Source of the DNA: Brachyspira suanatina
GTDB lineage: Bacteria; Spirochaetota; Brachyspiria; Brachyspirales; Brachyspiraceae
DNA: 64,000 nucleotides
Direction: 5' to 3'
NCBI RefSeq assembly: GCF_001049755.1
Contig: NZ_CVLB01000001.1
Span: 124,001-188,000 of the forward strand
Shown here: positions 1 through 64,000 of the stretch, in pieces
Position numbering within the stretch: position 1 is the stretch's first letter
Layout: each line of letters opens with the position of its first letter
Notes under the pieces: generated by a model
Told to the model about the DNA's origin: nothing
Databases searched by the model: none
The model's input: the letters and a program-made list of their open reading frames with translations, nothing else
Translations under genes and position numbers: made by a program

Positions 1-1
1 A

Positions 2-1108
2 TTCTATAGAAATGTTCAGGCTTCAGGAGTTATACCTCAAATATGTGTTATAATGGGACCTTGTGCAGGCGGGGCAGTTTATTCTCCTGCATTAATGGAC
101 TTTATATTCATGACTGATAAAGGTTCAAATATGTTTATAACAGGACCTCAGGTAGTAAAAGCTGTAACAGGCGAACAGGTTTCTGCAGAAGAGCTTGGAG
201 GTGCTTTTGTTCATAGCAAAACTTCAGGAGTTGCTTCTTTGATGTTCCCTGATGAAGTTTCTACATTAGAAGGCGTTAAAAAATTATTATCTTATATACC
301 TCAGAATAATTTGGAAGATGTGCCTTTAGAAAATACAGACGATGATCCTAACAGAGTAGATGAAGAATTATCAAATGTTCTTCCAGACAGTCCAAATAAA
401 CCTTATGATATAAAAGAAATAATAAAAAGAGTTGTAGATAATGGAGAGTTTTTTGAACTTCAGCCTTTATTTGCTACTAATATAGTTATATGTTTTGCCC
501 GTCTTGACGGAAAATCAGTTGGTATAATAGCCAATCAGCCTAATTCTATGGCTGGAGTATTAGATATTAATGCTGCAGATAAAGCTGCAAGATTCATTCG
601 CTTCTGCGACAGCTTTAATATTCCATTGGTTACATTAGTTGATACAGCAGGATATTTACCTGGTGTAGGACAGGAGCATAATGGAGTTATAAGACATGGT
701 GCTAAACTTTTATATGCTTATTCAGAGGCTACTGCACCAAAAATCACTCTTATAATAAGAAAGTCTTATGGCGGAGCTTATATAGCTATGTGTTCTAAGC
801 ATTTAGGTGCTGATATGGTTTATGCTTGGCCTTCTGCTGAGATCGCTGTTATGGGACCGGATGGCGCTGCTAATATCATATTCAAAAAAGAGATAGATAA
901 TGCTCAGGATCCTAAAAAAGTAAGAGCTGAAAAAATAGAAGAATATAAAAAAGAATTTGCTAATCCTTACAGAGCTGCTGTTAGAGGTTATGTAGATGAT
1001 GTAATAGAGCCTGAATATACTAGAAGCTATTTGATTAATGCATTGCATCTTTTAGCAAGCAAGAGAGAAACTAGACTTCCTAGAAAACATGGCAATATAC
1101 CTCTATAA
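2..1108 (+). CDS. mmdA: Carboxyltransferase subunit of biotin-dependent acyl-CoA decarboxylase (5' truncated)
   Basis: The open frame runs in from the window edge at base 2, so the true start lies outside. About 368 codons remain of a family usually about 510 aa long. The product is a crotonase-fold carboxyltransferase of the MmdA/PccB type, which moves the carboxyl group from an acyl-CoA (methylmalonyl-CoA or a relative) to biotin. Family hallmarks seen are RNVQASGVIPQ, GPCAGGAVYSPAL, the second-half DTAGYLPGVGQEHNG and RKSYGGAYIAM. Downstream genes encode a small membrane subunit, a biotin carrier and a beta subunit. This is the complete set for a Na+-pumping decarboxylase rather than a propionyl-CoA carboxylase, which would need a biotin carboxylase. 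The exact substrate (methylmalonyl-CoA or glutaconyl-CoA) cannot be read from the sequence. Confidence 0.9.
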   Translation, partial: FYRNVQASGVIPQICVIMGPCAGGAVYSPALMDFIFMTDKGSNMFITGPQVVKAVTGEQVSAEELGGAFVHSKTSGVASLMFPDEVSTLEGVKKLLSYIPQNNLEDVPLENTDDDPNRVDEELSNVLPDSPNKPYDIKEIIKRVVDNGEFFELQPLFATNIVICFARLDGKSVGIIANQPNSMAGVLDINAADKAARFIRFCDSFNIPLVTLVDTAGYLPGVGQEHNGVIRHGAKLLYAYSEATAPKITLIIRKSYGGAYIAMCSKHLGADMVYAWPSAEIAVMGPDGAANIIFKKEIDNAQDPKKVRAEKIEEYKKEFANPYRAAVRGYVDDVIEPEYTRSYLINALHLLASKRETRLPRKHGNIPL

Positions 1109-1138
1109 AATTTGATTTTAAATTAAAAGGAGAATTGA

Positions 1139-1459
1139 ATGGAACATAATGCAGCTATTACCATATTTGGTATAATGTCTGTTTTTATAGTTGCTTTAGT
1201 TTTTTATATATTATCTTTAGTTTTGGGAATGATTTTCAAAACTAGAAATATAAAGAAAGAAGAAGAAATTATAAAAGTAGTAGAGGAAAGTAAAACTAAA
1301 GAAGAAGATTTAATAGATGATACTGAACTTGTAGCGGTGATTACAGCTGCAATATCAGCTTATACAGGTATGTCTAATAATAGATTTATTATTACATCTA
1401 TTAAAGAATCTAAAACTCCTATATGGGGAATGGTAGACAGAGTAAATAAATTAAAATAA
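1139..1459 (+). CDS. OadG-like small membrane subunit of Na+-pumping decarboxylase
   Basis: A 106-aa protein with one N-terminal membrane helix (about residues 8-31), then a charged Lys/Glu-rich linker and a short C-terminal domain ending in PIWGMVDRVNKLK. That is the usual plan of the OadG/MmdD gamma or delta subunit, which holds the carboxyltransferase to the membrane beta subunit. An AAGGAG Shine-Dalgarno lies just before the ATG, and the gene follows the carboxyltransferase by 30 bp, so they are surely co-transcribed. Sequence conservation in this family is low, so the call leans on topology and gene order. Confidence 0.8.
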   Translation: MEHNAAITIFGIMSVFIVALVFYILSLVLGMIFKTRNIKKEEEIIKVVEESKTKEEDLIDDTELVAVITAAISAYTGMSNNRFIITSIKESKTPIWGMVDRVNKLK

Positions 1460-1471
1460 TAATTAAATTGT

Positions 1472-1503
1472 AAAACTCTATTAAGTTTATTTGTTAGAGT
1501 TTT
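1472..1503 (+). other. Intra-operon hairpin between the small-subunit and biotin-carrier genes
   Basis: A perfect 9-bp stem (AAAACTCTA at 1472-1480 with TAGAGTTTT at 1495-1503) and a 14-nt loop lie in the 89-bp gap. The short T stretch is followed by purines, so it is at best a weak terminator. It more likely marks an mRNA processing or stability site that adjusts subunit ratios. Confidence 0.5.
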
Positions 1504-1548
1504 TAAGAGAGATTTTTTATATATAATATTTTTTTGGAGAATAAGATT

Positions 1549-1950
1549 ATGACTAAGCAATATAAAATCACAGTTAATGGAAAAACTTATGATGTATCAG
1601 TAGAGGAGATAAGACCTGTAGCTTCAAATAAAACAGTATCTACTATAGTTAATACACCAGTAAATACACCAAAACCAGCAGCATCAGCTGCAGTACCAAA
1701 AGCAGCAGCAGCTCCTGCAATTCCAATAGATGAGAATGCTATATCAGTAAAAGCAACTATGCCTGGTACTATAGTATCATTCAGCGTTGCAGTTGGAGAT
1801 AAAGTACAAGAAGGTCAGGTTGTAGCTATATTGGAAGCTATGAAAATGGAAAATGAAATTACTGCTCCAGCATCAGGAGAGGTAAAATCTATACATGTTG
1901 AAAAAGGTTCTTCAGTTGTAGAGGGTCAGGTTATATTACAAATTAAGTAA
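1549..1950 (+). CDS. Biotin carrier protein of Na+-pumping decarboxylase
   Basis: A 133-aa biotinyl protein that carries CO2 from the carboxyltransferase to the membrane beta subunit. It has a short N-terminal domain, a Pro/Ala-rich flexible linker (about residues 40-65) and a C-terminal biotinyl domain with the motif EAMKMEN. The target lysine is near residue 99, the usual distance of about 34-35 residues from the C-terminus. I chose ATG 1549 because a GGAGA Shine-Dalgarno sits 8 nt before it. An in-frame TTG at 1534 overlaps that site and is not needed. The holoprotein would be made by the BirA ligase encoded at 21.6-22.6 kb. Confidence 0.92.
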   Translation: MTKQYKITVNGKTYDVSVEEIRPVASNKTVSTIVNTPVNTPKPAASAAVPKAAAAPAIPIDENAISVKATMPGTIVSFSVAVGDKVQEGQVVAILEAMKMENEITAPASGEVKSIHVEKGSSVVEGQVILQIK

Positions 1951-1965
1951 TATAAAGGGGTGAAT

Positions 1966-3093
1966 ATGAATAAAGCTTTAGGTTTGGATTTTAACAATTT
2001 ACTTACAGGTTTTTATCCGCCGACTATAGCCCAAGTTATAATGATGCTTTTAGGAGCATATCTTATATATATGTCTATATATTATAAGAAAAAGCCTTTG
2101 CTTCTTCTTCCTATGGGAGTTGCAATACTAGCTGCTAATATGCCTCTTCCTAAGATGACAGAAGATGTAGTAAGCGGTTTTTTGGGTTTAATGCATAGCG
2201 GTGCGGACAGCGGAGTTTATCCTGTATTGGTATTTTTTGCAGTTGGTACTATGATAGATTTGGGACTTGTGCTTGCAGATCCTAAAAATTTCTTTATAGG
2301 AGCTAGTTCTCAGATTGGTATACTTATAGTATTTTATATTATGAGTTCTTTAAATTTAGGAGAAGATTTATCTGCTGCTACTGCAATTATAGGTGCTGCT
2401 GACGGATCTTTGGCTATGTATATGTCTTCTTTGATTACAGAGCCTAGATATTTTGCTGCTATTGTTATGGCTGCATACCTTTATATGGAGCTTCTTCCTT
2501 TACTTCAGTCAGGCCTTACAAAAGTTTTAACTACTACAAAAGAAAGAAAAATTCCTATGAATTATTTAAGACAGGTTTCAAGAGGAGAAAAAATCATATT
2601 TGCAGTTATTGCTATGGGGCTTTGCGGAATATTTTTGGCAAACTCATTTCCTCTTATAGCTGCTCTTTTATTCGGAAGTATTTTGAGAGAATCAGATATT
2701 ATAAAAAATTTCTCAATCAATTTGCAGAAATCTTTAACAGGAATACTTACAATGCTTATAGGTATAGCTATAGGTTCCTCTGCTTCAGCTGAATATTTTA
2801 TGACATTAAATACAGTAATAATATTTGCTTTTGGTTTATTATCATTAATATTAAGCACTACTATAGGTATAATTGCTGCTAAAGTTATTAATATATTGTC
2901 AGGCGGTAAAGTTAATCCTATAATAGGTTCTGCAGGTTTAAGTGCTTTTCCTATTCCTGCTTGGGGTGCCCATGTTTACGGACAGGAGAATAGTTCATCT
3001 AACTGTCTTCTTCTTCATGCAATGGCAGTTAATATTTCCGGCATAATATCCGGTGCTATTGTTATGGGTATACTTCTTACTTTCTTTCATTGA
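1966..3093 (+). CDS. Na+-transporting decarboxylase beta subunit (OadB/MmdB family)
   Basis: A polytopic inner-membrane protein of 375 aa, close to the family length, that decarboxylates carboxybiotin and couples this to Na+ export. It has about nine to eleven hydrophobic segments, the Asp-containing motif IIGAADGSLAMYMSS, and a C-terminal region with PAWGAHVYGQE. GGGG just upstream favours ATG 1966 over the in-frame GTG at 1960, which overlaps the ribosome site. The gene is 15 bp from the biotin carrier and is the last gene of the operon, followed by a strong terminator. Confidence 0.92.
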   Translation: MNKALGLDFNNLLTGFYPPTIAQVIMMLLGAYLIYMSIYYKKKPLLLLPMGVAILAANMPLPKMTEDVVSGFLGLMHSGADSGVYPVLVFFAVGTMIDLGLVLADPKNFFIGASSQIGILIVFYIMSSLNLGEDLSAATAIIGAADGSLAMYMSSLITEPRYFAAIVMAAYLYMELLPLLQSGLTKVLTTTKERKIPMNYLRQVSRGEKIIFAVIAMGLCGIFLANSFPLIAALLFGSILRESDIIKNFSINLQKSLTGILTMLIGIAIGSSASAEYFMTLNTVIIFAFGLLSLILSTTIGIIAAKVINILSGGKVNPIIGSAGLSAFPIPAWGAHVYGQENSSSNCLLLHAMAVNISGIISGAIVMGILLTFFH

Positions 3094-3146
3094 TTATATG
3101 ATCAAATGATTATATAAAAAATAATTTAATAATATATATTAATGTT

Positions 3147-3178
3147 AACCCTATTTATTAATTAAATAGGGTTTTTTT
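3147..3178 (+). terminator. Rho-independent terminator of the decarboxylase operon
   Basis: A perfect 11-bp stem (AACCCTATTTA at 3147-3157 with TAAATAGGGTT at 3163-3173) and a 5-nt loop, followed by a T run to 3178. Confidence 0.9.
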
Positions 3179-3278
3179 ATATAAAAATCATTAGTATTAT
3201 ATTTTATGTATTACACTGTCGAAAATTATAAAATTAATATATACTAATTTTAGTATAAAAAATATTTATGGAAAAAAC

Positions 3279-4544
3279 ATGGTAAAAAGATTAACATTAA
3301 AAAACGGCACAAGAGTTGTTTTAGAAAAGATGCCTATGCTTGATACTGTATCTATAGGTTTTATATTTTTAACAGGAAGTGCCAATGAAAAAAAAGAAGA
3401 AAATGGATATACTCATTTCATAGAGCATATGCTTTTTAAAGGTACTGATAAACTTAGTTCAAAAGAACTTATTAGAAATATAGAAGGTGTAGGCGGTATA
3501 TTTAATGCCTTTACTTCAAGACATTTAACTTCATTTTATATAAATATAATATCTAAATATTTTGACAGAGCAGTTGATACTTTAGAAAATATTATGCTTC
3601 ATTCTGCATTCAGAGAAGATGATATAAACAGAGAAAAAAAAGTTATCATTGAAGAGCTTAAAATGTCAAATGATACTCCTGAAGAAATATCAGCCAATCA
3701 ATTTTTTGCTGCTGCCTATAAAGGTACTTCTATGAGCTTTCCTATAGGCGGAAATATTAACAATATAAAAAAAATAAGCAGAGATAAAATTTATTCTTAT
3801 TTTAAAGACCATTTTAATTCTAATAATTTGATTATATCTATAGCCGGAAATTTTGATATTGATTATGCTGTGGAAAGATTAGAAAAAATTAAACTAGACA
3901 AAGGTACTAAAACAGTTAATGATGATCTTCCTTTTTATTATAAAACTATAACTAAAGAAAAGCAGGAAATTAATCAGGTTTATTTTTCTCTTGTAACGCC
4001 TTCATATAATGCCTGCGATAATAAAAAAAGATATGCTATGAATATAGTTAATGATATATTCGGAGGAAGTTCTTATTCAAGATTATTTCAATCAATAAGA
4101 GAGAATAAGGGACTTTGTTATAATATATACAGTTATAATTCAAGCTTTATAAATGGCGGTACATTTGAGATACATGGTTCTACTAGCTTGGATAGGTATG
4201 CAGAAACTATAGAAAGTATATATTATGAAATAGAAAAATTGGTTAATGAAAGAATATCAGAGGAAGAAGTAGAAGAGGCTAAAGAGAGTTATAAAGGTTC
4301 TATGGCTTTCAGTAAATTCAGCGCAGAGTTCATAATGAATAAGAATGCAAGGCATGAATTGTATTCATCTAAATATATTTCATTTAAAGAGCTTTATAAT
4401 ATAATAGATAAAGTAGATTTGAAAATGGTTAATGAAGTAATAGATGAAAAATTGATGAATAAAAAATTCTTTTTAACATCTGTAGGGGCAAGCGGTACTA
4501 AAGATATAAGTAAGGATTTAAGCAGCAAACTTAAATTAAATTGA
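3279..4544 (+). CDS. M16 family zinc metallopeptidase
   Basis: A 421-aa M16-family (mitochondrial processing peptidase beta-like, YmxG/PqqL type) peptidase. The inverted zinc motif HxxEH is HFIEH at residues 46-50, with the downstream Glu-rich helix EELKMSNDTPEE expected to supply the third ligand. The C-terminal half keeps the family signature FGGSSYSRLFQSIRENKGLCY. No signal peptide is visible, so a cytoplasmic peptidase is likely. Length fits single-chain two-domain bacterial members. The substrate is unknown. The gene stands alone, with a long AT-rich gap before ffh. Confidence 0.9.
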   Translation: MVKRLTLKNGTRVVLEKMPMLDTVSIGFIFLTGSANEKKEENGYTHFIEHMLFKGTDKLSSKELIRNIEGVGGIFNAFTSRHLTSFYINIISKYFDRAVDTLENIMLHSAFREDDINREKKVIIEELKMSNDTPEEISANQFFAAAYKGTSMSFPIGGNINNIKKISRDKIYSYFKDHFNSNNLIISIAGNFDIDYAVERLEKIKLDKGTKTVNDDLPFYYKTITKEKQEINQVYFSLVTPSYNACDNKKRYAMNIVNDIFGGSSYSRLFQSIRENKGLCYNIYSYNSSFINGGTFEIHGSTSLDRYAETIESIYYEIEKLVNERISEEEVEEAKESYKGSMAFSKFSAEFIMNKNARHELYSSKYISFKELYNIIDKVDLKMVNEVIDEKLMNKKFFLTSVGASGTKDISKDLSSKLKLN

Positions 4545-4616
4545 TAGTAATGTTTGAAATGTATTGAATTATTTTCTTGTTATTATATATAATTTTTTGT
4601 AAAATTGTGCTAAATA

Positions 4617-4644
4617 TTGACTTTTTAAATATATTATGTATAAT
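4617..4644 (+). promoter_or_regulatory. Sigma-70 promoter of ffh-rpsP-khpA-rimM
   Basis: TTGACT at 4617-4622, a 16-nt spacer, TATAAT at 4639-4644; the ffh start is 39 nt downstream. Confidence 0.7.
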
Positions 4645-4682
4645 ATGACTTGGAATTAATATGTTTATAAGGTTGTTTTTTA

Positions 4683-6038
4683 GTGTTTGGTAATTTAACT
4701 AAATCTATATCTAATGTATTCTCTAAAATACAAGGTAAAAAAGTTCTTACTGATAAGGATATATCAGATAGTCTTTTAACTATAAAAGAAGCACTTTTGT
4801 CTGCTGACGTATCTTTAGAAGCTGCTGATAAGTTTCTTGAAGAAGCTACCAACAGAGCTATAGGAAAAGAAAAATTAGAAGGTGTAGAACCTGCTAATCA
4901 ATTTGTAGCTGATGTTCATGATACTTTGGTTAATATGATAGGAGAGGGTGAAAGCGGTTTAAAATTAGAACCTGTTGAGAAAACTACTATTACTTTGCTT
5001 TTCGGTCTTCAAGGTTCTGGTAAAACTACTACTTCTGCTAAATTAGCTAAATATTATAAAGATAAAAGACGTGTTATGCTTGTAGGACTTGACGTTCACA
5101 GACCTGCAGCTATGGAGCAGCTTGCTGTTTTAGCTAGAGAAGTTGGTGTTCCTTATCATATAGATACTAAAGAGAAAAAAGCTTATAAAATACTTAAAAA
5201 AGCACTTTCAATTGCTAAAAAAGAACAGTATAATATGATATTAGTGGATACTGCAGGACGTTTAGAGATAGACGAAGAAATGATGCTTGAACTAAGACGT
5301 GTTGTAAACTCTGCTAATGTTACAGAAAAATTATTGGTTGTGGATTCTACAGCAGGTCAGAGTGTTTATGATGTTGCAAAAAGTTTCCAAAGCAATATTG
5401 GTATAAATGGCGTTATACTTACAAAATTTGATTCCGGAGTTAGAGGCGGTGCCGCTTTATCTTTAAAATATGCTACTGGTTCTCCTGTTAAATTTGTCGG
5501 AGTAGGTGAGCATTTAGATGATATTGATGTATTTGATGCTAAGAGAGTAGCAGGACAAATACTTGGTATGGGTGATATAGTAAAATTGGTAGAGAAAGCC
5601 CGTGCTGCTATAAGTGAAAAAGAAGCTCAGGAAATGCTTCAAAAAGTTATAGAAAATAATTTCGATTATAATGATTTCTTGAAGCAGATAGAAGCTACTG
5701 CTAAAATGGGCGGACTTAGTAAAATGACATCTATGATTCCTGGCATGGCCAATGTAGATACAGAACTTTTAAGCCGTGAAGAGGAAAAATTTAAAAAGTA
5801 TAAAGCTATTATACAGTCAATGACTAAAAAAGAAAGATTAGCCCTATTTCCTTTAAATAATTCAAGAAAAATGAGAATATCTAAAGGAAGCGGTCAAAGT
5901 GTTTATGATGTGAATCAGCTTATAAAGCAATTTACTATGATGAAAAACATGATGGGCAGTACTAAAAAGATGGATAAGCTCGCAAAGTCCCTAGAGGGTA
6001 TGGGTATGTCTATAGATGATTTAAACAAATTAATGTAA
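4683..6038 (+). CDS. ffh: Signal recognition particle protein Ffh (SRP54)
   Basis: A 451-aa SRP GTPase that binds signal sequences of nascent membrane proteins and delivers ribosomes to FtsY. The N domain is at about residues 1-85. The G domain has the P-loop GLQGSGKTT (108-116), DTAGR and TKFD. A methionine-rich M domain (about 300-451) has the typical GMGD, MTSMIPG and MKNMMG segments. The start codon is GTG, with AAGG upstream. It heads an operon with rpsP, khpA and rimM, an order that couples protein targeting with ribosome genes in several bacteria. Confidence 0.97.
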   Translation: MFGNLTKSISNVFSKIQGKKVLTDKDISDSLLTIKEALLSADVSLEAADKFLEEATNRAIGKEKLEGVEPANQFVADVHDTLVNMIGEGESGLKLEPVEKTTITLLFGLQGSGKTTTSAKLAKYYKDKRRVMLVGLDVHRPAAMEQLAVLAREVGVPYHIDTKEKKAYKILKKALSIAKKEQYNMILVDTAGRLEIDEEMMLELRRVVNSANVTEKLLVVDSTAGQSVYDVAKSFQSNIGINGVILTKFDSGVRGGAALSLKYATGSPVKFVGVGEHLDDIDVFDAKRVAGQILGMGDIVKLVEKARAAISEKEAQEMLQKVIENNFDYNDFLKQIEATAKMGGLSKMTSMIPGMANVDTELLSREEEKFKKYKAIIQSMTKKERLALFPLNNSRKMRISKGSGQSVYDVNQLIKQFTMMKNMMGSTKKMDKLAKSLEGMGMSIDDLNKLM

Positions 6039-6060
6039 ATAAACTTGGAGGAAAAGAAAG

Positions 6061-6420
6061 GTGGTAAAATTAAGATTAAAACGTATAGGTCGCAAACATG
6101 AGCCTCATTATCGTATCGTAGCTGCAGATGCTCGTTTCCCACGCGATGGTCGTTTTATTGAAGAGCTAGGTTGGTTTAACCCTAAAGCTAAAGATGTATT
6201 ATATAAGTTGAATGTAGAAGGCCTAAAAAAATGGCTTTCCAATGGTGCACAGCCAACTTATGTAGTAAAAAGTATTCTTGTTAAAGAAGGTTTGATGGAA
6301 AAAGATAAAGGTGCTCCTATTGAAAGAAAGAAAAAAAGAGCATTGAAAAATCCTGAAAAAAGGCGCAAACATCGTAAACAAGCTAAGCCTGAATCTGCTG
6401 AGGAGAAGAGCGAAGCTTAA
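6061..6420 (+). CDS. rpsP: 30S ribosomal protein S16
   Basis: A 119-aa S16. The first 80 residues match the conserved core ([20 protein letters not shown], then [12 protein letters not shown]). The rest is a basic Lys/Arg-rich and finally acidic tail, longer than in E. coli S16 (82 aa). The start is GTG 22 bp after ffh, with a strong GGAGG site. Confidence 0.97.
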
Positions 6421-6452
6421 TTTACGTCTTATAATATATAAAGGAGTGTGCT

Positions 6453-6695
6453 ATGACGGAAGAAAAAGAGCTTATTGAGTATTTGGCTAAAAAGTTAGTG
6501 GATGAGCCTGAGGGTGTTAGTGTTAAGGTTATTGAAGGTGAAAAGAGTACGATTCTGGAATTGAAAGTGAACCAAAGCGACATAGGTAAAATTATAGGTA
6601 AAAGAGGTCGTATTGCTCATGCATTACGTACTATTCTTTTTGCAGCTTCCATGAAAAGTGGTAAACGTGTAATGCTTGAGATTATTGACAATTGA
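6453..6695 (+). CDS. khpA: KH-domain RNA-binding protein KhpA
   Basis: An 80-aa single KH domain with the RNA-binding loop GKIIGKRGR (GxxG = GKRG). KhpA proteins bind RNA, often with KhpB/EloR, and the gene sits between rpsP and rimM in many bacteria, as here. The stop TGA overlaps the rimM ATG by one base, which suggests translational coupling. Confidence 0.93.
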   Translation: MTEEKELIEYLAKKLVDEPEGVSVKVIEGEKSTILELKVNQSDIGKIIGKRGRIAHALRTILFAASMKSGKRVMLEIIDN

Positions 6696-7201
6696 TGATT
6701 TTTTATGCCAAAATCACAGGTTTACATGGTTTAAAAGGAGAGGTAGAAATGGCTTTTACCGATAAAAGTTATTTCGCCTCTCTTCCTGTTTTAAGTAAAA
6801 ATACACCTGTTATTATTAACAATCAAACATTTACTATATTAGATGTTAAAAAGAAAAATAAATCTTTTGTATTCCAGTTAAAAGATATCAATACTATAGA
6901 TCAAGCTGAAAAATTGATAGGTCTTGATATATTTATTGATTCTTCACACTTACCTAAATTAGATGATGATACTTTTTATGAGGCTGAATTAATCGGATAT
7001 AAAATCATAGATACAGATAATAATATTTATGGTGAAATAACAGATGTATATAGTCTTCCTTCCAATTATGTATTTGAAATTAAATTAAAAGAAAATAATA
7101 ATATAGTTTCGATACCTTTCGTTAAAGCATATTTCGGCGATTCTGATAAAATAAATAAAACTATATGTATAATACAAAAGCCCATATTTGATGAGGATTA
7201 A
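6695..7201 (+). CDS. rimM: 16S rRNA processing protein RimM
   Basis: A 168-aa ribosome maturation factor that binds S19 and helps mature the 30S head. The N-terminal RimM domain begins with AKITGLHGLKGEVEMAF, and a C-terminal PRC-barrel follows (about residues 90-168). ATG 6695 overlaps the khpA stop; an in-frame TTG at 6692 is less likely. In many genomes trmD and rplS come next. Here the operon appears to end. Confidence 0.92.
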   Translation: MIFYAKITGLHGLKGEVEMAFTDKSYFASLPVLSKNTPVIINNQTFTILDVKKKNKSFVFQLKDINTIDQAEKLIGLDIFIDSSHLPKLDDDTFYEAELIGYKIIDTDNNIYGEITDVYSLPSNYVFEIKLKENNNIVSIPFVKAYFGDSDKINKTICIIQKPIFDED

Positions 7202-7340
7202 TATTTTCTATCATTATTTGAATCCTATTTTTTATAATGTAAATTTTTTAATTAGTATGTAAATATGATTTTATATTACAATCTTTTACTTTTTTTATAT
7301 TCTAGTAGTTATTAGATTGAATAAAAATCAAGGATGGAAA

Positions 7341-8018
7341 ATGGATAAAATGAAAAAAATTATAACAATATTTATTATTTCAGCTTTTGCCTTATTAGTT
7401 ATATCTTGCTCAGGTAAGAGCGCTTCTACTGATACTGCAGATACTAATGCAAACAATATGGATCATTCAGCTCATAATGCACATCAGACTAGTTCTGAAA
7501 TTATTGATTTAATGCATTATCCTATGATGGAACAGCCTTTTCAAAAAACTGATAATATAGATGCTGATTTTTTAGTTAATATGATACCGCATCATGAAGG
7601 TGCTATAATATCTTCTCAAAAATTATTAGAAACTACTAAAAATGAAAAGTTAATAGAATTGGCTAATAATATAATAGAAGAGCAGGATAAAGAAGTTCTA
7701 GAGTTTAATGAATTAGTTAAAGAATTAAATGCTAACAATACAGATTATAGCGATATAGATACTGAAGCTATAGGAAATGAGATGCAGCTTATTATGGATA
7801 AGATGATGAATGATATGTCAGCTATAGAAATAACAGGAGATAATGATATAGATTTTCTTAAAGGTATGATACCGCATCATCAGGCTGCTATTGATGTTTC
7901 AAAGAAAATATTAGAATATACTAAAAATAATAAAATAAAAGAAATAGCAAACAGAATAATAAAAGCACAGGAAAAAGAAATAGAAGATATGAATAATATG
8001 ATTAATTCTATGATGTAA
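7341..8018 (+). CDS. DUF305 lipoprotein with two MIPHH repeats
   Basis: A 225-aa lipoprotein: a hydrophobic signal and lipobox LVIS|C (Cys about residue 23) lead to a Ser/Asp/His-rich linker and two DUF305 repeats. Each carries the motif DFLxxMIPHHxxAI (NMIPHHEGAI and GMIPHHQAAI). DUF305 proteins are ferritin-like helical proteins often seen near copper-handling genes; the His pairs and Met residues suggest metal binding, which is inference. ATG 7341 follows AAGGA at good spacing; the longer TTG frame from 7317 lacks a site. A membrane-bound HMA protein is encoded at 30.5 kb but is not linked. Confidence 0.88.
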   Translation: MDKMKKIITIFIISAFALLVISCSGKSASTDTADTNANNMDHSAHNAHQTSSEIIDLMHYPMMEQPFQKTDNIDADFLVNMIPHHEGAIISSQKLLETTKNEKLIELANNIIEEQDKEVLEFNELVKELNANNTDYSDIDTEAIGNEMQLIMDKMMNDMSAIEITGDNDIDFLKGMIPHHQAAIDVSKKILEYTKNNKIKEIANRIIKAQEKEIEDMNNMINSMM

Positions 8019-8034
8019 AATATATTTTTTAATG

Positions 8035-8063
8035 AGCCGGATTAAATAAGTCCGGCTTTTTTT
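8035..8063 (+). terminator. Terminator of the DUF305 gene
   Basis: A 7-bp GC-rich stem (AGCCGGA at 8035-8041 with TCCGGCT at 8051-8057) followed by seven T. Confidence 0.9.
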
Positions 8064-8103
8064 CATATTAATTGAATAATTGACAAATTGATTTATTTTT
8101 GTA

Positions 8104-8491
8104 TATACTGAAAATTTTAACTTTGTTATTTTTTATTGTTCTTTTTCCCGCCGCATACGAAGTACGCCTACGGCGAGAACCAAAAAGTGCAAGTATAAAA
8201 TTAGTACTAAATAATACTAATTTCGTTTTACATGTAATATAAACTATCAAATTTAAGCTACAATATAGCCTTTCGCGAAGCGTATCCGAGCCTGTCGAGG
8301 ATATAAGGTTCTTTGATGCTGTCGCTGTAAAAAGAATAATATAAATTATTAATTTTCGTAAAATAATAAGTAATCAGCCGCACGTATAGTTGGCTATCCA
8401 TAATAATTTGCAGTACCGTGCGGAAAGCCCACACGAAGTGTACCCGTAGGCTATAGGCGAATATTTGACAAACTTAAAAATTTTCAGTATA
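8104..8491. repeat. Intergenic repeat element, copy A (388 bp, terminal inverted repeats)
   Basis: An exact 15-bp terminal inverted repeat (8104-8118 against 8477-8491; TATACTGAAAATTTT and its complement) bounds the element. Inside is a block shared with copies at 24.45 kb and 17.96 kb: a GTTCTTTTTCCCGCCGC segment, then AAAAAGTGCAAGTATAAAAT. GC-rich modules (for example TACGAAGTACGCC and TTCGCGAAGCG) interrupt it. No credible coding frame is present. It fills the roughly 500-bp gap before smpB and looks like a MITE-type non-autonomous element. Confidence 0.75.
8378..8423. repeat. GC-rich hairpin CCGCACG/CGTGCGG
   Basis: CCGCACG-TA at 8378-8386 pairs with TA-CCGTGCGG at 8414-8423 around a 27-nt loop. 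A related hairpin with the core CGCACG is at 16189-16270. Confidence 0.6.
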
Positions 8492-8493
8492 AT
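8465..8493 (+). promoter_or_regulatory. Consensus sigma-70 promoter of smpB, carried by the repeat end
   Basis: TTGACA at 8465-8470, an exact 17-nt spacer, TATAAT at 8488-8493; the smpB ATG is 28 nt further on. The promoter is made of the right terminal repeat of copy A. Confidence 0.85.
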
Positions 8494-8521
8494 CTATATA
8501 CTAAAATTATGGTAATGTATT

Positions 8522-9010
8522 ATGGCTAGTAAAAAGGATAAAAAATCAGGCAGCAGTACTATTTCTTCCGGCGAGATAGTAAGAAACAAAAAGGCTTTAT
8601 TCAATTATGAGCTTGTAGAAAAATTTGAGGCCGGTATTGTTTTGCTTGGTACAGAAGTAAAATCTCTTAGAGAAAGAAGTGTTAATATGGCTGACAGTTA
8701 TGCTTCTTTTAAGAAAAATGGGGAACTTTTTATAGTTAATATGCATATATCTCCTTATCATTTCGGAAATAGAAATAATCATGAACCTTTAAGAGAAAGA
8801 AAACTTTTAATGAAAAAAAGAGAGTTGAGAAGGTTATATGGAAAGATCAAAGAACAAGGACTTACTTTAATACCTGTTAAATTATATTTTTCTAGAGGAA
8901 AAGTAAAAGTGGAATTGGCACTAGCAAAAGGTAAGAAACTTCATGATAAAAGGGAAACTCTAAAAAGAAAAACTTTAGATAGAGAAATGGAAAGATATAT
9001 TAAAAGATAA
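8522..9010 (+). CDS. smpB: SsrA-binding protein SmpB
   Basis: A 162-aa SmpB, the tmRNA partner in rescue of stalled ribosomes. Hallmarks are NYELVEKFEAGIVLLGTEVK, the SLRERSVNMADSYASF segment, ISPYHFGN, and the basic C-terminal tail GKKLHDKRETLKRK. Length is normal. It has its own repeat-borne promoter and no operon partner on the plus strand; the next genes are convergent. Confidence 0.97.
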   Translation: MASKKDKKSGSSTISSGEIVRNKKALFNYELVEKFEAGIVLLGTEVKSLRERSVNMADSYASFKKNGELFIVNMHISPYHFGNRNNHEPLRERKLLMKKRELRRLYGKIKEQGLTLIPVKLYFSRGKVKVELALAKGKKLHDKRETLKRKTLDREMERYIKR

Positions 9011-9015
9011 TATAT

Positions 9016-9297
9016 TTATTTTTCGTAAGATAAGGCATTTCTTATATAAAATTCTAATTTAGCAATATTATTAGATACTTCTTTTATATTTATTTTTTTA
9101 TCTTCGGAAGTTTTATATTGCTTTATTGAATTTATAAATTCTGTTAATAAATTTTTTATGTTTTCCATAGAAATTTTTTCAAATTTTTTCTCTAATATTT
9201 CTATTTTTTCTATAGTACTGTAATCTATATTATTTATACCGCTGAAAGATATATCTGATAGAAGTATTTCTAGATCTCTTAATAAATCAAAAATCAT
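9016..9297 (-). CDS. Unrecognised 93-aa helical protein
   Basis: No family recognised. The product is acidic to neutral, almost wholly helix-favouring and rich in Ile, Lys and Glu, with heptad-like stretches (about residues 25-60), no signal peptide and no membrane segment. It starts 3 bp after the stop of the 409-aa membrane protein, so the two are one operon and may work together at the inner face of the membrane. Confidence 0.65.
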   Translation of the reverse strand: MIFDLLRDLEILLSDISFSGINNIDYSTIEKIEILEKKFEKISMENIKNLLTEFINSIKQYKTSEDKKINIKEVSNNIAKLEFYIRNALSYEK

Positions 9298-9300
9298 ATA

Positions 9301-10530
9301 TTACCTATTGTTGTCTTTTATTTTTAATAAGTTAAGTCTGTATAGGAAAGGTATATCTTTTTTTACTTTTACAATATAAAGAATAGAAGATACAAATATT
9401 CCAATTAAAGCTGTTACTAAAGATAAATTGCTTGTTACAAATACAGTTTGATATAATATCAGTATGCATATAGGTATATATATTCCTCCAGCTAATGCAG
9501 TGAGAATCAAAAATAAAAAGAATACAAATATAGGATTTCCCATAACTACATTATTGAATACACATTCTGTACCCATATGAATAGAAAATGTTTCAAGATA
9601 CAAATATATCGTAGAAATACATGCTAAAATAAAAAACGCTATAGAATATATTTTTTCTCTTTTCATTAAGAATCCTGTTATAAAGAATGCTATAAGTATA
9701 ACAGAGAAAATATAACTATCTAAAAAAAGAAAACTAGCAATTATTAATAGTTCTGTAAATATTATTAATATCATAAGAGCAAAATTCTTTTTAATAGATG
9801 CAAATCCAAAGAAAGTATATATGATGATTTTAGATTTACTGTTCCTATATTCTTCATATATGTGTTTAAAGTAACTTATAAATATTAATGCAATAGATAC
9901 TAGAAATAGAGATGGAAACAAAGTTGATGTTATTAATATAGAACTTTTAATATTTACATTATCACCATCTCCAATTAATAATTTTGAAGATATTCTATTT
10001 TCTTTTTCTTCTTTTATATTCACATAGGCATATTCTTCATAGGATATATTAGTATTTCCTGTAGATCCTACATAAAGTATATGCATAAGTACAACGCCAT
10101 TTCCAGGATTTTTTAAATTTAATTTAGCTTTTGCTACTCCATTTTCATCTGTAGGAACTACGTATATATTGGTATACATATTAGTTGATTCATTAGTATT
10201 TACTGCAGCTTCTTCATTTTGATCAATTTCTTTTAAAAGTATTTCTTCTTTTTGATTTTCATCTATTTCAAAATCAAACATATCAGGGTGTAATGATGTG
10301 AATCTTACCAATCTATTAACAAGAGGAAAGCCTCTTCTTTCAAGCATTATAGATATTTCATTTTGAGTATTTGTAATATCTGATTCATTAGTTTCATCTG
10401 ATTCTTTATATATTGTAAAATTATTTTCTTTTTCGTAAGTGAATTTATATTCAGGATCTTTATTTGTTGTATTATCTTGAGCATATACTATATTTAATAT
10501 TGCAAGAAATATTATTAAATATTTTAGCAT
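9301..10530 (-). CDS. Secreted-domain plus 7-TM membrane protein, unknown function
   Basis: A 409-aa protein with an N-terminal signal peptide (about residues 1-17, cleaved near VYAQ) and an extracytoplasmic region of about 180 residues that looks beta-rich. That region has a stretch like a carboxypeptidase-regulatory or Ig-like fold (VPTDENGVAKAKLNLKNPG). Seven hydrophobic segments follow from about residue 205 to 390, then a short basic tail. I know no named family for this plan. An AGGAG site precedes the ATG. The following 93-aa gene is coupled. Confidence 0.75.
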   Translation of the reverse strand: MLKYLIIFLAILNIVYAQDNTTNKDPEYKFTYEKENNFTIYKESDETNESDITNTQNEISIMLERRGFPLVNRLVRFTSLHPDMFDFEIDENQKEEILLKEIDQNEEAAVNTNESTNMYTNIYVVPTDENGVAKAKLNLKNPGNGVVLMHILYVGSTGNTNISYEEYAYVNIKEEKENRISSKLLIGDGDNVNIKSSILITSTLFPSLFLVSIALIFISYFKHIYEEYRNSKSKIIIYTFFGFASIKKNFALMILIIFTELLIIASFLFLDSYIFSVILIAFFITGFLMKREKIYSIAFFILACISTIYLYLETFSIHMGTECVFNNVVMGNPIFVFFLFLILTALAGGIYIPICILILYQTVFVTSNLSLVTALIGIFVSSILYIVKVKKDIPFLYRLNLLKIKDNNR

Positions 10531-10699
10531 TTATAAAAATCTCCTGATAAAGAAATGAAATTAATGATTATTTATTATCGAACAAATTAATAAAATTAAA
10601 TAATATAATTTTTTATATTATTTAACCTTATTAATTCTTTATGATACGAAAAAGTTTTATTAACAATAATAAAAACTGCTAAAAAACCTAATTAGTAAA

Positions 10700-10736
10700 A
10701 AAGAACACCATCTTTTTTTAAAGATTAGTGTTCTTT
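10700..10736 (-). terminator. Terminator of groES
   Basis: AAAGAACAC (10700-10708) pairs with GTGTTCTTT (10728-10736), with an inner CTTT/AAAG pair. On the minus strand the stem is followed by a T run. Confidence 0.85.
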
Positions 10737-10761
10737 ATTTTTTTATTTGTATAGCTATTAA

Positions 10762-11028
10762 TTATTTTATAAGAGCAACTATCTCTTCATTTTTTACTAT
10801 TAAAAATTCAGTATCTCCTTCTTTGATCTGAATACCAGCATATTTATCATATATAACTATATCGCCTTTTTTAACTTTTATGTCTTCGCTGTCTCCTACT
10901 TCTACTACTTCTGCTTTTTGAGTTTTTTCTTTAGCTGTATCTGGAAGAAGTATTCCGCTTGAAGTTTTTTCTTCTTGTTCTAATACTTTTAAAAGAACTC
11001 TATCTGCTAATGGTTTAATAGATGACAT
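10762..11028 (-). CDS. groES: Co-chaperonin GroES
   Basis: An 88-aa Cpn10 that caps the GroEL folding chamber. It has IKPLADRVLLK at the N-terminus, the mobile-loop region EEKTSSGILLPDTAKEK and the C-terminal strand of the beta-barrel. A GGAG site lies before the ATG. Unlike the usual groES-groEL operon, the gene is monocistronic here: a terminator follows it directly, and groEL is not in the window. Confidence 0.96.
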   Translation of the reverse strand: MSSIKPLADRVLLKVLEQEEKTSSGILLPDTAKEKTQKAEVVEVGDSEDIKVKKGDIVIYDKYAGIQIKEGDTEFLIVKNEEIVALIK

Positions 11029-11086
11029 ATTTTATATCTCCTTAAAATGTATTTATTTCGATAATTTTTTTAATAATTTTTGATAT

Positions 11087-11115
11087 ATTCTATAATAAAA
11101 AATATTAAAAGTCAA
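11087..11115 (-). promoter_or_regulatory. Sigma-70 promoter of groES
   Basis: On the minus strand TTGACT (11115-11110), a 17-nt spacer, TAGAAT (11092-11087). No CIRCE palindrome was seen near it. Confidence 0.65.
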
Positions 11116-11140
11116 TAACTGCCTAAACACTAATGATTAT

Positions 11141-11653
11141 TTAGTATTCTATAAGAACATTAACAGGATATTTTTCTATTTCTTTTCTTCCATTTAATTC
11201 TTTTAATTCTATTAAGAAAGAAGAACCTACAACTACACCTTCTAATTTTTCAACCATTTTGATCATAGCAAGTGCTGTTCCGCCTGTAGCTATTAAGTCA
11301 TCTACTATTAAAACTCTTTCACCTTTTTTGATAGCATCTTCATGCATATATAAAGTATCTGTACCATATTCTAAAGCATATTCTTCTGAAATAGTTTTAT
11401 AAGGAAGCTTTCCTTTTTTTCTTACAGGGATAAATCCGCAGTTTAGTTTATAAGCTAATGCTGAACCTATTAAAAAACCTCTGCTTTCTGCTCCAACTAT
11501 GTAATCTATTTTTTCAGAGCTTATTTGTTCAGCCATTTTATCTATTGCATATTTGAAAGCATCTTTATTTTGAAGTAAAGTAGTGATATCTCTAAAAAGT
11601 ATGCCTTTTTTAGGATAATCTTGAATATTTCTTATATAGTCTTTTAACTCCAT
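11141..11653 (-). CDS. apt: Adenine phosphoribosyltransferase
   Basis: A 170-aa purine-salvage enzyme (adenine + PRPP to AMP). The PRPP-binding loop VLIVDDLIATGGT is at residues 114-126, with the family N-terminus IRNIQDYPKKGILFRDIT and the adenine-site region VGAESRGFLIG. A GAGGTG site precedes the ATG. It is transcribed alone, divergent from xylB. Confidence 0.97.
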   Translation of the reverse strand: MELKDYIRNIQDYPKKGILFRDITTLLQNKDAFKYAIDKMAEQISSEKIDYIVGAESRGFLIGSALAYKLNCGFIPVRKKGKLPYKTISEEYALEYGTDTLYMHEDAIKKGERVLIVDDLIATGGTALAMIKMVEKLEGVVVGSSFLIELKELNGRKEIEKYPVNVLIEY

Positions 11654-11707
11654 ATAACACCTCGTTTTTATTTAAAAATAGTTATGTAAACCATAACACA
11701 GTCTTTG

Positions 11708-11735
11708 ATTATAATACTTTTGTAAAAAAAATCAA
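11708..11735 (-). promoter_or_regulatory. Sigma-70 promoter of apt
   Basis: On the minus strand TTGATT (11735-11730), a 16-nt spacer, TATAAT (11713-11708). Confidence 0.6.
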
Positions 11736-11797
11736 TAAAAAATACTGCTTTTAATAAACTAATTTTAATATATTATATTAGGCAATAGGAGTATATT

Positions 11798-13312
11798 ATG
11801 AATTATTATATTGGTATAGATTTAGGAACATCATCTGTAAAAACTTTAATAATGTCATCAAATGGAAAAATAGCAGCATTATCTCAAAAAGATTATGATT
11901 TTGATAAGCCGTACTATAATTTTTCCGAGCAAGATGTTGATATATGGTGGGAGAGCACTATATTTACTATAAAAGATTCTATAAATCAATTAAGGAAAGT
12001 AGATTCAAATTATAAAATATCAGGAATAAGTTTTTCAGGACAAATGCATGGACTTGTAGCCTTGGATAAAAATGGAAATGTTTTAAGAAAAGCTATATTA
12101 TGGTGTGATTCAAGAAGCGTTAAAGAACTTAATTATATAAATAATATAGTAGGTTTAGAAAAAATAATGCAGATCAATCATAGTCCTATAGCTGTGGGAT
12201 TTTTACTTCCTTCTTTGATTTGGATAAAAAATAATGAACCTAATATATATGAAAATATTTATAAAGTAATTCTTCCAAAAGATTATATAAGATACAAATT
12301 AACAGGTATAATTTCTTCTGATATAACAGATGCAGCTGCTACTGGAGTTTTTGATAGTGATAATTCTTCTTGGTCTGATTATATAATAGAAAAACTTAAT
12401 TTAGAAAGAAAGATTTTTCCAGATATTTTTTATCCTTATGAGATATCCGGATATATTACAGAGAAAGCAAGTAAAGAAACAGGTTTAGAAATAGGAGTGA
12501 AGGTTTCTTATGGAGGGGCTGATCAAGTTATGCAGGCTATAGGAAATGGTATAATAAACACAAATACAGCATCCATTACTATAGGAACGGGCGGACAAAT
12601 TTTAATGCCTATAGATAAGCCTATTTATGATAAAAAGAATATGGCTTCACATACTTTCAATTTTTTATTTCCTGATACTTGGTATTATTTAGGTGCTGCA
12701 TTATCCTCTGGTTTGGCATTGAAATGGGCTAAGAATAATTTTTGCAATATAAATGAAACTTTTAAAGATATAGATTTAAAAGTTAAAGATATAAATCCAG
12801 GAAGTAATGGTATAATATTTCTTCCTTATTTAGCTGGCGAAAGAACTCCTCATATGAACAGTGATGCTTCTGCTATGTTTTTGGGATTAACTTTAAATCA
12901 TAATAGATATCATATTTTAAGGGCAGTTATGGAGGGAGTTGTATATTCTTTAAAAGACTGCTTCAGGATTTTAACTGATGATTTAAATATAGAATGCAAT
13001 AGATTAATAGCTTCAGGAGGAGGCTCTTATAGTGATGTATGGCTTCAGATTCAGTCTGATATTTTAGATAGGGAAATTTATGTTTCAAAAACTAAAGAAC
13101 AGGCTGCATTAGGTGCTGCTATGACTTCTGCTATTTCAAATAAAGAGTATTCAAATTATGAGGAAGCTGTAAATAATATTATAAAATATAATGATAAACC
13201 TGTGATGCCAATTAATGAGCATGTAAAAATTTATAATGAGTATTATCAAATATTTAGAGAATGCTATCAAAATAACCATAAATTAATGCTTAAAATAAAA
13301 AATATAATATAG
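11798..13312 (+). CDS. xylB: Xylulokinase
   Basis: A 504-aa FGGY-family kinase that phosphorylates D-xylulose to xylulose-5-phosphate for the pentose phosphate pathway. It shows the N-terminal phosphate loop GIDLGTSSVK, the XylB-type substrate region SGQMHGLVALD with ILWCDSR, the catalytic-Asp region SYGGADQVMQAIGNG, and the C-terminal ASGGGSYSDVWLQIQ. An AGGAG site precedes the ATG. No xylose isomerase or transporter is adjacent; an acetylxylan esterase gene is 33 kb away. Confidence 0.93.
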   Translation: MNYYIGIDLGTSSVKTLIMSSNGKIAALSQKDYDFDKPYYNFSEQDVDIWWESTIFTIKDSINQLRKVDSNYKISGISFSGQMHGLVALDKNGNVLRKAILWCDSRSVKELNYINNIVGLEKIMQINHSPIAVGFLLPSLIWIKNNEPNIYENIYKVILPKDYIRYKLTGIISSDITDAAATGVFDSDNSSWSDYIIEKLNLERKIFPDIFYPYEISGYITEKASKETGLEIGVKVSYGGADQVMQAIGNGIINTNTASITIGTGGQILMPIDKPIYDKKNMASHTFNFLFPDTWYYLGAALSSGLALKWAKNNFCNINETFKDIDLKVKDINPGSNGIIFLPYLAGERTPHMNSDASAMFLGLTLNHNRYHILRAVMEGVVYSLKDCFRILTDDLNIECNRLIASGGGSYSDVWLQIQSDILDREIYVSKTKEQAALGAAMTSAISNKEYSNYEEAVNNIIKYNDKPVMPINEHVKIYNEYYQIFRECYQNNHKLMLKIKNII

Positions 13313-13320
13313 AAACAAAT

Positions 13321-13352
13321 TTTGAAGTATTTAAAAAAGTTAATACTTCAAA
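13321..13352 (+). terminator. Hairpin after xylB
   Basis: A perfect 11-bp stem (TTTGAAGTATT at 13321-13331 with AATACTTCAAA at 13342-13352). The T tract is delayed, so termination strength is uncertain. Confidence 0.5.
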
Positions 13353-13407
13353 TGCAATATTGTATTTTTTATATATAATTACAGCATTATAAAAATGAGG
13401 TGGTTAT

Positions 13408-14859
13408 ATGAAGTTAAGAAATTATTTAATACTACTACTATTATTATTTATAAATGTATGTAATTCATTTTCCCAGAATGTTCCTAGTTTTTCTAAAATG
13501 GTGTTAACTATGAATATTGGTAATATTACTAGAAAGATGGATACCACTCCTAAAGAAATTATGAAAAGAATCATGGATAAAGGATCTTCATCTATAAGCA
13601 TAACTGATTATTTGGCATTTGAAAGAATAATGGGATCTATAGATTTTTATTCTGATATGTATGTTATATTTTATAAATCAGATAGTAAATATGCAAAACT
13701 ACAGAGTACGGTATTAATGTCCTATAATGATTTAAATACTTTAAAAAAAGCATTATATAGTTTACTTAGTCAATATGAAAAGCAAGTATATTCTTCAGGC
13801 AATATAGAATATATAGTTTTATTAAAAGAATATATAATTATAACATTGGGAAATGGTATATTTTCTATAACTTCATGTGATTACGATTCAGATTTTACAT
13901 ATATTGATGGTATATTAAATAATTCTTCCTATTTAACAGATAGGGGGTTTACTGAACTTCAAAATAAAACATCTGATATTAAGTTATGGCTTGATTTGTC
14001 ATTAGTTTATGAGAGTGAATATCTTGAAGATCAAATTAATATTGATGTTGTTAGAAAATATTTTCAAAATTCATCAGCAACATTTTCTTTAAATTTAGAT
14101 GATGAAAATGCTATATGTGATTTTGATTTATATTTACCTAATATAAATTTGTCTCGTATAAGTAAAAAGATGGATTACAGACTGATGAGGTATATAGATG
14201 GAAGTTTATCTTTTTTTACTATGGCATTAGATATAGATGGATTAAAAAAAACTATTAAAACATATTTTCCAGAATCAGAATTTGAAAGTGATTTTATGTA
14301 TGATTATGGTAATGGATATAAAATAGATTTCTATGAAATATTTGATGGTAATGTTGTTGTTTCTTTTTTAGAGAATGATAATTATGTTATAGCAGCATCA
14401 TTAAAAGATCAGGATAAATTATGGGATATATTTAAATCTACTCCTTATTCTTCTTTAAGAAAAATTGGATATGATTCATACATTATAGAAATAGATGAAG
14501 CTTATATTTGTGTGCATGATAATGTTTGTTCTATGTTTACTAAATCATTGTCTCTTGATTATATAGAAAATGTAATTAATGGAAATAATTCTTTAGAAGG
14601 TAATAATTTAAAAGTTTTTTTAAATAATGACTTTACATTTTATTTAGATATAGATAATGCTTACAGATTAGTTACTAATAGATATGATCAATATAATGAA
14701 TATGAGGAATTTGATTTTATTATAAAAGAGTTAAAATATTCAAGCGGAAGTTTAAAGATAAGCAGTAACAAGATAGATTCTAGTGTTAGAATAAATTTCA
14801 AAAATGGAACAAAAGACGGTTTAATAAATATTTTAAATTCATTTATGGATGAGTTTTAA
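13408..14859 (+). CDS. Secreted protein of unknown function (483 aa)
   Basis: It begins with a classical signal peptide (about residues 1-23, cleaved after NSFS). The mature part is soluble, acidic and rich in Asp, Tyr and Ser, with repeating beta/alpha segments such as MALDIDGLKKTI, GNVVVSF and YVIAASLKDQDKLWDIF. The pattern recalls DUF4836-like periplasmic proteins, but I cannot confirm it. A GAGGTGG site precedes the ATG. It is monocistronic. Confidence 0.7.
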   Translation: MKLRNYLILLLLLFINVCNSFSQNVPSFSKMVLTMNIGNITRKMDTTPKEIMKRIMDKGSSSISITDYLAFERIMGSIDFYSDMYVIFYKSDSKYAKLQSTVLMSYNDLNTLKKALYSLLSQYEKQVYSSGNIEYIVLLKEYIIITLGNGIFSITSCDYDSDFTYIDGILNNSSYLTDRGFTELQNKTSDIKLWLDLSLVYESEYLEDQINIDVVRKYFQNSSATFSLNLDDENAICDFDLYLPNINLSRISKKMDYRLMRYIDGSLSFFTMALDIDGLKKTIKTYFPESEFESDFMYDYGNGYKIDFYEIFDGNVVVSFLENDNYVIAASLKDQDKLWDIFKSTPYSSLRKIGYDSYIIEIDEAYICVHDNVCSMFTKSLSLDYIENVINGNNSLEGNNLKVFLNNDFTFYLDIDNAYRLVTNRYDQYNEYEEFDFIIKELKYSSGSLKISSNKIDSSVRINFKNGTKDGLINILNSFMDEF

Positions 14860-14870
14860 AATTAATAATA

Positions 14871-14930
14871 AGGGCGGGAAAATATAAGTAAAGTTTGAAA
14901 TTTTCTTACATATCCCTCCCTTTATTTTTT
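14871..14930 (+). terminator. Terminator-like hairpin with GGGCGGG arm
   Basis: AGGGCGGGA (14871-14879) pairs with TCCCTCCCT (14913-14921, one mismatch), with TATAAGTAA/TTACATA inside, followed by a T-rich tract. Confidence 0.6.
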
Positions 14931-15147
14931 TTATTTAATTTAAAATTTTTATATTTTATTATTATTTAAACTTAATCATAAAATAATCCCTACAAGTTTT
15001 TATCAAATATATTTTTTATTTTACTTATCAAACAATATTATATAAATAATTTTACATCTTTTTTGTGATTATAAAAATATTTTACAGATATTTAAATATA
15101 TATGTTTATAAAATATTCTATGTTATCTAATTTAAGGAGATTTTTAT

Positions 15148-15786
15148 ATGAATTTTCAAAGAAAAATACTTTTCATACCAGCATTATTAATATTATTTTC
15201 TTTTAATCTTTTTGCTAATTTTAAATTTGGAATTAGTCCTAGACTTGGAGCTGATATAAATATAGCAGAAACTGAATATTATAACAGCGTATTATTAGAT
15301 CCAAGATTGGATCTAAATTTTCAGATAGGATATGGATTTAAATTAAACAATATTAATTTATTAAGCGGTATAGATCTTTTATTCGATTTTGGAATTAATG
15401 AACATATGGTATCTATAATAGATAATGATACATCCTTAATTAATAGAGTAACAGCCTTTGGAATATATACAGGAGTAGCTTTAAAATTTGATTTAACTAA
15501 AAATAATCAAAATCTTCTTCTTGGAATATCCGCTGGAGTTCAGTTTAATCCTTTATTAGGTGTGGATTATAAATCAGTTCCTATATCTCCTTATGTAAGA
15601 CTATCATTTGAAAGAAAATTCTTTGATACTGAAAAAATAGATTTTATCGCAGGAGTACATTTATCTTATGAGAATATGATTTTTAATGCCGATGATATGA
15701 GTAATATATTTATTTATCATAGTGTCAAGCAATATCATTCTGTAGGTTTGATGTTTAGTTTTGGATTTTTCTTCGAGAATAGATAA
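15148..15786 (+). CDS. Predicted outer-membrane beta-barrel protein
   Basis: A 212-aa protein with a signal peptide (residues 1-23, NLFA|N). The rest is built of amphipathic strands separated by short turns (for example FGIYTGVALKFDL, LLLGISAGVQFN, HSVGLMFSFGFFFEN), with an aromatic-rich C-terminus as in small porin-like barrels. No specific family recognised. AAGGAG precedes the ATG. The flanking gaps are long, so it is a single-gene unit. Confidence 0.7.
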   Translation: MNFQRKILFIPALLILFSFNLFANFKFGISPRLGADINIAETEYYNSVLLDPRLDLNFQIGYGFKLNNINLLSGIDLLFDFGINEHMVSIIDNDTSLINRVTAFGIYTGVALKFDLTKNNQNLLLGISAGVQFNPLLGVDYKSVPISPYVRLSFERKFFDTEKIDFIAGVHLSYENMIFNADDMSNIFIYHSVKQYHSVGLMFSFGFFFENR

Positions 15787-16287
15787 AAGTTTTAAACAGG
15801 CTTATAACTGATATGTTATCAACTGTTCTAATAATACAATTAAGAATTTTTTATATTTAATTATCTTATTAATTATAAAATAAAACTTATAGAACTATAA
15901 AAATACTTTAATATAAATTTGTAAAAATAATATGTTTTGTATCGATGGAATTACATATATAGTGCTGATAGAATTTTTAATGAAGTATCATTACTATGTG
16001 TGCTTTTGCAACTTTGACGAAGTCCGGGAAAAGTTGATATAAAATAAAATAATTTTTTAACTATATTTAAAACCCCGCCCTTTATTCCTTTTTATCTGAT
16101 TTATAATTTTTAACTTTCATTATCTTTATAGCTTGTTTATAAACTTTAGCACCCGCCCAAGATTTTATTAGATTTAATAAATTATTTAACGCACGATAAA
16201 CTGAATTTTAAATATGAATTTAATTATAAATATAACTTTAATTATATATAAAAATTCGCTTACCGTGCGTCTTGGAAATAAATAAAA
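15787..16287. other. 500-bp non-coding spacer with repeat motifs
   Basis: It contains no credible gene. It holds two GGGCGGG-type motifs on the minus strand (16073-16080 and 16152-16158), a TTTGACGAAGTCC segment at about 16014 resembling repeat modules near 18.0 and 18.25 kb, and a long imperfect hairpin (16189-16270). Confidence 0.6.
16189..16270. repeat. Long hairpin with ACGCACG ends
   Basis: The left arm begins ACGCACGATAA and the right arm ends TTACCGTGCGT. Pairing continues through GAATTTT/AAAAATTC. The core matches the hairpin at 8378-8423. It lies just after the oppA-like stop and could double as its terminator. Confidence 0.6.
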
Positions 16288-17886
16288 CTACTCTAAATAT
16301 GCATTAAAAAATCTATATAAACCCTGAGAATCATATTCTACATTTTTTAATTTTGGTGAAACTAGTAATGCCTCAGAATAAAAATATATCGGTACTATAG
16401 CATTGTCATTCATAAAAACATTTTCCGCTAAGTGAAGCGAATGCATCCTTATCTGATTGTTTTTATTAGTAGATGCTATGTCAATGTAATCATCAAATGC
16501 CTTATTTGAATATGAGCCGTAATTGTTAGGAGCATCACTTTTAAAAATGTTTAAAAAGTTTATAGGATCATTATAATCAGCATACCATAAATAAACGGCT
16601 AAATCAAAATTTCTGTCATACATATTTTGAAGATAAGAAGCCCATTCATGCTTAACTATTCTCACATCAATGTTTAAATTCTCTTTAAGCATACTTTGAA
16701 CGGCATCAGCAATATTTATGTCAAACTCTCTTGTAGCTATAAGCAAATCAATTACAGGAAAATTTCTTCCGTTTTTGTATCCTGCTTGAGATAATAATTT
16801 TTTAGCTTCTTCTATGTTTTTCTGATAGTTAGAAGATATTATATACTCTCCTGCTTTAGTTCTAAAATCTCCGTTTATATCATTAATACCATAAGGGACT
16901 AAACTTCCAGCAGGTTTTTCCCCGCATCTTGTAATTGATTTTACTATATAATCTCTGTCAATTGCTAAAGATATGGCTCTTCTTACCTTTTCATTTTTTA
17001 AAACTTCTTTGTTTAGATTGAATCTGTAATAATATGATGCAGCAACAGGTACAATATGAACTATTCCTTTTTGCTTTAAGCTTTCGATATCATTTCTAGG
17101 AAAAGGCTTTGCAAAATGAATTGAATTATTAAGCACACCTGCAAGCGAGGTATTAGGCTCTTCCATTAAAAGAAATGTTAATTTGTTTGGTTTTATATTA
17201 TCGTTATTCCAATAGTTTGTATTTCTTTCTAGTATTATGCTTTTATCGAAATTCCTTTCAGTCATTTTAAAAGCACCATTTCCAATATATGTTGCAGGCT
17301 TTAGAGTCCAATCATCTCCATATTCATTTATTATATCTTCGCGTACAGGATAAAAAGGAGGATAAGCAGCAAGCTCTAAAAAGTATGCAGTAGGGCTGTT
17401 TAATTCCACTTCAAATGTATAATCGTCTATTGCTCTTACTCCAAGCTCTTCTATAGTTTTTTCGCCGCTTATAACTTCTTTTGCATTTTTTATCACTTCA
17501 AAATAATAGCTGTATTTATTGGCAGTTTTTGGATCAACGGCTCTCCTCCAAGTATAAACAAAGTCCTGTGCTTTAACTTCTTTACCGTCACTCCATTTAG
17601 CATTGGTTCTCAAATGAAAAGTGTAGATATTGCCTGCTTTATTAATATCCCAGCTTTCAGCAGCTCCGCCTATTATTTTATTGTTGGCATCTTTTTTTGT
17701 AAGACCTTCAAAAGCATGAAGAATATATATCATAGTGAGATTATCTGTGTTTAAAGTGGGATCCATAGTTAAAGGTTCTGGAGCAAGATTTATAACTATA
17801 TCATTATTACTCATTTCTTTTTTTGAACAAGATACGAATACAATTAACAGAATTAATAAAATAGCAGTAATTATTTTTTTGAACAT
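16288..17886 (-). CDS. oppA: OppA-type peptide-binding lipoprotein
   Basis: A 532-aa SBP_bac_5 family solute-binding lipoprotein (lipobox VFVS|C, Cys20). It shows the OppA N-terminal pattern NLAPEPLTMDPTLNTDN, then FEGLTKKD, WSDGKEVKAQDFVYTWRRAV and a C-terminal SNKAFDDYID segment, so it most likely binds oligopeptides. The RBS is AAAGGA. No permease or ATPase genes are adjacent, so it must pair with a transporter encoded elsewhere. Confidence 0.93.
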   Translation of the reverse strand: MFKKIITAILLILLIVFVSCSKKEMSNNDIVINLAPEPLTMDPTLNTDNLTMIYILHAFEGLTKKDANNKIIGGAAESWDINKAGNIYTFHLRTNAKWSDGKEVKAQDFVYTWRRAVDPKTANKYSYYFEVIKNAKEVISGEKTIEELGVRAIDDYTFEVELNSPTAYFLELAAYPPFYPVREDIINEYGDDWTLKPATYIGNGAFKMTERNFDKSIILERNTNYWNNDNIKPNKLTFLLMEEPNTSLAGVLNNSIHFAKPFPRNDIESLKQKGIVHIVPVAASYYYRFNLNKEVLKNEKVRRAISLAIDRDYIVKSITRCGEKPAGSLVPYGINDINGDFRTKAGEYIISSNYQKNIEEAKKLLSQAGYKNGRNFPVIDLLIATREFDINIADAVQSMLKENLNIDVRIVKHEWASYLQNMYDRNFDLAVYLWYADYNDPINFLNIFKSDAPNNYGSYSNKAFDDYIDIASTNKNNQIRMHSLHLAENVFMNDNAIVPIYFYSEALLVSPKLKNVEYDSQGLYRFFNAYLE

Positions 17887-17920
17887 TCGTTTTTCCTTTG
17901 ATTAATTTATAAAAAGTAAG

Positions 17921-17948
17921 CTTATATTTAATAATTACTTGTATACAA
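17921..17948 (-). promoter_or_regulatory. Promoter of the oppA-like gene
   Basis: On the minus strand TTGTAT (17948-17943), a 16-nt spacer, TATAAG (17926-17921). Confidence 0.5.
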
Positions 17949-17958
17949 ATAATTAATA

Positions 17959-18085
17959 TATGCACTTTTGCCTGCTGACACCTGCCAAAGGCACGCTTCG
18001 CGAGGCGTACTTCGTATGGTTCTCTGACGAAGTCGAAGTAAAAAGAACAACATAAAAATTGAGAAACTTAAAAATTTTCAGTATA
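17959..18085. repeat. Intergenic repeat element, copy C (partial)
   Basis: The right end AAAATTTTCAGTATA (18071-18085) is the same 15-bp terminal repeat as in copy A. Inward follow AAAAAGAACAACATAAAAATTG and a CGCTTCGCGAGGCG/TACTTCGTATGG module matching copy A in reverse orientation. TTGAGA-17 nt-TATATA (18059-18087) forms an outward promoter. Confidence 0.65.
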
Positions 18086-18455
18086 TACCTAAACAATTAC
18101 ATTTTGTCAATTTTTATATTTTGTAAATATATTATCAACTTTTTTGTCGCTCAAAAAAGTTGCAAAAAACGCATATACTACGACTTAATATTTTAAGAAT
18201 ATGTATTAAATGTAATATAATACCATAGTTTTATGTCAGACCTAAAGGTGGACTTCGTCAAATGCAGTCTTTTTGGTTCTTTTGGTCACAAAAAGAACTT
18301 GGGGTGTGGGGGCAAAGCCACCACAAGCAATAAAATTAAAAATCTAAATTTTAAGTTTATAAAATAAAGTTTATACTGTCATGAATTTAATATATGCTTT
18401 TTTACTCATAAATAATACTTTATTATTATTGATAAAATAGTGCATTTAAAATTAA
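18086..18455. other. Non-coding spacer with hairpin and repeat remnants
   Basis: No gene seen. It contains a perfect 11-bp hairpin (CAACTTTTTTG at 18136-18146 with CAAAAAAGTTG at 18152-18162). A G-rich block at about 18268-18330 (TTTTTGGTTC ... GGGGTGTGGGGGCAAAGCC) resembles the inner part of copy B at 24.60-24.70 kb. Confidence 0.55.
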
Positions 18456-19796
18456 TCATTTCAGTATATCATTTATAGAAGATACACATAAATCAACAGC
18501 CTTATCTATTTCATCTTCATTTATAATTAAAGGCGGATTAAAATAAATTACATTTCCCAAAGGTCTTAATAGAAGTCCTCTTTGAAGTGCCTTTTTATAT
18601 ATTTGATAACCCATTCTAAGTTTAGAGTCAAATCCTTCTTTTGTATTTTTATCAGTAACTAATTCCATAGCATTGATAAGCCCTATATTTCTAATCTCTC
18701 CTATATTTTTATGATCAAGTAATTTTTCTTTTAATTTATTATTTAAATATTTCGCTCTTACTTGAGCCTTGTTTATAATATCATCCTCCCTTAAAACTTT
18801 TTGTACAGCCAAAGCAGCAGAACAGCCAAGAGGATTTCCGCTATAAGTATGACTATGCATAAAAGCCTTTCCTTCATTATAGTCAGCATAGAAAGCATCG
18901 TATATTTTGTCGGTGGTTATTGTTATAGCCATAGGCATGTATCCGCCTGTTAAGCCTTTTGAAATACACATTATATCAAGACTTATATTAGCATGATCAC
19001 ATGCAAACATTTTTCCTGTGCGTCCGAAATTTGTAGCTATCTCATCAACAATAAAAACTACATTGTATTTATCGCAAAGATCTCTTAATTTTTTCAAGTA
19101 TAGGGGAGGATATATTCTCATTCCTGCACTGGCCTGAAGCAAAGGCTCTACTATAATAGCACAAGTTTCTTCTCCGTATTCTTTAAACTTTTTTTCAGCA
19201 TCTTCAAAACATTCGCATTTGCAAGTTTCTCTGTTTTGATTGTATTTACATCTGTAGCAGTCAGGTGCTTCTATATGTATAGTGTCCATTAACATAGGCT
19301 TGTATATTTTTGCATATAAGTCTAAACTTCCAACGGATAATGCACCGATAGTTTCACCATGATAACCGTCAGTAAAACACATGAATTTTATTTTTTTAGT
19401 ATTTCCTATTTGATGCTGATATTGAAAAGCCATTTTTAATGCAGCTTCTATAGATGAAGAACCATTATCAGAAAAATTGAATTTACTAAGTCCTTTTGGA
19501 AGTATCTTTACAAGCTCTTCGCATAATTTAATAGCTCCTTCATGGGAGAAGTTTGCAAATATTACATGCTCTAATCTGTCAAGCTGTGCTTTGATATTGG
19601 CATTTATTTTTTCATTGCAATGCCCAAGTAAATTGCACCACCAAGAACTTACAATATCAATATACTCTTTTCCGTCTTTATCGTATAAATAAATTCCTTT
19701 TCCTCTGTCTATAATAATTGGAGGAAGTTCTTCATAATCTTTCATCTGCGAGCAAGGATGCCAAATATATTTTAAATCCTTTTCTTCTAATGTCAT
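18456..19796 (-). CDS. bioA: Adenosylmethionine-8-amino-7-oxononanoate aminotransferase
   Basis: A 446-aa class III aminotransferase that converts KAPA to DAPA in biotin synthesis. It shows the BioA N-terminus IWHPCSQMKDYEELPP, SSWWCNLLGHCNEKIN, the cofactor region DEIATNFGRTG, and the PLP lysine in CISKGLTGGYMPMA (K280). A Cys-rich stretch (C180, C183, C192, C194, C196) matches the CYRC-type insertion seen in some BioA proteins and could bind metal. It is the last gene of birA-bioB-bioD-bioA, 54 bp after bioD. Confidence 0.96.
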   Translation of the reverse strand: MTLEEKDLKYIWHPCSQMKDYEELPPIIIDRGKGIYLYDKDGKEYIDIVSSWWCNLLGHCNEKINANIKAQLDRLEHVIFANFSHEGAIKLCEELVKILPKGLSKFNFSDNGSSSIEAALKMAFQYQHQIGNTKKIKFMCFTDGYHGETIGALSVGSLDLYAKIYKPMLMDTIHIEAPDCYRCKYNQNRETCKCECFEDAEKKFKEYGEETCAIIVEPLLQASAGMRIYPPLYLKKLRDLCDKYNVVFIVDEIATNFGRTGKMFACDHANISLDIMCISKGLTGGYMPMAITITTDKIYDAFYADYNEGKAFMHSHTYSGNPLGCSAALAVQKVLREDDIINKAQVRAKYLNNKLKEKLLDHKNIGEIRNIGLINAMELVTDKNTKEGFDSKLRMGYQIYKKALQRGLLLRPLGNVIYFNPPLIINEDEIDKAVDLCVSSINDILK

Positions 19797-19850
19797 AATG
19801 AGTCCTTTATTAAGTACATATATTAAAAATAAAAAATTAAATAAAAAATA

Positions 19851-20516
19851 TTATTCAAATAGAGTTTCTATATTTTTTTCATCTAGTTTTAAAATACCGT
19901 CTATAACAACGCCTATAATTTTTACTCCTGTCATCTCCTCTATCATTTTTTTATTATCATCATGCATTTCATTTGCCATTTCAAATCTATTTAATATTAC
20001 GCCATTAACTTTTAGATTTTTACTTCTCATATATTCTATAGTTAAGACAGTAGAATTAATCGTGCCAAGTCCTGCATCTGCGATTATAAGAGAAGGTATA
20101 TTTAATTCTTTTATGATATCTTCTAAAAATATTTTTTGATTATTATCATATCGAATAGGGCATATTATACCGCCGCTTCCTTCTACTATCATATAATTAT
20201 GTCTGTTATCTATATTTTTATAAGCATTTTTTATAATCTCCATATCCGGAGGATTCCCCTCAATTTGGGCTGCCAAATGAGGGGAATAGGCATGCTTATA
20301 AGTGTATGACACCATTTCATCATAAGAATCTAATAAATCGGCTTGCTGTTTTACATACCAAGCATCGCTGTCTGTTATATCAAGACTTCCGCTTAATGCT
20401 GCTTTATAGTATCCGATATTCAATCCCTTATCTTTCATGTGTTTTGCAATTAAGCCTGATACATAAGTTTTACCTATATCAGTACCTGTTGCTGTTATAA
20501 AAATAGCTTTAGCCAT
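19851..20516 (-). CDS. bioD: Dethiobiotin synthetase
   Basis: A 221-aa ATP-dependent carboxylase that closes the ureido ring of dethiobiotin. The P-loop is FITATGTDIGKTYVSG (the usual GTDTGKT is GTDIGKT here). Also present are YKAALSGS, VEGSGGIICPI and the base-binding GVILNRFE. Size is normal. It lies 34 bp after bioB in the biotin operon. Confidence 0.95.
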   Translation of the reverse strand: MAKAIFITATGTDIGKTYVSGLIAKHMKDKGLNIGYYKAALSGSLDITDSDAWYVKQQADLLDSYDEMVSYTYKHAYSPHLAAQIEGNPPDMEIIKNAYKNIDNRHNYMIVEGSGGIICPIRYDNNQKIFLEDIIKELNIPSLIIADAGLGTINSTVLTIEYMRSKNLKVNGVILNRFEMANEMHDDNKKMIEEMTGVKIIGVVIDGILKLDEKNIETLFE

Positions 20517-20550
20517 AAATATTTCCTAATAAATTAATCTTTATTATAAA

Positions 20551-21552
20551 TTAGTCTTCTTTTAACTCTATTTTATATCCTAATTCTTCAACCATTTTTT
20601 TATCTGTTTCTATTGAAATGCCTGCGGTTGTGAGCATGTCGCCTGTTATAGCTGCATTAGCTCCGGATAAAAAGCATGATCTTCCTTTATCTTTCATAAG
20701 TCCTCTTCCGCCTGCAAGTCTTATGAATGCTCTAGGATTAATGAATCTGTATATCGCAACAATTCTTCTCATATCATCTTCAGTAAGAGGTTCAATATTT
20801 TCAAAAGGAGTGCTTGCTATAGGATTAAGCATATTAACAGGTATTGACATTATTCCTAATTCTCTAAGCTCTATTGCCATATCGATTCTGTCTTCCCAAG
20901 TTTCGCCCATTCCCATAATACCGCCGCTGCATACAACCATTCCTGCTTTTTGTGCTGATTTTATAGCATTGATTTTATCATCATAAGTATGAGTAGTGCA
21001 TACTTTAGGAAAGAAATTTCTTGAAGCCTCTAAATTATTATGAACTCTTTTAAGTCCTGCATTCTTCATTTTGCTGAATCCTTCCTCATCAAGCAAGCCT
21101 AAAGAAGCACATACATATCCTTCAGTTTCTTTATTAATGGTTTCTATTGCATCATAAACTTCATCAATCTCTTTTCCGTATAAAGCTCTTCCTGATGTTA
21201 CTATAGAGTATCTTAAAACACCTTTATTAAAATCGCTTTTTCCTTGTTCTAATATTTTTTCTTTATCTAGAATATCGTATTCATCGCATTTTGTATCATA
21301 ATGAGATGACTGTGCACAGAATTTACAGTTTTCTGAGCATTTTCCGCTTTTAGCATTTATTATTGAGCACATATCAAATATATTAGAGCAGAAATATTTT
21401 CTTATTCCATTGGCTACAGAGCATAAATCTTCTAATGGTGCTTCTACTAATTTCATGGCTTCTTCTTTTGTTATATCATAACCTTTTATTATTTTCTCTC
21501 TTAATTCTTCTAAAGATATTTCTTTTTTTATAATTAAATCTATATTGCTCAT
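20551..21552 (-). CDS. bioB: Biotin synthase
   Basis: A 333-aa radical SAM enzyme that inserts sulfur into dethiobiotin. The 4Fe-4S motif CxxxCxxC is C72, C76 and C79 (GKCSENCKFCAQSS), with the YNH-type region KRVHNNLEAS and the auxiliary-cluster Arg in the FIRLAGGRG segment. A GGAGG site precedes the ATG. It lies 17 bp after birA. Confidence 0.97.
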   Translation of the reverse strand: MSNIDLIIKKEISLEELREKIIKGYDITKEEAMKLVEAPLEDLCSVANGIRKYFCSNIFDMCSIINAKSGKCSENCKFCAQSSHYDTKCDEYDILDKEKILEQGKSDFNKGVLRYSIVTSGRALYGKEIDEVYDAIETINKETEGYVCASLGLLDEEGFSKMKNAGLKRVHNNLEASRNFFPKVCTTHTYDDKINAIKSAQKAGMVVCSGGIMGMGETWEDRIDMAIELRELGIMSIPVNMLNPIASTPFENIEPLTEDDMRRIVAIYRFINPRAFIRLAGGRGLMKDKGRSCFLSGANAAITGDMLTTAGISIETDKKMVEELGYKIELKED

Positions 21553-21569
21553 ATATTATAACCTCCTAT

Positions 21570-22553
21570 TTATGATACTCTATGATTTACACTCCCTGAA
21601 ACTATTCTGTCTATTTTGCCGTCTTGAAATTCCGCTACAAGAGCAAAAGTTTTATCTATATCCAATACTTTTACTATATGCTCTTCATTATCTATATTAA
21701 GCGAAACTTTTCTTCCTATTAAAAAAGAACGTTTTTTGTATTCATCATAGAATGCCACATTATTAAAATAATATTCATACATTCTTTCTAATATCTTAGC
21801 TATTAAAATATTTCTTATATCTTTGTTATTTTGCATTTTATTTATAGAAACAGCTATATTATTAATTTCTTCAGGAAAACCATTTTTAGGGAAATTAACA
21901 TTTATACCTATTCCTATAACAGCATAATCCAATTTACCGTCTTCAAAACTGAAAGCTCCTTCAGTAAGTATTCCGCATACTTTTTTACCATTTATAAATA
22001 CATCATTAACCCATTTTATCTGTGTATTTTCATTTGAAATTTCTTCTATAGATTTTGACACAGCCATAGCGGCAGCAGTAGTGATGAATGAACTATTAAA
22101 AATCTTTTTCTCTTTTTTTAGATTGAGTATAATGCTCATATATATGCCTGTACCATAAGGCGAGAAGAAAGATTTTCCGTTTCTTCCGTATCCGCTTGTT
22201 TGTTCTTCTGCAATTACTACGGTTCCGCTGTCGGCTCCGTTCATTGCCATGCCTCTTGCCACAATATTTGTAGATTCTACAGTTTTATATATTACAAAAT
22301 TGAATTTATCTCTATATTTAGGCATATTATCTTTTATTATTTTTGATGATAATATGTCTGTTTCTTTTGATAGAGCATAGCCTTTATTTGATACAGAAAG
22401 AATATCATAACCTTCATTTTTCAAAGATTTTATAACTTTCCAAACAGCAGCCCTGCTTACATTCAAATCATTTGCTAGCTTTTCTCCGGATATGAATAAT
22501 CCTTTATTGTATTCTAGTATTGATATTATATTTTCTTTTAAATTTTTTCCCAT
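21570..22553 (-). CDS. birA: Bifunctional biotin-protein ligase and repressor BirA
   Basis: A 327-aa BirA. An N-terminal winged HTH (about residues 1-60, LANDLNVSRAAVWKVIKSL) binds the operator. The central ligase domain has the ATP/biotin loop TSGYGRNGKSFFSP, IKWVNDVFINGKKVCGIL and a C-terminal SH3-like domain. It makes biotinyl-5'-AMP and biotinylates the carrier protein encoded at 1.55 kb. I start at ATG 22553: the frame is open to 22589, but that would run into the operator and promoter. No clear Shine-Dalgarno precedes 22553. As first gene of its operon it is probably self-regulated by biotin. Confidence 0.93.
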   Translation of the reverse strand: MGKNLKENIISILEYNKGLFISGEKLANDLNVSRAAVWKVIKSLKNEGYDILSVSNKGYALSKETDILSSKIIKDNMPKYRDKFNFVIYKTVESTNIVARGMAMNGADSGTVVIAEEQTSGYGRNGKSFFSPYGTGIYMSIILNLKKEKKIFNSSFITTAAAMAVSKSIEEISNENTQIKWVNDVFINGKKVCGILTEGAFSFEDGKLDYAVIGIGINVNFPKNGFPEEINNIAVSINKMQNNKDIRNILIAKILERMYEYYFNNVAFYDEYKKRSFLIGRKVSLNIDNEEHIVKVLDIDKTFALVAEFQDGKIDRIVSGSVNHRVS

Positions 22554-22575
22554 AATTGAGAATAATAACATAACA

Positions 22576-22614
22576 ATTATAATTGTCAACTTTAAAAATA
22601 CAATAAGTTTACAA
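22576..22614 (-). promoter_or_regulatory. BirA-box-like operator and promoter of the biotin operon
   Basis: On the minus strand TTGTAAAC, 16 nt, GTTGACAA (22614-22583) forms the arms of a BirA-type palindrome (known consensus TTGTAAACC-N14-16-GGTTTACAA type). TATAAT at 22581-22576 gives a -10 box just downstream of the operator, so bound BirA would block polymerase. Confidence 0.75.
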
Positions 22615-22674
22615 TTAATATTTAAATTGTATATAGTATGAACAGCTATTTTTGATTAGGCCCTATATCGTATA

Positions 22675-22710
22675 ATTGATATACATACTATAAAAATTCA
22701 ATGTATCAAT
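22675..22710. promoter_or_regulatory. Imperfect inverted repeat upstream of hsp20
   Basis: ATTGATATACAT (22675-22686) faces ATGTATCAAT (22701-22710), about 90 nt before the sigma-54-like site. Its position suits an enhancer-binding-protein site; this is inference. Confidence 0.35.
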
Positions 22711-22796
22711 ATTGTACATCTTTTATGATTTATATACTCTATACACTGTATTAATTATTAATAGTGTTTTATAAATATACAATTACTTAAAAATAA

Positions 22797-22813
22797 TTGG
22801 TATATTTTTTGCA
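22797..22813 (+). promoter_or_regulatory. Sigma-54-type -24/-12 element of hsp20
   Basis: TTGG at 22797-22800 and TTGCA at 22809-22813 give GG-N10-GC spacing, matching YTGGCACGRNNNTTGCW at the key positions. A TATAAT at 22816-22821 offers a sigma-70 alternative, but without a good -35 box. Confidence 0.5.
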
Positions 22814-22827
22814 TATATAATAGTGTA

Positions 22828-22875
22828 AGCGATGATGACTCGGTGAGAGTTAAAACAAATGATAGTTAATCGCTG
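22828..22875 (+). promoter_or_regulatory. Structured 5' leader of hsp20
   Basis: AGCGAT (22829-22834) can pair with ATCGCT near 22869-22874, enclosing an ACTC/GAGT stem-loop (about 22838-22850). It sits where transcription from the -24/-12 element would begin and could be a regulatory or stabilising leader. Confidence 0.4.
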
Positions 22876-22920
22876 ATTAAATTTAGAAATATAAAAGTTT
22901 ACATAAAAAGGAGTTTAATT

Positions 22921-23376
22921 ATGACTAAAAGATTATTTTTTCCAGCTTTACATACTATGTTAGATGATTTTAGAAGTTTTGATGAGGCATTCGGCAGTTT
23001 ATATAACAATGATGAGGTTAGAAAATTATCTCATTACAATATAGAAGAAGATGATAAAAGTTATACTATAGAAATTGATATGCCGGGTGTAAGAAAAGAA
23101 GATTTAGAAATAGGTATAAAAGAAAATGTGCTTTCTATATATGCTGAAAGAAAGAGAGTTAATAAACAAAAACTTATTGAGTCTTCAGCAGAAAATAGCG
23201 AGAACAAAGAAAATGATAATGAAGTGGTTGTTTCTAAATATGAACAAAGCTTTAATATCAGCACAAAAGGAATAGATGTTGAGAACATTGAAGCTAATTT
23301 AACAGACGGTGTTTTAAAAATAGTTCTTCCTAAAAAAGAGGAAGTAAAATATGAGAAAAAAATTAATATAGGTTAA
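22921..23376 (+). CDS. Small heat-shock protein Hsp20 (copy 1)
   Basis: A 151-aa alpha-crystallin-type holdase that keeps unfolding proteins soluble. The ACD runs from about residue 38 (YNIEEDDKSYTIEIDMPGV) to the closing GVLKIVLPKKEE (GxLxxxLPK), with a longer middle loop (about residues 80-100, Glu/Asn-rich) than copy 2. AAGGAG precedes the ATG. The 24-bp gap between sequence blocks and near-identical ACD segments show that it is a tandem duplicate of the next gene. Confidence 0.95.
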   Translation: MTKRLFFPALHTMLDDFRSFDEAFGSLYNNDEVRKLSHYNIEEDDKSYTIEIDMPGVRKEDLEIGIKENVLSIYAERKRVNKQKLIESSAENSENKENDNEVVVSKYEQSFNISTKGIDVENIEANLTDGVLKIVLPKKEEVKYEKKINIG

Positions 23377-23490
23377 TCGTTTTATCATTAATTATTAATT
23401 AAATGAAGGCTATAAAATATAGAGGTTTATGGAAAATTATTAAAAATTAAAAAATAAGAGATAAGTTAATATAAATTAAGGAGTTTTAAT

Positions 23491-23937
23491 ATGTCAAGAA
23501 GAATATTTGTACCAACTTTACATTCAATTTTTTCAAATGCTAATAGATGTAATTCAACAGGAAACTGCGGTCATTATAATGGCTACAATGCTTATAATGA
23601 TTATCATAATAGAGTATCAAATTACAGAATAGAGGAAGATGACAAAAATTACATTATAGAAATGGATATGCCGGGCGTAAAAAAAGAGGATTTAGAAATT
23701 GGAATAAAAGAGAATATACTTTCCATATCTGCTAAAAGGAAAAAAACTTTCAAATCAGAAAATGGAGAGTCAAGAGAGGAAGTTATTTCAAGCTATGAGC
23801 AAAGCTTTAATATCAGCACAAAAGGAATTGATGTTGAAAATATAGCTGCCAATTTGAATAACGGGGTTCTTATGGTAACACTTCCAAAGAAAGAAGAGCT
23901 TAAATATGAGAAGAAGATAGAAATCAAAGGAGAATAA
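23491..23937 (+). CDS. Small heat-shock protein Hsp20 (copy 2)
   Basis: A 148-aa paralogue of the preceding gene, sharing the segments DMPGVKKEDLEIGIKEN and YEQSFNISTKGIDVEN. Its N-terminus differs, with a Gly/Asn/Tyr/His-rich stretch (about residues 18-42) likely to set oligomer or substrate preference. GVLMVTLPKKEE closes the ACD. It lies 114 bp after copy 1 with its own AAGGAG site and ends at a strong terminator, so the pair is probably one transcript. Confidence 0.95.
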   Translation: MSRRIFVPTLHSIFSNANRCNSTGNCGHYNGYNAYNDYHNRVSNYRIEEDDKNYIIEMDMPGVKKEDLEIGIKENILSISAKRKKTFKSENGESREEVISSYEQSFNISTKGIDVENIAANLNNGVLMVTLPKKEELKYEKKIEIKGE

Positions 23938-23988
23938 TTAAAGCCTATATGTAAATTCAATTCATAAGATATAATCCATAATAATAGG

Positions 23989-24023
23989 GACACAGGGTAA
24001 ATAAAATATCCTGTGTCTTTTTT
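23989..24023 (+). terminator. Terminator of the hsp20 pair
   Basis: An 8-bp GC-rich stem (GACACAGG at 23989-23996 with CCTGTGTC at 24010-24017) followed by six T. Confidence 0.92.
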
Positions 24024-24166
24024 ATTTTATAGTAATTTTTGTTTTTCATTTTTTCATTATAAAAGCAATATTAAAATAGTTTTAATTTTTTTATAATAGT
24101 CTTATAATTAATAAATAGCGATTCATAAAAAATATATATAATATTTCAATATATAGGTGTATTATT

Positions 24167-24459
24167 ATGGGTGAATATTATTTAGAAAATGCATTTGAAT
24201 TGAACAAGGAATATCCTGATACTTTTGAAATACCTTCCAAAGAAGAAATTGATTCTTTAAAAGTTAATGATTTAGTTAAATTAATTTTTGTTGAGAATAA
24301 TGGCAGCACAGAAGCAATTCCTGAAAGAATGTGGGTAAAAATCATAGAAATAAAGACAATTTTGTTGGTATATTAGACAATAAACCTTACTATATTGAAA
24401 GTATAAAATATGGTGACGAAATAATTTTTAAAATAGAAAATATTATTGATATATACTGA
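24167..24459 (+). pseudogene. DUF2314/DUF2185-like gene, frameshifted
   Basis: The first frame gives 69 aa (about 24167-24376) with the family-like segment ERMWVKIIEI, then stops. From about 24352 another frame continues as KDNFVGILDNKPYYIESIKYGDEIIF, typical of the C-terminal half of these small proteins (the run is split here between KDNFVGILDNKP and YYIESIKYGD). It ends at TGA 24457-24459. A single indel near 24350 would restore one protein of about 97 aa. The terminal codons come from the end of repeat copy B, so the original 3' end has been replaced. Some relatives are immunity-like proteins; no toxin is adjacent. Confidence 0.7.
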
Positions 24460-24754
24460 AAATTTTTAAGTTTGTCAATTTTTATGTGTGTTCTTTTTCC
24501 CGCCGCAAAAAGAACCAAAAAGTGCAAGTATAAAATTAGTATTAAATCATACTAAAATTGTATTACATGTAAAATAATTGATTAAATTTAAGCCAAATAT
24601 AGCCTTTTTGTTTCTTTGTGGCAATACCACAGGCACTTCCTTCGGTCGCAAAAGAAGTGGGGTTGTCATAGGCACGCACAGCGGTGGCAAAGCCCTGCAA
24701 ATATTTTAAATTTAAAAAATTATTTTTGACAAAATATAGTTATTTATGTATATA
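24452..24754. repeat. Intergenic repeat element, copy B (about 300 bp)
   Basis: The left end TATACTGAAAATTTT (24452-24466) is the same 15-bp terminal repeat as in copy A. The inner block (24488-24610) matches copy A closely but lacks its GC-rich module. A G-rich part with GGTGGCAAAGCC follows. The right end is a diverged version of the terminal repeat (TTGACA-17 nt-TATATA, 24726-24754). It fills the gap between the broken DUF2314-like gene and the dehydrogenase. Confidence 0.65.
24726..24754 (+). promoter_or_regulatory. Promoter of the 2-hydroxyacid dehydrogenase, at the repeat end
   Basis: TTGACA at 24726-24731, a 17-nt spacer, TATATA at 24749-24754; the ATG is 31 nt downstream, as in copy A and smpB. 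Confidence 0.6.
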
Positions 24755-24785
24755 CTATAGATAAAAATGATAAAAGGAATTAAAC

Positions 24786-25742
24786 ATGAATAAACCAAAA
24801 ATAGTAGTGCTTGACGGATTTATATTGAATCCAGGAGATATATCTTGGGAAGAAATAGAAAGCATATCAGATTTAACTGTTTATGATAGAACCTATTATA
24901 ATAAAGTGTATGAAGCAGCTAAAGATGCTTGGGGAATATTAAACAGTAAAGTTGTTATAGATAGAAAATTAATGCAGTCATTACCTAATTTAAAATATAT
25001 AGGAATGCTTGCTACAGGATACAATGTTGTGGATATTGAAGCTGCTAAAGAATTAGGAATTACTGTTACTAATGTAAGAGGATACGGCCCGCAGTCTGTG
25101 GCTCAGCTTGTAATGGCTTTTGTATTATCTCTTTCTTTTAGGATAGTTGAACATAATAATCAGGTTCATAATGGCGATTGGATAAAATGCAAAGATTATT
25201 CTTTTAGTTCTTATCCTTTAATGGAGATAGAAAATAAAACTATGGGTATATTTGGATTTGGAGATATAGGAAAAGAAGTTGCAAAAATGGCTGAGGCAAT
25301 GGGAATGAAAGTTTTAGTTTATTCAAGAAGTAAAAAAGAAAATGTTGAAAATGCTTCTAGTATAGATGAACTTTTTGAGAGATCCGATTTTTTATCTCTT
25401 AATGCTCCTTTAAATAAAGAAACAGAAAATATTGTTAATATAGATTTGCTTTCAAAGATGAAAAAAACAGCATTTTTAATTAATACTTCAAGGGGCGGAG
25501 TGATAGTTGAAAAAGATTTGGCTTATGCTTTGAATAATGATATTATAGCAGGTGCAGCTTTAGATGTTCTTTCGAAAGAGCCTCCTACAGAAGATAATCC
25601 TCTGCTTACTGCTAAGAATTGTTATGTAACCCCGCATTTTGCAGGCAATACTTTAGAGGCTAGAATTAGACTTATGCATAAAGTTTATGAGAATATAAAA
25701 GCATTTTTGGAAGGAAACCCTATAAATGTTTTAAGTAAATAA
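24786..25742 (+). CDS. D-isomer-specific 2-hydroxyacid dehydrogenase (glycerate dehydrogenase-like)
   Basis: A 318-aa NAD(P)-dependent dehydrogenase. The substrate domain has IGMLATGYNVVD, and the Rossmann motif is GIFGFGDIGKEVAKMA. The catalytic residues are Arg in NTSRGGVIVE, a Glu in the LSKEPPTEDNPL region and His in TPHFAGNT. Overall it looks most like glycerate or hydroxypyruvate dehydrogenases (HprA), but lactate- or formate-type substrates cannot be excluded. AAAGGAAT precedes the ATG. The promoter comes from repeat copy B. Confidence 0.9.
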   Translation: MNKPKIVVLDGFILNPGDISWEEIESISDLTVYDRTYYNKVYEAAKDAWGILNSKVVIDRKLMQSLPNLKYIGMLATGYNVVDIEAAKELGITVTNVRGYGPQSVAQLVMAFVLSLSFRIVEHNNQVHNGDWIKCKDYSFSSYPLMEIENKTMGIFGFGDIGKEVAKMAEAMGMKVLVYSRSKKENVENASSIDELFERSDFLSLNAPLNKETENIVNIDLLSKMKKTAFLINTSRGGVIVEKDLAYALNNDIIAGAALDVLSKEPPTEDNPLLTAKNCYVTPHFAGNTLEARIRLMHKVYENIKAFLEGNPINVLSK

Positions 25743-25757
25743 AACAGATAATATTTT

Positions 25758-26744
25758 TTAGTCATTATATAGAATTTCTTTTAACTCATTTACAAATATG
25801 TTATTTATTTTATGAGTTGATACTGTAACCCTTAGAAAATTAGCTAGTATGTTTTCTTTATCATATTTTTTTACGAATATATTTCTTTTTATAAGTTCTT
25901 CGTATATATAATCAGATGTTTTATTTACATGTTTTATTAAAAGGAAATTCGCCCTTGAAGGCACTACTATAAAACCTTCTTTGCTTAGTAAAGTATCTAA
26001 TCTTTCTCTCTCTAAAACTATATCGAATATATTATTATACGAAGTTTTTTCATCTCTCAAAGCGGCAAGCGTTATAGTTTCGGATATTTTATTTATTCCG
26101 TATTTCTGTCTTAATTTTGACATGTTTTCTATATTTTCTGAATTGGATATTATAAAGTTAATATTAAGTCCTGATAAAGAATGAGAATGTGCAATAGATC
26201 TTATTATAATTAAATTTTTATATTCATTAATTAATTTTATAGCACTTTCTCCGGCAAAGTTTATATATGATTCATCTATAACATATATTCCTTCATAATG
26301 TTTTAGGAACTCTTCTATTTCTTTTATATTTATGAACATTCCAGTTTCAGCATTAGGGTTGCTTGCTATTATTATAGAATTTTTATTTCTTATATGTTTT
26401 TTCAGACAAATATTATAATCTTCTCTAGCTTCAATTACCTCATAATGCATCTTATAATATAGAAAAATTCTTGTATATAAATCTCTGTAAGGCTCTTGAA
26501 TAAATATTTTGTATTTATCATAAGAGTTGATAATACAAGCAAAAGCTTCATACATACCATTAACAGAAATTATATTATTATTTTCCACATTAAGATATTT
26601 AGACATTTCTTCATCTAATTGCTGAGGACTATACTCAGGAAAGAATCTTAGAGAATCAATATCAAATTTTTCAAGCTCTTTAATAATATTTTTGGACGGC
26701 TTGTATGGATTTTCATTTTTGTCTAAAAAAATTTCTTTGTTCAT
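25758..26744 (-). CDS. HisC-like class I/II aminotransferase homologue lacking the PLP lysine
   Basis: A 328-aa fold-type I protein resembling histidinol-phosphate aminotransferase or CobC/CobD-like enzymes. It shows FLDKNENPYKPS at the N-terminus, ASNPNAETG (usual NPNNPTG) and IDESYINF (Asp157, Tyr160). Where relatives have the Schiff-base lysine in FSKAFGLAGLR, this protein reads SIAHSHSLSGLN: His186 replaces Lys, and Asn194 replaces the conserved Arg. The reading frame is intact, so the change is not a frameshift artefact. No histidine or cobalamin genes are nearby. It may be a PLP-binding non-aminotransferase, use PMP chemistry, or be decaying. It is convergent with the dehydrogenase. Confidence 0.8.
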   Translation of the reverse strand: MNKEIFLDKNENPYKPSKNIIKELEKFDIDSLRFFPEYSPQQLDEEMSKYLNVENNNIISVNGMYEAFACIINSYDKYKIFIQEPYRDLYTRIFLYYKMHYEVIEAREDYNICLKKHIRNKNSIIIASNPNAETGMFINIKEIEEFLKHYEGIYVIDESYINFAGESAIKLINEYKNLIIIRSIAHSHSLSGLNINFIISNSENIENMSKLRQKYGINKISETITLAALRDEKTSYNNIFDIVLERERLDTLLSKEGFIVVPSRANFLLIKHVNKTSDYIYEELIKRNIFVKKYDKENILANFLRVTVSTHKINNIFVNELKEILYND

Positions 26745-27058
26745 TATTGTTATGCTCGCCTACGCCTAAAGTATTGACTTAATAAATTAAGTCACACGCC
26801 TGTGTACCTTCGGTAATGTCTCTAGCTTACTTTTTTATATTTAGCTTTCTAATATTTAAAATATATCGTTTATAATTATCTTATTATTTTTAAATTAGTT
26901 TACACTTTTAAATTTTATGTTTAGTTAATGTAATATTTTTATTAAGCAATGTATTATGTTTAAATAAATGGTAAATCTTGTCGATAATTATTTTAGGTTG
27001 ATTATTCACAATCAACTCAATTTTGTATATTATATCTTAAATTAAGAGGCAGATTTCA
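26745..27058. other. Non-coding divergent spacer
   Basis: Near 26753-26830 lies a CTCGCCTACGCC / ACCTTCGG module like those inside repeat copies A and C. An inverted repeat GTTGATT-N6-AATCAAC (26997-27003/27010-27016) precedes the xer gene and overlaps a weak TTCACA-17-TATTAT promoter. Confidence 0.5.
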
Positions 27059-27991
27059 ATGTCAGTTAAACAGGTTTCCGATCAAGAAATATTATCAATG
27101 TATTTAAATTATGAGGCGGTAGAGAAGGGTTTATCTTCAAATACTTTAGAATCATATAAAAGAGATATTGTAATATATCTTGATTTTTTAAGCAGAAATA
27201 AAAAATCTATTTTAAAAGCTACAAGAAAAGATATTGAAAAATTTTTAAGCGAAAGAAAAGAACAAGGATCAAAATCCAGAACTGTAGCGAGAAACAAAGT
27301 AAGTATAGTCAATCTTTATAAGTTTTTAGTAATGGAGAATTATATTTCTAAAAATCCTACAGATAATTTAGAAGTTATAAGATTAAAAAGAGTATTGCCG
27401 GAATCTCTTACAGATACAGAGGTAGATGATTTACTTGCAGTTCATAATGAGAAAACAGATAAAGGATTAAGAGATAAGGCTATATTTGAACTTATGTATT
27501 CTTCAGGACTTAGAGTAAGTGAAATTTGTTCTTTAAAAATTGATGATATATTTTTTGAAGGTAAGTATTTAAAAATATGCGGCAAGGGTAAAAGAGAGAG
27601 AATAGTACCTATTAATGACAGAGCTTTAGATATTTTACAGAGATATATTCAAACCAGTAGAGTTATAATGGTTAAGGGTAAAAAGACTTCAGAATTATTT
27701 TTAAACTTTAGAGGAGATAAAATTTCTAGAGTAGGTATTTGGAAAATAGTTAAAGAGGCTATGAAAAAAAGTAAAATAGAAAAAAATATTTATCCTCATA
27801 CCTTAAGACATAGTTTTGCAACACATCTTATACAGCATGGCGCAGATTTAAGAGCAGTACAAAGAATGCTTGGACATTCTGATATTACTACAACAGAGAT
27901 TTATACCCATGTTGATTCTACGCATTTGAAAAAACAAATAGCAAAACATCCTAAACATTCTAAACATGCTAGACAAAACACTAATATATAA
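27059..27991 (+). CDS. xerD: Tyrosine recombinase XerC/XerD
   Basis: A 310-aa site-specific recombinase of the XerC/D length, expected to resolve chromosome dimers at a dif site with FtsK. An N-terminal SAM-like domain (1-100) is followed by the catalytic core: Arg152 (SSGLRVSEI), a Lys in the GKGKRE hairpin, HTLRH (His247, Arg250), His273 (LGHSDITTT) and the nucleophile Tyr282. There are no nearby integrase hallmarks such as att sites or phage genes, so a housekeeping role is likely. Which of XerC or XerD it is cannot be told. It is 30 bp upstream of a large secreted protein gene. Confidence 0.9.
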   Translation: MSVKQVSDQEILSMYLNYEAVEKGLSSNTLESYKRDIVIYLDFLSRNKKSILKATRKDIEKFLSERKEQGSKSRTVARNKVSIVNLYKFLVMENYISKNPTDNLEVIRLKRVLPESLTDTEVDDLLAVHNEKTDKGLRDKAIFELMYSSGLRVSEICSLKIDDIFFEGKYLKICGKGKRERIVPINDRALDILQRYIQTSRVIMVKGKKTSELFLNFRGDKISRVGIWKIVKEAMKKSKIEKNIYPHTLRHSFATHLIQHGADLRAVQRMLGHSDITTTEIYTHVDSTHLKKQIAKHPKHSKHARQNTNI

Positions 27992-28021
27992 TAAAATACA
28001 ACGAATTGGAAATAACAGTAT

Positions 28022-30295
28022 ATGAAAAGAAGCATAATAGCAACAACAATATTATTACTTGTATCTATATCATTGGTAGCATTAACTTTCGGTATAGGTG
28101 AAAGAATGACAATAGTCAGTTATAATGATAATAACACAGATTATCTTTTCAATGAAACAGAGAAGAATCATAGAATAGATATGTATAATCCTGATTCTCT
28201 CTCTCTTGTTACATCAAAGCCTATATATGATTATGATTTATCAGTAGATTTAGAGGATATATATACTGAAGAAGAAATTAGTGCTGATTCAGATATAGAA
28301 TATTTGAATCAAAACATGCTTCTTAGTGATGAAGAGATGAGCAGTGAAATGCCTAATCCTAATATACTTCCTGCTATGGCATATAATGCTAATAATATAG
28401 ATAAAGCAGCAGATAAACTTAGCCTTGCTGTGGATTTGGCTATACAAAATGCAAGAAACAGAGAAGCTCCAAGAGTGGCAATAGATTTATCCAAAATATC
28501 CGTATTCAGATATGAACCGGTAGTTATTAATGCTTCTGTATACACTGAAGATGTTGTAAAAAACATAAGTATATATGTAAGATATAAAAAAGATAAAATA
28601 GTTAGAATGAATGGAGATGAAAGACATTCTATCAATGTATTTAAAGTAAAAAATTCTGAATATAAAGGAACATATTTACATCCATTCGGAGGAGATTTAG
28701 GAGAATATCAGGCTGTTGTATTAGTTCAGACTAAGAATGGTGTATACGGATATACCAAAGATTTTACTGTTAAGGGAAGACAATCTCCTGCTGCTAAAGA
28801 AACTAAAAAGATAGCTACTTTAGAATATGCAATAGATTTAACAACTAAGAAAATTCCTAGTGTAGAAACAGGAGAGCCTACTAGTTATGATGCTATATAC
28901 GACTGGATAAGATACATGAAATGCGATATGTTCTGGGCAATAGGTGGACAGACTACAGGTTGGACTGCAGGAATTACTCCGGAAGAGCCTTGGGCTAAAG
29001 CTATGATTAAGAATATAGAAAACCTTGCATCTAGCAAAGCCAAAGGAAATGTTGAGCTTGGTGCTTATGTTATGAGTTATTTTGCTGCAGGCGGTGGTGC
29101 TAGAAAAGGCGGTTATGAGGTTTCTATAGGATATAACTCTGCTACTCAAAGTCTTGTAGAAAGCAGACATATATCTTTAGATGATCCTAAAAGAGTTCAG
29201 GATATTATAGATATATTAAAAAGATACGATTCTAATCCTAATATATCATATTTGGGTCTTGACTTCATACGTACAGGTGAAGTTGACGGATATGAAATGG
29301 TTGATGAGATGGTTGAGCTTACAGGAGTTTATGTACCTGCCAATTGGTCTACTATGAGTAAAGCTGCACGTATGCGTTGGCTTGCTATTAATAGAGGCAG
29401 AAAAGAAGTAGGTATGAAATGGAGATGGTTCAGAGCTCATAAAGAAGCTTTAATAATAAAAGCCATAAAAGATTCAGGTATAAGAAAAAAATTATGGGCA
29501 TTTACTTTAGGTTGGAATCATGGTCAGGAGCATGGACAAGATCCTTATATGTTCTTTGATGCTGGTATAGATTATGATGCAGTTATGATATATGAAGCTA
29601 GCCGTCCTCAGCATGTAAGTATGCTTACTGCTTGGCCTCAATATCTATCAGGCGAATATAATGTATTAGTTGGAAATATGATAGATAACAGACTTCAGGA
29701 CGGAAGTTTAAGACCGGAGCTTGAATATATGAGAAGAGTATATGAATCAGAAGCTAAATTTAATAGAAGCAGCAGAATAAGAGGTATATTCTTCCATGAT
29801 ATATCAAGAATGCTATGGTCTAAATTTAGAGGTTCAGGAAATGGTATAAGAGAATGGGCTAATATAAATGCTTCTATTGTTTCAAGAATAGAAGAGAAAT
29901 ATTCTGAAAATCCATTCAATGTTACTGTTAAATTGGATGAGAGAAATAGAACAGGTGTTCTTACTATAGTTAATAGAACTTCTAAAATGCAAAATGATGT
30001 AACTATTAAAACAGATTTATCTCAGGCTTTATCTACTATAGTGCTTGATAATGAAACAGTTGATATTGGTCCTGGAGAAACTGTCGAGATAGGATTCAGA
30101 TATGCTTACGGAAGAAGCAGATATTCTTCACTTATGGCATTTAGAGTAGCTTCTTCTTCAGGTGAAGAGAATGTGGCAGTTGCTTATACTTTGCTTAATT
30201 CTTTGAGAGCTAGACCTAAACAAGAAGAAAGCCCTGCTTTAGCTAAAACTACAGATGATAGTAAGAAAGAAGATGAAGAAGTAAAAGATAATTAA
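28022..30295 (+). CDS. Large secreted glycoside-hydrolase-like protein (757 aa)
   Basis: An N-terminal signal or anchor segment (about residues 4-24) leads to a low-complexity region, then an Ig-like domain (about 160-260). A large domain (about 270-640) has a TIM-barrel glycosidase flavour: YLGLDFIRTGEVDGYEMV recalls the strand-4 GLDYIR motif of GHL10/DUF187-type hydrolases, with LWAFTLGWNHG and YDAVMIYEAS as later strand ends. A beta-rich C-terminal domain (about 645-725) and a charged tail follow. The substrate is unknown; cell-wall or mucin glycans are possible. It is probably co-transcribed with xerD and ends at a strong terminator. Confidence 0.65.
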   Translation: MKRSIIATTILLLVSISLVALTFGIGERMTIVSYNDNNTDYLFNETEKNHRIDMYNPDSLSLVTSKPIYDYDLSVDLEDIYTEEEISADSDIEYLNQNMLLSDEEMSSEMPNPNILPAMAYNANNIDKAADKLSLAVDLAIQNARNREAPRVAIDLSKISVFRYEPVVINASVYTEDVVKNISIYVRYKKDKIVRMNGDERHSINVFKVKNSEYKGTYLHPFGGDLGEYQAVVLVQTKNGVYGYTKDFTVKGRQSPAAKETKKIATLEYAIDLTTKKIPSVETGEPTSYDAIYDWIRYMKCDMFWAIGGQTTGWTAGITPEEPWAKAMIKNIENLASSKAKGNVELGAYVMSYFAAGGGARKGGYEVSIGYNSATQSLVESRHISLDDPKRVQDIIDILKRYDSNPNISYLGLDFIRTGEVDGYEMVDEMVELTGVYVPANWSTMSKAARMRWLAINRGRKEVGMKWRWFRAHKEALIIKAIKDSGIRKKLWAFTLGWNHGQEHGQDPYMFFDAGIDYDAVMIYEASRPQHVSMLTAWPQYLSGEYNVLVGNMIDNRLQDGSLRPELEYMRRVYESEAKFNRSSRIRGIFFHDISRMLWSKFRGSGNGIREWANINASIVSRIEEKYSENPFNVTVKLDERNRTGVLTIVNRTSKMQNDVTIKTDLSQALSTIVLDNETVDIGPGETVEIGFRYAYGRSRYSSLMAFRVASSSGEENVAVAYTLLNSLRARPKQEESPALAKTTDDSKKEDEEVKDN

Positions 30296-30315
30296 TTGAA
30301 ATATAATTGTAGTAA

Positions 30316-30352
30316 AAAAATAGGAAGTAATTTTTTTACTTCCTATTTTTTT
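30316..30352. terminator. Bidirectional terminator
   Basis: A perfect 15-bp stem (AAAAATAGGAAGTAA at 30316-30330 with its complement at 30336-30350), with T runs on both sides. Confidence 0.85.
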
Positions 30353-30396
30353 ATAAAAAACATTATGATAGTTTTATACTAACCTAATAAAAGCTT

Positions 30397-30478
30397 GGGC
30401 GGGGATGCTTTTCTTGTTGCAGTAAAAAAATATATGAAGTTATAATGCAAATAAAAATAAAAAAACAAAAGGGCGGGG
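30397..30478. repeat. Two GGGCGGGG motifs in spacer
   Basis: GGGCGGGG at 30397-30404 (context AAGCTTGGGCGGGGATGCTT) and at 30471-30478 (context CAAAAGGGCGGGGTATG). Similar motifs are at 14872, 16073 and 16152. Confidence 0.55.
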
Positions 30479-30538
30479 TATGTGAATAAAATTTTTAAAT
30501 ATAAATAATTTTTATTTGCTATTTTATAAATTTCTTTT

Positions 30539-30907
30539 TTAATCTTTTATATAATATCTATATCCTGATTCTTTTATAGCATCTTCAAATATTTTATTAT
30601 CCAGCTGCTTTTTAGTCAATATGATAGCTTCTTCATTATCAAAATTTACTTTTGCATATACATCTTCAATCTTGTTAAAATTGTTTTCTATTATTTTTGC
30701 ACAATGTGTACAAGTCATTCCTCCTATTTTAATTACTTGTTTATATGGATAATTATTTTTATTTTTGTCTTTTACCTTTACTTTTTCTATAACTTGTGAT
30801 GATATGCCTGATGAACAGCAGTTTCCTGATTTAATTTTTTTTATATAGTTTATTACGGCTATTATAGCTATTATAATTATGATTGATAGTATTATTATGC
30901 TTTCCAT
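30539..30907 (-). CDS. Membrane-anchored heavy-metal-associated (HMA) domain protein
   Basis: A 122-aa protein with one N-terminal membrane helix (about residues 4-22), a short linker containing a CC pair (NCCSSG) and a C-terminal HMA domain with the metal motif GMTCTHC. HMA domains bind Cu(I) or similar soft metals as chaperones or as ATPase N-domains. Here the domain is tethered to the membrane without a transporter. No copper ATPase is adjacent. It is a single gene, convergent with the xer operon. Confidence 0.88.
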   Translation of the reverse strand: MESIIILSIIIIIAIIAVINYIKKIKSGNCCSSGISSQVIEKVKVKDKNKNNYPYKQVIKIGGMTCTHCAKIIENNFNKIEDVYAKVNFDNEEAIILTKKQLDNKIFEDAIKESGYRYYIKD

Positions 30908-31069
30908 TATATCTCCATAGTTTTGTTAGTATTAAAAAATGTTATATCATTCTAACAAATATAATATGCTTGTCAATAAAATTTTATAAAAAAACACTCC
31001 TTACATTTAATTTTAAGTTTTAAATTCCGTATTTATTAACAGTATATAATTTTTTTTAAGGAAATTAAA

Positions 31070-31687
31070 ATGAATAGATATATATTATTAATTTCATTTT
31101 TTATTATATCATTGAGTTCTTCTTTTCTATATTCTCAGGATAATTTAAATGATAATCCAACAAATGCTTTAAAGAGCAGATTATTTTTTACAGAGAGAGA
31201 TAAATTAACTTCTAAAATTAATATATATACATCTTGGAAGGAAACATATAAATATTTAAGAGACAATAGATTTAGATTTTATAAAAGGGCAGGAAGAACT
31301 TTAACATTAGAATTTAGATATAAGTATTCTAGTCAATTATATGTAAATAGCGGTACTCCAATTATATTTACATTTGATGATGGAAGTACAATTCAATTGA
31401 CTAATATACAAAAAGTTATATATAACCCTTATTTAATGGGAGATATGAATTATTATGATATTGAAGTGAGATATAAATTCAATCAGGATAATGAATTTGA
31501 AAGTTTTGCAAATAAATCAATATCAAATATAAGATTTAATTTTATCAATCAATTCGGTGAAGAAGACTATGAAGATATAGGAATATCTATATTATCCACA
31601 AGCAATTGGCAGGAAATATTTAGAGCATTTAAAGATGGTATTGATGCCCTAGAAGAAATACAAGGTACAAATGATAATAATTATTAA
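31070..31687 (+). CDS. Secreted protein of unknown function (205 aa)
   Basis: A signal peptide (about residues 1-22, ending LYSQ) is followed by a basic then beta-rich domain with several aromatic strands (LTLEFRYKYSSQLYVN, MNYYDIEVRYKFN). No family recognised. AAGG precedes the ATG. It is bounded downstream by a shared hairpin, and there is no operon partner. Confidence 0.7.
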   Translation: MNRYILLISFFIISLSSSFLYSQDNLNDNPTNALKSRLFFTERDKLTSKINIYTSWKETYKYLRDNRFRFYKRAGRTLTLEFRYKYSSQLYVNSGTPIIFTFDDGSTIQLTNIQKVIYNPYLMGDMNYYDIEVRYKFNQDNEFESFANKSISNIRFNFINQFGEEDYEDIGISILSTSNWQEIFRAFKDGIDALEEIQGTNDNNY

Positions 31688-31706
31688 TGATAAAATTATA
31701 AAATAA

Positions 31707-31751
31707 AAGCCAATCATATCAGTATATTTATAATTTCTGATTGATTGGCTT
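31707..31751. terminator. Shared convergent terminator hairpin
   Basis: AAGCCAATCA (31707-31716) pairs with TGATTGGCTT (31742-31751). The T-rich tail is better on the minus strand, serving the HD-domain gene. Confidence 0.7.
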
Positions 31752-31774
31752 ATTAATAATATCAAAAAAATTTT

Positions 31775-33226
31775 TTATATTAATTTGCATGACATTAAGT
31801 CTTGTTCTATAGAGTTGCTTAAGAATTCTACAAATACATCGTATAATATAGGATCCAATTTTACATGCTTTTCTATAAAATCTTCTCTCATAATATTAAG
31901 TGCTTCTTCAGGAGTGAATGTTTTTCCTCCTCTATATTTTCTTGCTGGGTCAATTAAAGCATCATATACATCTATAATTTCAAGCATTTTAGCAGGAAAA
32001 TAAGCAAATGCCTCACATTCATCTATAGCTTTAGCATCATAAGTCATGATTCTTTGTATTTGGAAATTAGGATATTTTTTTAATTTTAAAGCATGTAAAT
32101 GTTCATAAGGGCCATATCCTAATCCATAATATTCATGGTGCAAAGCCACTGTAAGTATAACTTCAAGAGGATATTCAGAAGTTTGACTTACTAAAGCATA
32201 GCTGTTAAACAAGTGTTTTTTTATTCTTTCATAATCTCTTCCATTAGCTCCTTCAAAATAGTCCAAATCTTTAACTTTTCCTATATCATGAAGTAAAGCT
32301 CCTACGGAATAAAGATTCATTTCTCTTTCTTCTATGATTTTTATACCTTTATCTATACAATCTTCAACAGTAGATAAATTTTTATGAATTCCTTCTTTGT
32401 TGAACATAGTTTCAACTTGTTCATAGAATTTTTTGTATTTATTTGTATATGATGTTCTTATTTTATGTACTAAATGTCTTCTGTTTATTAAGTTGTTATA
32501 AAATACCATAAAATTTACATAAGATATAAATACTCTGTTAGAGTGAGACATTACACCGCCATCAGAATAATTTCTAAGTTCATCAAATACTTTCTGTGTT
32601 TCAGTATTAGCAGCAAGCATATCAACTATAGTAGTAACTAAATTTGTAGTAGTTTCAGTGATTTCCTGATTTTCTTCTTTAGCCTGTTCCTGAGTGATTT
32701 CTTCTCCTTTAATCTTTTGAATACTCTCAAACATAGTAACCTTTGCTATTAATCCTACATCATTTCCAACATTTACTATTTGCTGAGCTGTATTTTTATT
32801 TATTCCTGTTTCTTTATCTACAGTAATTTCTTTTAATTTTTCATCATAATTTTTTATAGTATTAACTTTTTCCTTATATGTCATTTTAGAGATTTCAGAT
32901 ATTCTTTTACCCATCTCTTTTTCTGACTCTTTAGGTGTTCTAAATACATAAGGAGCGGATTCTTCGGAAGCATTGTTTGAATTATTTGTTTGTGTAATAG
33001 ATTTAAATTCTTCTATGAACATAGAAAAATTTTTAGGTATATATATTTTTAAGTTGCTATATTTTTCATTATCAATTATTAAGCTTAATTGTTCAGTAGG
33101 AAATACTATAAGTTTTCTTTCTTTATCTAATCTAAACAATGGTATATTATGAGCAACTAACTGATCTTTTATTGATTTCAGATCTTTTACTGTTAAAATT
33201 TCATATTTTTCTATTAAATCATTCAT
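31775..33226 (-). CDS. HD-GYP-like phosphohydrolase domain protein
   Basis: A 483-aa cytoplasmic protein. The N-terminal 100 residues are unassigned, a helical Glu/Lys/Thr-rich middle follows, and the C-terminal half is an HD domain. Metal-site motifs seen are VGALLHDIGKVKD and ALHHEYYGLGYG, the latter a degenerate form of the HHExxDGxGYP signature of HD-GYP cyclic-di-GMP phosphodiesterases. Cyclic-di-GMP hydrolysis is therefore plausible but unproven. Spirochaetes often carry HD-GYP-like proteins without receiver domains. It is preceded by the YkgJ/LysM/wHTH cluster on the same strand. Confidence 0.8.
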   Translation of the reverse strand: MNDLIEKYEILTVKDLKSIKDQLVAHNIPLFRLDKERKLIVFPTEQLSLIIDNEKYSNLKIYIPKNFSMFIEEFKSITQTNNSNNASEESAPYVFRTPKESEKEMGKRISEISKMTYKEKVNTIKNYDEKLKEITVDKETGINKNTAQQIVNVGNDVGLIAKVTMFESIQKIKGEEITQEQAKEENQEITETTTNLVTTIVDMLAANTETQKVFDELRNYSDGGVMSHSNRVFISYVNFMVFYNNLINRRHLVHKIRTSYTNKYKKFYEQVETMFNKEGIHKNLSTVEDCIDKGIKIIEEREMNLYSVGALLHDIGKVKDLDYFEGANGRDYERIKKHLFNSYALVSQTSEYPLEVILTVALHHEYYGLGYGPYEHLHALKLKKYPNFQIQRIMTYDAKAIDECEAFAYFPAKMLEIIDVYDALIDPARKYRGGKTFTPEEALNIMREDFIEKHVKLDPILYDVFVEFLSNSIEQDLMSCKLI

Positions 33227-33312
33227 TATAAAAAATTACCTCAAACAAAAAATTACATAATACCTTCGCTATATATTATATAATATTTTGAAAAAAAAAG
33301 AAATATAAAAAA

Positions 33313-33690
33313 TTATTTTTTTGTTTTTACACCTGGGCAGGCTCTTTTGAATTTTCCAGAGATTAAATTTCCATTTTTATCCATATATTCTTTCCAATAT
33401 GGAAAAGTAGCGCATTGATTAGGTTTTGAACTATTAATAGTACACCTGTTATTTTCATCAAGGAATGTACAAGGCTTATCATCTGTTACTTTTATATAAT
33501 AACCATAACCTTCTTCATATTCTAAATATTGATTAATAAAAACTAAAGGAGAGATTTCTAAAAATTTAGATGCTCTTTTTATATCATCATCGCTAAAGAA
33601 TACATATCCTTTTTCTTTACAGCATATACCGCATCCGGTGCATGAAAATGTTAATATGGAATTTTTATTTAATTTGTTAGATTTTTTCAT
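33313..33690 (-). CDS. YkgJ-type Cys-cluster protein
   Basis: A 125-aa protein of the YkgJ (CxxCxxCC, putative zinc/iron-chelating) family. CTGCGICC lies at the N-terminus, and further cysteines occur in DKPCTFLDENNRCTI, QCATFPYW and RACPG, the family pattern. The function is not established for the family; a metal or Fe-S site is inferred. It starts 3 bp after the stop of the 866-aa gene, so it belongs to that operon. Confidence 0.85.
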   Translation of the reverse strand: MKKSNKLNKNSILTFSCTGCGICCKEKGYVFFSDDDIKRASKFLEISPLVFINQYLEYEEGYGYYIKVTDDKPCTFLDENNRCTINSSKPNQCATFPYWKEYMDKNGNLISGKFKRACPGVKTKK

Positions 33691-33693
33691 TTT

Positions 33694-36294
33694 TTATTTT
33701 AATATAGAATCAGCCTGAGATTTTATAGAATTAGCTAGATTTTGTTTTCCCATTTTTAAATACATTTCAGACACTTTTATATAATCATTGTATAAAGATC
33801 TTTTTTCTGAATCATTCATATCTTCAATTTTTTTTTTTCCCCCATTAGGGATTTTGATATCTATATTAAATACTATACTGTCAGGATTATTTTTTATTAT
33901 ATTTTCGTTAAGTACTGCTATTGAAGGCCATCTTCTGCTGTCTCCAAGCTCTGCAGTGGCTATTGATGATAGTGTGTCAGTCCATTTTGTTTTATAAGTA
34001 TCTGTATTATATGCCAATGTGTTATTATTTGCCTGTGTATTGTTAACAGCCGCATTTGTATTTGCAGTTGGAGGATTAGGCGGAGGTGTTGGAGGAGTAG
34101 GTGGTGTTATTTCCGGCTCTTTTGGAGGAGTAGGCGGTGTTACAGTATTAGTTTGCGGTCTAGCAGTATTAGTCTGAGTATTTACTGTATTGTTAGTCTG
34201 TGGTCTAGTAGTATTAGTCTGAGTATTTACTGTATTGTTAGTCTGTGGTCTAGTAGTATTAGTCTGAGTATTTACTGTATTGTTAGTCTGCGGTCTAGCA
34301 GTATTAGTCTGAGTATTTACTGTATTGTTAGTCTGTGGTCTAGTAGTATTAGTTTGAGTATTTACTGTATTGTTAGTTTGCGGTCTAGTAATATTAGTCT
34401 GAGTATTTACTGCATTGTTAGTCTGTTGTCTAGCAGCATTAGTATTTACCGCATTGTTAGTTTTTATATTATTAGTTTGTGGTCTATTAATATTAGTGTT
34501 TATATTGTTAGTAACAGATATAACATCATTTGTTATTAGATTATTAGTATTTAATGTATTATTATTTGTTACTTCTTCATAGAAATTATCATCTATTTCA
34601 TTATTTCTTCCAGAGAAGAATTGTATGCCTAAGAATGATAATCCTAATATTATAATTATAATTCCAACTATAGGAACAATTTTATTAGATTTTTTATTCT
34701 CACTTATAGAATGATCAGGAGCCACATAAGGTTCAGCTGGTTTTTTTTCTATTTCAGGTAAAGAAGAAGTTTTTAATTCATCTTCTGTTTCTATAATTTT
34801 TATTTCTTTATCTTTTAATTCCTGAATTTTTTCATTGATAGTTTCTTTTAATTCTTCTATTTTTGTTTCTGATGCTGAAGAAGAATAATCTTTATAGTTT
34901 TCTACAGAAGTATTTTCATCTATTGTTGGAGCATCTTTTATTGCAGTATCTATTTCTTCTTGATTGAATTTAGATTTCTGTATATGTTCATCATCGTTAG
35001 GTATAACAACAGGTCTTTTAAATATATCACTTTTACTGTATGTAGCTTTTTCTTCTACTTTTAGAGTTTCCTCTTTCACTGTTTCTTCAATTTTCTCAAC
35101 TTCATCAGTATCTGCTTCTGTTTTCTCTTCTGCGATTACATCAAGTTCTTTAGTTTCTTCTACTACTGTTTCTTCTTTAGTTTCTATTTCTTCACTTTTT
35201 TCATTAGATTTATCTTCAGGTATTTCTTCTATATTTTCATCTTGAGTATAATTATTTTCTTCTATCTTTTCAGTTTCTTCAATTTTTTCTTCTTCTTTTT
35301 CTCTATTAGTAGATTCAAATGTTTCAAAAGAATAAGGAAATGAAGCATTATTATTATGAACTATTGCTGATGATGCTATAGTTTCTGTATTTGATTCTTC
35401 AGTAGTAGCAGCTGCAGTATCTTCAATATACTCATTTTTTTCTTCTGCTTTTTCAGCTTCTTCTGTTTTTATATTATGTGCAGCAAATACACTGCTTATA
35501 ACAGGTTTAGAAGTACTTATTTCCTCAGTAGTATTTCTAGTATTATCTAAATTATCATCATCATCTACATCTACTATAGCTATACGTTTTTTAACGCTTA
35601 CAGGTCTTGATACATTCTTAGATTTTGCCTTTATAGCTTCTTTAAGAAGAGTTATAGACTCTCTTTCAGTTTTAGTTTCAGTATTTTCTGTCTTAATTGA
35701 TTCAAGCTTTCTAACTGGAGTTGAAGTTTTAAGAACAATTTTTCTATCTGCAGTTTTTATTTCAGATGTAGCTTCTTTGATTATATCTTTTAAATCTCTT
35801 TTTTCATCATCATTTTTTTTCAGAATGGAAGTTAATGGCTTTGTTTCAGTTTTAGTTTCTTTTATTTCTGCTATTTTTTCTTCTGCTGTAGCAATTTCAG
35901 CAATATTTTTTTCAGGTTCTTCTTTCTTTTCAGCTTTTTCAGCAGTTTTTTTAGCTGCAGTTTTCTTTACAGGCTCTTCTTTCTTTTCAGCTTTTTCAGC
36001 AGTTTTTTTAGCTGCAGTTTTCTTTACAGGCTCTTCTTTCTTTTCAGCTTTTTCAGCAGTTTTTTTAGCTGCAGTTTTCTTTACAGGCTCTTCTTTCTTT
36101 TCAGCCTTTTCAGCAGTTTTTTTAGCTGTAGTTTTCTTTACAGGCTCTTCTTTCTTTTCAGCTTTTTCAGCAGTTTTTTTAGCTACAGTTTTCTTTACAG
36201 ACTCTTCTTTTTTGTTAGTAGTTTTTTCAGTTGCAGCTTTTTTTGTTTCTTTAGCTTCTTCTTTTTTGTTTGTTGTAGTTTTTTTTGTTGCCAT
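33694..36294 (-). CDS. Transmembrane protein with H1-like repeats, Asn/Thr repeats and LysM-like end (866 aa)
   Basis: Order: a Lys/Ala/Thr-rich N-terminus with about five 19-aa repeats of the type KKEEPVKKTAAKKTAEKAE (about residues 30-130), resembling histone H1-like tails; an acidic Glu-rich stretch to about 530; one membrane helix (about 536-559); Asn/Thr 15-aa repeats (RPQTNNTVNTQTNTT type, about 618-715); a Pro-rich stalk; and a LysM-like C-terminal domain (YKTKWTDTLSSIATAELGD then WPSIAVLNENI, from about 765). The plan predicts a cytoplasmic N-terminus and a periplasmic peptidoglycan-binding end. It lies between a winged-helix gene (4-bp gap) and the YkgJ gene. Function unknown. Confidence 0.8.
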   Translation of the reverse strand: MATKKTTTNKKEEAKETKKAATEKTTNKKEESVKKTVAKKTAEKAEKKEEPVKKTTAKKTAEKAEKKEEPVKKTAAKKTAEKAEKKEEPVKKTAAKKTAEKAEKKEEPVKKTAAKKTAEKAEKKEEPEKNIAEIATAEEKIAEIKETKTETKPLTSILKKNDDEKRDLKDIIKEATSEIKTADRKIVLKTSTPVRKLESIKTENTETKTERESITLLKEAIKAKSKNVSRPVSVKKRIAIVDVDDDDNLDNTRNTTEEISTSKPVISSVFAAHNIKTEEAEKAEEKNEYIEDTAAATTEESNTETIASSAIVHNNNASFPYSFETFESTNREKEEEKIEETEKIEENNYTQDENIEEIPEDKSNEKSEEIETKEETVVEETKELDVIAEEKTEADTDEVEKIEETVKEETLKVEEKATYSKSDIFKRPVVIPNDDEHIQKSKFNQEEIDTAIKDAPTIDENTSVENYKDYSSSASETKIEELKETINEKIQELKDKEIKIIETEDELKTSSLPEIEKKPAEPYVAPDHSISENKKSNKIVPIVGIIIIILGLSFLGIQFFSGRNNEIDDNFYEEVTNNNTLNTNNLITNDVISVTNNINTNINRPQTNNIKTNNAVNTNAARQQTNNAVNTQTNITRPQTNNTVNTQTNTTRPQTNNTVNTQTNTARPQTNNTVNTQTNTTRPQTNNTVNTQTNTTRPQTNNTVNTQTNTARPQTNTVTPPTPPKEPEITPPTPPTPPPNPPTANTNAAVNNTQANNNTLAYNTDTYKTKWTDTLSSIATAELGDSRRWPSIAVLNENIIKNNPDSIVFNIDIKIPNGGKKKIEDMNDSEKRSLYNDYIKVSEMYLKMGKQNLANSIKSQADSILK
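34150..34440. repeat. 45-bp tandem repeats inside the 866-aa gene
   Basis: About six 45-bp units coding (on the minus strand) for a 15-aa Asn/Thr/Gln repeat. Units differ mainly at a Thr/Ala codon. This is an obvious site for slippage and length change. Confidence 0.9.
35910..36205. repeat. 57-bp tandem repeats inside the 866-aa gene
   Basis: Five near-identical 57-bp units coding for the 19-aa Lys/Ala/Glu repeat. Several units are almost base-identical, which suggests recent duplication or gene-internal recombination. Confidence 0.9.
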
Positions 36295-36298
36295 ATTT

Positions 36299-37039
36299 TC
36301 ACTCTGTTATATTTTGTTTTCTGTTTATTAATATACTTTTTATAGTATTCATTGTCTTTTCATCGAATATGTTTTCAGTTATATTACCTCTTTTTAAAGA
36401 ATCTATAAGATATTTATTTAAATTTATATCTTTATTTAGATTTTTTTCTTTTGCTATATAAACATAATTACACATAGAAAGAATTATTCTAAGCTGATTT
36501 CCGTCAGAAGAATATTTATCTATTAATTTTTGAGGCTCATCTATACCTAAACAACTTAAATTATAACAAACTTTAAAGAAAAGTTTATTAGTAACTTGTT
36601 TAATTTGCGTATCTTTTTTAGTTTTTTTATTTACAGTATATAGTATAGAAAAGTCTCTAGCTTCAAAATTGCATATAGTAGCATAAAACTTTTCTTGATA
36701 AGGCATAAGATAATGATGACTTTTTGCCTTAGATTCTACTCTAGTAATAAAACCTTTCTCTTCTAAAGTATCCAATGATTTTACTATAGTAGCATTTCCG
36801 CCTATACCGGCTTCATTTAATATTTGAGAATGAGTTGTTTTAGCTATTCCAAGCTCATAATCATAATTAGCTACTAAAGTTCTGTATACTTCTTTAGCAG
36901 ATAAAGGTAATTTCTTCCAAGTATTATTTTCTGTTATAGATTTTGGAATGAAAGAACACATTGATGCTATTGACAAAAATGTATCTTTATCTATTGTTTT
37001 TAATTGTGCTTTATTTATTATATCTATAATGTTTTCCAA
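36299..37039 (-). CDS. Winged-helix DNA-binding protein (246 aa)
   Basis: An N-terminal half (about residues 45-125) shows a winged-helix pattern: KEVYRTLVANYDYELGIAKTTHSQI then GGNATIVKSLDTLEEKGFITRVESKA, with helix-turn-helix and wing as in MarR-type or replication-initiator-type domains. The C-terminal half is helical and Lys-rich. No specific family is certain. It is the first gene of the operon with the 866-aa envelope protein and YkgJ protein, and so may regulate them or share a chromosome-related role. Confidence 0.7.
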   Translation of the reverse strand: MENIIDIINKAQLKTIDKDTFLSIASMCSFIPKSITENNTWKKLPLSAKEVYRTLVANYDYELGIAKTTHSQILNEAGIGGNATIVKSLDTLEEKGFITRVESKAKSHHYLMPYQEKFYATICNFEARDFSILYTVNKKTKKDTQIKQVTNKLFFKVCYNLSCLGIDEPQKLIDKYSSDGNQLRIILSMCNYVYIAKEKNLNKDINLNKYLIDSLKRGNITENIFDEKTMNTIKSILINRKQNITE

Positions 37040-37557
37040 AATTCTACTCCAGTATGTATATAATATATCTAAATTAATATAAAATCAAGTTTTAATAAAA
37101 TATTTTATAAGTGTATTTTTTAATACTTTTATTTTATAAGTTAGACTTTTTTTATCGGATTTGTTTTTAATAATTTTATTTTGAATTTTTTATAAGAAAT
37201 TTTCAAAATATATTTTTAGAAACTCCGCTGAATTTCATTAATTTTAATTTTTTATGAGTATTTTTTGGAAATTTAGTCTTAAAATTTCCTGAGATTTCTT
37301 GAATTTTAATTTTTTTACGAACTTTTTTTGAAATTTATTCTAAAAAATCCCAAAATTTTGAATTTTTCAGAATAAATTTTCCAAAAATTACCCAAAAATT
37401 CCCTAAATTTCAAGATTTTTAGGCTATTTTGGGGCTCATTTTTGGCAAAAATGGCAAAATATATTTTTAGCTAGCCTCAATATGTATTATATGTTTTATA
37501 AATACTGTATTTTAATAAAAAAGCCTGAAGTTTTATAAAAAACGCCCTTTTTAGCTA
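37040..37557. other. AT-rich spacer with repeats and a long hairpin upstream of the 16S promoter
   Basis: No gene seen. It contains two degenerate direct repeats of about 60 bp (from 37232 and 37294). A long hairpin (arms about 37324-37348 and 37361-37387, a largely paired stem of about 25 bp) follows. Phased A and T tracts suggest curved DNA. Confidence 0.6.
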
Positions 37558-37585
37558 TTGTGTTTTTTTAGGTGTATGCTATAAT
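37558..37585 (+). promoter_or_regulatory. 16S rRNA promoter
   Basis: TTGTGT at 37558-37563, a 16-nt spacer and TATAAT at 37580-37585. This is the best promoter before the 16S leader. Confidence 0.65.
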
Positions 37586-37652
37586 AATAAAACAGTTGAT
37601 GAGAAACAAAAAACAAAACGAAACATCAGCTGACATAAACAAAAATAAAAGT

Positions 37653-37685
37653 TCTTTGAAATATGGATAGCAGAAGCAATTTAAG
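37653..37685 (+). other. Left arm of the 16S precursor processing stem
   Basis: The segment containing TTGAAATATGGATAGCAG pairs with 39358-39388 (CTGCTATTCATATTTGAA). This encloses the whole 16S gene in a long RNase III-type stem. Confidence 0.8.
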
Positions 37686-37825
37686 AAAAACAAAACACAA
37701 CTGGTGTAAACGAACTTAATAAGTTCTATGACCCAACGGTTACAATTTGTAACATTTCTTTAAGTAAGTAAATCTCTATTCAGTAGAATAGAAAAATAAA
37801 GAATCATTTCAGATTCACAAAAGTG

Positions 37826-39341
<1,516 letters not shown>

Positions 39342-39357
39342 TTCGGAGATTGTCCGA

Positions 39358-39388
39358 CTTAAATCTTACTGCTATTCATATTTGAAAG
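39358..39388 (+). other. Right arm of the 16S precursor processing stem
   Basis: Complementary to 37653-37685; see the left arm. Confidence 0.8.
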
Positions 39389-39428
39389 AATTTTTCCATA
39401 TTATATTTTTTATACCTCGTTAAATAAA

Positions 39429-39452
39429 CTAGCCTTTGAGGCTGGTTTTTTT
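39429..39452 (+). terminator. Terminator of the 16S rRNA gene
   Basis: A 7-bp stem CTAGCCT/AGGCTGG (39429-39435 and 39439-39445, one G-U pair), a 3-nt loop, then seven T. Confidence 0.9.
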
Positions 39453-39480
39453 GTGTCTTTTTGGAAAAATATTTATATTT

Positions 39481-39508
39481 TTGACTTTTTTGATAATATG
39501 TCTATAAT
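39481..39508 (+). promoter_or_regulatory. Promoter of the GntR-family gene
   Basis: TTGACT at 39481-39486, a 16-nt spacer, TATAAT at 39503-39508. Confidence 0.7.
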
Positions 39509-39536
39509 AGTTATAGTTGACATTGGAGATTTTTTT

Positions 39537-40268
39537 ATGGCTGTGTTGCAAAAAGAAATTGATATGAATATGCAAGAACAAAAAATATACGAGTATAATA
39601 GAATATATGTCTATAGAGTATTAAAAGAAAATATAATGAAATTGGTACTTAAACCAGGAGAAAAAATCAGCGAATTAAATATAAAGAAAACCTTTAATGT
39701 AAGCAGATCTCCAATCAGAGAAGCCATTGTTAGATTGGTGGATGAAGAATTAATTGATGTTTTTCCTCAAAAAGGTACTTATGTTTCTTTATTGGATCCT
39801 AGCTTAATAGAAGATTCATTATTTATGAGATCTGCTATAGAGAAAGAAATAATGATATTATTATGTTCTAAGGATTTTAATTCTGAAAATTTGTTAATTT
39901 CTTTAGAATATATATTTGAAAAACAGAAAAAAATAGCAGCTAGTAATTTAAATAGAGATTCTATTATGAAATTTTTAGATCTTAATGAACAATTTCATAG
40001 CGAGATATTTAAAAATCTTGATAAGATTAATATATGGGAAAAAATTTTGAAATTTGGAACTCATTATGTAAGATTTCATATACTTGAATCTATATCTAAA
40101 ACCAATGTAGATTTTGCTATAAAGCAGCATACTGATATTATAAATGCTATAAAAAATAAAGATTATAGTATAGCAATGCAGTTAGAAAATAATTTATTAT
40201 CCAATTATAGATGTAAATTAAAAAAAGTATATGATCTATATCCTCAATATTTTAAATATAAAGTATAA
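39537..40268 (+). CDS. GntR-family transcriptional regulator (FCD/FadR type)
   Basis: A 243-aa regulator. The N-terminal GntR winged helix (LVLKPGEKISELNIKKTFNV then SRSPIREAIVRL) is followed by a C-terminal helical FCD ligand domain with the expected metal or ligand histidines (NEQFHSEIF, and the later QHTDIINAI). FCD regulators usually sense organic acids. I start at ATG 39537, preceded by GGAG; the open frame to 39453 overlaps the 16S terminator and the promoter. The target is unknown; the citrate operon at 52 kb is one candidate. It is convergent with the next gene. Confidence 0.9.
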   Translation: MAVLQKEIDMNMQEQKIYEYNRIYVYRVLKENIMKLVLKPGEKISELNIKKTFNVSRSPIREAIVRLVDEELIDVFPQKGTYVSLLDPSLIEDSLFMRSAIEKEIMILLCSKDFNSENLLISLEYIFEKQKKIAASNLNRDSIMKFLDLNEQFHSEIFKNLDKINIWEKILKFGTHYVRFHILESISKTNVDFAIKQHTDIINAIKNKDYSIAMQLENNLLSNYRCKLKKVYDLYPQYFKYKV

Positions 40269-40280
40269 TTATATTATTTT

Positions 40281-42983
40281 TTAATCATTAGTAGTTTCTT
40301 CTTTGAATCCTAGAGATAAATCTATTTCCTTACTGTAATTGCTGTCATAATACCAATTGTATAGTTTCCAATTATTAGTATCAAATATATTATTATTTAC
40401 ATGATAATATGTATTAAAATCATAAGTGTTTGATGATTGATTTTCAGGCTTCCAACTTCTTATTCTTATTATATTAGCACCATTAGTTTTATAATCATTA
40501 GTTATTATTTTATTATTGAATATGTTTTTTATATCTTTTATATGATTAACTGCTAAATATGGCATATCTGCTACAGTCATAAAATTGGTATCAATATTTA
40601 ATCTGCCTTTTGAATTAAAATCTTTGTACATTAATAAAGAATTATATAAAGCTATGAATTTGGTATTAGGCTTTTCAAAATATTTAGCGTTTATTCTATA
40701 TCCATGATCTGAAATAATTATTATTTTTGTATTATCATAAACATTATTATCTTTCAAGAAATTTATAATTTTAACTATATTTTTCATTGAAGCAGCATTA
40801 GCATAAAAATGTCTTACACTGTTTGTATCTTTATATATTTTTAAATCATTTGTATCTATATAGTTCAAAGATACTGAAGGCAATAAATCAGGAAGAAAAT
40901 AATGCGGTTCATGTGTGGTATTGTTATGCATTATATTATAATTATTACCATTTTCATCTATATTTATTAAATCTTTAATAGAATCTAGTAAGGCATAATT
41001 TTCTATACTTGTATTCATAATATTATTTTCGTTTATAAGCCATTTTCCGCCACTGTATAATGTTTTTCTTAGCCATAAAGGTATTATCCTAAAAAATGAA
41101 AATCTTATCAATTTATCATTATCTAAATTAGATGTTATTATATTATTTTCATTTGTATATTTGTTAATGCTGTAATCATATATATAATCTTTATTATATG
41201 CTTTGATATTACTGTAATTATTAAATATGCTTAGATCACCTTCAAAAGACATATTAGCATAAACAGGATCAAGTATATAAGATTTATAGCCGTATTTTTC
41301 TAAAGATAGAGGCAATGTTAATAATGCATTGTTATGAATATTTGTAATATTGTTTTTCTTATTTGTGCTTGTTTCGTATGGTAGATAATCATAACCTCCA
41401 TAAATAGATGCTATTGTTATGGTATTATAATTGTATGAAACAGTATTAGGATAGAATGTAAAGCCGTCAAACATATCTTTATATTCTTCAAATCTATTAA
41501 AGGCATCAAACCAATATGAAGGTATGGCTCTATCCAATATTATAACGAATATATTTTCTCCATTTCTCGATATATTAAATATTTTTTCTCCGTTTTTTAA
41601 TTTATATGATGTTTTTGTATATCTATCATCATAGCTTAATATCTTATATGTATAAAATATTGATGAGGCAATCAATACGAATATTATTATATAATCAATA
41701 TTTACTAATACATAGGATTTGGATTTTTTTATAATGAAATAAATAAAAACGAAAGAAATTAATATCATTAAAGTATTGATTATTATATCTTTATTAACTA
41801 TTTTAATAGAACTGTCAAACATAAAATCAGAGTTCATATTAGGATAATTACCAGCAAAAATGAATGTGTCTATTATGAATATTACAGACAAAAATATAAA
41901 TGCTAATGTTATATAATTTTTTGTTTTATCTGAAAATATATTATATATAAACAAAGGATAAAATAAAAATATTCCTATACTCATTGAAAGATTATTTATT
42001 ATTAGGCTTAAATGATTATTGAATTCTGATACTGAATTATTTATCAATGATGTAGGTATAAAGAGCCCTGAAAGTACGGTTATAATCAAACATGATAATA
42101 TAAGTAGTTTATATCTGTATTTAATGAAATTATTATTTTTAATCAATGATTTTTCTATATAATCAAAGTTTAATGTCAATATTATTATTATAAAAAGAGT
42201 TAAAATATTTTTTATATCTATTTTATTTATAAAAGATATCACAATCAATACTATAAAAGCCAATATAACAAACACATTGCATATTTTTAATATTTTATCT
42301 TTATTTAATGCCTTATATAATTTATATTCCAAAACAATATTTTTAATTAAAGAAAATAGGCAGTTGATATTCCAATAAAATAATAATCCTGAAGGCGAAT
42401 TATATAATATGATTAAAAATATTAATGAACTTATATATAGAGGCATACTTTCTTTTATAGTCAATTTTTTGCTGTAAACCATTCCTGCAAGTATACTGAA
42501 TATAGTCATAGTAAATGGGAGTAAATTAATACCGTTTATTAAATTATCAGGCTTTGAAAAATCTTTTATGAAAAATAAATTTCCCTGAGATAAATCGGAT
42601 AAACTGTATATGAAATTATATGCTGCAATAAAGAAAGGTATTTGTATTAAAAGCCCTAAAACTCCTCTGAAGGCATAAATTATTTTGTATCCGTTAATTC
42701 TATGACAGGTTCTTATTAGTAAATATCTTTGATCACCTTTATAAACGGCTTTTATATTATCTATTATAGGCTTCATTTTGTTTTGAATGTTTCTTTCTTT
42801 TTCCTGCCATTTTTCTGCTATATTATAAAGAGGGAGAGATAAAAAATTTACTGATAAACTTAATAAGAATATACTTGTACTATAAGATAAATTAAATATA
42901 TTCTTAAATAGAAAAAATAAAGTTTCTATAATAAATTCTATTGGAAATATAAAAATATCAAAAAATATATCTGCTAATATCAT
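40281..42983 (-). CDS. YidC/Oxa1-like membrane domain fused to a sulfatase-like domain (900 aa)
   Basis: Residues about 1-230 look like a YidC/Oxa1 insertase core: KWQEKERNIQNKMKPIIDNI coiled region, RVLG-type helices and NSPSGLLFYWNINCLFSLIKN. A middle part (about 235-450) holds further membrane helices. Residues about 475-830 form an extracytoplasmic alkaline-phosphatase-superfamily (sulfatase/phosphoglycerol transferase-like) domain: FVIILDRAIPSYW (Asp484), TTHEPHYF, IIIISDHGYRI (Asp759-His760-Gly761). The nucleophile Ser/Thr is not clear. Canonical YidC is about half this size, so this is not the housekeeping insertase. Possible role: modifying an envelope polymer near a membrane insertion or flipping channel. 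Confidence 0.8.
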   Translation of the reverse strand: MILADIFFDIFIFPIEFIIETLFFLFKNIFNLSYSTSIFLLSLSVNFLSLPLYNIAEKWQEKERNIQNKMKPIIDNIKAVYKGDQRYLLIRTCHRINGYKIIYAFRGVLGLLIQIPFFIAAYNFIYSLSDLSQGNLFFIKDFSKPDNLINGINLLPFTMTIFSILAGMVYSKKLTIKESMPLYISSLIFLIILYNSPSGLLFYWNINCLFSLIKNIVLEYKLYKALNKDKILKICNVFVILAFIVLIVISFINKIDIKNILTLFIIIILTLNFDYIEKSLIKNNNFIKYRYKLLILSCLIITVLSGLFIPTSLINNSVSEFNNHLSLIINNLSMSIGIFLFYPLFIYNIFSDKTKNYITLAFIFLSVIFIIDTFIFAGNYPNMNSDFMFDSSIKIVNKDIIINTLMILISFVFIYFIIKKSKSYVLVNIDYIIIFVLIASSIFYTYKILSYDDRYTKTSYKLKNGEKIFNISRNGENIFVIILDRAIPSYWFDAFNRFEEYKDMFDGFTFYPNTVSYNYNTITIASIYGGYDYLPYETSTNKKNNITNIHNNALLTLPLSLEKYGYKSYILDPVYANMSFEGDLSIFNNYSNIKAYNKDYIYDYSINKYTNENNIITSNLDNDKLIRFSFFRIIPLWLRKTLYSGGKWLINENNIMNTSIENYALLDSIKDLINIDENGNNYNIMHNNTTHEPHYFLPDLLPSVSLNYIDTNDLKIYKDTNSVRHFYANAASMKNIVKIINFLKDNNVYDNTKIIIISDHGYRINAKYFEKPNTKFIALYNSLLMYKDFNSKGRLNIDTNFMTVADMPYLAVNHIKDIKNIFNNKIITNDYKTNGANIIRIRSWKPENQSSNTYDFNTYYHVNNNIFDTNNWKLYNWYYDSNYSKEIDLSLGFKEETTND

Positions 42984-43147
42984 ATATATTATTTAAAATT
43001 TAAAAATTAGAGAATAATATAATAACATATATTTTATATTATAAAAGTATATTAACATAATATTAATAATTTTTATAAAACTCTTGTTTTTTTATTAATA
43101 TTAGTTACTATATAAATAATAAATAAAATTATTTTGGGTTTTAATTT

Positions 43148-43822
43148 ATGAAATTTATATTTTCCAGATTTTTGATAGGAAGCATTGTTATATTGATAGG
43201 TGCTTATATTCTGCTACAATATGTTTTTCATATTTATATTCCAGCACTTGCATATACTCCGGTATTTACTATAATAGTTGCTATTTTGATAATGGCTTGG
43301 GGATGTGCTATAGTTGTAGGCAGAGGTTTTTATGCATCTAAAATACTTTTAGGACTATTTGTCATAGGTACAGGAATATATGTACTTATAAGATACTGCT
43401 TTAATATCAATATGCCTTTTATATTATATACGCCAATATTTAGAATGGTTATAGGTATGATAATAATATTTTTGGGTGTTTATATACTATTCGGCATGCA
43501 TTATGTAAGAGACAGTATACCAAAAAATAAAAAAACTAAATATAATGTTTATTTCAAAACTGATAGTATAGATTTATCAGAATTGGAAATAGACAGAAAC
43601 AGAGCTATAGATATTAATACAATTTTTTCAGATACAGTTGTTTTTATAAGTGATAAGGTACAGGTTCATATAAAGGCTTCAAGTGCTTTTGGTTCTGTTT
43701 CTCTTCCTACAGGCGATAGTGTGAGTTTTGGTGAAACTAATTTTGTTATTGGCAACTCTGATAAAATACTTTATTTAAATGTAAGTTCAGCATTTGCTCA
43801 AATCAGGGTTCTTTATAAATAA
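43148..43822 (+). CDS. LiaF-like membrane protein with duplicated TM hairpin
   Basis: A 224-aa protein with four membrane helices arranged as two similar halves (residues about 1-60 and 61-120, each with a YTPxFxxxxxxxxxxxxG-type link between helices). A C-terminal cytoplasmic or periplasmic beta domain follows (about 150-224, VQVHIKASSAFGSVSLPTGD and ILYLNVSSAFAQIRVLY), resembling the LiaF/DUF2154 cell-wall-stress domain. No LiaRS-type two-component genes are adjacent. It is 38 bp before rsmD on the same strand, so possibly co-transcribed. Confidence 0.75.
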   Translation: MKFIFSRFLIGSIVILIGAYILLQYVFHIYIPALAYTPVFTIIVAILIMAWGCAIVVGRGFYASKILLGLFVIGTGIYVLIRYCFNINMPFILYTPIFRMVIGMIIIFLGVYILFGMHYVRDSIPKNKKTKYNVYFKTDSIDLSELEIDRNRAIDINTIFSDTVVFISDKVQVHIKASSAFGSVSLPTGDSVSFGETNFVIGNSDKILYLNVSSAFAQIRVLYK

Positions 43823-43860
43823 ATGTTTTATTAGAAATATTGTAAAAGAGTAATTAATTT

Positions 43861-44424
43861 ATGCATATAATATCCGGAAATAAAAAGGGAAGAAAAATAA
43901 TAACCCCTAAAAGAGATTTCAGACCTACACAGGGTAAGGTTAAAGAGGCTTTTTTTAATATAATAGATATAGAAAATAAAACTTTTTTGGATCTATGTTC
44001 CGGAAGCGGTGCTATGGGGTTTGAGGCTTTAAGCAGAAATGCTAAATTTGCTGCTTTTATAGAAATAGACAGAGAGGCCGTAAAAACCATATTTTCTAAT
44101 GCTAAAGCTATATTCAATGATAATGAAAATATATATAAAATAAAAAGAGTATCGGCTGAAGATTATGTAAAAAAGACTAATGATAAATTCGATGTTATAT
44201 ATTTAGATCCGCCATACCATTCAAAGATATATTTTGATGTTGTAAATAATATAATAAAAAGAAATATATTAAATGATAATGGAGTTTTAGCTGTAGAGTT
44301 TGGTGCAGATTATTATAAGAAATTTTTAGAAAATGAAGAATTAAAAAATATAATATCCGGTATTATGGAATATGATATAAAAACTTACGGCGAAAGCGTT
44401 TTGATAATATTTAAGTATATATAA
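43861..44424 (+). CDS. rsmD: 16S rRNA (guanine-966-N2)-methyltransferase RsmD
   Basis: A 187-aa SAM-dependent methyltransferase acting on 16S rRNA. It shows the family N-terminus IISGNKKGRKIITPK, then RPTQGKVKEAFFNI, motif I FLDLCSGSGAMGFEALSR, and the catalytic motif DPPY at residues 116-119. It ends at a strong terminator. Confidence 0.96.
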   Translation: MHIISGNKKGRKIITPKRDFRPTQGKVKEAFFNIIDIENKTFLDLCSGSGAMGFEALSRNAKFAAFIEIDREAVKTIFSNAKAIFNDNENIYKIKRVSAEDYVKKTNDKFDVIYLDPPYHSKIYFDVVNNIIKRNILNDNGVLAVEFGADYYKKFLENEELKNIISGIMEYDIKTYGESVLIIFKYI

Positions 44425-44426
44425 AA

Positions 44427-44465
44427 AAGAGATGCCTATTAAAAAGCATCTCTTAATAGTTTTTC
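44427..44465. terminator. Terminator after rsmD
   Basis: A 9-bp stem AAGAGATGC (44427-44435) with GCATCTCTT (44446-44454), then a T-rich tail. It may serve both convergent genes. Confidence 0.85.
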
Positions 44466-44512
44466 ATAAACCATTTAGCCGTAAAATATTTTCATAAACC
44501 TTAATCTATCTA

Positions 44513-44944
44513 TTAATCGTCCCATTGCTGACCCATTAACTGACCATTAGCAGCTACATATATTTCCATCATATTGTTAAGTTTTATTTTGTAATTACCC
44601 CATTCTTTTTCAACATCTATCATTCTAGCCTGAGGATAAGTTCTTCTAACAGTATTAGCTACAGCCTGAGGTAAAACGCTCATAGGTACTCCGTTATATT
44701 CTCCATCTATATTAAGCCAATTACCATTAGGCATAAAATCTATAGAAGCTCCATTAGACAATTTAACTTCAAATTTGCCGTCATCTCTTTCAACTTTCCA
44801 TATCTTAGCATTAGGATAAACTCTTCTTATAAAAGTCCTAGCTTTTTGAGGCAATGCTGAAGCTGGTACTACCCAATCAGCAAAAAGGCTTGATGTAGAA
44901 AGAATAGTTAAAGATATTAATAAAGCTAATAATTTTTTTGTCAT
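44513..44944 (-). CDS. Secreted PepSY-like (DUF2874) protein
   Basis: A 143-aa protein with a signal peptide (about residues 1-21) and two PepSY-like repeats of about 58 aa. Each has a P..A...I/V.R.YP.A...V pattern (VYPNAKIWKVERDDGKFEVKL and TYPQARMIDVEKEWGNYKI) and ends in a strand with F/Y-PNG or AANG. Such proteins are periplasmic inhibitors or binding proteins with no settled role. GGAG precedes the ATG, and a good promoter lies upstream. It is divergent from apbE. Confidence 0.85.
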   Translation of the reverse strand: MTKKLLALLISLTILSTSSLFADWVVPASALPQKARTFIRRVYPNAKIWKVERDDGKFEVKLSNGASIDFMPNGNWLNIDGEYNGVPMSVLPQAVANTVRRTYPQARMIDVEKEWGNYKIKLNNMMEIYVAANGQLMGQQWDD

Positions 44945-45008
44945 AATGAATCTCCTTAATTTAATTGTATTTTTTAATAATCTCCTGTAAATTATCTTTA
45001 CAATTATA

Positions 45009-45036
45009 AGTATAGCAGAAAAATGGTTTATGTCAA
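45009..45036 (-). promoter_or_regulatory. Promoter of the PepSY-like gene
   Basis: On the minus strand TTGACA (45036-45031), a 16-nt spacer, TATACT (45014-45009). Confidence 0.75.
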
Positions 45037-45229
45037 TAGAATTTACTATTATTTTACAGTTTTTTTACAAAATATTATTAAATTAAGAATATTGTAAAAC
45101 ATATTGTACTTTAGAGCTCTTTGTATAAAATTAAATCTAATTATAGTAAATATTATTTACTTTTACAATTATTTTTTATGAATGGTTTATAATTAAATAC
45201 ATTTAACTTGAATGATGAGAGATTAGAGC

Positions 45230-46231
45230 ATGAAAAAGAAGATTTATTTTTCTATACCAATAATAGCGGTTGCATTAATAATAGCTATTTCATTTTATAG
45301 ATCAAAAGATAAATATGTAACAGCTACAGTAGTAATAAGCGATACTATACTTAATATAACTGCAGAAACTTCTGATAAAAATATGGATAAGCTTATAAGC
45401 AGTATTACAAACGAAATAAACAGAATGGATAATATAGTAAATCCGTATAATACTTCAAGCGAAATAGGAAAAATAAATAGTGAAAGTTTATCCGGAAAAA
45501 CTGAAATAGAAATTTCAGATGAAATGGCACATATATTTACTACAGGATTAAAATATTCAAAATTAAATCCATCTTTTGATATAAGTGTAAGACCTTTGAT
45601 AGAGTTATGGGGATTTGGGGTAAAAGAAAATCAAACTGTACCTTTAAAACAGGATATAGATAATGCTTTGGCTAATATAGATTATTCTGCTGTAAGCATA
45701 ATTACTAATGATGATAATAAAAAGATATTGAAATTATCAAAGCCCTTAACATTTGATTTTGGTTCTTATGGTAAAGGTTATATAATAGAGAAATTAAAGA
45801 ATGTATTTGCGGAGTACGGCATAAAAAATTATTTAATAGATTACGGCGGAGATACTTATGCTAATGGGGTTAATAGTAAGGGTAAGCCTTGGGTAATAGC
45901 TATAAGAAATCCAAGAAATGATGCTGACGGATATTTGGGACTTTTAGAATCTACAAATTATACTATAGTAACTAGCGGTGATTATGAAAGGTATTTTACT
46001 CAGGACGGAACTAATTATCATCATATAATAGATGCTGAAATAGGATATCCTACTTATAATAGTATATCTGCTACTATAGTTCATACTAATGCCGAAGAGG
46101 CAGATGCTTTATCTACAACAGCATTTTTGATGGGTACTAATTTCTTTACAAATGAGGCATTTAAGTATAAAGAGGCCTATATTGTAACCCCTCAAGGTGA
46201 ATTATTTATAGTAACTAATGATAATTTTTAA
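45230..46231 (+). CDS. apbE: FAD:protein FMN transferase
   Basis: A 333-aa ApbE-family flavin transferase that attaches FMN covalently to Thr of target proteins such as Nqr/Rnf subunits. An N-terminal signal or anchor (about residues 4-22) is followed by NPYNTSSEIGKINSE, FDISVRPLIELWGFG, DFGSYGKGYIIEKLK, IDYGGDTYANG and HHIIDAEIGYPTYN, all family hallmarks. It would act on the outer face of the inner membrane. No target protein gene is adjacent. There is no clear Cys lipobox. Confidence 0.94.
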   Translation: MKKKIYFSIPIIAVALIIAISFYRSKDKYVTATVVISDTILNITAETSDKNMDKLISSITNEINRMDNIVNPYNTSSEIGKINSESLSGKTEIEISDEMAHIFTTGLKYSKLNPSFDISVRPLIELWGFGVKENQTVPLKQDIDNALANIDYSAVSIITNDDNKKILKLSKPLTFDFGSYGKGYIIEKLKNVFAEYGIKNYLIDYGGDTYANGVNSKGKPWVIAIRNPRNDADGYLGLLESTNYTIVTSGDYERYFTQDGTNYHHIIDAEIGYPTYNSISATIVHTNAEEADALSTTAFLMGTNFFTNEAFKYKEAYIVTPQGELFIVTNDNF

Positions 46232-46323
46232 ATATACACTTTAAATTGCAAAAAATATATATATACTATAGAGCATAATAAATGAATTATGTTTAATTTG
46301 ATTTTTTATTATAGAGGTTTTAT

Positions 46324-47304
46324 ATGGCTTTTTTTGATTTAAGTTTAGAAGAACTTTATAAATATAAGGGAAGCGGTGAAGAGCCTAAGGATTTTGATGA
46401 ATTTTGGCTTAATACTTTAAATGAAAATAATCATAAAACAGAGGCTGAATATACTTTAATAGATACCTATTTAAAATTATTTGATGTATGGAATGTATCA
46501 TTTAAAGGGTATTCAAAGCATGTTATAAACGGCTGGTATATAGCACCTAAATATGCAAGGGAAAATAATGAAAAATTGACTTGTATAATGCATTATCCGG
46601 GATACGGTGGAGGAAGAGATTATCCAAACAGCCATTTACTTTTTCCTTCAGCAGGATACAGTATATTTGTTATGGAGGTAAGAGGACAAGGGGCAGAAGG
46701 TGGAAACGGAGCAACAACTCCCGATCCTGTAGGTTCAACTCCTCATGCTGACGGTTTTCTTACTATGGGAATATTGGATAAAAAAGACTATTTCTATAAA
46801 AGAGTTTTTGTAGATGCATTTAAATCCATTGAAGCTGCAAAGGAGCATCCTCTTACAGGAAAAATTGCTGTAAATGGTACTAGTCAGGGCGGAGGCATAG
46901 CACTTGCACTTCTAGGACTTTCAGCACTAAAAAATGAAAAAATTGAGGCTGCTATGATAGATGTGCCTTTCTTATGCGATTATAAAAGGGCATGCACTAT
47001 TACAGATACTTTGCCTTATAATGAAATAGCAAGATTTTGCAAAACTAATAGAATGTATGAAAATAGAGCATTTGAAACTTTATCATATTTTGATGGGGCT
47101 TTCTTTGCTAAAAGGTCTAAAGTGAAGGCTTTATTTTCTGTGGGGCTTATGGATATTTTATGTCCTCCTTCTACAGTTTTTGCTGCTTATAATAATTATT
47201 CCGGTGAGAAGTCTATTAATGTTTATACTTTTAATGGACATGAGGGCGGAGATAATGAGCAGAGTGAAAGAAAATTGGAATTTTTGAATTCTTTAAATTT
47301 ATAA
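46324..47304 (+). CDS. Acetylxylan esterase / cephalosporin-C deacetylase family
   Basis: A 326-aa alpha/beta hydrolase of the AXE1 family (CE7) that removes acetyl groups from xylo-oligosaccharides. It shows the oxyanion region HYPGYGGGRDYPNSHLL, VMEVRGQGAEGG, the nucleophile elbow GTSQGGGIALAL, the Asp region SVGLMDILCPPSTVFAAYN and the His in FNGHEGGDNEQSE. No signal peptide, so it would act on imported oligosaccharides. Together with xylB it points to use of xylan breakdown products. A 22-bp palindrome follows the gene. Confidence 0.9.
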   Translation: MAFFDLSLEELYKYKGSGEEPKDFDEFWLNTLNENNHKTEAEYTLIDTYLKLFDVWNVSFKGYSKHVINGWYIAPKYARENNEKLTCIMHYPGYGGGRDYPNSHLLFPSAGYSIFVMEVRGQGAEGGNGATTPDPVGSTPHADGFLTMGILDKKDYFYKRVFVDAFKSIEAAKEHPLTGKIAVNGTSQGGGIALALLGLSALKNEKIEAAMIDVPFLCDYKRACTITDTLPYNEIARFCKTNRMYENRAFETLSYFDGAFFAKRSKVKALFSVGLMDILCPPSTVFAAYNNYSGEKSINVYTFNGHEGGDNEQSERKLEFLNSLNL

Positions 47305-47325
47305 TTTCATAATTATAATATTATA

Positions 47326-47347
47326 CATATCATACATGTATGATATG
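47326..47347. promoter_or_regulatory. Perfect 22-bp palindrome
   Basis: CATATCATACA followed by its exact complement TGTATGATATG, with no loop or T tract. It is 25 bp before the -35 box of the next gene, so it is more likely a protein-binding site than a terminator. Confidence 0.6.
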
Positions 47348-47372
47348 CTATTATTTGTAAAAATAAAATAGG

Positions 47373-47400
47373 TTGATAATATTTGTATATATGTTATATT
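47373..47400 (+). promoter_or_regulatory. Promoter of the AlbA-domain membrane protein gene
   Basis: TTGATA at 47373-47378, a 16-nt spacer, TATATT at 47395-47400. Confidence 0.6.
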
Positions 47401-47434
47401 ATTATATACAATAATAGGTATTAATGGATATGGT

Positions 47435-48898
47435 ATGAAGATTATATCTGGCAGATTTTTTTCTAAATCTGAATTAAGAAATAGAATATTGAGAGATGTG
47501 GTTATTTCTATTTTGTTCTTATTTATAATCGTTTTGGTTTATATGCAAATTAGAAATCCTATACCTATAAAATTTATTTTTAAATCTCTTTTTCAAGATG
47601 TTAAAACTTCAATAGTAGAGGAATATTCTAAAATATTTTATCCTACCTACTATTTTTCTATGCAAATGACTCCTATATTCGATATAGTTAATCAGGCTCC
47701 TGAAGCTTATAAAATTTTAATAACTAATTTCTTCCCAAAGCATACTTTTATAGAAAAAGCAGCTATGCAGGTTGGTAATAACTACATGTCTATTACTAAA
47801 GAAGGCAACGGATATAAAGTCGTCGGGCATATTGTAACGAACAGCAGCAGTAATCTATATTCATCTGTACCATTTGAACAGCTTAGTATTGATTCTTTCT
47901 ATATAAAAGATGGAAAACCTTATATACATTTAATATACATAGCTAATGAGAATGTTGCTTTTGAATATATTTCTCAATTTAATGTAAACTTCAGTGATGT
48001 AGAGCTTAGAGATATTGATAATATGCATGCATACCTTATAACAGGAAACAGTAAAATTACTTTTCCTATATCATATTCTGATACAAATGCTGTAAGAGAT
48101 AATTTAGATTATAATGTTATAGCTGATATTATGACAGAAGAATTTGATGGAACTAATGAGGATATGATAAAAGTTTCATATAAGGATAATAATTATTGGG
48201 GATATAAAGGCACTTTTGCCGTAGCAAATAATAATATACAAATAGGTATAATCATTCCTGAAAAGGATTTAATAAATAAGATACAAATACCTATAATACT
48301 ATTCTTAGTTATATTTGTAATTGTTACTATAGTGATAATAGTAATGCTTGCTATACATTATATTAGAATGATTGAAGAATTAAAAAGAAATCATATGAAT
48401 ATAACTAAGATTATAGAAGACGGTGAAAATACTAATGTAGAGTTTAAATCCACATTAAGATATGACAGTAATACAGAGAAAATAAATAAGGCTTTAGAAG
48501 AAGTTATTATGAAGTCTATTGCGGCATTCAGCAATACTGAAGGCGGAAGATTATTCATAGGTATTACTAATGATGGGGAAATAATAGGGCTTGAGCATGA
48601 TTATTCTACATTAAGACAGCCTAATAGAGATTTCTTTGAGCTTCATCTTAGAACTCTTATAGAAACATACTATGGAAATGCTTTTTCTGCTGAAGGTATA
48701 AGGATTGATTTTGTAACTCATGAAGGTAAAGATATATGTATTGTTTATATAAGAAAGGGAAGGGAGCCTGTATATACTAAAATTACAAATAAACAGGGTG
48801 CTAAAGAAGAAAAATTCTATATAAGAGTAGGAAATTCTTCTAGAGAGATTGCAAATGCCAGCGAGATAATAGCATATGTAAAAAAACATTTTAAGTAA
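47435..48898 (+). CDS. Membrane sensor-like protein with cytoplasmic Schlafen AlbA_2 domain
   Basis: A 487-aa protein. A membrane helix (about residues 21-38), an extracytoplasmic domain of about 240 residues (alpha/beta, Cache-like by layout) and a second helix (about 284-310) lead to a cytoplasmic AlbA_2/Schlafen-type domain (about 334-470). The latter shows NVEFKSTLRY, IAAFSNTEGGRLFIGITNDG and, near the end, FYIRVGNSSREI. AlbA_2 domains are linked with nucleic acid binding and often occur with helicase or wHTH parts; here the domain is tied to a two-helix sensor layout instead. Function unknown. It has its own promoter. Confidence 0.85.
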   Translation: MKIISGRFFSKSELRNRILRDVVISILFLFIIVLVYMQIRNPIPIKFIFKSLFQDVKTSIVEEYSKIFYPTYYFSMQMTPIFDIVNQAPEAYKILITNFFPKHTFIEKAAMQVGNNYMSITKEGNGYKVVGHIVTNSSSNLYSSVPFEQLSIDSFYIKDGKPYIHLIYIANENVAFEYISQFNVNFSDVELRDIDNMHAYLITGNSKITFPISYSDTNAVRDNLDYNVIADIMTEEFDGTNEDMIKVSYKDNNYWGYKGTFAVANNNIQIGIIIPEKDLINKIQIPIILFLVIFVIVTIVIIVMLAIHYIRMIEELKRNHMNITKIIEDGENTNVEFKSTLRYDSNTEKINKALEEVIMKSIAAFSNTEGGRLFIGITNDGEIIGLEHDYSTLRQPNRDFFELHLRTLIETYYGNAFSAEGIRIDFVTHEGKDICIVYIRKGREPVYTKITNKQGAKEEKFYIRVGNSSREIANASEIIAYVKKHFK

Positions 48899-48971
48899 TT
48901 GAAATGTTTGTATGTAATTAAGAAAAAACATTTTAAATAATTAAAATATTTAAATGTTTGATGTATCTAAC

Positions 48972-48999
48972 TTGACTATTAAAATATATATTATATAAT
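48972..48999 (+). promoter_or_regulatory. Promoter of trxB
   Basis: TTGACT at 48972-48977, a 16-nt spacer, TATAAT at 48994-48999. Transcription would start after the upstream in-frame ATG at 49001, supporting the later start codon. Confidence 0.7.
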
Positions 49000-49033
49000 A
49001 ATGGTTACTAATAATAAAAAGGAGTGTTTATAT

Positions 49034-49966
49034 ATGTCTGTATATGATAGTGTTATAATAGGCGGCGGTCCTGCTGGACTTTCTGCTATGCTTTATTTAG
49101 GAAGAGCTTTAACAAATTCTATTTTGATAGAAAAGAAAGGTATAGGCGGTCAGATGATGAGTACTGATGCTGTTGAGAACTATTTAGGTTTTCCGGAAGA
49201 GATGAGTGCTTTTGAATTGGTAGCTAGAATGCAGCAGCATGCTGAAAAATTCTCTAAAAATGAAATAGTTTATGATGAAGTTATAAAAGTAGAAAATATT
49301 AAAGATGAAGTAAAAAAAGTTATCACTGCTGACGGTAATACTTATGAAACAAAAACAATAATACTTGCTATGGGCGGATCATCTAAAAAATTAGGTACTA
49401 AGGGAGAAGATGCATTTGCTGGAAAAGGCGTTTCATATTGTGCTACTTGTGACGGTGCTTTCTACAGAAATAAAACTGTTGCTGTAGTTGGAGGCGGAAA
49501 CAGTGCTTTTGATGAGGCTTATTTCCTTACAAGATTCGTTAATAAAATATATTTAGTTCATAGAAGAAAAGAGTTCAGAGCTGAGCCTATAAACGTAAAA
49601 CATTTAACAGATACTGGAAAAGTAGAATATGTACTTGATTCTGTAATAGATGAGATTTGCGGAGACGGTAAAGTTAATAGTATAAAAATAAAAAATGTTG
49701 TAGACGGTTCTATGCATGATCAGGCAGTAGATGGTGTATTTGTATTCGTAGGTCAGGAGCCTTCAACACATTTCTTGAAAGATACTGGTTTAGAATTAAA
49801 AGAAACTGGACACATAGTTACAGACATGTCTACAATGGAAACTAATATTCCTGGTGTATTTGCCTGCGGAGATTCTATATTAAAACCAGTTCGTCAGGTT
49901 GCAAATGCTGTTGGAGAAGGTGCGGTTGCTGCTATGAGCGTAACTCATTATTTGAATAAAGCTTGA
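49034..49966 (+). CDS. trxB: Thioredoxin reductase
   Basis: A 310-aa flavoprotein that reduces thioredoxin with NADPH. It shows the FAD motif VIIGGGPAGLSAMLY, the redox pair C136-A-T-C139 (SYCATCDGAFY), the NAD(P) motif AVVGGGNSAFDEA, HRRKEFRAEP and the C-terminal FAD motif GVFACGDS. ATG 49034 follows AAGGAG; the longer frame from 49001 lacks a ribosome site and lies at the promoter. Confidence 0.97.
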   Translation: MSVYDSVIIGGGPAGLSAMLYLGRALTNSILIEKKGIGGQMMSTDAVENYLGFPEEMSAFELVARMQQHAEKFSKNEIVYDEVIKVENIKDEVKKVITADGNTYETKTIILAMGGSSKKLGTKGEDAFAGKGVSYCATCDGAFYRNKTVAVVGGGNSAFDEAYFLTRFVNKIYLVHRRKEFRAEPINVKHLTDTGKVEYVLDSVIDEICGDGKVNSIKIKNVVDGSMHDQAVDGVFVFVGQEPSTHFLKDTGLELKETGHIVTDMSTMETNIPGVFACGDSILKPVRQVANAVGEGAVAAMSVTHYLNKA

Positions 49967-49989
49967 TTTTAATTTTATAATTTTTAATA

Positions 49990-50027
49990 AAAAAGAGTTT
50001 AGCTTTTAATTAAGTTAAGCTCTTTTT
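49990..50027 (+). terminator. Terminator of trxB
   Basis: An imperfect stem with AAAAAGAG at the base left and CTCTTTTT right (ending 50027), and TTAGCTT/AAGTTAA inside. Confidence 0.7.
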
Positions 50028-50089
50028 ATCTTTTAATTTTTTCCGCAATATAGTTAATAACATTATATCATTATAAATTTGGATACACT

Positions 50090-50116
50090 TCAAAAAAGTG
50101 CAAGTATAAATTATTT
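50090..50116. repeat. Fragment of the intergenic repeat
   Basis: AAAAAAGTGCAAGTATAAAT matches the inner block of copies A (8183-8203) and B (24511-24531). No terminal repeats were found here. Confidence 0.5.
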
Positions 50117-50188
50117 TTTAATATTTATAATTATGATATTATCTTTAATTTAAAAGGTTAAGATATTTTTATTTGCATAATTTTTAAA

Positions 50189-51712
50189 TTAATTTAAATT
50201 AAATCTGTACTGCAAAGCCTCTGTAACATGATCTACTCCTATAATATCTTTATCATCTAAGTCAGCTATAGTTCTTGATACCTTCAATATTTTATTATAA
50301 CTTCTTGCACTCATTGAAAATCTTTCCATAGCCATATTAAGCAGATTTTTAGCTTTATCATCTAATATGCAGAATTTTTCAGTATCTTTTATACCCATAG
50401 ATGAATTTGAAAATATTTTAAGTCCATTATCTTTGAATCTTTTTTCCTGTTTTTTTCTAGCTTCAGTAACTATTTTACGCATAGAGGCAGAACTCTCTCC
50501 ATCAGATTTTGAAGTCATTTTAGCATATTCAACGGCACGTACCTCTATTGATATATCTATCCTGTCTAGTATAGGGCCTGAAAGTTTGGCAATGTATTTT
50601 TTTCTAGCTATATCAGAACATCTGCATGTATGTTTTTCATCTCCATAATAACCGCAAGGGCAAGGATTCATAGCGGCAATCAAAGTGAAATTAGCAGGAA
50701 AAGAAATGCTTCCATTTGCTCTGCTTATAGTTATAGTTTTTTCTTCCATAGGTTCTCTTAAAGTTTGAAGTGCTGAGCTTTGAAACTCTACAAACTCATC
50801 AAGAAATAAAACTCCGTTATGGGCTAAAGTAATTTCTCCAGCCTTTATATTTCTTCCGCCTCCTACTAAACTTACATAAGAAGAAGTATGATGAGGTATT
50901 CTAAAAGGGCGTTTTTTTACTATAGGCATATTTTTTGATAATAACCCATAAGAAGAATAAATTTTTGTAACTTCCAAAGCTTCTTCGAATGTTAATGGAG
51001 GAAGTATTGTAGGTATTCTTTTTGCTATTAAAGTTTTACCGCATCCAGGTGAGCCTATCATTATAAAGTTATGTCCTCCCGCTGCTGCTATCATTGCTGC
51101 TCTTTTAGCATATTCCTGACCTTTAACATCTGAAAAGTCTATATTTTCATTTTCTTCGCCATTAAAATTGAATTTACCTGCTGATATAATAGGTGCTTTT
51201 TTTCCTTCAATGGCATCTATGGCTTCTTTTAAAGTTTTTACCGGATATAGATTAAGTCCATCAATGATATTAGCTTCTTCCATATTATTAAATGGTATTA
51301 TAGCATTTGTTATACCCAATTCTTTGGCATTTAAAAGCATTGAGAATATTCCTTTCACCTCTCTTACGCTTCCGTCCAATGCTAATTCCCCAAGTATAAT
51401 AGTTTTTTCCATAAAGTCAGAGAAAAATACTTGTGTACTTGATGAAAGTATACCCAAAGCAAATGGCAAATCGTACATGCTTCCTGTTTTCTTTAAATCT
51501 GCAGGTGCTAAATTTATAGTTATTCTTTTAGGCGGAAAAAACCTGTCGCTGTTATTTATTGCGGCAATTACTCTCTCTTTTGCTTCATTTACTGCCTGAT
51601 CTGGTAAGCCCACAACATCGAATTTAGGCAGTCCTTCGGATATATTAACTTCTATTACAATAGGTATTCCTTCTATTCCATAAAGAGCTTCTGAATATAT
51701 TTTTGTATGCAT
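50189..51712 (-). CDS. comM: ComM/YifB-type Mg-chelatase-like AAA+ ATPase
   Basis: A 507-aa protein of the YifB/ComM family. The N-terminal ChlI-type (Lon-protease-like) domain (TKIYSEALYGIEGIPIVIEV, GLPDQAVNEAKERV) is followed by an AAA+ core with Walker A GSPGCGKT, Walker B NGVLFLDEF and a Cys cluster (NPCPCGYYGDEKHTCRCS). A C-terminal helical domain follows. ComM is a helicase promoting branch migration in natural transformation; many non-competent bacteria keep it. I start at ATG 51712, preceded by CGGAG; the frame is open to 51757 without a site. Confidence 0.93.
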   Translation of the reverse strand: MHTKIYSEALYGIEGIPIVIEVNISEGLPKFDVVGLPDQAVNEAKERVIAAINNSDRFFPPKRITINLAPADLKKTGSMYDLPFALGILSSSTQVFFSDFMEKTIILGELALDGSVREVKGIFSMLLNAKELGITNAIIPFNNMEEANIIDGLNLYPVKTLKEAIDAIEGKKAPIISAGKFNFNGEENENIDFSDVKGQEYAKRAAMIAAAGGHNFIMIGSPGCGKTLIAKRIPTILPPLTFEEALEVTKIYSSYGLLSKNMPIVKKRPFRIPHHTSSYVSLVGGGRNIKAGEITLAHNGVLFLDEFVEFQSSALQTLREPMEEKTITISRANGSISFPANFTLIAAMNPCPCGYYGDEKHTCRCSDIARKKYIAKLSGPILDRIDISIEVRAVEYAKMTSKSDGESSASMRKIVTEARKKQEKRFKDNGLKIFSNSSMGIKDTEKFCILDDKAKNLLNMAMERFSMSARSYNKILKVSRTIADLDDKDIIGVDHVTEALQYRFNLN

Positions 51713-51922
51713 ATAAAACTCCGTTGTGTTAATTATTATATGCATATAGTTAAACAAATTTTTTTATCATTTTAAGCCTTTGATTCTAACTATTTTTATG
51801 AATTTTTAATGATATGTGACTATAGTAATAAATAATATTGGTTATTATAATTTATTATTACTGTTTGAAGAAAGAAAAAATGTTTTTTTTTAATTTTCTT
51901 CTTATTTAATTAATCGAAAAAA

Positions 51923-51950
51923 TTGACAATCCTATTTTTTTGAATATAAT
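51923..51950 (+). promoter_or_regulatory. Promoter of the citrate lyase operon
   Basis: TTGACA at 51923-51928, a 16-nt spacer, TATAAT at 51945-51950. Confidence 0.8.
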
Positions 51951-51959
51951 ATATATTAT

Positions 51960-51991
51960 ACTGGTATGATTAGTCGACTAGTATAATTAGT
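51960..51991 (+). promoter_or_regulatory. Operator-like direct repeats at the cit transcription start
   Basis: Two 15-bp copies (ACTGGTATGATTAGT at 51960-51974 and ACTAGTATAATTAGT at 51977-51991, 13/15 identical) are spaced 17 bp apart and overlap the expected start site. Each is also a partial dyad (ACTA-N7-TAGT in the second). Confidence 0.6.
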
Positions 51992-52005
51992 TTTAAGGAT
52001 TTTTT

Positions 52006-52269
52006 ATGGCTACTAAAAAAATATCTGATGATGCTATCATAAATGCCACTATTACAAATAGCGGCGGTATAGTAATCAATATTAATTCTACAGTTAAACA
52101 TATGTTTTTTAATCATATAAAGAAGGCCGTTGAAGAAGTAGTTAATGAAACAGATATAAAAAATATAGTTATAGATGTAGATGATTATGGAGCTTTGGAC
52201 TTTTGTATAAGAGCAAGAACTAGAATGGCTATTAGAAGGGCTATAAAGAGTTTGGAGGCAGTAAAATGA
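52006..52269 (+). CDS. citD: Citrate lyase acyl carrier protein (gamma subunit)
   Basis: An 87-aa carrier that holds the 2'-(5''-phosphoribosyl)-3'-dephospho-CoA arm on a Ser. ITNSGGIVININ includes the candidate Ser19, and DVDDYGALDFCIRARTRMAI matches the CitD C-terminus. AAGGAT precedes the ATG. The stop overlaps the citE start by 4 bp. Confidence 0.94.
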   Translation: MATKKISDDAIINATITNSGGIVININSTVKHMFFNHIKKAVEEVVNETDIKNIVIDVDDYGALDFCIRARTRMAIRRAIKSLEAVK

Positions 52270-53165
52270 GTAATAAAAAAAATAATCCTTTTGTTAATTG
52301 CAGATCATGGTTATTTGCCCCTGCCAGCAACCCTAAATTATTGTATAATGCTGTTGTTTATAAACCAGATGCAATTATATTTGATTTAGAAGATGCTGTT
52401 GCTTTAAAAGAGAAAGAAGATGCTAGAGAATTATTAATAGAAGCATTAAAAAGTATCAATTATGGAACAATACCTATTTTTGCCAGAGTAAATTCTATAA
52501 AAACTCCGTTTGGATTTGATGATATAAAATATTTAGTTCAGGCAGGACTTAAACATATACGTCTTCCTATGTGTGATACTCCAGAAGAAATAAAACAAGT
52601 AGATGATTTTTTAACAAAAGTAGAATCTGAAAACGGAATACCAAAAGGAACAGTAGTAATAGCTGCCGCATTAGAAACACCTATAGGAGTATATAATGCT
52701 TATAATATAGCAACTGCTTCTGACAGAGTAATAGGAATTTCATTGGGTGCTGAAGATTTTACAAGATGTATGGGTATAGAAAGAACAAAAGAAGAAGAAG
52801 AATTAGCTTATGCTAGAGGAAAAATAGTAATGGAAGCTCATGCTGCCGGAGTAGCTTGTGTTGATGGTGTTTATACTAAAATAGATGATATGGAAGGTTT
52901 TCAAGTACAATGTGAAAGAGCAAGAAGTTTAGGTTTTACAGGAAAAGCATGTATACACCCAGCACAGATACCTTATTTGCATAAAGCATATCTTCCTAAA
53001 AAAGAGGATATAGCATATTCTTTAGAAGTTTTAGAAGTTGCTAGTAAAACCGATATTAGTAATGGCGGAGTAATATCATTAAATGGAAAAATGATAGATA
53101 TTCCTATAATAGAAAAAGCTGAAAAAATTGTGGCATTAGCAAGATCAGCTGGAATGATTAAGTGA
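52266..53165 (+). CDS. citE: Citrate lyase beta subunit (citryl-ACP lyase)
   Basis: A 299-aa HpcH/HpaI-family lyase that splits citryl-ACP to oxaloacetate and acetyl-ACP. It shows RSWLFAPASNPKL, AIIFDLEDAVALKEK, FARVNSIKTPFG, ALETPIGVYNAYNIA, GAEDFTRCMGIERT and GKACIHPAQI. Translationally coupled to citD (ATGA overlap). Confidence 0.95.
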   Translation: MSNKKNNPFVNCRSWLFAPASNPKLLYNAVVYKPDAIIFDLEDAVALKEKEDARELLIEALKSINYGTIPIFARVNSIKTPFGFDDIKYLVQAGLKHIRLPMCDTPEEIKQVDDFLTKVESENGIPKGTVVIAAALETPIGVYNAYNIATASDRVIGISLGAEDFTRCMGIERTKEEEELAYARGKIVMEAHAAGVACVDGVYTKIDDMEGFQVQCERARSLGFTGKACIHPAQIPYLHKAYLPKKEDIAYSLEVLEVASKTDISNGGVISLNGKMIDIPIIEKAEKIVALARSAGMIK

Positions 53166-53190
53166 TAATTCTAATTAATAGGAGTTAAAA

Positions 53191-54753
53191 ATGGGTAATA
53201 AAATAACTAATTCATTAGGAATAGAATTACCAGAATATATAGAGGGATATGGTAAAGTAAAACCATTTATGGGTGCTTTTTACTACTATAATAAAGAGAA
53301 TCAGCAAACACAATCAAGAAGAATAAAAAATCATAAACCTAATAATAAAAAGTTATGTTCTTCTATCAGAGAGGCTATAGAAAAAAGTGGTTTAAAAGAT
53401 GGTATGACTATATCATTTCATCATCATTTGAGAAACGGCGACGGAGTAATAATGCTTGTTGTAGAAGAAATATCTAAAATGGGTATAAAAGATATTTCTA
53501 TATGTACATCATCATTCACTAATGCTCATGAGGGATTAATTGAATATATAAAAAGCGGAGTAATAACTTCTATAGCAACATCAGGATTAAGAGGAGAAAT
53601 AGGAAAAGCGGTTTCTACAGATAATATATTAAAAAAACCTGTTGTATTTAGAACTCATGGTGGAAGAGCAAGAGCTATAGAGGCAGGAGAAGTAAAAATA
53701 GATGTAGCATTTATAGGGGCACCTGCATGTGATGAAGAAGGCAATATGAATGGAAGTGAAGGAAAAAGTGCTTTCGGTGCTATGGGCTATCCTATGATAG
53801 ATGCTTTATATGCTGATTATGTAGTTGCTATTACTGATAATTTAGTTCAATATCCTTTGCATAGAGTATCAATACCTGAAATATATGTAGATTCAGTTGT
53901 AGTTGTAGATTCTTTGGGAGATCCTAATTTGATAGCTACAGGAGCTACTAGAATAACTACAAATCCTACAGAACTTCTTATAGCTGAAAAGGCTGCTGAA
54001 ATACTTATAGGATGTGAACTTATAAAAAATGGATATTCTTTCCAAGCTGGAGCAGGCGGAGCTTCTTTGGCTGTATGCAGATATTTAAGAGAGTATATGA
54101 TAGAAAACAATATAAAAGGCTCTTTTGTATCAGGCGGAATAAATGCTTATCTTTTGAATTTATTTAAAGAAGGATTATTTGACAGTTTATTGGATACTCA
54201 GACATTTGACGGATCTATTGCTAATGCTATAGGCGAAGAAAAAGGATATATAGAAATGTCAGCTTCTATGTATGCTAATCCTAATAATGGAAGCTGTGTT
54301 GCTCATAAATTAGATATGATGATGCTCTCTGCTACAGAGATAGATTTGAATTTCAATGTTAACTCTTTAACAGGTTCTCATGGATTGATTATGGGTGCTT
54401 TGGGTGGTGCTCCTGATACAGCAGCAGGTGCTAAAGTAACATTAATGACAGTACCTTCTATTAGAAAAAGAATGCCTATTATTACTGATAAAGTAACAAA
54501 CATAGTAACTCCAGGGGAAAGTGTAGATATATTAGTATCTGACAGAGGAGTATGCGTTAATCCTAATAGAAAAGATTTAATAGATGTTCTTAATAGAAAT
54601 AATATAGAACATAGAGATATTAGAGATCTATACGAGGAAGTTATATCTATTACAGGGGTTCCTGATAAAATTCAATATACCGATAATATAGTTGGAGTAA
54701 TTGAATATAGAGACGGAAGTGTAATAGATGTAATTTACCAAGTAAAAAAATAA
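53191..54753 (+). CDS. citF: Citrate lyase alpha subunit (citrate:acetyl-ACP transferase)
   Basis: A 520-aa CoA-transferase-fold subunit that swaps acetyl for citrate on the carrier. It shows TISFHHHLRNGDGVIM, VFRTHGGRARAIEAGEVKID, the SGGINAYLLNLFKEGLFDSL region and the C-terminal LTGSHGLIMGALGGAPDTAAG. AGGAG precedes the ATG. No citC ligase or citX/citG prosthetic-group genes follow, so activation must rely on genes elsewhere. Confidence 0.96.
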   Translation: MGNKITNSLGIELPEYIEGYGKVKPFMGAFYYYNKENQQTQSRRIKNHKPNNKKLCSSIREAIEKSGLKDGMTISFHHHLRNGDGVIMLVVEEISKMGIKDISICTSSFTNAHEGLIEYIKSGVITSIATSGLRGEIGKAVSTDNILKKPVVFRTHGGRARAIEAGEVKIDVAFIGAPACDEEGNMNGSEGKSAFGAMGYPMIDALYADYVVAITDNLVQYPLHRVSIPEIYVDSVVVVDSLGDPNLIATGATRITTNPTELLIAEKAAEILIGCELIKNGYSFQAGAGGASLAVCRYLREYMIENNIKGSFVSGGINAYLLNLFKEGLFDSLLDTQTFDGSIANAIGEEKGYIEMSASMYANPNNGSCVAHKLDMMMLSATEIDLNFNVNSLTGSHGLIMGALGGAPDTAAGAKVTLMTVPSIRKRMPIITDKVTNIVTPGESVDILVSDRGVCVNPNRKDLIDVLNRNNIEHRDIRDLYEEVISITGVPDKIQYTDNIVGVIEYRDGSVIDVIYQVKK

Positions 54754-54783
54754 TTTTTTTAATAAAATATTAAGGAGTTTAAT

Positions 54784-55773
54784 ATGAAAACTTTATTCAA
54801 AAGTTTACTCGTTATGTCCATTATATTTATAATGGCTTCATGTAAAGGTGCTGATTCAGCTGCTAATTATCCTAGCGGAAACTTGGATTTTGTAGCTCCA
54901 GCAGGTGCAGGCGGTGGTTGGGATTTAACCATTAGAACAATAGGAAAAGTTCTTCAAGACACTAAAATAGTAAAAGTTCCTATGCCTGTAAGAAATGCTC
55001 CAGGAGCAGGCGGTGCTGTTCATCTTGGTACTTTACAAACTAAAAAAGGTGATGCAAGAACTATAACAGTTTATTCTCCTCCTATCATTTTCTTAAATTT
55101 AAATGGTACAACAGAATATAGTTTCAGAGATCTTACACCTTTAGCTAATTTAATAGCAGATTATGCTGCTTTTGTTGTTAAAGCTGATTCTCCATACAAA
55201 AACATCATGGATGTAATGAATGCTCTTAAAGCTGATCCTAAATCTGTAAAAATAGGTGGTACATCTTCTGCTGGATCTATGGACCATGTTCAGTTCTTAA
55301 TTATGGCTAGAGCTGCTGGTGTTCCAAATTTGGATCAAATAGATTATATTGCTTTCGATGATGATGGTGCTACACAGGTTTTGGGTGGACATATAGATTT
55401 ATTCTCTACAAGTTTGGCTGATGTTATGGGTTTAGTTGAAAGCGGTGATTTAAGAGTTTTAGCACAAACTGCTGATAGAAGAATAGGAACAGGAATAAAA
55501 GGTGAAATACCTACTTGTATTGAATCTGGAATAAATGAGACTTTCGTTAACTGGAGAGGATTATTCGGAGCTCCTGGAATGCCTGAATATGCAGTTACTT
55601 TCTGGAAAGATGCTTTAGCTAAGATGGTTGAAACTCAAGAATGGAAAGATGCTTGTGCTAATTACGATTGGGATCAATATTATCTTAATTCAGAAGATTT
55701 CGTAAAATTGTTAGAACAATCAGAACAAGATTATAAAACAATATTAGAAGATATTGGTATGTTGAAAAAATAA
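54784..55773 (+). CDS. tctC: TTT transporter solute-binding lipoprotein TctC
   Basis: A 329-aa periplasmic binding lipoprotein (lipobox IMAS|C, Cys20) of the tripartite tricarboxylate transporter family. The conserved start DFVAPAGAGGGWDLTIRTIGK, PGAGGAVHLG and GGTSSAGSMDHVQF match TctC. Its place right after citF suggests that citrate is the ligand. AAGGAG precedes the ATG. Confidence 0.94.
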   Translation: MKTLFKSLLVMSIIFIMASCKGADSAANYPSGNLDFVAPAGAGGGWDLTIRTIGKVLQDTKIVKVPMPVRNAPGAGGAVHLGTLQTKKGDARTITVYSPPIIFLNLNGTTEYSFRDLTPLANLIADYAAFVVKADSPYKNIMDVMNALKADPKSVKIGGTSSAGSMDHVQFLIMARAAGVPNLDQIDYIAFDDDGATQVLGGHIDLFSTSLADVMGLVESGDLRVLAQTADRRIGTGIKGEIPTCIESGINETFVNWRGLFGAPGMPEYAVTFWKDALAKMVETQEWKDACANYDWDQYYLNSEDFVKLLEQSEQDYKTILEDIGMLKK

Positions 55774-55795
55774 ACATATATAAATATTAATAAAT

Positions 55796-55827
55796 AAAGC
55801 TCAATTAATGTATATTAATTGGGCTTT
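55796..55827 (+). other. Intercistronic hairpin between tctC and tctB
   Basis: A 14-bp stem (AAAGCTCAATTAAT at 55796-55809 with ATTAATTGGGCTTT at 55814-55827, one G-U pair) and a GTAT loop, with no T run after it. Such hairpins protect the binding-protein mRNA, giving more binding protein than permease. Confidence 0.7.
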
Positions 55828-55849
55828 AAAAAACAAATTAGGAGGGGTT

Positions 55850-56320
55850 ATGACAATAACAGGATTGTCATCAATAATTACTATAGCAGTTGGTATAGCT
55901 TATACAATTATAACTTTTCAATTGCCGGATGCCAGTATAGGAAGGGCAGCAGAACCAAAAATTTTCCCTGCAATACTTGGAATAGCTTTTATAGTATTAG
56001 GTGTTCTTCTATTAATAGATGATACCATAAAAAATTCTAAAAAAGAAAAAAAAGAAACTGTACAGTTTTCTATAGGAAATAATGGTAAGAAAATAGCCAT
56101 TACAGTAGTTAATTCTATTCTTTATGCTGTATTATTTAATATAATAGGATATGTATTTGCTACAATAATATTCCTTGAAATAGAGCTTTTGATATTTGGA
56201 GGTCTTAAGGCCTGGAAAGTTTCAACTATAGTTGCTGTATTATTTAGCGTTATAGCTTTTTTAATATTTAATGTATTTTTAGGTATTTACTTACCTAGAT
56301 CACCATTCGGTATAATATAA
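55850..56320 (+). CDS. tctB: TTT transporter small membrane subunit TctB
   Basis: A 156-aa protein with four hydrophobic segments (about residues 3-25, 42-58, 83-110, 120-150), the TctB plan. PRSPFGII is at the C-terminus. ATG 55850 has a very strong AGGAGG site; the frame is open to 55808, but that start would lie inside the intercistronic hairpin. It lies 21 bp before tctA. Confidence 0.88.
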   Translation: MTITGLSSIITIAVGIAYTIITFQLPDASIGRAAEPKIFPAILGIAFIVLGVLLLIDDTIKNSKKEKKETVQFSIGNNGKKIAITVVNSILYAVLFNIIGYVFATIIFLEIELLIFGGLKAWKVSTIVAVLFSVIAFLIFNVFLGIYLPRSPFGII

Positions 56321-56341
56321 TAAAAATGGAGAATGCTATTT

Positions 56342-57844
56342 ATGGAAAGTTTTAAATTATTAATGGAAGGTTTTGGAGTAGCTATACAACCTATAAATAT
56401 ACTATGGGTAACTATAGGAGGTGTTTTAGGTACTGTTATAGGAATGCTTCCAGGACTTGGACCTGCTACAGGTGTTGCTATATTGCTTCCTCTTACATTT
56501 ACTATGGGACCTGTTGCAGCACTTATAACTATGGGCGGTGTTTATTATGGTGCTATGTACGGCGGATCAAGATCTTCTATACTTATAAATACACCTGGAG
56601 ACGGTGCAGCTGTTGCGGCTACTTTTGATGGTTATCCTATGGCACTTCAAGGAAGAGCCGAACAAGCTTTAGCTATATCTGCCATAGCTTCTTTTATAGG
56701 TGGTACAATAGCTACTGTAATAATGGCTTTTGTTGCTGTACCTGTATCTCGTTTTGCTTTAAAATTTGGACCTGCTGAATATTTCATGTTATTTTTATTC
56801 GCATTATCTGCTACTGCTTCTATGACTGAAGGTAATGCAATAAAAGGATTTATTTCTATGGTCTTTGGACTTATGGTAGCTACTATAGGTACAGATCCTC
56901 AGTCAGGTGTTAATAGATTTACTTTTGGAATATTAGAGCTTCAATCTGGAATAGATTTTCTTATAATAATTATCGCTATGTATGCTTTAGGAGAGGTGTT
57001 AAAGAGCTTCAAAAACATAGAAGAAGGTAAGAAAAAAATGCAGACTAAATTCGGTCGTATATGGATTAGTATGGAAGAATGGAAAAGATGTGTATGGCCT
57101 ATTATAAGAAGTTCGCCTTTCGGATTCATTATTGGTGCTTTACCTGGAGCAGGCGGTACTATGGCTGCTTTGATGAGCTATAACAATGAAAAACAATTAT
57201 CTAAACATCCAGAAGAATTTGGTAATGGTGCTATAGAGGGAGTTGCAGCTCCTGAAGCAGCAAACAATGCAGCTTCTGTTGGTGCTATGATTCCTATGTT
57301 AGCATTAGGAGTTCCTGGTTCTGGTACTACTGCTGTTATGATGGGTGCTTTGCTTATGTTAGGATTACAGCCTGGTCCTACATTGTTCACTACTCAAACT
57401 ACTGTTGTATGGGGTCTTATTGCTAGTATGTTCATTGGTAACATAATACTTGCAGTAGTTAATATTCCATTAGCAGGACTTTTAGTAAGAGTATTAGCTA
57501 TACCTCCTAAAATATTGTATCCTATAGTATTGGGATTAACTTTTATAGGTACTTATGCTATAAGCTATACTACTCATGATTTCTATGTATTGATAATATT
57601 CGGACTTATAGGGTTCTTAATGTCCAAAGCTAAAATTCCTAGCAGTCCTATGGTATTAGCTGTTATAATAGGAAATAGTATGGAACAGTATTTTAGAAGA
57701 GCTTATAAAGTTGCTGATGGAGATATGTCTATATTTGTTAAATCTCCAATATGTCTAGTATTATTAATATTGACTATAGCTTCTATACTATACCCTATAA
57801 TAAAAATCGTTATAGATAAAAATAAAAAAGCTAAACAGAATTAA
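56342..57844 (+). CDS. tctA: TTT transporter large membrane subunit TctA
   Basis: A 500-aa polytopic permease with the TctA signatures IGMLPGLGPATGVAILLPLT and, in the second half, SPFGFIIGALPGAGGTMAALM and EAANNAASVGAMIPMLALGVPGSGTTAVMMGAL. ATG 56342 follows TGGAGA; ATG 56333 overlaps that site. It completes the tctCBA set in the citrate operon and ends at a terminator. Confidence 0.95.
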   Translation: MESFKLLMEGFGVAIQPINILWVTIGGVLGTVIGMLPGLGPATGVAILLPLTFTMGPVAALITMGGVYYGAMYGGSRSSILINTPGDGAAVAATFDGYPMALQGRAEQALAISAIASFIGGTIATVIMAFVAVPVSRFALKFGPAEYFMLFLFALSATASMTEGNAIKGFISMVFGLMVATIGTDPQSGVNRFTFGILELQSGIDFLIIIIAMYALGEVLKSFKNIEEGKKKMQTKFGRIWISMEEWKRCVWPIIRSSPFGFIIGALPGAGGTMAALMSYNNEKQLSKHPEEFGNGAIEGVAAPEAANNAASVGAMIPMLALGVPGSGTTAVMMGALLMLGLQPGPTLFTTQTTVVWGLIASMFIGNIILAVVNIPLAGLLVRVLAIPPKILYPIVLGLTFIGTYAISYTTHDFYVLIIFGLIGFLMSKAKIPSSPMVLAVIIGNSMEQYFRRAYKVADGDMSIFVKSPICLVLLILTIASILYPIIKIVIDKNKKAKQN

Positions 57845-57868
57845 ATTAATTAATGTCCTTTATATGTT

Positions 57869-57903
57869 AAGGCTAGGCTTTGTATATTTGGCCTAGCCTT
57901 TTG
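57869..57903 (+). terminator. Terminator of the cit-tct operon
   Basis: A 10-bp stem AAGGCTAGGC (57869-57878) with GCCTAGCCTT (57891-57900), a 12-nt loop, then a short T tract. Confidence 0.85.
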
Positions 57904-57965
57904 TATTATATATATTTTTTTAAATTATTATATAATATAATTATCAATATATAAAAGGAATTATA

Positions 57966-58295
57966 ATGTATCAAGATTTTAATAAAACTAATTTACAGAA
58001 TTTAGGTAATGGATTAAAAAGAAGAATACTGGCTTATTCTGATAATTTAATGACTGTTTATATGGAATTTGATGAGGGAGCTATAGCTGAAATTCATTCT
58101 CATAATGAACATGAACAAATTACATATATTATAGATGGTGAATTTGAGTTTACAGTAAATGGAGAAGAATATTTATGCAAAGCTGGAGATAGTTTGCATT
58201 TTGCGAAAAATATGCCCCATGGATGTAAATGCATTAAGGAAGGTAAAGTTTTAGATACTTTTACACCTAAAAGATATGATTTCCTAAGTAATTAA
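57966..58295 (+). CDS. Cupin-domain protein
   Basis: A 109-aa single cupin barrel. Motif 1 is IHSHNEHEQITYIIDGEFEF (HxH, Glu and later metal ligands) and motif 2 is AGDSLHFAKNMPHGC. Such small cupins bind a divalent metal and may be isomerases, dioxygenases or sensors; the role cannot be read here. AAAGGAAT precedes the ATG. It is 7 bp upstream of prmC and so co-transcribed. Confidence 0.88.
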   Translation: MYQDFNKTNLQNLGNGLKRRILAYSDNLMTVYMEFDEGAIAEIHSHNEHEQITYIIDGEFEFTVNGEEYLCKAGDSLHFAKNMPHGCKCIKEGKVLDTFTPKRYDFLSN

Positions 58296-58302
58296 TTTAA
58301 AT

Positions 58303-59175
58303 ATGAATATTAATAATGCTATAATATATTATTCTAAACAATTAGAAAAAATCAATGATGATTATAAAGTATCATATATTGAGGCACAAACTATTATAAT
58401 GCATGCTTTATGTATTAGTAAGATAAAATTAATATCAGAAGGTTTAAAAGAGCTTACAGAGAGTGATATAAATAAAATAGAGAGTTTTATAAATAGACGT
58501 CTTAATTATGAGCCTTTATCTTATATCATAAATAAAAAAGAGTTTTACGGTTTTGATTTTTATGTTGATAGTAATGTGCTTATACCGAGACCAGAAACTG
58601 AAGAGCTTATTGATTTGGTGTTGGATTATACAAAGAATAAATATAATATTTCAGTATGCGATATTGGTTCAGGTAGCGGAAATATACCCATAACATTAAA
58701 AAAATTATTTTTAGAGCAGAATAAAAACATTGATATTACAGCTATTGAAATTAGTAATGGAGCTTTTCAAGTTATAAAGAAAAATGCTTTAAATATATTA
58801 GGCGATGAAAAAATTATAAATATAATAAATACTGATGCTTTAAGTTTTACTCCCGAAAATAAATTTGATATAATAGTTTCAAACGCTCCTTATGTGCCTT
58901 TAAGAGATAAAGATTCTCTTCAAAAAGATTTGGAGTTCGAGCCTCAAAATGCATTGTATTCCGGTTATGACGGACTTGATTTTTATAAGAGTTTTTTAAG
59001 TATAATAGAAAAATATTTAAAAGATAATGGAGCTTTCTTTTTTGAAATAGGCTATGATCAGGGAGATGCATTGATTAATATATGCAATTCTCTTGATATA
59101 AAAAATGTATCAGTAAAAAAAGATTTAAGCGGCAAAGACAGGTTTCTTGTTTGTGAGAATATTAAGAATTGTTAA
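58303..59175 (+). CDS. prmC: Release factor glutamine methyltransferase PrmC (HemK)
   Basis: A 290-aa SAM-dependent enzyme that methylates the GGQ Gln of release factors. It has a helical N-terminal domain (1-75), LIPRPETEELIDLVLDY, motif I CDIGSGSGNIPITL and the catalytic motif NAPY at residues 194-197. Most relatives have NPPY; NAPY occurs in some branches. prfA is not adjacent. Confidence 0.92.
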   Translation: MNINNAIIYYSKQLEKINDDYKVSYIEAQTIIMHALCISKIKLISEGLKELTESDINKIESFINRRLNYEPLSYIINKKEFYGFDFYVDSNVLIPRPETEELIDLVLDYTKNKYNISVCDIGSGSGNIPITLKKLFLEQNKNIDITAIEISNGAFQVIKKNALNILGDEKIINIINTDALSFTPENKFDIIVSNAPYVPLRDKDSLQKDLEFEPQNALYSGYDGLDFYKSFLSIIEKYLKDNGAFFFEIGYDQGDALINICNSLDIKNVSVKKDLSGKDRFLVCENIKNC

Positions 59176-59196
59176 TTTAATTTTAAGGAGAATGAT

Positions 59197-59607
59197 ATGC
59201 AGTATGTGAAATTTGGAAGTAGAAGAGGGGAGCATGGAGATATTAAACTTTTGGATATATTTTATAAACATAATATAGTATTTGCAGAAGTGAAAGCAGG
59301 GGTAGAAAAAGTAAAAGAAAAGAAATTTTTAAAAGGTACTAGAATAATGATAGCTGATGGTTTAACTACTGTTGCCGTTGCGGAGGCTTTGACTGATTCA
59401 GATTCTCTTGATAAATTTAATATTAAGTTTACTAAAAATGAAATTGAGAGAGTTAATATTTCAGATTGGGTAATAGCTGCAAAAGTAAAGATATATAAAT
59501 TAAAAGAAGAAGATTATTTTCCTACAACAATAGGTAAATTCTATCATATAAAAAATAAAGATAAAATAAAATTAATAGATGAATTATTAGAAAAATATTC
59601 AAATTAA
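59197..59607 (+). CDS. Unrecognised 136-aa protein
   Basis: No family recognised. It is a soluble, Lys-rich alpha/beta protein without signal or membrane segment; a Gly/Arg-rich start (GSRRGEHGD) is followed by short strands and two helices. AAGGAG precedes the ATG and the gene is 21 bp after prmC, so it belongs to the cupin-prmC operon. It may act in translation, by context only. Confidence 0.7.
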   Translation: MQYVKFGSRRGEHGDIKLLDIFYKHNIVFAEVKAGVEKVKEKKFLKGTRIMIADGLTTVAVAEALTDSDSLDKFNIKFTKNEIERVNISDWVIAAKVKIYKLKEEDYFPTTIGKFYHIKNKDKIKLIDELLEKYSN

Positions 59608-59810
59608 TATTAAATATACTATTTACTTTTATCTAAAAAATAATCATGAATTTGTTTAATTATTGTTCATTTAATACAAAACTATATAAAAATTAAATTT
59701 TTTTAATAAAAAGTCAGAAAAAATCACATATTAATTATTGTATATAGTATGAAATTAATATAAGATTGAAGCTAATTTTTAAAAATTTAATTTAAAGGAG
59801 TTTACAAAAA

Positions 59811-61526
59811 GTGAACAAAAAAACATTATTACCAATCATTTTACTAATTTTCTCTTTTATTGTTACCGGTTGCAGTAAATCGAATAATTATGCCGACACA
59901 GTGATAACTGGAACAATATATACATCTGAGGCGGATAAAAAAATAGTATCTGCTGTTGCAGTAAAAGATGGAGTATACCAATACGTTGGGGACGAAGAAG
60001 GGGTAAAAGCGTTTATAGGTGATAATACCGAAGTTATTAATTTAGAAAGCGGTATGGCAATGCCTGGTTTTTTTGAAGCCCATGCTCACACAGCTAAAGG
60101 CGGTCTTTTAAAATTATATCAAGTGCAGTTATATTCAGGTAAATCCGTAGATGATTATGCTAATAATATCAGGGATTTCTATGAAAAAAATAAAAATGTA
60201 ACTGTATTAAGAGGAAGAGGCTGGAATAATGGATATGCTCCTGTAACCGGCCCTACAAAAGATGTGCTTGATAGTATAACAACAGAAATACCTATAGTTA
60301 TGACTTCTGAAGATGGTCATGCTGTATGGGTTAATTCAAAAGCAATGGAAATAGCAGGGGTTAATGCTGAAACTCCTGATGTTGAAGGCGGAGTTATAGA
60401 AAGAGATTCTGTAACTAAAGAACCTACAGGAACCTTCAGAGAAAAAGCAGCAGATTTAATTACTCAAAAAATTCCAGATTTTGGAGTAGATGAATATAAA
60501 AATGCAATACTTACATATCAAGATGAAGTATTATCATATGGAATAACATCTGTTTTTGAACCTGGTATTAATACAGTTGGACCTTCTGATAATTTTTTTA
60601 CAGCTTTAAATGAACTTGATAAGAATAATGAATTAAAATTAAATTTCTTTGTTGGTTACAGTTTATACAATACAGATAACCCTAAAGAAAAATTTGATAA
60701 AATATCTCAGCTTAGAAAAGATGTAAACGGAAATAAATTCAAAATGACAACTTTGAAAATATTTGCCGATGGTGTAGTAGAAGGTAAAACAGCTTATTTG
60801 CTTGATGATTATGCTTCAGATAGCGGATTTAAAGGCTATAAACTTTGGGAACAAGATTCTTTAAATGATGTATATCTTAATGCTCAAAAACTAGGTTTAC
60901 AAATACATGTACATTCTATAGGAGATGCAGCTGCAAGACAAGTTATAGATGCATTTGAGTATTTAAAAAATACTACAGGCGAAACTAATAAAAGACATGC
61001 TATAACTCATTTACAGTTAGTTAATAAAGATGATATAAAAAGAATGGGAGAATTAAATATAGTTGCTGTTACAAATCCTTATTGGTTTTTCAAAGAAAAA
61101 GGATATTTCTATGAATTGGAAGTACCTTATTTAGGAGAAGAAAGAGCTAATAAAGAATATCCTATGAAAGACTTATTTGATGCTGGATGTGTAGTATCAG
61201 TTGCAAGCGATTATCCTGTAACAATATCTCCAAAACCTTTGGATGCAATACAGTTTGCTTCTACAAGAATGAATTTGGATGGAGAGCCTGCTTCTTTACT
61301 TGGAGCAGATCAAATTGTAAGTGTTGAACAGATGATGGACTGTGCTACAATTAACGGAGCTTATCAGAATTTTGCTGAAGATAGTTTAGGTTCTATAAAA
61401 GTAGGAAAGAAAGCTGATTTTATAATATTGGATCAAAATATACTTGATATAGTTCCTACAGATATTACTAAAACTAAAGTATTAAAAACTTACTCTGATG
61501 GAAAATTAGTTTATCAGGCAGCATAA
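59811..61526 (+). CDS. Amidohydrolase-family lipoprotein (YtcJ-like)
   Basis: A 571-aa Amidohydrolase_3 member. The start is GTG (AAAGGAG 10 nt upstream). The signal peptide has lipobox IVTG|C (Cys21), so the enzyme is predicted to be membrane-anchored on the outside. Metal ligands are expected in FFEAHAHTA, KIFADGVVEGKTAY, HVHSIGDAA, HAITHLQLV and ASDYPV; the C-terminal composite beta domain is complete. YtcJ-like enzymes hydrolyse N-formyl or other amides; the substrate here is unknown. An outward-facing lipid-anchored form is less usual than the cytoplasmic form. It is a single-gene unit with a bidirectional terminator. Confidence 0.88.
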   Translation: MNKKTLLPIILLIFSFIVTGCSKSNNYADTVITGTIYTSEADKKIVSAVAVKDGVYQYVGDEEGVKAFIGDNTEVINLESGMAMPGFFEAHAHTAKGGLLKLYQVQLYSGKSVDDYANNIRDFYEKNKNVTVLRGRGWNNGYAPVTGPTKDVLDSITTEIPIVMTSEDGHAVWVNSKAMEIAGVNAETPDVEGGVIERDSVTKEPTGTFREKAADLITQKIPDFGVDEYKNAILTYQDEVLSYGITSVFEPGINTVGPSDNFFTALNELDKNNELKLNFFVGYSLYNTDNPKEKFDKISQLRKDVNGNKFKMTTLKIFADGVVEGKTAYLLDDYASDSGFKGYKLWEQDSLNDVYLNAQKLGLQIHVHSIGDAAARQVIDAFEYLKNTTGETNKRHAITHLQLVNKDDIKRMGELNIVAVTNPYWFFKEKGYFYELEVPYLGEERANKEYPMKDLFDAGCVVSVASDYPVTISPKPLDAIQFASTRMNLDGEPASLLGADQIVSVEQMMDCATINGAYQNFAEDSLGSIKVGKKADFIILDQNILDIVPTDITKTKVLKTYSDGKLVYQAA

Positions 61527-61544
61527 TTGATTTTTCATTTAATT

Positions 61545-61601
61545 AAAGAATAAAAAAGCCCCTTTTTATTTATTAAAATAATTCGGGGTTATTCTTTTTT
61601 T
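61545..61601. terminator. Bidirectional terminator
   Basis: AAAGAATAA (61545-61553) pairs with TTATTCTTT (61589-61597), and CCCC (61559-61562) with GGGG (61585-61588). There are T tracts on both strands. Confidence 0.8.
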
Positions 61602-61672
61602 CCTCTTAATTTATCGAATAAACTTACTATACCTGCTATAATCAGACCGATTATACAAAATATTCCTCACAT
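61589..61672 (-). pseudogene. Tiny membrane-protein ORF with in-frame UGA at codon 2
   Basis: On the minus strand a good AAAGGAG site precedes ATG 61672. Codon 2 is TGA, and the same frame then reads GIFCIIGLIIAGIVSLF and DKLRGKKE to a TAA inside the terminator stem. The predicted 27-residue product would be one membrane helix with a positive tail. Replacing TGA by TGG would give an MW start. It may be a real small protein broken by a point mutation, or a sequence error. Confidence 0.5.
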
Positions 61673-61730
61673 AAATACTCCTTTATATGCTTTGTTTGAT
61701 TATACCCTAATATAGTATTTAAAGCAATAG

Positions 61731-62501
61731 TTATAGTTCTTTATAAATAATATCAGAAATAAAATTAAAATATTTATTTGTTATAGATTTTATTTTTTCA
61801 TTTGCATTAATCTGGGCATAACCATCATATCTTTTTATCATTTCTATATCATTATTAGAGTCGCCTGCAACTAGTATTTTATCTATATTATTTTTATTAT
61901 TCTTTTCAATAAACCTATGCACAAAATCCACTCCGTTTGCTTTATTAACAGTATTCTTTACTATATCAACTGTTCTAATATTAGCATAAGCTGTTACTTC
62001 TTCTTTGAACTTTTCATTAATTGTATTTGCAACAATTTCTGTACTTTCAGCATTAGGAGTCATTTTATTTATTTGTATGATATTTTTTACAGTTTCGATT
62101 TCATCTATATTGATTTTTTTATCTACTTTGAAAGGAAGATAATCATTACCTTCTTTTGATTTTATAGACATCACATAATTATCATTTGCTATTTCTACTG
62201 TACCTCCGAACTTTTCATGCAGAAATCTTATAACTTTATACGATACTTCATCATCAATAGTATCTTTAAATATTATTTCTCTTTTATTATTAAATACCAA
62301 AGCTCCGTTATTTGCTATTAGATAATCAAATTCTAAACCATGTCTGTCAATATGCTCAAATATAGAAAATTTATTTCTTCCTGTTGCTATAGTAAATATA
62401 TTTCCAGCTTTTCTCCATTTCTTTACAGCATCAAAAACACTATCATCAATTTTTTCATGAATATATATAGTCATATCATAATCGCTAAAAAACAATTTCA
62501 T
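61731..62501 (-). CDS. HAD-superfamily (Cof-type) phosphatase
   Basis: A 256-aa Cof-subfamily HAD hydrolase. Motif I is FFSDYDMTIY (DxD with Asp7 and Asp9), the Thr/Ser motif II is in IATGRNKFS, and motif III/IV is KILVAGDSNNDIEMIKRY. A type-IIB cap lies between. These enzymes act on sugar phosphates, FMN or similar; the substrate cannot be told. It lies 44 bp after the LD-carboxypeptidase gene on the same strand. Confidence 0.92.
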   Translation of the reverse strand: MKLFFSDYDMTIYIHEKIDDSVFDAVKKWRKAGNIFTIATGRNKFSIFEHIDRHGLEFDYLIANNGALVFNNKREIIFKDTIDDEVSYKVIRFLHEKFGGTVEIANDNYVMSIKSKEGNDYLPFKVDKKINIDEIETVKNIIQINKMTPNAESTEIVANTINEKFKEEVTAYANIRTVDIVKNTVNKANGVDFVHRFIEKNNKNNIDKILVAGDSNNDIEMIKRYDGYAQINANEKIKSITNKYFNFISDIIYKEL

Positions 62502-62545
62502 AATAACTCTCTTAATTTATATTTAATTTTTATTGTTTAATTTTT

Positions 62546-63502
62546 TTAAATCAATACATTTTCTAATGTTTCAAAACTTTTATTTTTTGCATCAATCTTT
62601 ACCATAGTACCATGTGCCATAGTAAGTTTAGTTTTTCCATGTCCGCATTTTACATTTGTGAGTACAGGTATATTTAAATTGCTTAATCTTTCTATTATAG
62701 TTTCTTTAGCAGTTCTAAAACCTGTTTCTTTTTCGCCTTCAACTAAATCGCAGTTTTCAAAATCTCCTACTACAATTCCTTTTATCGATCTGCCTATTTC
62801 TTTTGAATTAAATATAGTAGATATAACTCTGTCAATTTTATAAGGTTTTTCATCTATTTCTTCTATATATAGAATATAATCTTTATTTAATTTTGGAAAA
62901 TATTCTGTACCGAAACTAGACATCATTACAATGAAATTTCCTCCTATAAGTATGCCTTCTGCTTTTCCATTATCTCCATAAGATATGCTTTCAAATTCTG
63001 AGCAGTCTGGATTTTTATAAATGATTTTTTCCCTGCTTTCTAAAACATCGAACATATTATTTAATGAAGCCTCATCGAATGATTTTCCTTTTACCATATC
63101 TATACTTACCATAGGTGCATGAAATGTTATAAGCCCTGTTTTTTCATAAAAAGCCAAATGAAAAGAAGTTATATCGCTGTATCCTGCAAATATTTTAGGG
63201 TTATTTTTTATAATATCATAATCTAATTTATCAAGTATCCTAACAGCTCCGTAACCGCCTCTTGAGCATATAATAGCATCAACTTCATCATCTTCAAAGA
63301 AGTTATTTAAATCTTCCGCCCTTGCTTCATCTGTTCCGCCGTATCCATTATGATTATCAAGTACATGTTTTGACAATTTGACTTTGTATCCTCTATTTTC
63401 TAAATATGCTATTCCTTCATCAAGTTTATCTTTTGGGCATGCACTTGAAGGGGTTATTATTCCTATGGTATTTCCTTTTTCTAATCTTTTTGGCTTTATC
63501 AT
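62546..63502 (-). CDS. LD-carboxypeptidase (peptidase S66 family)
   Basis: A 318-aa S66 serine peptidase of the LdcA/MccF type, which trims the terminal D-Ala of murein tetrapeptides during recycling or cleaves related amides. It shows IGIITPSSACPKDKL, AIICSRGGYGAVRILDKLDYD, the nucleophile in FAGYSDITSFHLAF, and later the Glu and His in the EEIDEKPYKIDR and VKCGHGKTKL segments. No signal peptide, consistent with cytoplasmic murein recycling. Confidence 0.93.
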   Translation of the reverse strand: MIKPKRLEKGNTIGIITPSSACPKDKLDEGIAYLENRGYKVKLSKHVLDNHNGYGGTDEARAEDLNNFFEDDEVDAIICSRGGYGAVRILDKLDYDIIKNNPKIFAGYSDITSFHLAFYEKTGLITFHAPMVSIDMVKGKSFDEASLNNMFDVLESREKIIYKNPDCSEFESISYGDNGKAEGILIGGNFIVMMSSFGTEYFPKLNKDYILYIEEIDEKPYKIDRVISTIFNSKEIGRSIKGIVVGDFENCDLVEGEKETGFRTAKETIIERLSNLNIPVLTNVKCGHGKTKLTMAHGTMVKIDAKNKSFETLENVLI

Positions 63503-63510
63503 AAAATTAA

Positions 63511-63927
63511 TTATTCTCCTATAATTTTTATCAATACTCTTTTTACTCTTTTTCCGTCATATTCTCCGTAGAAAATCTGCTCCCAAGTTCCGAAATCAAG
63601 TTTTCCCTCTGTAACAGCCACAACAACTTCTCTTCCCATTAATTGTCTTTTCATATGAGCATCAGCATTATCTTCATAGCCGTTATGATTGTATTGACTA
63701 TGAGGTTTTTCAGGAGCCAATTTTTCAAGCCATACTTCAAAATCCTGATGGAGTCCGCTTTCATCATCATTAATAAATACGCTTGCTGTTATATTCATAG
63801 CATTGCATAAAACAAGTCCTTCTTTAATGCCGCTTTCATTTAAGCATTTTTGAACTTCAGGAGTGATATTTATATAACCTCTCCTTTTAGGGTAATTTAT
63901 TTCCAAAACTTTTCTATAAGATTTCAT
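63511..63927 (-). CDS. YjbQ/UPF0047 family protein
   Basis: A 138-aa protein with the family layout: [62 protein letters not shown] (split here as [13 protein letters not shown] and AHMKRQLMG) and [15 protein letters not shown]. YjbQ proteins have weak thiamine-phosphate synthase activity; the true role is unsettled. GGAG precedes the ATG. It is 8 bp upstream of the LD-carboxypeptidase, so the three minus-strand genes form an operon. Confidence 0.94.
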
Positions 63928-64000
63928 TTTATTCTCCTAAAAAATTTTATTATCATGATATAATAAAATTTCAAGCATGACAAGTTGTAACATACAGTTA

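Follow-up and report, generated by a model that had tools for sequence, protein, structure and literature searches.

Gene structure and genomic context

On the minus strand of the 64,000-nucleotide stretch of Brachyspira suanatina DNA analysed here (the window), an open reading frame with an ATG start at 33694..36294 encodes a protein of 866 aa, exactly within the limits given in the original prediction. The product is a predicted membrane protein with a cytoplasmic N terminus and an extracytoplasmic LysM domain. Pfam and NCBIfam scans of the whole protein detected zero families at E<=1, a Pfam match to HU being absent as well, and the open-access literature yielded no paper on this protein or on membrane proteins of the H1-tail/LysM or HU/LysM kind.

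The gene occupies the middle of a three-gene operon, in the order winged-helix protein, 866-aa protein, CxxCxxCC protein, which is kept throughout Brachyspiraceae. The upstream winged-helix gene (36299..37039, minus strand; 246 aa, TTG start) lies 4 bases from the 866-aa gene, and the CxxCxxCC gene (33313..33690, minus strand; 125 aa; PF03692, E 1.8e-11) starts 3 bases past it. Among 26 fetched Brachyspiraceae loci, the CxxCxxCC gene is found downstream in all 26 and the winged-helix gene upstream in 25, with a truncated copy in L051; L041 starts within the gene at a contig end. The operon partners are thus kept in the synteny comparison that had been proposed across Brachyspira.

The presence of a winged-helix DNA-binding protein in the operon had also been taken to add weight to a nucleic-acid role. 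Both the gene and the fold are present; however, the fold matches many winged-helix kinds about equally, so the partner is a weak argument alone. In a comparison with initiators of the RepA/DnaD type, RepA-type N-terminal domains ranked top (Z 7.9 and 7.5), with Fur, CRP-type and other winged-helix domains within 1 Z, and Foldseek alone found no match to the model at E<=0.001. Assignment of the partner to a family was abandoned because the Pfam matches lay under the cut-offs and the fold ranks were tied.

Conservation and membrane topology

A query made of the C-terminal 108 residues matched 31 of 61 genomes, with matches in 24 of the 26 genomes of the genus (none in G002 and G013) and in each of the 3 remaining genomes of the family. 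The set of intact sequences drawn from the window and 26 loci numbers 22 (the window protein and 21 loci); L031, L035, L051 and L053 were omitted for broken frames and L041 for its contig end. The broken reading frames, found in 4 of 26 Brachyspiraceae loci with two of the breaks in or beside the basic repeats, may represent either assembly error or true loss.

The sole hydrophobic segment of the protein comprises residues 538-560 (34615..34683, minus strand), where the best 19-mer scores 2.89 on the Kyte-Doolittle scale against 0.74 for the next best elsewhere, in agreement with the single helix claimed at the outset. Residues 1-537 are accordingly assigned to the cytoplasmic part. One helix, an N-inside topology and a basic tip were obtained for 22/22 intact homologues. 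The N side of the helix carries 3-6 positive residues and the C side 1-2, and the N side is the more positive in every one of the 22, as the proposed orientation demands.

This orientation bears on the idea that the protein is a surface-exposed repeat antigen or adhesin with its low-complexity repeats outside the cell. The gene does contain two repeat arrays whose unit sequences vary between species, as in many surface proteins, but an N-terminal hydrophobic signal is absent, the only hydrophobic segment starting at residue 538. Since the N side is more positive and no such signal exists, the basic repeats are predicted to lie inside, leaving the stalk repeats as the only ones beyond the inner membrane. 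The open-access literature yielded no description of a surface-antigen role for these repeats, and such a role appears very improbable.

The basic tip

The N-terminal 134 residues (35893..36294, minus strand) form a Lys-rich basic tip of H1-like composition with five 19-aa repeats. The repeats are encoded by a 57-bp tandem array (35909..36210, minus strand; 5.3 copies, 96% match); the Lys/Ala/Glu repeats originally described are therefore real in the DNA, and they are predicted to be inside. Each 19-aa K/A/E/T unit has a net charge of about +3 together with many glutamates, and residues 1-128 contain 45 K, 0 R and 27 E, giving a net charge of +18. The best 128-aa stretch of the tip contains 46 K, compared with no more than 20 in any of the 44 other window ORFs that reach 150 aa, chance ORFs included. 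A comparison of the tip with its own genome gave no noteworthy second match: the one further row (E 0.06) overlaps this same gene and is broken by stops.

Lys/Ala-rich repeats also make up the H1-like tails of mycobacterial HupB and chlamydial Hc1/HC2. The tip, free of arginine over its first 128 residues, differs from these tails in its many glutamates, its attachment to a membrane protein and its lack of a family match above chance. Linker-histone and HC2 models, on which low-complexity tails score poorly, found no match at E<=1 in the window protein, and the best HC2 match among the homologues (E 0.43, in L046 only) is not above chance. Judged from its sequence, the 866-aa protein is neither a linker histone by any family model nor an HU protein.

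In the 22 intact homologues the tip is always Lys-rich and net basic, the first 100 residues carrying a net charge of +10 to +21; in B. suanatina it is also Glu-rich. Mean identity to the ten most distant members is 38% over the tip body (residues 16-134), 59% over each of two cytoplasmic blocks (residues 189-236 and 496-532) and 53% over the C-terminal domain. The tip thus retains its charge although its sequence changes, and constraint on the motif blocks is tighter.

The acidic remainder of the cytoplasmic part

Residues 1-553 taken together have a net charge of -25; within the cytoplasmic part, the tip alone is basic. Three conserved motif blocks and an acidic linker follow. Block 1 (residues 189-236; 35587..35730, minus strand) contains RESITLLKEAIKAKSKNVS and reaches a mean column conservation of 0.87 over residues 211-225. 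The linker (residues 240-416; 35047..35577, minus strand) is poorly conserved, with 24% identity to ten distant members over residues 240-415, and residues 240-430 have a net charge of -39. Block 2 (residues 417-468; 34891..35046, minus strand) has the form TYSKSDIFKRPV ... SKFNQEEIDTAI, and block 3 (residues 496-532; 34699..34809, minus strand), just N-terminal to the membrane, the form KEIKIIETEDELKTS..PEIEKKPAEPY. The acidic character of the cytoplasmic part overall, the three blocks and the family-wide operon are additions to the original prediction. Because the repeats are Glu-rich and motifs and an acidic stretch fill the remaining cytoplasmic part, this part may bind protein partners with about the same likelihood as DNA.

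These properties recall the pole or septum hubs Vibrio HubP and Pseudomonas FimV. According to PMC8789113, HubP combines a LysM in the periplasm with a single helix and an extensive cytosolic region that is acidic and rich in repeats; polar targeting requires the LysM, which also suffices for it, and the acidic region is where partners bind. The window protein likewise has LysM outside and a single helix, and its cytoplasmic part is large, acidic and of low complexity. Its negative net charge, acidic middle and conserved blocks would suit a hub of reversed order, in which LysM sits on the wall, a disordered cytoplasmic region recruits proteins by means of short motifs, and the tip sets charge or binds acidic partners rather than DNA. 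However, LysM lies N-terminal to the helix in HubP/FimV, with a FimV/TPR domain C-terminal in the cytosol; in the window protein the order is reversed, no FimV-type domain was found and Pfam families number 0. The basic tip, moreover, is present in 22/22 homologues, even in short ones that lack an acidic middle (L045, L054 and L056, -1 to +2), and a hub leaves the HU-bearing relatives described below unexplained. A hub is the main rival to the tether proposed below and is on balance rather unlikely; the two are not exclusive.

Stalk and C-terminal LysM domain

Outside the membrane, a stalk rich in Thr, Asn and Gln (residues 575-765; 34000..34572, minus strand) includes a 45-bp array of 6.6 copies at 34148-34443. 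The stalk had been described as Pro-rich; it is mainly Thr/Asn-rich, and what survives of the description is a short Pro-rich hinge at residues about 719-742 (about 34069-34140). The LysM domain (residues 766-818; 33841..33999, minus strand) comes next, followed by a two-helix hairpin (residues 828-866; 33697..33813, minus strand) that is common to the HU-type relatives. The C-terminal domain measures about 100 residues in all.

Single-protein searches were silent on the LysM-like end that had been predicted. Pfam found no family at E<=10 in the C-terminal part alone, PF01476 (LysM) matched 0 of 16 family members individually at E<=10, and Foldseek alone gave nothing at E<=0.001 for the C-terminal model (best 0.053). 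A profile of the 16 members, however, matched LysM chains in the PDB at E=2.1e-7 (a phage LysM protein) and 5.5e-7 (Kbp). An AlphaFold2 model of the domain, built from 14 rows, had a pLDDT of 88.8 and showed beta-alpha-alpha-beta followed by two helices, and VIA-align placed it at Z 9.9 and 9.5 to Kbp LysM chains and at Z 7.1 to a Thermus thermophilus LysM. On the profile search, the model and VIA-align together, the modelled C-terminal domain is established as LysM by fold, and the 866-aa protein as a LysM protein; it is a predicted peptidoglycan binder.

The FtsN and DamX proteins consist of a cytoplasmic part, a helix, a flexible stalk and a wall-binding end. The window protein has the identical order of parts and topology, with a long low-complexity stalk, and could in principle be a division or wall-synthesis factor of this layout in which LysM replaces SPOR. 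SPOR, however, is absent, with no Pfam match; none of the scanned neighbour genes matches a division family in Pfam; and a basic tip would be unexpected. We consider such a factor improbable.

HU-bearing relatives in spirochaetes

In G030, a genome of the same order from outside the family, locus L060 encodes a protein in which HU (PF00216, E 1.4e-7) is followed by a helix and a LysM domain (E 2.7e-8). The corresponding protein of G029 is without HU, and in L092 and L095 the module is present and HU absent. Across the phylum, 170 of 296 genomes gave a match to the C-terminal profile, and many of these matches covered the LysM part alone. Two of the 11 phylum loci opened have the arrangement HU-helix-LysM, namely L123 (PF00216, E 1.9e-20) and L128 (7.2e-20); the other 9 have no HU, and most of them look secreted or lipoprotein-like from their sequences. 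L135 is a third HU-type protein (PF00216, E 6.5e-24). Alignment of the window-family C-terminal domain with L123/L128 by hhalign gave 96.9% at E 1.6e-10 over 88 columns, hairpin included, compared with 0.1% for an unrelated control pair. When the two-row alignment A5 was run against the 296 phylum genomes, 3 gave matches at E<=1e-20, including the two from which its own rows were taken; this exact type is therefore rare. L135 was obtained from the same search.

These HU-TM-LysM proteins (L123, L128 and L135, and L060 of G030) resemble the window protein in having a cytoplasmic N terminus of nucleic-acid-binding type, one helix, and LysM with C-terminal helices. They differ from it in having HU in place of the Lys-rich tip, in lacking the Thr/Asn repeat stalk and in belonging to other operons. 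Because it has no HU domain, the window protein is not a member of the HU-TM-LysM type, although it may work like one. We regard it as a putative membrane-spanning link from wall to cytoplasm with a Lys-rich tail where its relatives carry HU.

In G072, from another spirochaete family, the region L123:1853-3734 has a gene for a soluble acidic-tailed HU protein immediately preceding the HU-TM-LysM gene, adjoined by genes for adenylosuccinate lyase, triosephosphate isomerase and SecG.

A second candidate, with an HU-like N terminus, in Brachyspira

The genome of the window (G000) encodes a further protein of 543 aa (L091:5105-6736; C1, about 767 kb) that combines HU-like stretches with a helix and a LysM-like end. 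Proteins of this kind are found in most Brachyspira genomes, with relatives across Brachyspiraceae. Twenty-four were aligned, 23 from the 28 loci L063-L090 plus L093; L064 (truncated, with L093 used in its place), L065 (no HU), L068 (no frame located) and L087 and L089 (starting inside the protein) were omitted. At E<=0.01, 22 of the 24 match PF00216 and 15 match PF18175. The B. suanatina copy scores 19.2 bits, below the Pfam cut-off of 22.4 bits, and when PF18175 was the sole query, no more than 7 of the class's 31 genomes gave a match at E<=0.001, with zero above the cut-off.

The 543-aa protein shares with the 866-aa protein its genome, one helix, a LysM-like end and an acidic linker; it differs in its HU/CCDC81-like N terminus, and the window-family module matches the Brachyspira HU-like proteins only weakly (hhalign 49%, E 1.7e-4). 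Judging by these features, Brachyspira probably possesses two membrane proteins with outer ends of wall-binding type and cytoplasmic ends of nucleic-acid type that differ in origin.

A pattern, Y[ST]Kx[DE][ILMV][FLMV], occurs within 34891-35046 and also in the linkers of the HU-like proteins, in at most 3 copies per protein. All but one of the 22 homologues contain it, as do 16 of the 24 HU-like proteins, and it occurs in 0 of the 44 other window ORFs. The pattern was dropped as evidence because it was picked after both families had been viewed and because a looser DNA version showed no enrichment (31 in the genome, 35 in the reversed control).

A possible tether between nucleoid and peptidoglycan

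The reading preferred here is that the 866-aa protein forms a flexible link in the inner membrane of Brachyspiraceae, connecting peptidoglycan with the nucleoid and with cytoplasmic partners; we give it a probability of roughly 0.5, the binding of DNA and of peptidoglycan being deduced from the architecture. LysM would fix the outer end to peptidoglycan, and the long stalk would cross the periplasm. The cytoplasmic part would extend from the membrane with its basic tip farthest out. Other lysine-rich tails bind nucleic acid weakly and without sequence preference, and the tip may contact DNA or RNA in the same manner. The acidic linker and the motifs would hold the tip at a distance from the membrane and provide docking sites for partners. 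A large number of such weak contacts might then keep the nucleoid near the wall with no single locus fixed.

The strongest support for nucleic-acid tethering, which is indirect, comes from the relatives with HU domains in the same cytoplasmic position, together with the HU-like protein with a LysM-like end that most Brachyspira genomes encode. An architecture kept in 22/22 homologues, a tip charge kept despite drift, the LysM module and the winged-helix upstream gene are also in favour of the tether.

Several points count against it. There are 27 Glu among 128 tip residues and the cytoplasmic part is net negative overall; true H1 tails are less acidic than this tip. Conservation is much higher in two motif blocks than in the body of the tip (59% vs 38%), as would be expected if partner docking outweighs DNA. 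The LysM-plus-hairpin module also appears on proteins that have no DNA-binding part (HU in 2 of 11 loci; G029 without HU). Finally, the Brachyspira HU-like proteins match the module weakly, the B. suanatina copy of these is below the cut-off, and 4 of 26 loci are frame-broken.

A joining of a DNA-binding fold across the membrane to a peptidoglycan-binding domain has a parallel, as an idea, in Bacteroidetes, where Burroughs and colleagues reportedly described in 2017 HU-CCDC81 proteins with SPOR domains; that system has HU and SPOR, and the window protein a Lys-rich tip and LysM. More speculatively, and with the odds somewhat against it, spirochaetes may possess a class of nucleoid-to-wall tethers in which one peptidoglycan-binding LysM-hairpin module is combined across the membrane with unrelated nucleic-acid-binding ends, HU in several lineages and an H1-like tail in Brachyspiraceae. 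Brachyspira would have both, and in its long helical cell the chromosome would be anchored to the wall without an intermediary. To our knowledge, a direct bridge between peptidoglycan and nucleoid has seldom been described in bacteria. If both Brachyspira proteins tether, two defined genes would make chromosome placement in a spirochaete open to testing, and the HU-bearing relatives illustrate an alternative DNA-binding end. The LysM-plus-hairpin profile also gives a means of detecting such proteins, which escaped single-protein Pfam scans here.

Other features of the window

A 62-bp tandem repeat (37178-37346) lies between a 16S rRNA gene (37826-39340) and the divergent three-gene operon. The 16S rRNA gene stands alone: nothing else in the 64-kb window reached an Rfam gathering score, and no tRNA was detected there. 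At 40281-42983, an unusual 900-aa fusion combines a YidC/Oxa1-type part (PF02096, E 6.8e-21) with a sulfatase-like part (E 3e-5, just below the cut-off).

Follow-up and report, generated by a model that had tools for sequence, protein, structure and literature searches.

What does a protein do that joins a YidC-type membrane core to an extracytoplasmic domain of the alkaline-phosphatase (AP) superfamily? The question is raised by a 900-aa reading frame of Brachyspira suanatina, located in a 64-kb stretch of DNA, here called the window. An original prediction saw in the frame a two-part machine, in which the groove of the YidC fold presents a lipid-linked or peptide substrate to a transferase or hydrolase outside the membrane. 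Since members of this family have an almost constant partner, a Glyphos_transf protein (hereafter GLY), and frequently stand beside genes for headgroup activation, the fusion probably forms the final component of a hitherto undescribed system that decorates surface sugars.

The fusion gene and its surroundings

The features of the gene are collected in Table 1. The frame is uninterrupted, and Pfam recognizes 60KD_IMP (PF02096) at residues 34-218 above the cut-off (E 6.8e-21) and Sulfatase at residues 524-770 just under it (E 3e-5, 23.9 bits for a cut-off of 25). Among 35 diverse family members, 60KD_IMP is matched in 35/35 and Sulfatase in 33/35. The model of the full fusion (pLDDT 84.8, pTM 0.75) contains an alkaline-phosphatase fold, and a separate model of the YidC-like part has the YidC fold. 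Frame, Pfam and models thus bear out the predicted succession of YidC-type core, extra membrane helices and AP-superfamily domain, and the motifs on which it was founded lie where they had been placed, namely SPSGLLFYWNIN at 196-207, ILDR at 482-485, THEPH at 690-694 and ISDHG at 757-761.

Table 1. Features of the fusion gene and of the encoded protein, in window coordinates
Feature	Position	Strand	Basis
Fusion gene, 900 aa (YidC-like part, TM region and AP-superfamily domain)	40281..42983	(-)	Single uninterrupted frame, Pfam, model, orthologues
YidC-like module, residues 1-225	42309..42983	(-)	60KD_IMP E 6.8e-21; model Z 17.6 to 3wo7
N46, at the YidC groove Arg/Lys position (E. coli R366 equivalent by alignment)	42846..42848	(-)	Alignment, 185 homologues
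TM region, residues 226-460: two linker helices and PbgA-like five-TM block	41604..42308	(-)	Helices in model; PbgA alignment
Extracytoplasmic alkaline-phosphatase-superfamily domain, residues 461-900	40284..41603	(-)	Pfam, structural matches of model
D484, invariant 62/62, predicted metal ligand	41532..41534	(-)	Family alignment
T521, invariant 62/62, predicted nucleophile	41421..41423	(-)	Family alignment
H691 of THEPH, invariant 62/62	40911..40913	(-)	Family alignment
D759-H760 of ISDHG, invariant 62/62, predicted metal ligands	40704..40709	(-)	Family alignment
K787, invariant 62/62	40623..40625	(-)	Family alignment

Chance read-through and assembly artefact were rejected as explanations, because orthologues 69-95% identical occur in other Brachyspira and fusions of ~900 aa with 30-39% identity are widespread in spirochaetes. 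Among the matches listed, the nearest named relatives of the window protein are from Brachyspira, at 94% identity.

The gene is flanked on one side by the 16S rRNA/GntR-FCD region and on the other by genes of an unrelated block. The GntR/FCD-family regulator (39531-40268, + strand) is convergent with the fusion gene, with 12 bp between their ends, and is preceded by a complete 16S rRNA gene (37826-39340, + strand); no other rRNA was found in 36000-45000, and no tRNA anywhere in the 64-kb window. The lowest-GC block of the window (40001-44000, 22%) overlaps the fusion gene. Further away, 33694-36294 (- strand) encodes an 866-aa protein with one TM segment, a long N-terminal array of Lys/Glu-rich repeats (57-bp unit, 5.3 copies) and a 45-bp Thr/Asn-rich array (6.6 copies) that precedes a LysM-like C-terminus; it is probably a variable envelope protein.

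The YidC-like part

Modelled alone (pLDDT 89), the YidC-like part superposes on the YidC of B. halodurans (3wo7) with Z 17.6 and rmsd 3.3 over 212 residues, and on E. coli YidC with Z 16.2. The cytosolic C1 hairpin of YidC is kept in the family alignment, while two features of insertases are lost. The groove position occupied by Arg/Lys in YidC, and by Lys in the aligned housekeeping Brachyspira protein, is N, S or T in 184/185 aligned family members and Q in the remaining one, with no R or K. The Lys-rich basic C-terminal tail that binds the ribosome, present in most aligned housekeeping YidCs, is found in none of the family. Presentation of a peptide, one of the two substrates originally envisaged, is therefore unlikely. 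A separate housekeeping yidC (626 aa), for which the original prediction had proposed to look, is encoded elsewhere in the same genome, and a housekeeping YidC was found in each genome examined individually. The idea that the fusion is a second housekeeping yidC was rejected on these grounds.

In 98.6% of pairs of family members, sequence identity is higher in the YidC-like part than in the AP part. The four paralogues of the window genome are 62-72% identical in the former versus 39-54% in the latter, and in one tandem pair the values are 93% versus 51%. This pattern is consistent with a ligand shared by the YidC-like parts and with acceptors of the AP parts that diverge; structural constraint alone could also account for the higher conservation of the YidC-like part.

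The membrane region and the outer domain

In the model, about seven TM helices separate the YidC-like part from the AP domain. Residues 282-895 match full-length PbgA (6xlp), TM helices included, with Z 20.5 and an rmsd of 15, so that the relative placement of the TM block and the AP domain is unreliable. Counting helices from a cytosolic end of the YidC core, the AP domain would face the outside. Its fold, recognized at 474-895, gives Z ~20 to sulfatases, LtaS, LtaP, PbgA and EptC; phosphonate monoester hydrolases and sulfatases are among the top structural matches, tied with LtaS, LtaP and EptC, and identity to solved relatives is 8-16%.

Assignment within the superfamily relies on the motifs. 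The order D484, T521, H691, D759, H760 is that expected of Thr phosphotransferases of the LtaS/EptA type, and D484, D759 and H760 belong to conserved motifs of the two-metal type. The candidate nucleophile, a Thr in 62/62 sequences, comes after the first metal Asp/Glu and ahead of the DH motif, and we take T521 to be the equivalent of LtaS T300 from this motif order rather than from residue-level superposition. The formylglycine motif of type I sulfatases, (C/S)xPxR, was not found; residues 515-530 read VSYNYNTITIASIYGG. An invariant Thr where sulfatases carry the formylglycine Cys/Ser brings the domain closer to phosphotransferases, and these sequence features point to a Thr-type phosphotransferase. 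Identity as a sulfatase was rejected for want of the formylglycine motif, and the description of the outer domain as sulfatase-like, which the original prediction had adopted, is corrected accordingly.

Distribution, split forms and a second fusion

The window genome encodes four fusions, the window copy included. In Brachyspiraceae the fusion is patchy (16/29 genomes), and in a sample of 393 spirochaete genomes it is present in ~105, often as tandem copies. A scan of 84,980 species retrieved at least 498 relatives, of which 79 loci were kept. These belong to spirochaetes (Brachyspira, Treponema, Spirochaetaceae, Sphaerochaetaceae) and to clostridia (Lachnospiraceae, Butyrivibrio, Oscillospiraceae and others), so that the survey found the same fusion well beyond Brachyspira, as had been thought worth looking for. 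Its presence in around a hundred of the 393 spirochaete genomes and in clostridia led to rejection of a recent or local fusion. One paralogue (L151:13014-15954, genome G007) is broken into two overlapping frames of 731 and 281 aa and is possibly a pseudogene or a phase-variable copy.

The two halves also occur apart. At four loci (L164, L165, L169 and L126, the last from T. putidum, with five YidC-like genes), a stand-alone YidC-like gene lies directly beside GLY and the AP enzyme is encoded by a separate gene. At a further locus, an 850-aa protein (L163:13285-15837) combines a divergent YidC-like part with a different AP lineage, one whose relatives are the stand-alone AP enzymes encoded at L164, L165 and L175 (E 1e-41 to 1e-49); it did not match the window protein's AP domain. 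Judged by these sequence relationships, fusion of YidC-like and AP parts probably arose at least twice, and two fusion events are strong evidence of a functional partnership. A mere oddity of Brachyspira was rejected given the size of the family, its split versions and the second independent fusion.

The partner GLY

GLY consists of an N-terminal YIDPGTGS membrane segment followed by a TagF/TarL-like Glyphos_transf domain (PF04464). Among the 393 spirochaete genomes it was found in 102/105 fusion-positive versus 1/288 fusion-negative genomes (both genes in 102, fusion only in 3, GLY only in 1, neither in 287). Of the three fusion-only genomes, one (G021) has part of a GLY gene at the edge of a contig and the other two are drafts with a completeness of 85-86%; the single GLY-only genome is 66% complete. 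In Brachyspiraceae, GLY is present in 14/16 fusion-positive versus 0/13 fusion-negative genomes. In one clostridial class (245 genomes sampled), 7/8 fusion genomes have a strong GLY match, and the non-fusion genomes have no strong match and two weak partial ones (26-28%). The co-occurrence therefore holds at the level of a genus, over the phylum and again in another phylum; as the genomes share ancestry and are not independent, Fisher p-values overstate its significance.

Linkage is also physical. In the loci analysed, GLY and fusion are direct neighbours 84 times, always on one strand and with a median gap of -4 bp, which suggests translational coupling. The window copy differs: no obvious partner, no GLY and no activation cassette was seen among its neighbours, and the single GLY of its genome is located elsewhere. 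A PDB search with GLY gave one weak match, TarL (E 0.002). The best-known Glyphos_transf relatives, TagF and TarL, lengthen lipid-linked polymers and are not loaders of a lipid carrier, which makes the GLY product proposed below a guess.

Headgroup-activation cassettes

Genes for the activation of headgroups accompany 46 of the 122 loci. In 27 they are of the AEP type (PEP mutase, phosphonopyruvate decarboxylase and PntC-transaminase), one of these also with LicCA; nine loci have NTP-CobD genes, six LicCA alone and four an ECT-like gene (a short CTP_transf_like gene). At the other 76/122 loci no activation cassette is in view, many of them being ended by contig edges. Where a cassette is visible, its product is CMP-aminoethylphosphonate or, going by annotation, CDP-ethanolamine/choline.

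The LicCA type is found beside the 1008-aa paralogue of the window genome (L051), where GLY, a LicC-LicA-like protein, the ethanolamine permease EutH and the fusion follow each other. The LicC-LicA-like protein (NTP_transferase and Choline_kinase domains) matches CTP:phosphocholine cytidylyltransferase 1JYK (E 2e-26). Two Brachyspira genomes agree in the flanks, in GLY (86% identical) and in the fusion but differ in the cassette, which is LicCA plus EutH in one (L051) and AEP in the other (L149). LicD is the usual terminal transferase of Lic-type pathways. It is present in some Treponema and clostridial clusters, where other transfer routes thus coexist, and absent from 29/29 Brachyspiraceae, in which something else must therefore do the transfer.

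An AEP cassette is exemplified by L064, a head-to-tail run of PntC-AEPT, Ppd, PepM, fusion, GLY and a further fusion. Its PntC-AEPT (L064:1085-2911) shows a full-length match with T. denticola Tde1415 (6PD1/6PD2; E 7e-259); the T. denticola PntC has been crystallised and shown to make CMP-AEP (PMC6697681), so that the activation step is experimentally known for one homologue.

The NTP-CobD fusions (L055:4420-6255, L066, L124 and others) lie within two genes of a YidC-like gene. The protein of L055:4420-6255 (611 aa) is not a PntC-AEPT; it joins a cytidylyltransferase-like (NTP_transf) domain to a CobD/threonine-phosphate-decarboxylase-like domain. By analogy with known CobD-like decarboxylases, such proteins could form phosphoethanolamine from phosphoserine, and a one-protein route from phosphoserine to CDP-ethanolamine is possible. 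In the L126 genome an NTP-CobD query retrieved no PntC, its match being a generic aminotransferase; such a query says little about PntC.

A model for the module and its alternatives

That the fusion belongs to a system with GLY and headgroup-activation genes is well supported. Within it, the chances are about even that the fusion is the terminal, membrane-embedded part of a surface-decoration module in which GLY loads a donor, the YidC-like part moves or holds it and the AP domain transfers it. Each kind of cassette would activate its own headgroup in the cytosol (2-aminoethylphosphonate, phosphoethanolamine or phosphocholine) as CMP-AEP or a CDP-alcohol. The membrane-anchored GLY would then put the headgroup on a membrane carrier, probably polyprenyl phosphate or a lipid, and the YidC-like part would hold the lipid-linked headgroup and let it cross the bilayer in the manner of a scramblase or flippase. 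Finally, the outer AP domain would form a Thr phospho(no)-enzyme and hand the headgroup on to a glycan of the surface. Since tandem paralogues share one GLY and differ mainly in their outer domain, they would serve different acceptors; the window copy, having no GLY beside it, would rely on donor supplied by the only GLY of its genome, which lies elsewhere. Crossing of the bilayer is made plausible by in-vitro experiments in which E. coli YidC and Oxa1 scrambled lipids (PMC10491306); such scrambling is reported as general for insertases and is not specific evidence for the YidC-like family. The wider proposal, that a branch of YidC/Oxa1 left protein insertion and now serves solely to flip or present lipid-linked aminoethyl-phosphate/phosphonate headgroups, as lipid transporters of a new class in a three-component system with a TagF-like loader and a fused transferase, is more tentative and falls somewhat short of an even chance. 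Of the two-part machine first suggested, the lipid-linked substrate and the outside transferase fit best, now as parts of the larger module with GLY, and the peptide substrate does not.

The strongest competitor would have the AP domain use an ordinary phospholipid (PE or PG) for its donor, as EptA, OpgB and LtaS do, with the YidC-like part as only a helper in assembling or stabilising the multi-TM enzyme or an anchor for GLY and with GLY building a separate acceptor polymer. The similarity of the AP domain and TM block to PbgA, LtaS, LtaP and EptC agrees with this, as do the TagF/TarL-like nature of GLY and the known chaperone role of the YidC fold. The scheme leaves unexplained, however, why cytidylyl-activated AEP or ethanolamine cassettes stand in the same operons and are swapped at one locus, and why the split YidC-like gene pairs directly with GLY; it is a minority possibility, with perhaps a quarter of the weight. 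Less probable still is an outer domain that works as a hydrolase (phosphodiesterase, phosphonate monoesterase or sulfatase), trimming or recycling surface or host glycans. The Pfam Sulfatase/Phosphodiest matches and the rank of sulfatases and phosphonate monoester hydrolases among the structural hits favour it, but LtaS, LtaP and EptC tie with these, the invariant residue is Thr in place of the Cys/Ser of a formylglycine motif, and the genomic context is one of polysaccharide synthesis and headgroup activation. Last, an insertase for the membrane proteins of its own operon, carrying the AP domain as a passenger, is very unlikely despite the clear YidC homology and fold and the retained C1 hairpin, given the groove charge lost in all aligned homologues, the missing Lys-rich tail, the housekeeping YidC of the genomes examined individually, the invariant AP catalytic residues and two independent fusions to AP domains.

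Novelty and significance

Curated NCBIfam families include none that covers the fusion or GLY. The open-access literature searched holds no description of the architecture, and Brachyspira sulfatase papers make no mention of the fusion. All parts have known relatives; what appears new is their combination, the linkage to GLY and a YidC fold that has probably changed its function. The later steps by which aminoethylphosphonate is attached to the bacterial surface were called enigmatic by Rice et al. 2019 (PMC6697681), and for treponemes, Brachyspira and gut clostridia the fusion family provides a concrete, testable candidate. It may also offer a natural example of a YidC fold acting on lipids instead of proteins, with a bearing on lipid scrambling by insertases (PMC10491306). 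For annotation, the consequence is that these fusions match YidC and sulfatase models and probably are neither in function.

Comparison with known systems

In the three-component modification of O-antigen, GtrB loads the carrier, the flippase GtrA follows and an outer GtrC/S transferase completes the reaction. The module proposed here would share this logic of loading a carrier, flipping and transferring outside; it uses unrelated protein families, and its headgroup is a phospho(no)-alcohol, not a sugar. With TagF/TarL/TagB, the CDP-glycerol or ribitol phosphotransferases of PF04464, GLY has in common the PF04464 core and the RPHP and SDxS motifs, but it is shorter, has the YIDPGTGS membrane segment at its N-terminus and is linked to the YidC-like module. 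The Lic pathway (LicABC and LicD) and the phosphonyl-tailoring pathway (PntC; PMC6697681) have the same cytidylyl-activation enzymes and the same proposed surface destination, to which the module adds GLY and the YidC-like/AP transfer machinery, LicD being absent in Brachyspiraceae. LtaS, LtaP, EptA-EptC, OpgB and PbgA resemble the fusion in that an outer AP-fold domain with the order D...T...H...DH comes after five TM helices; the fusion adds the N-terminal YidC-like module and two linker helices. Finally, the YidC/Oxa1/Alb3 insertases (PF02096) share with the YidC-like part the fold, the five-TM core, the cytosolic C1 hairpin and the PF02096 match, whereas the YidC-like part has N/S/T for the groove Arg/Lys, is without the Lys-rich tail, carries an insertion in the C1 region and is fused to, or in an operon with, GLY and the AP enzyme, in addition to a separate housekeeping YidC in the genome.
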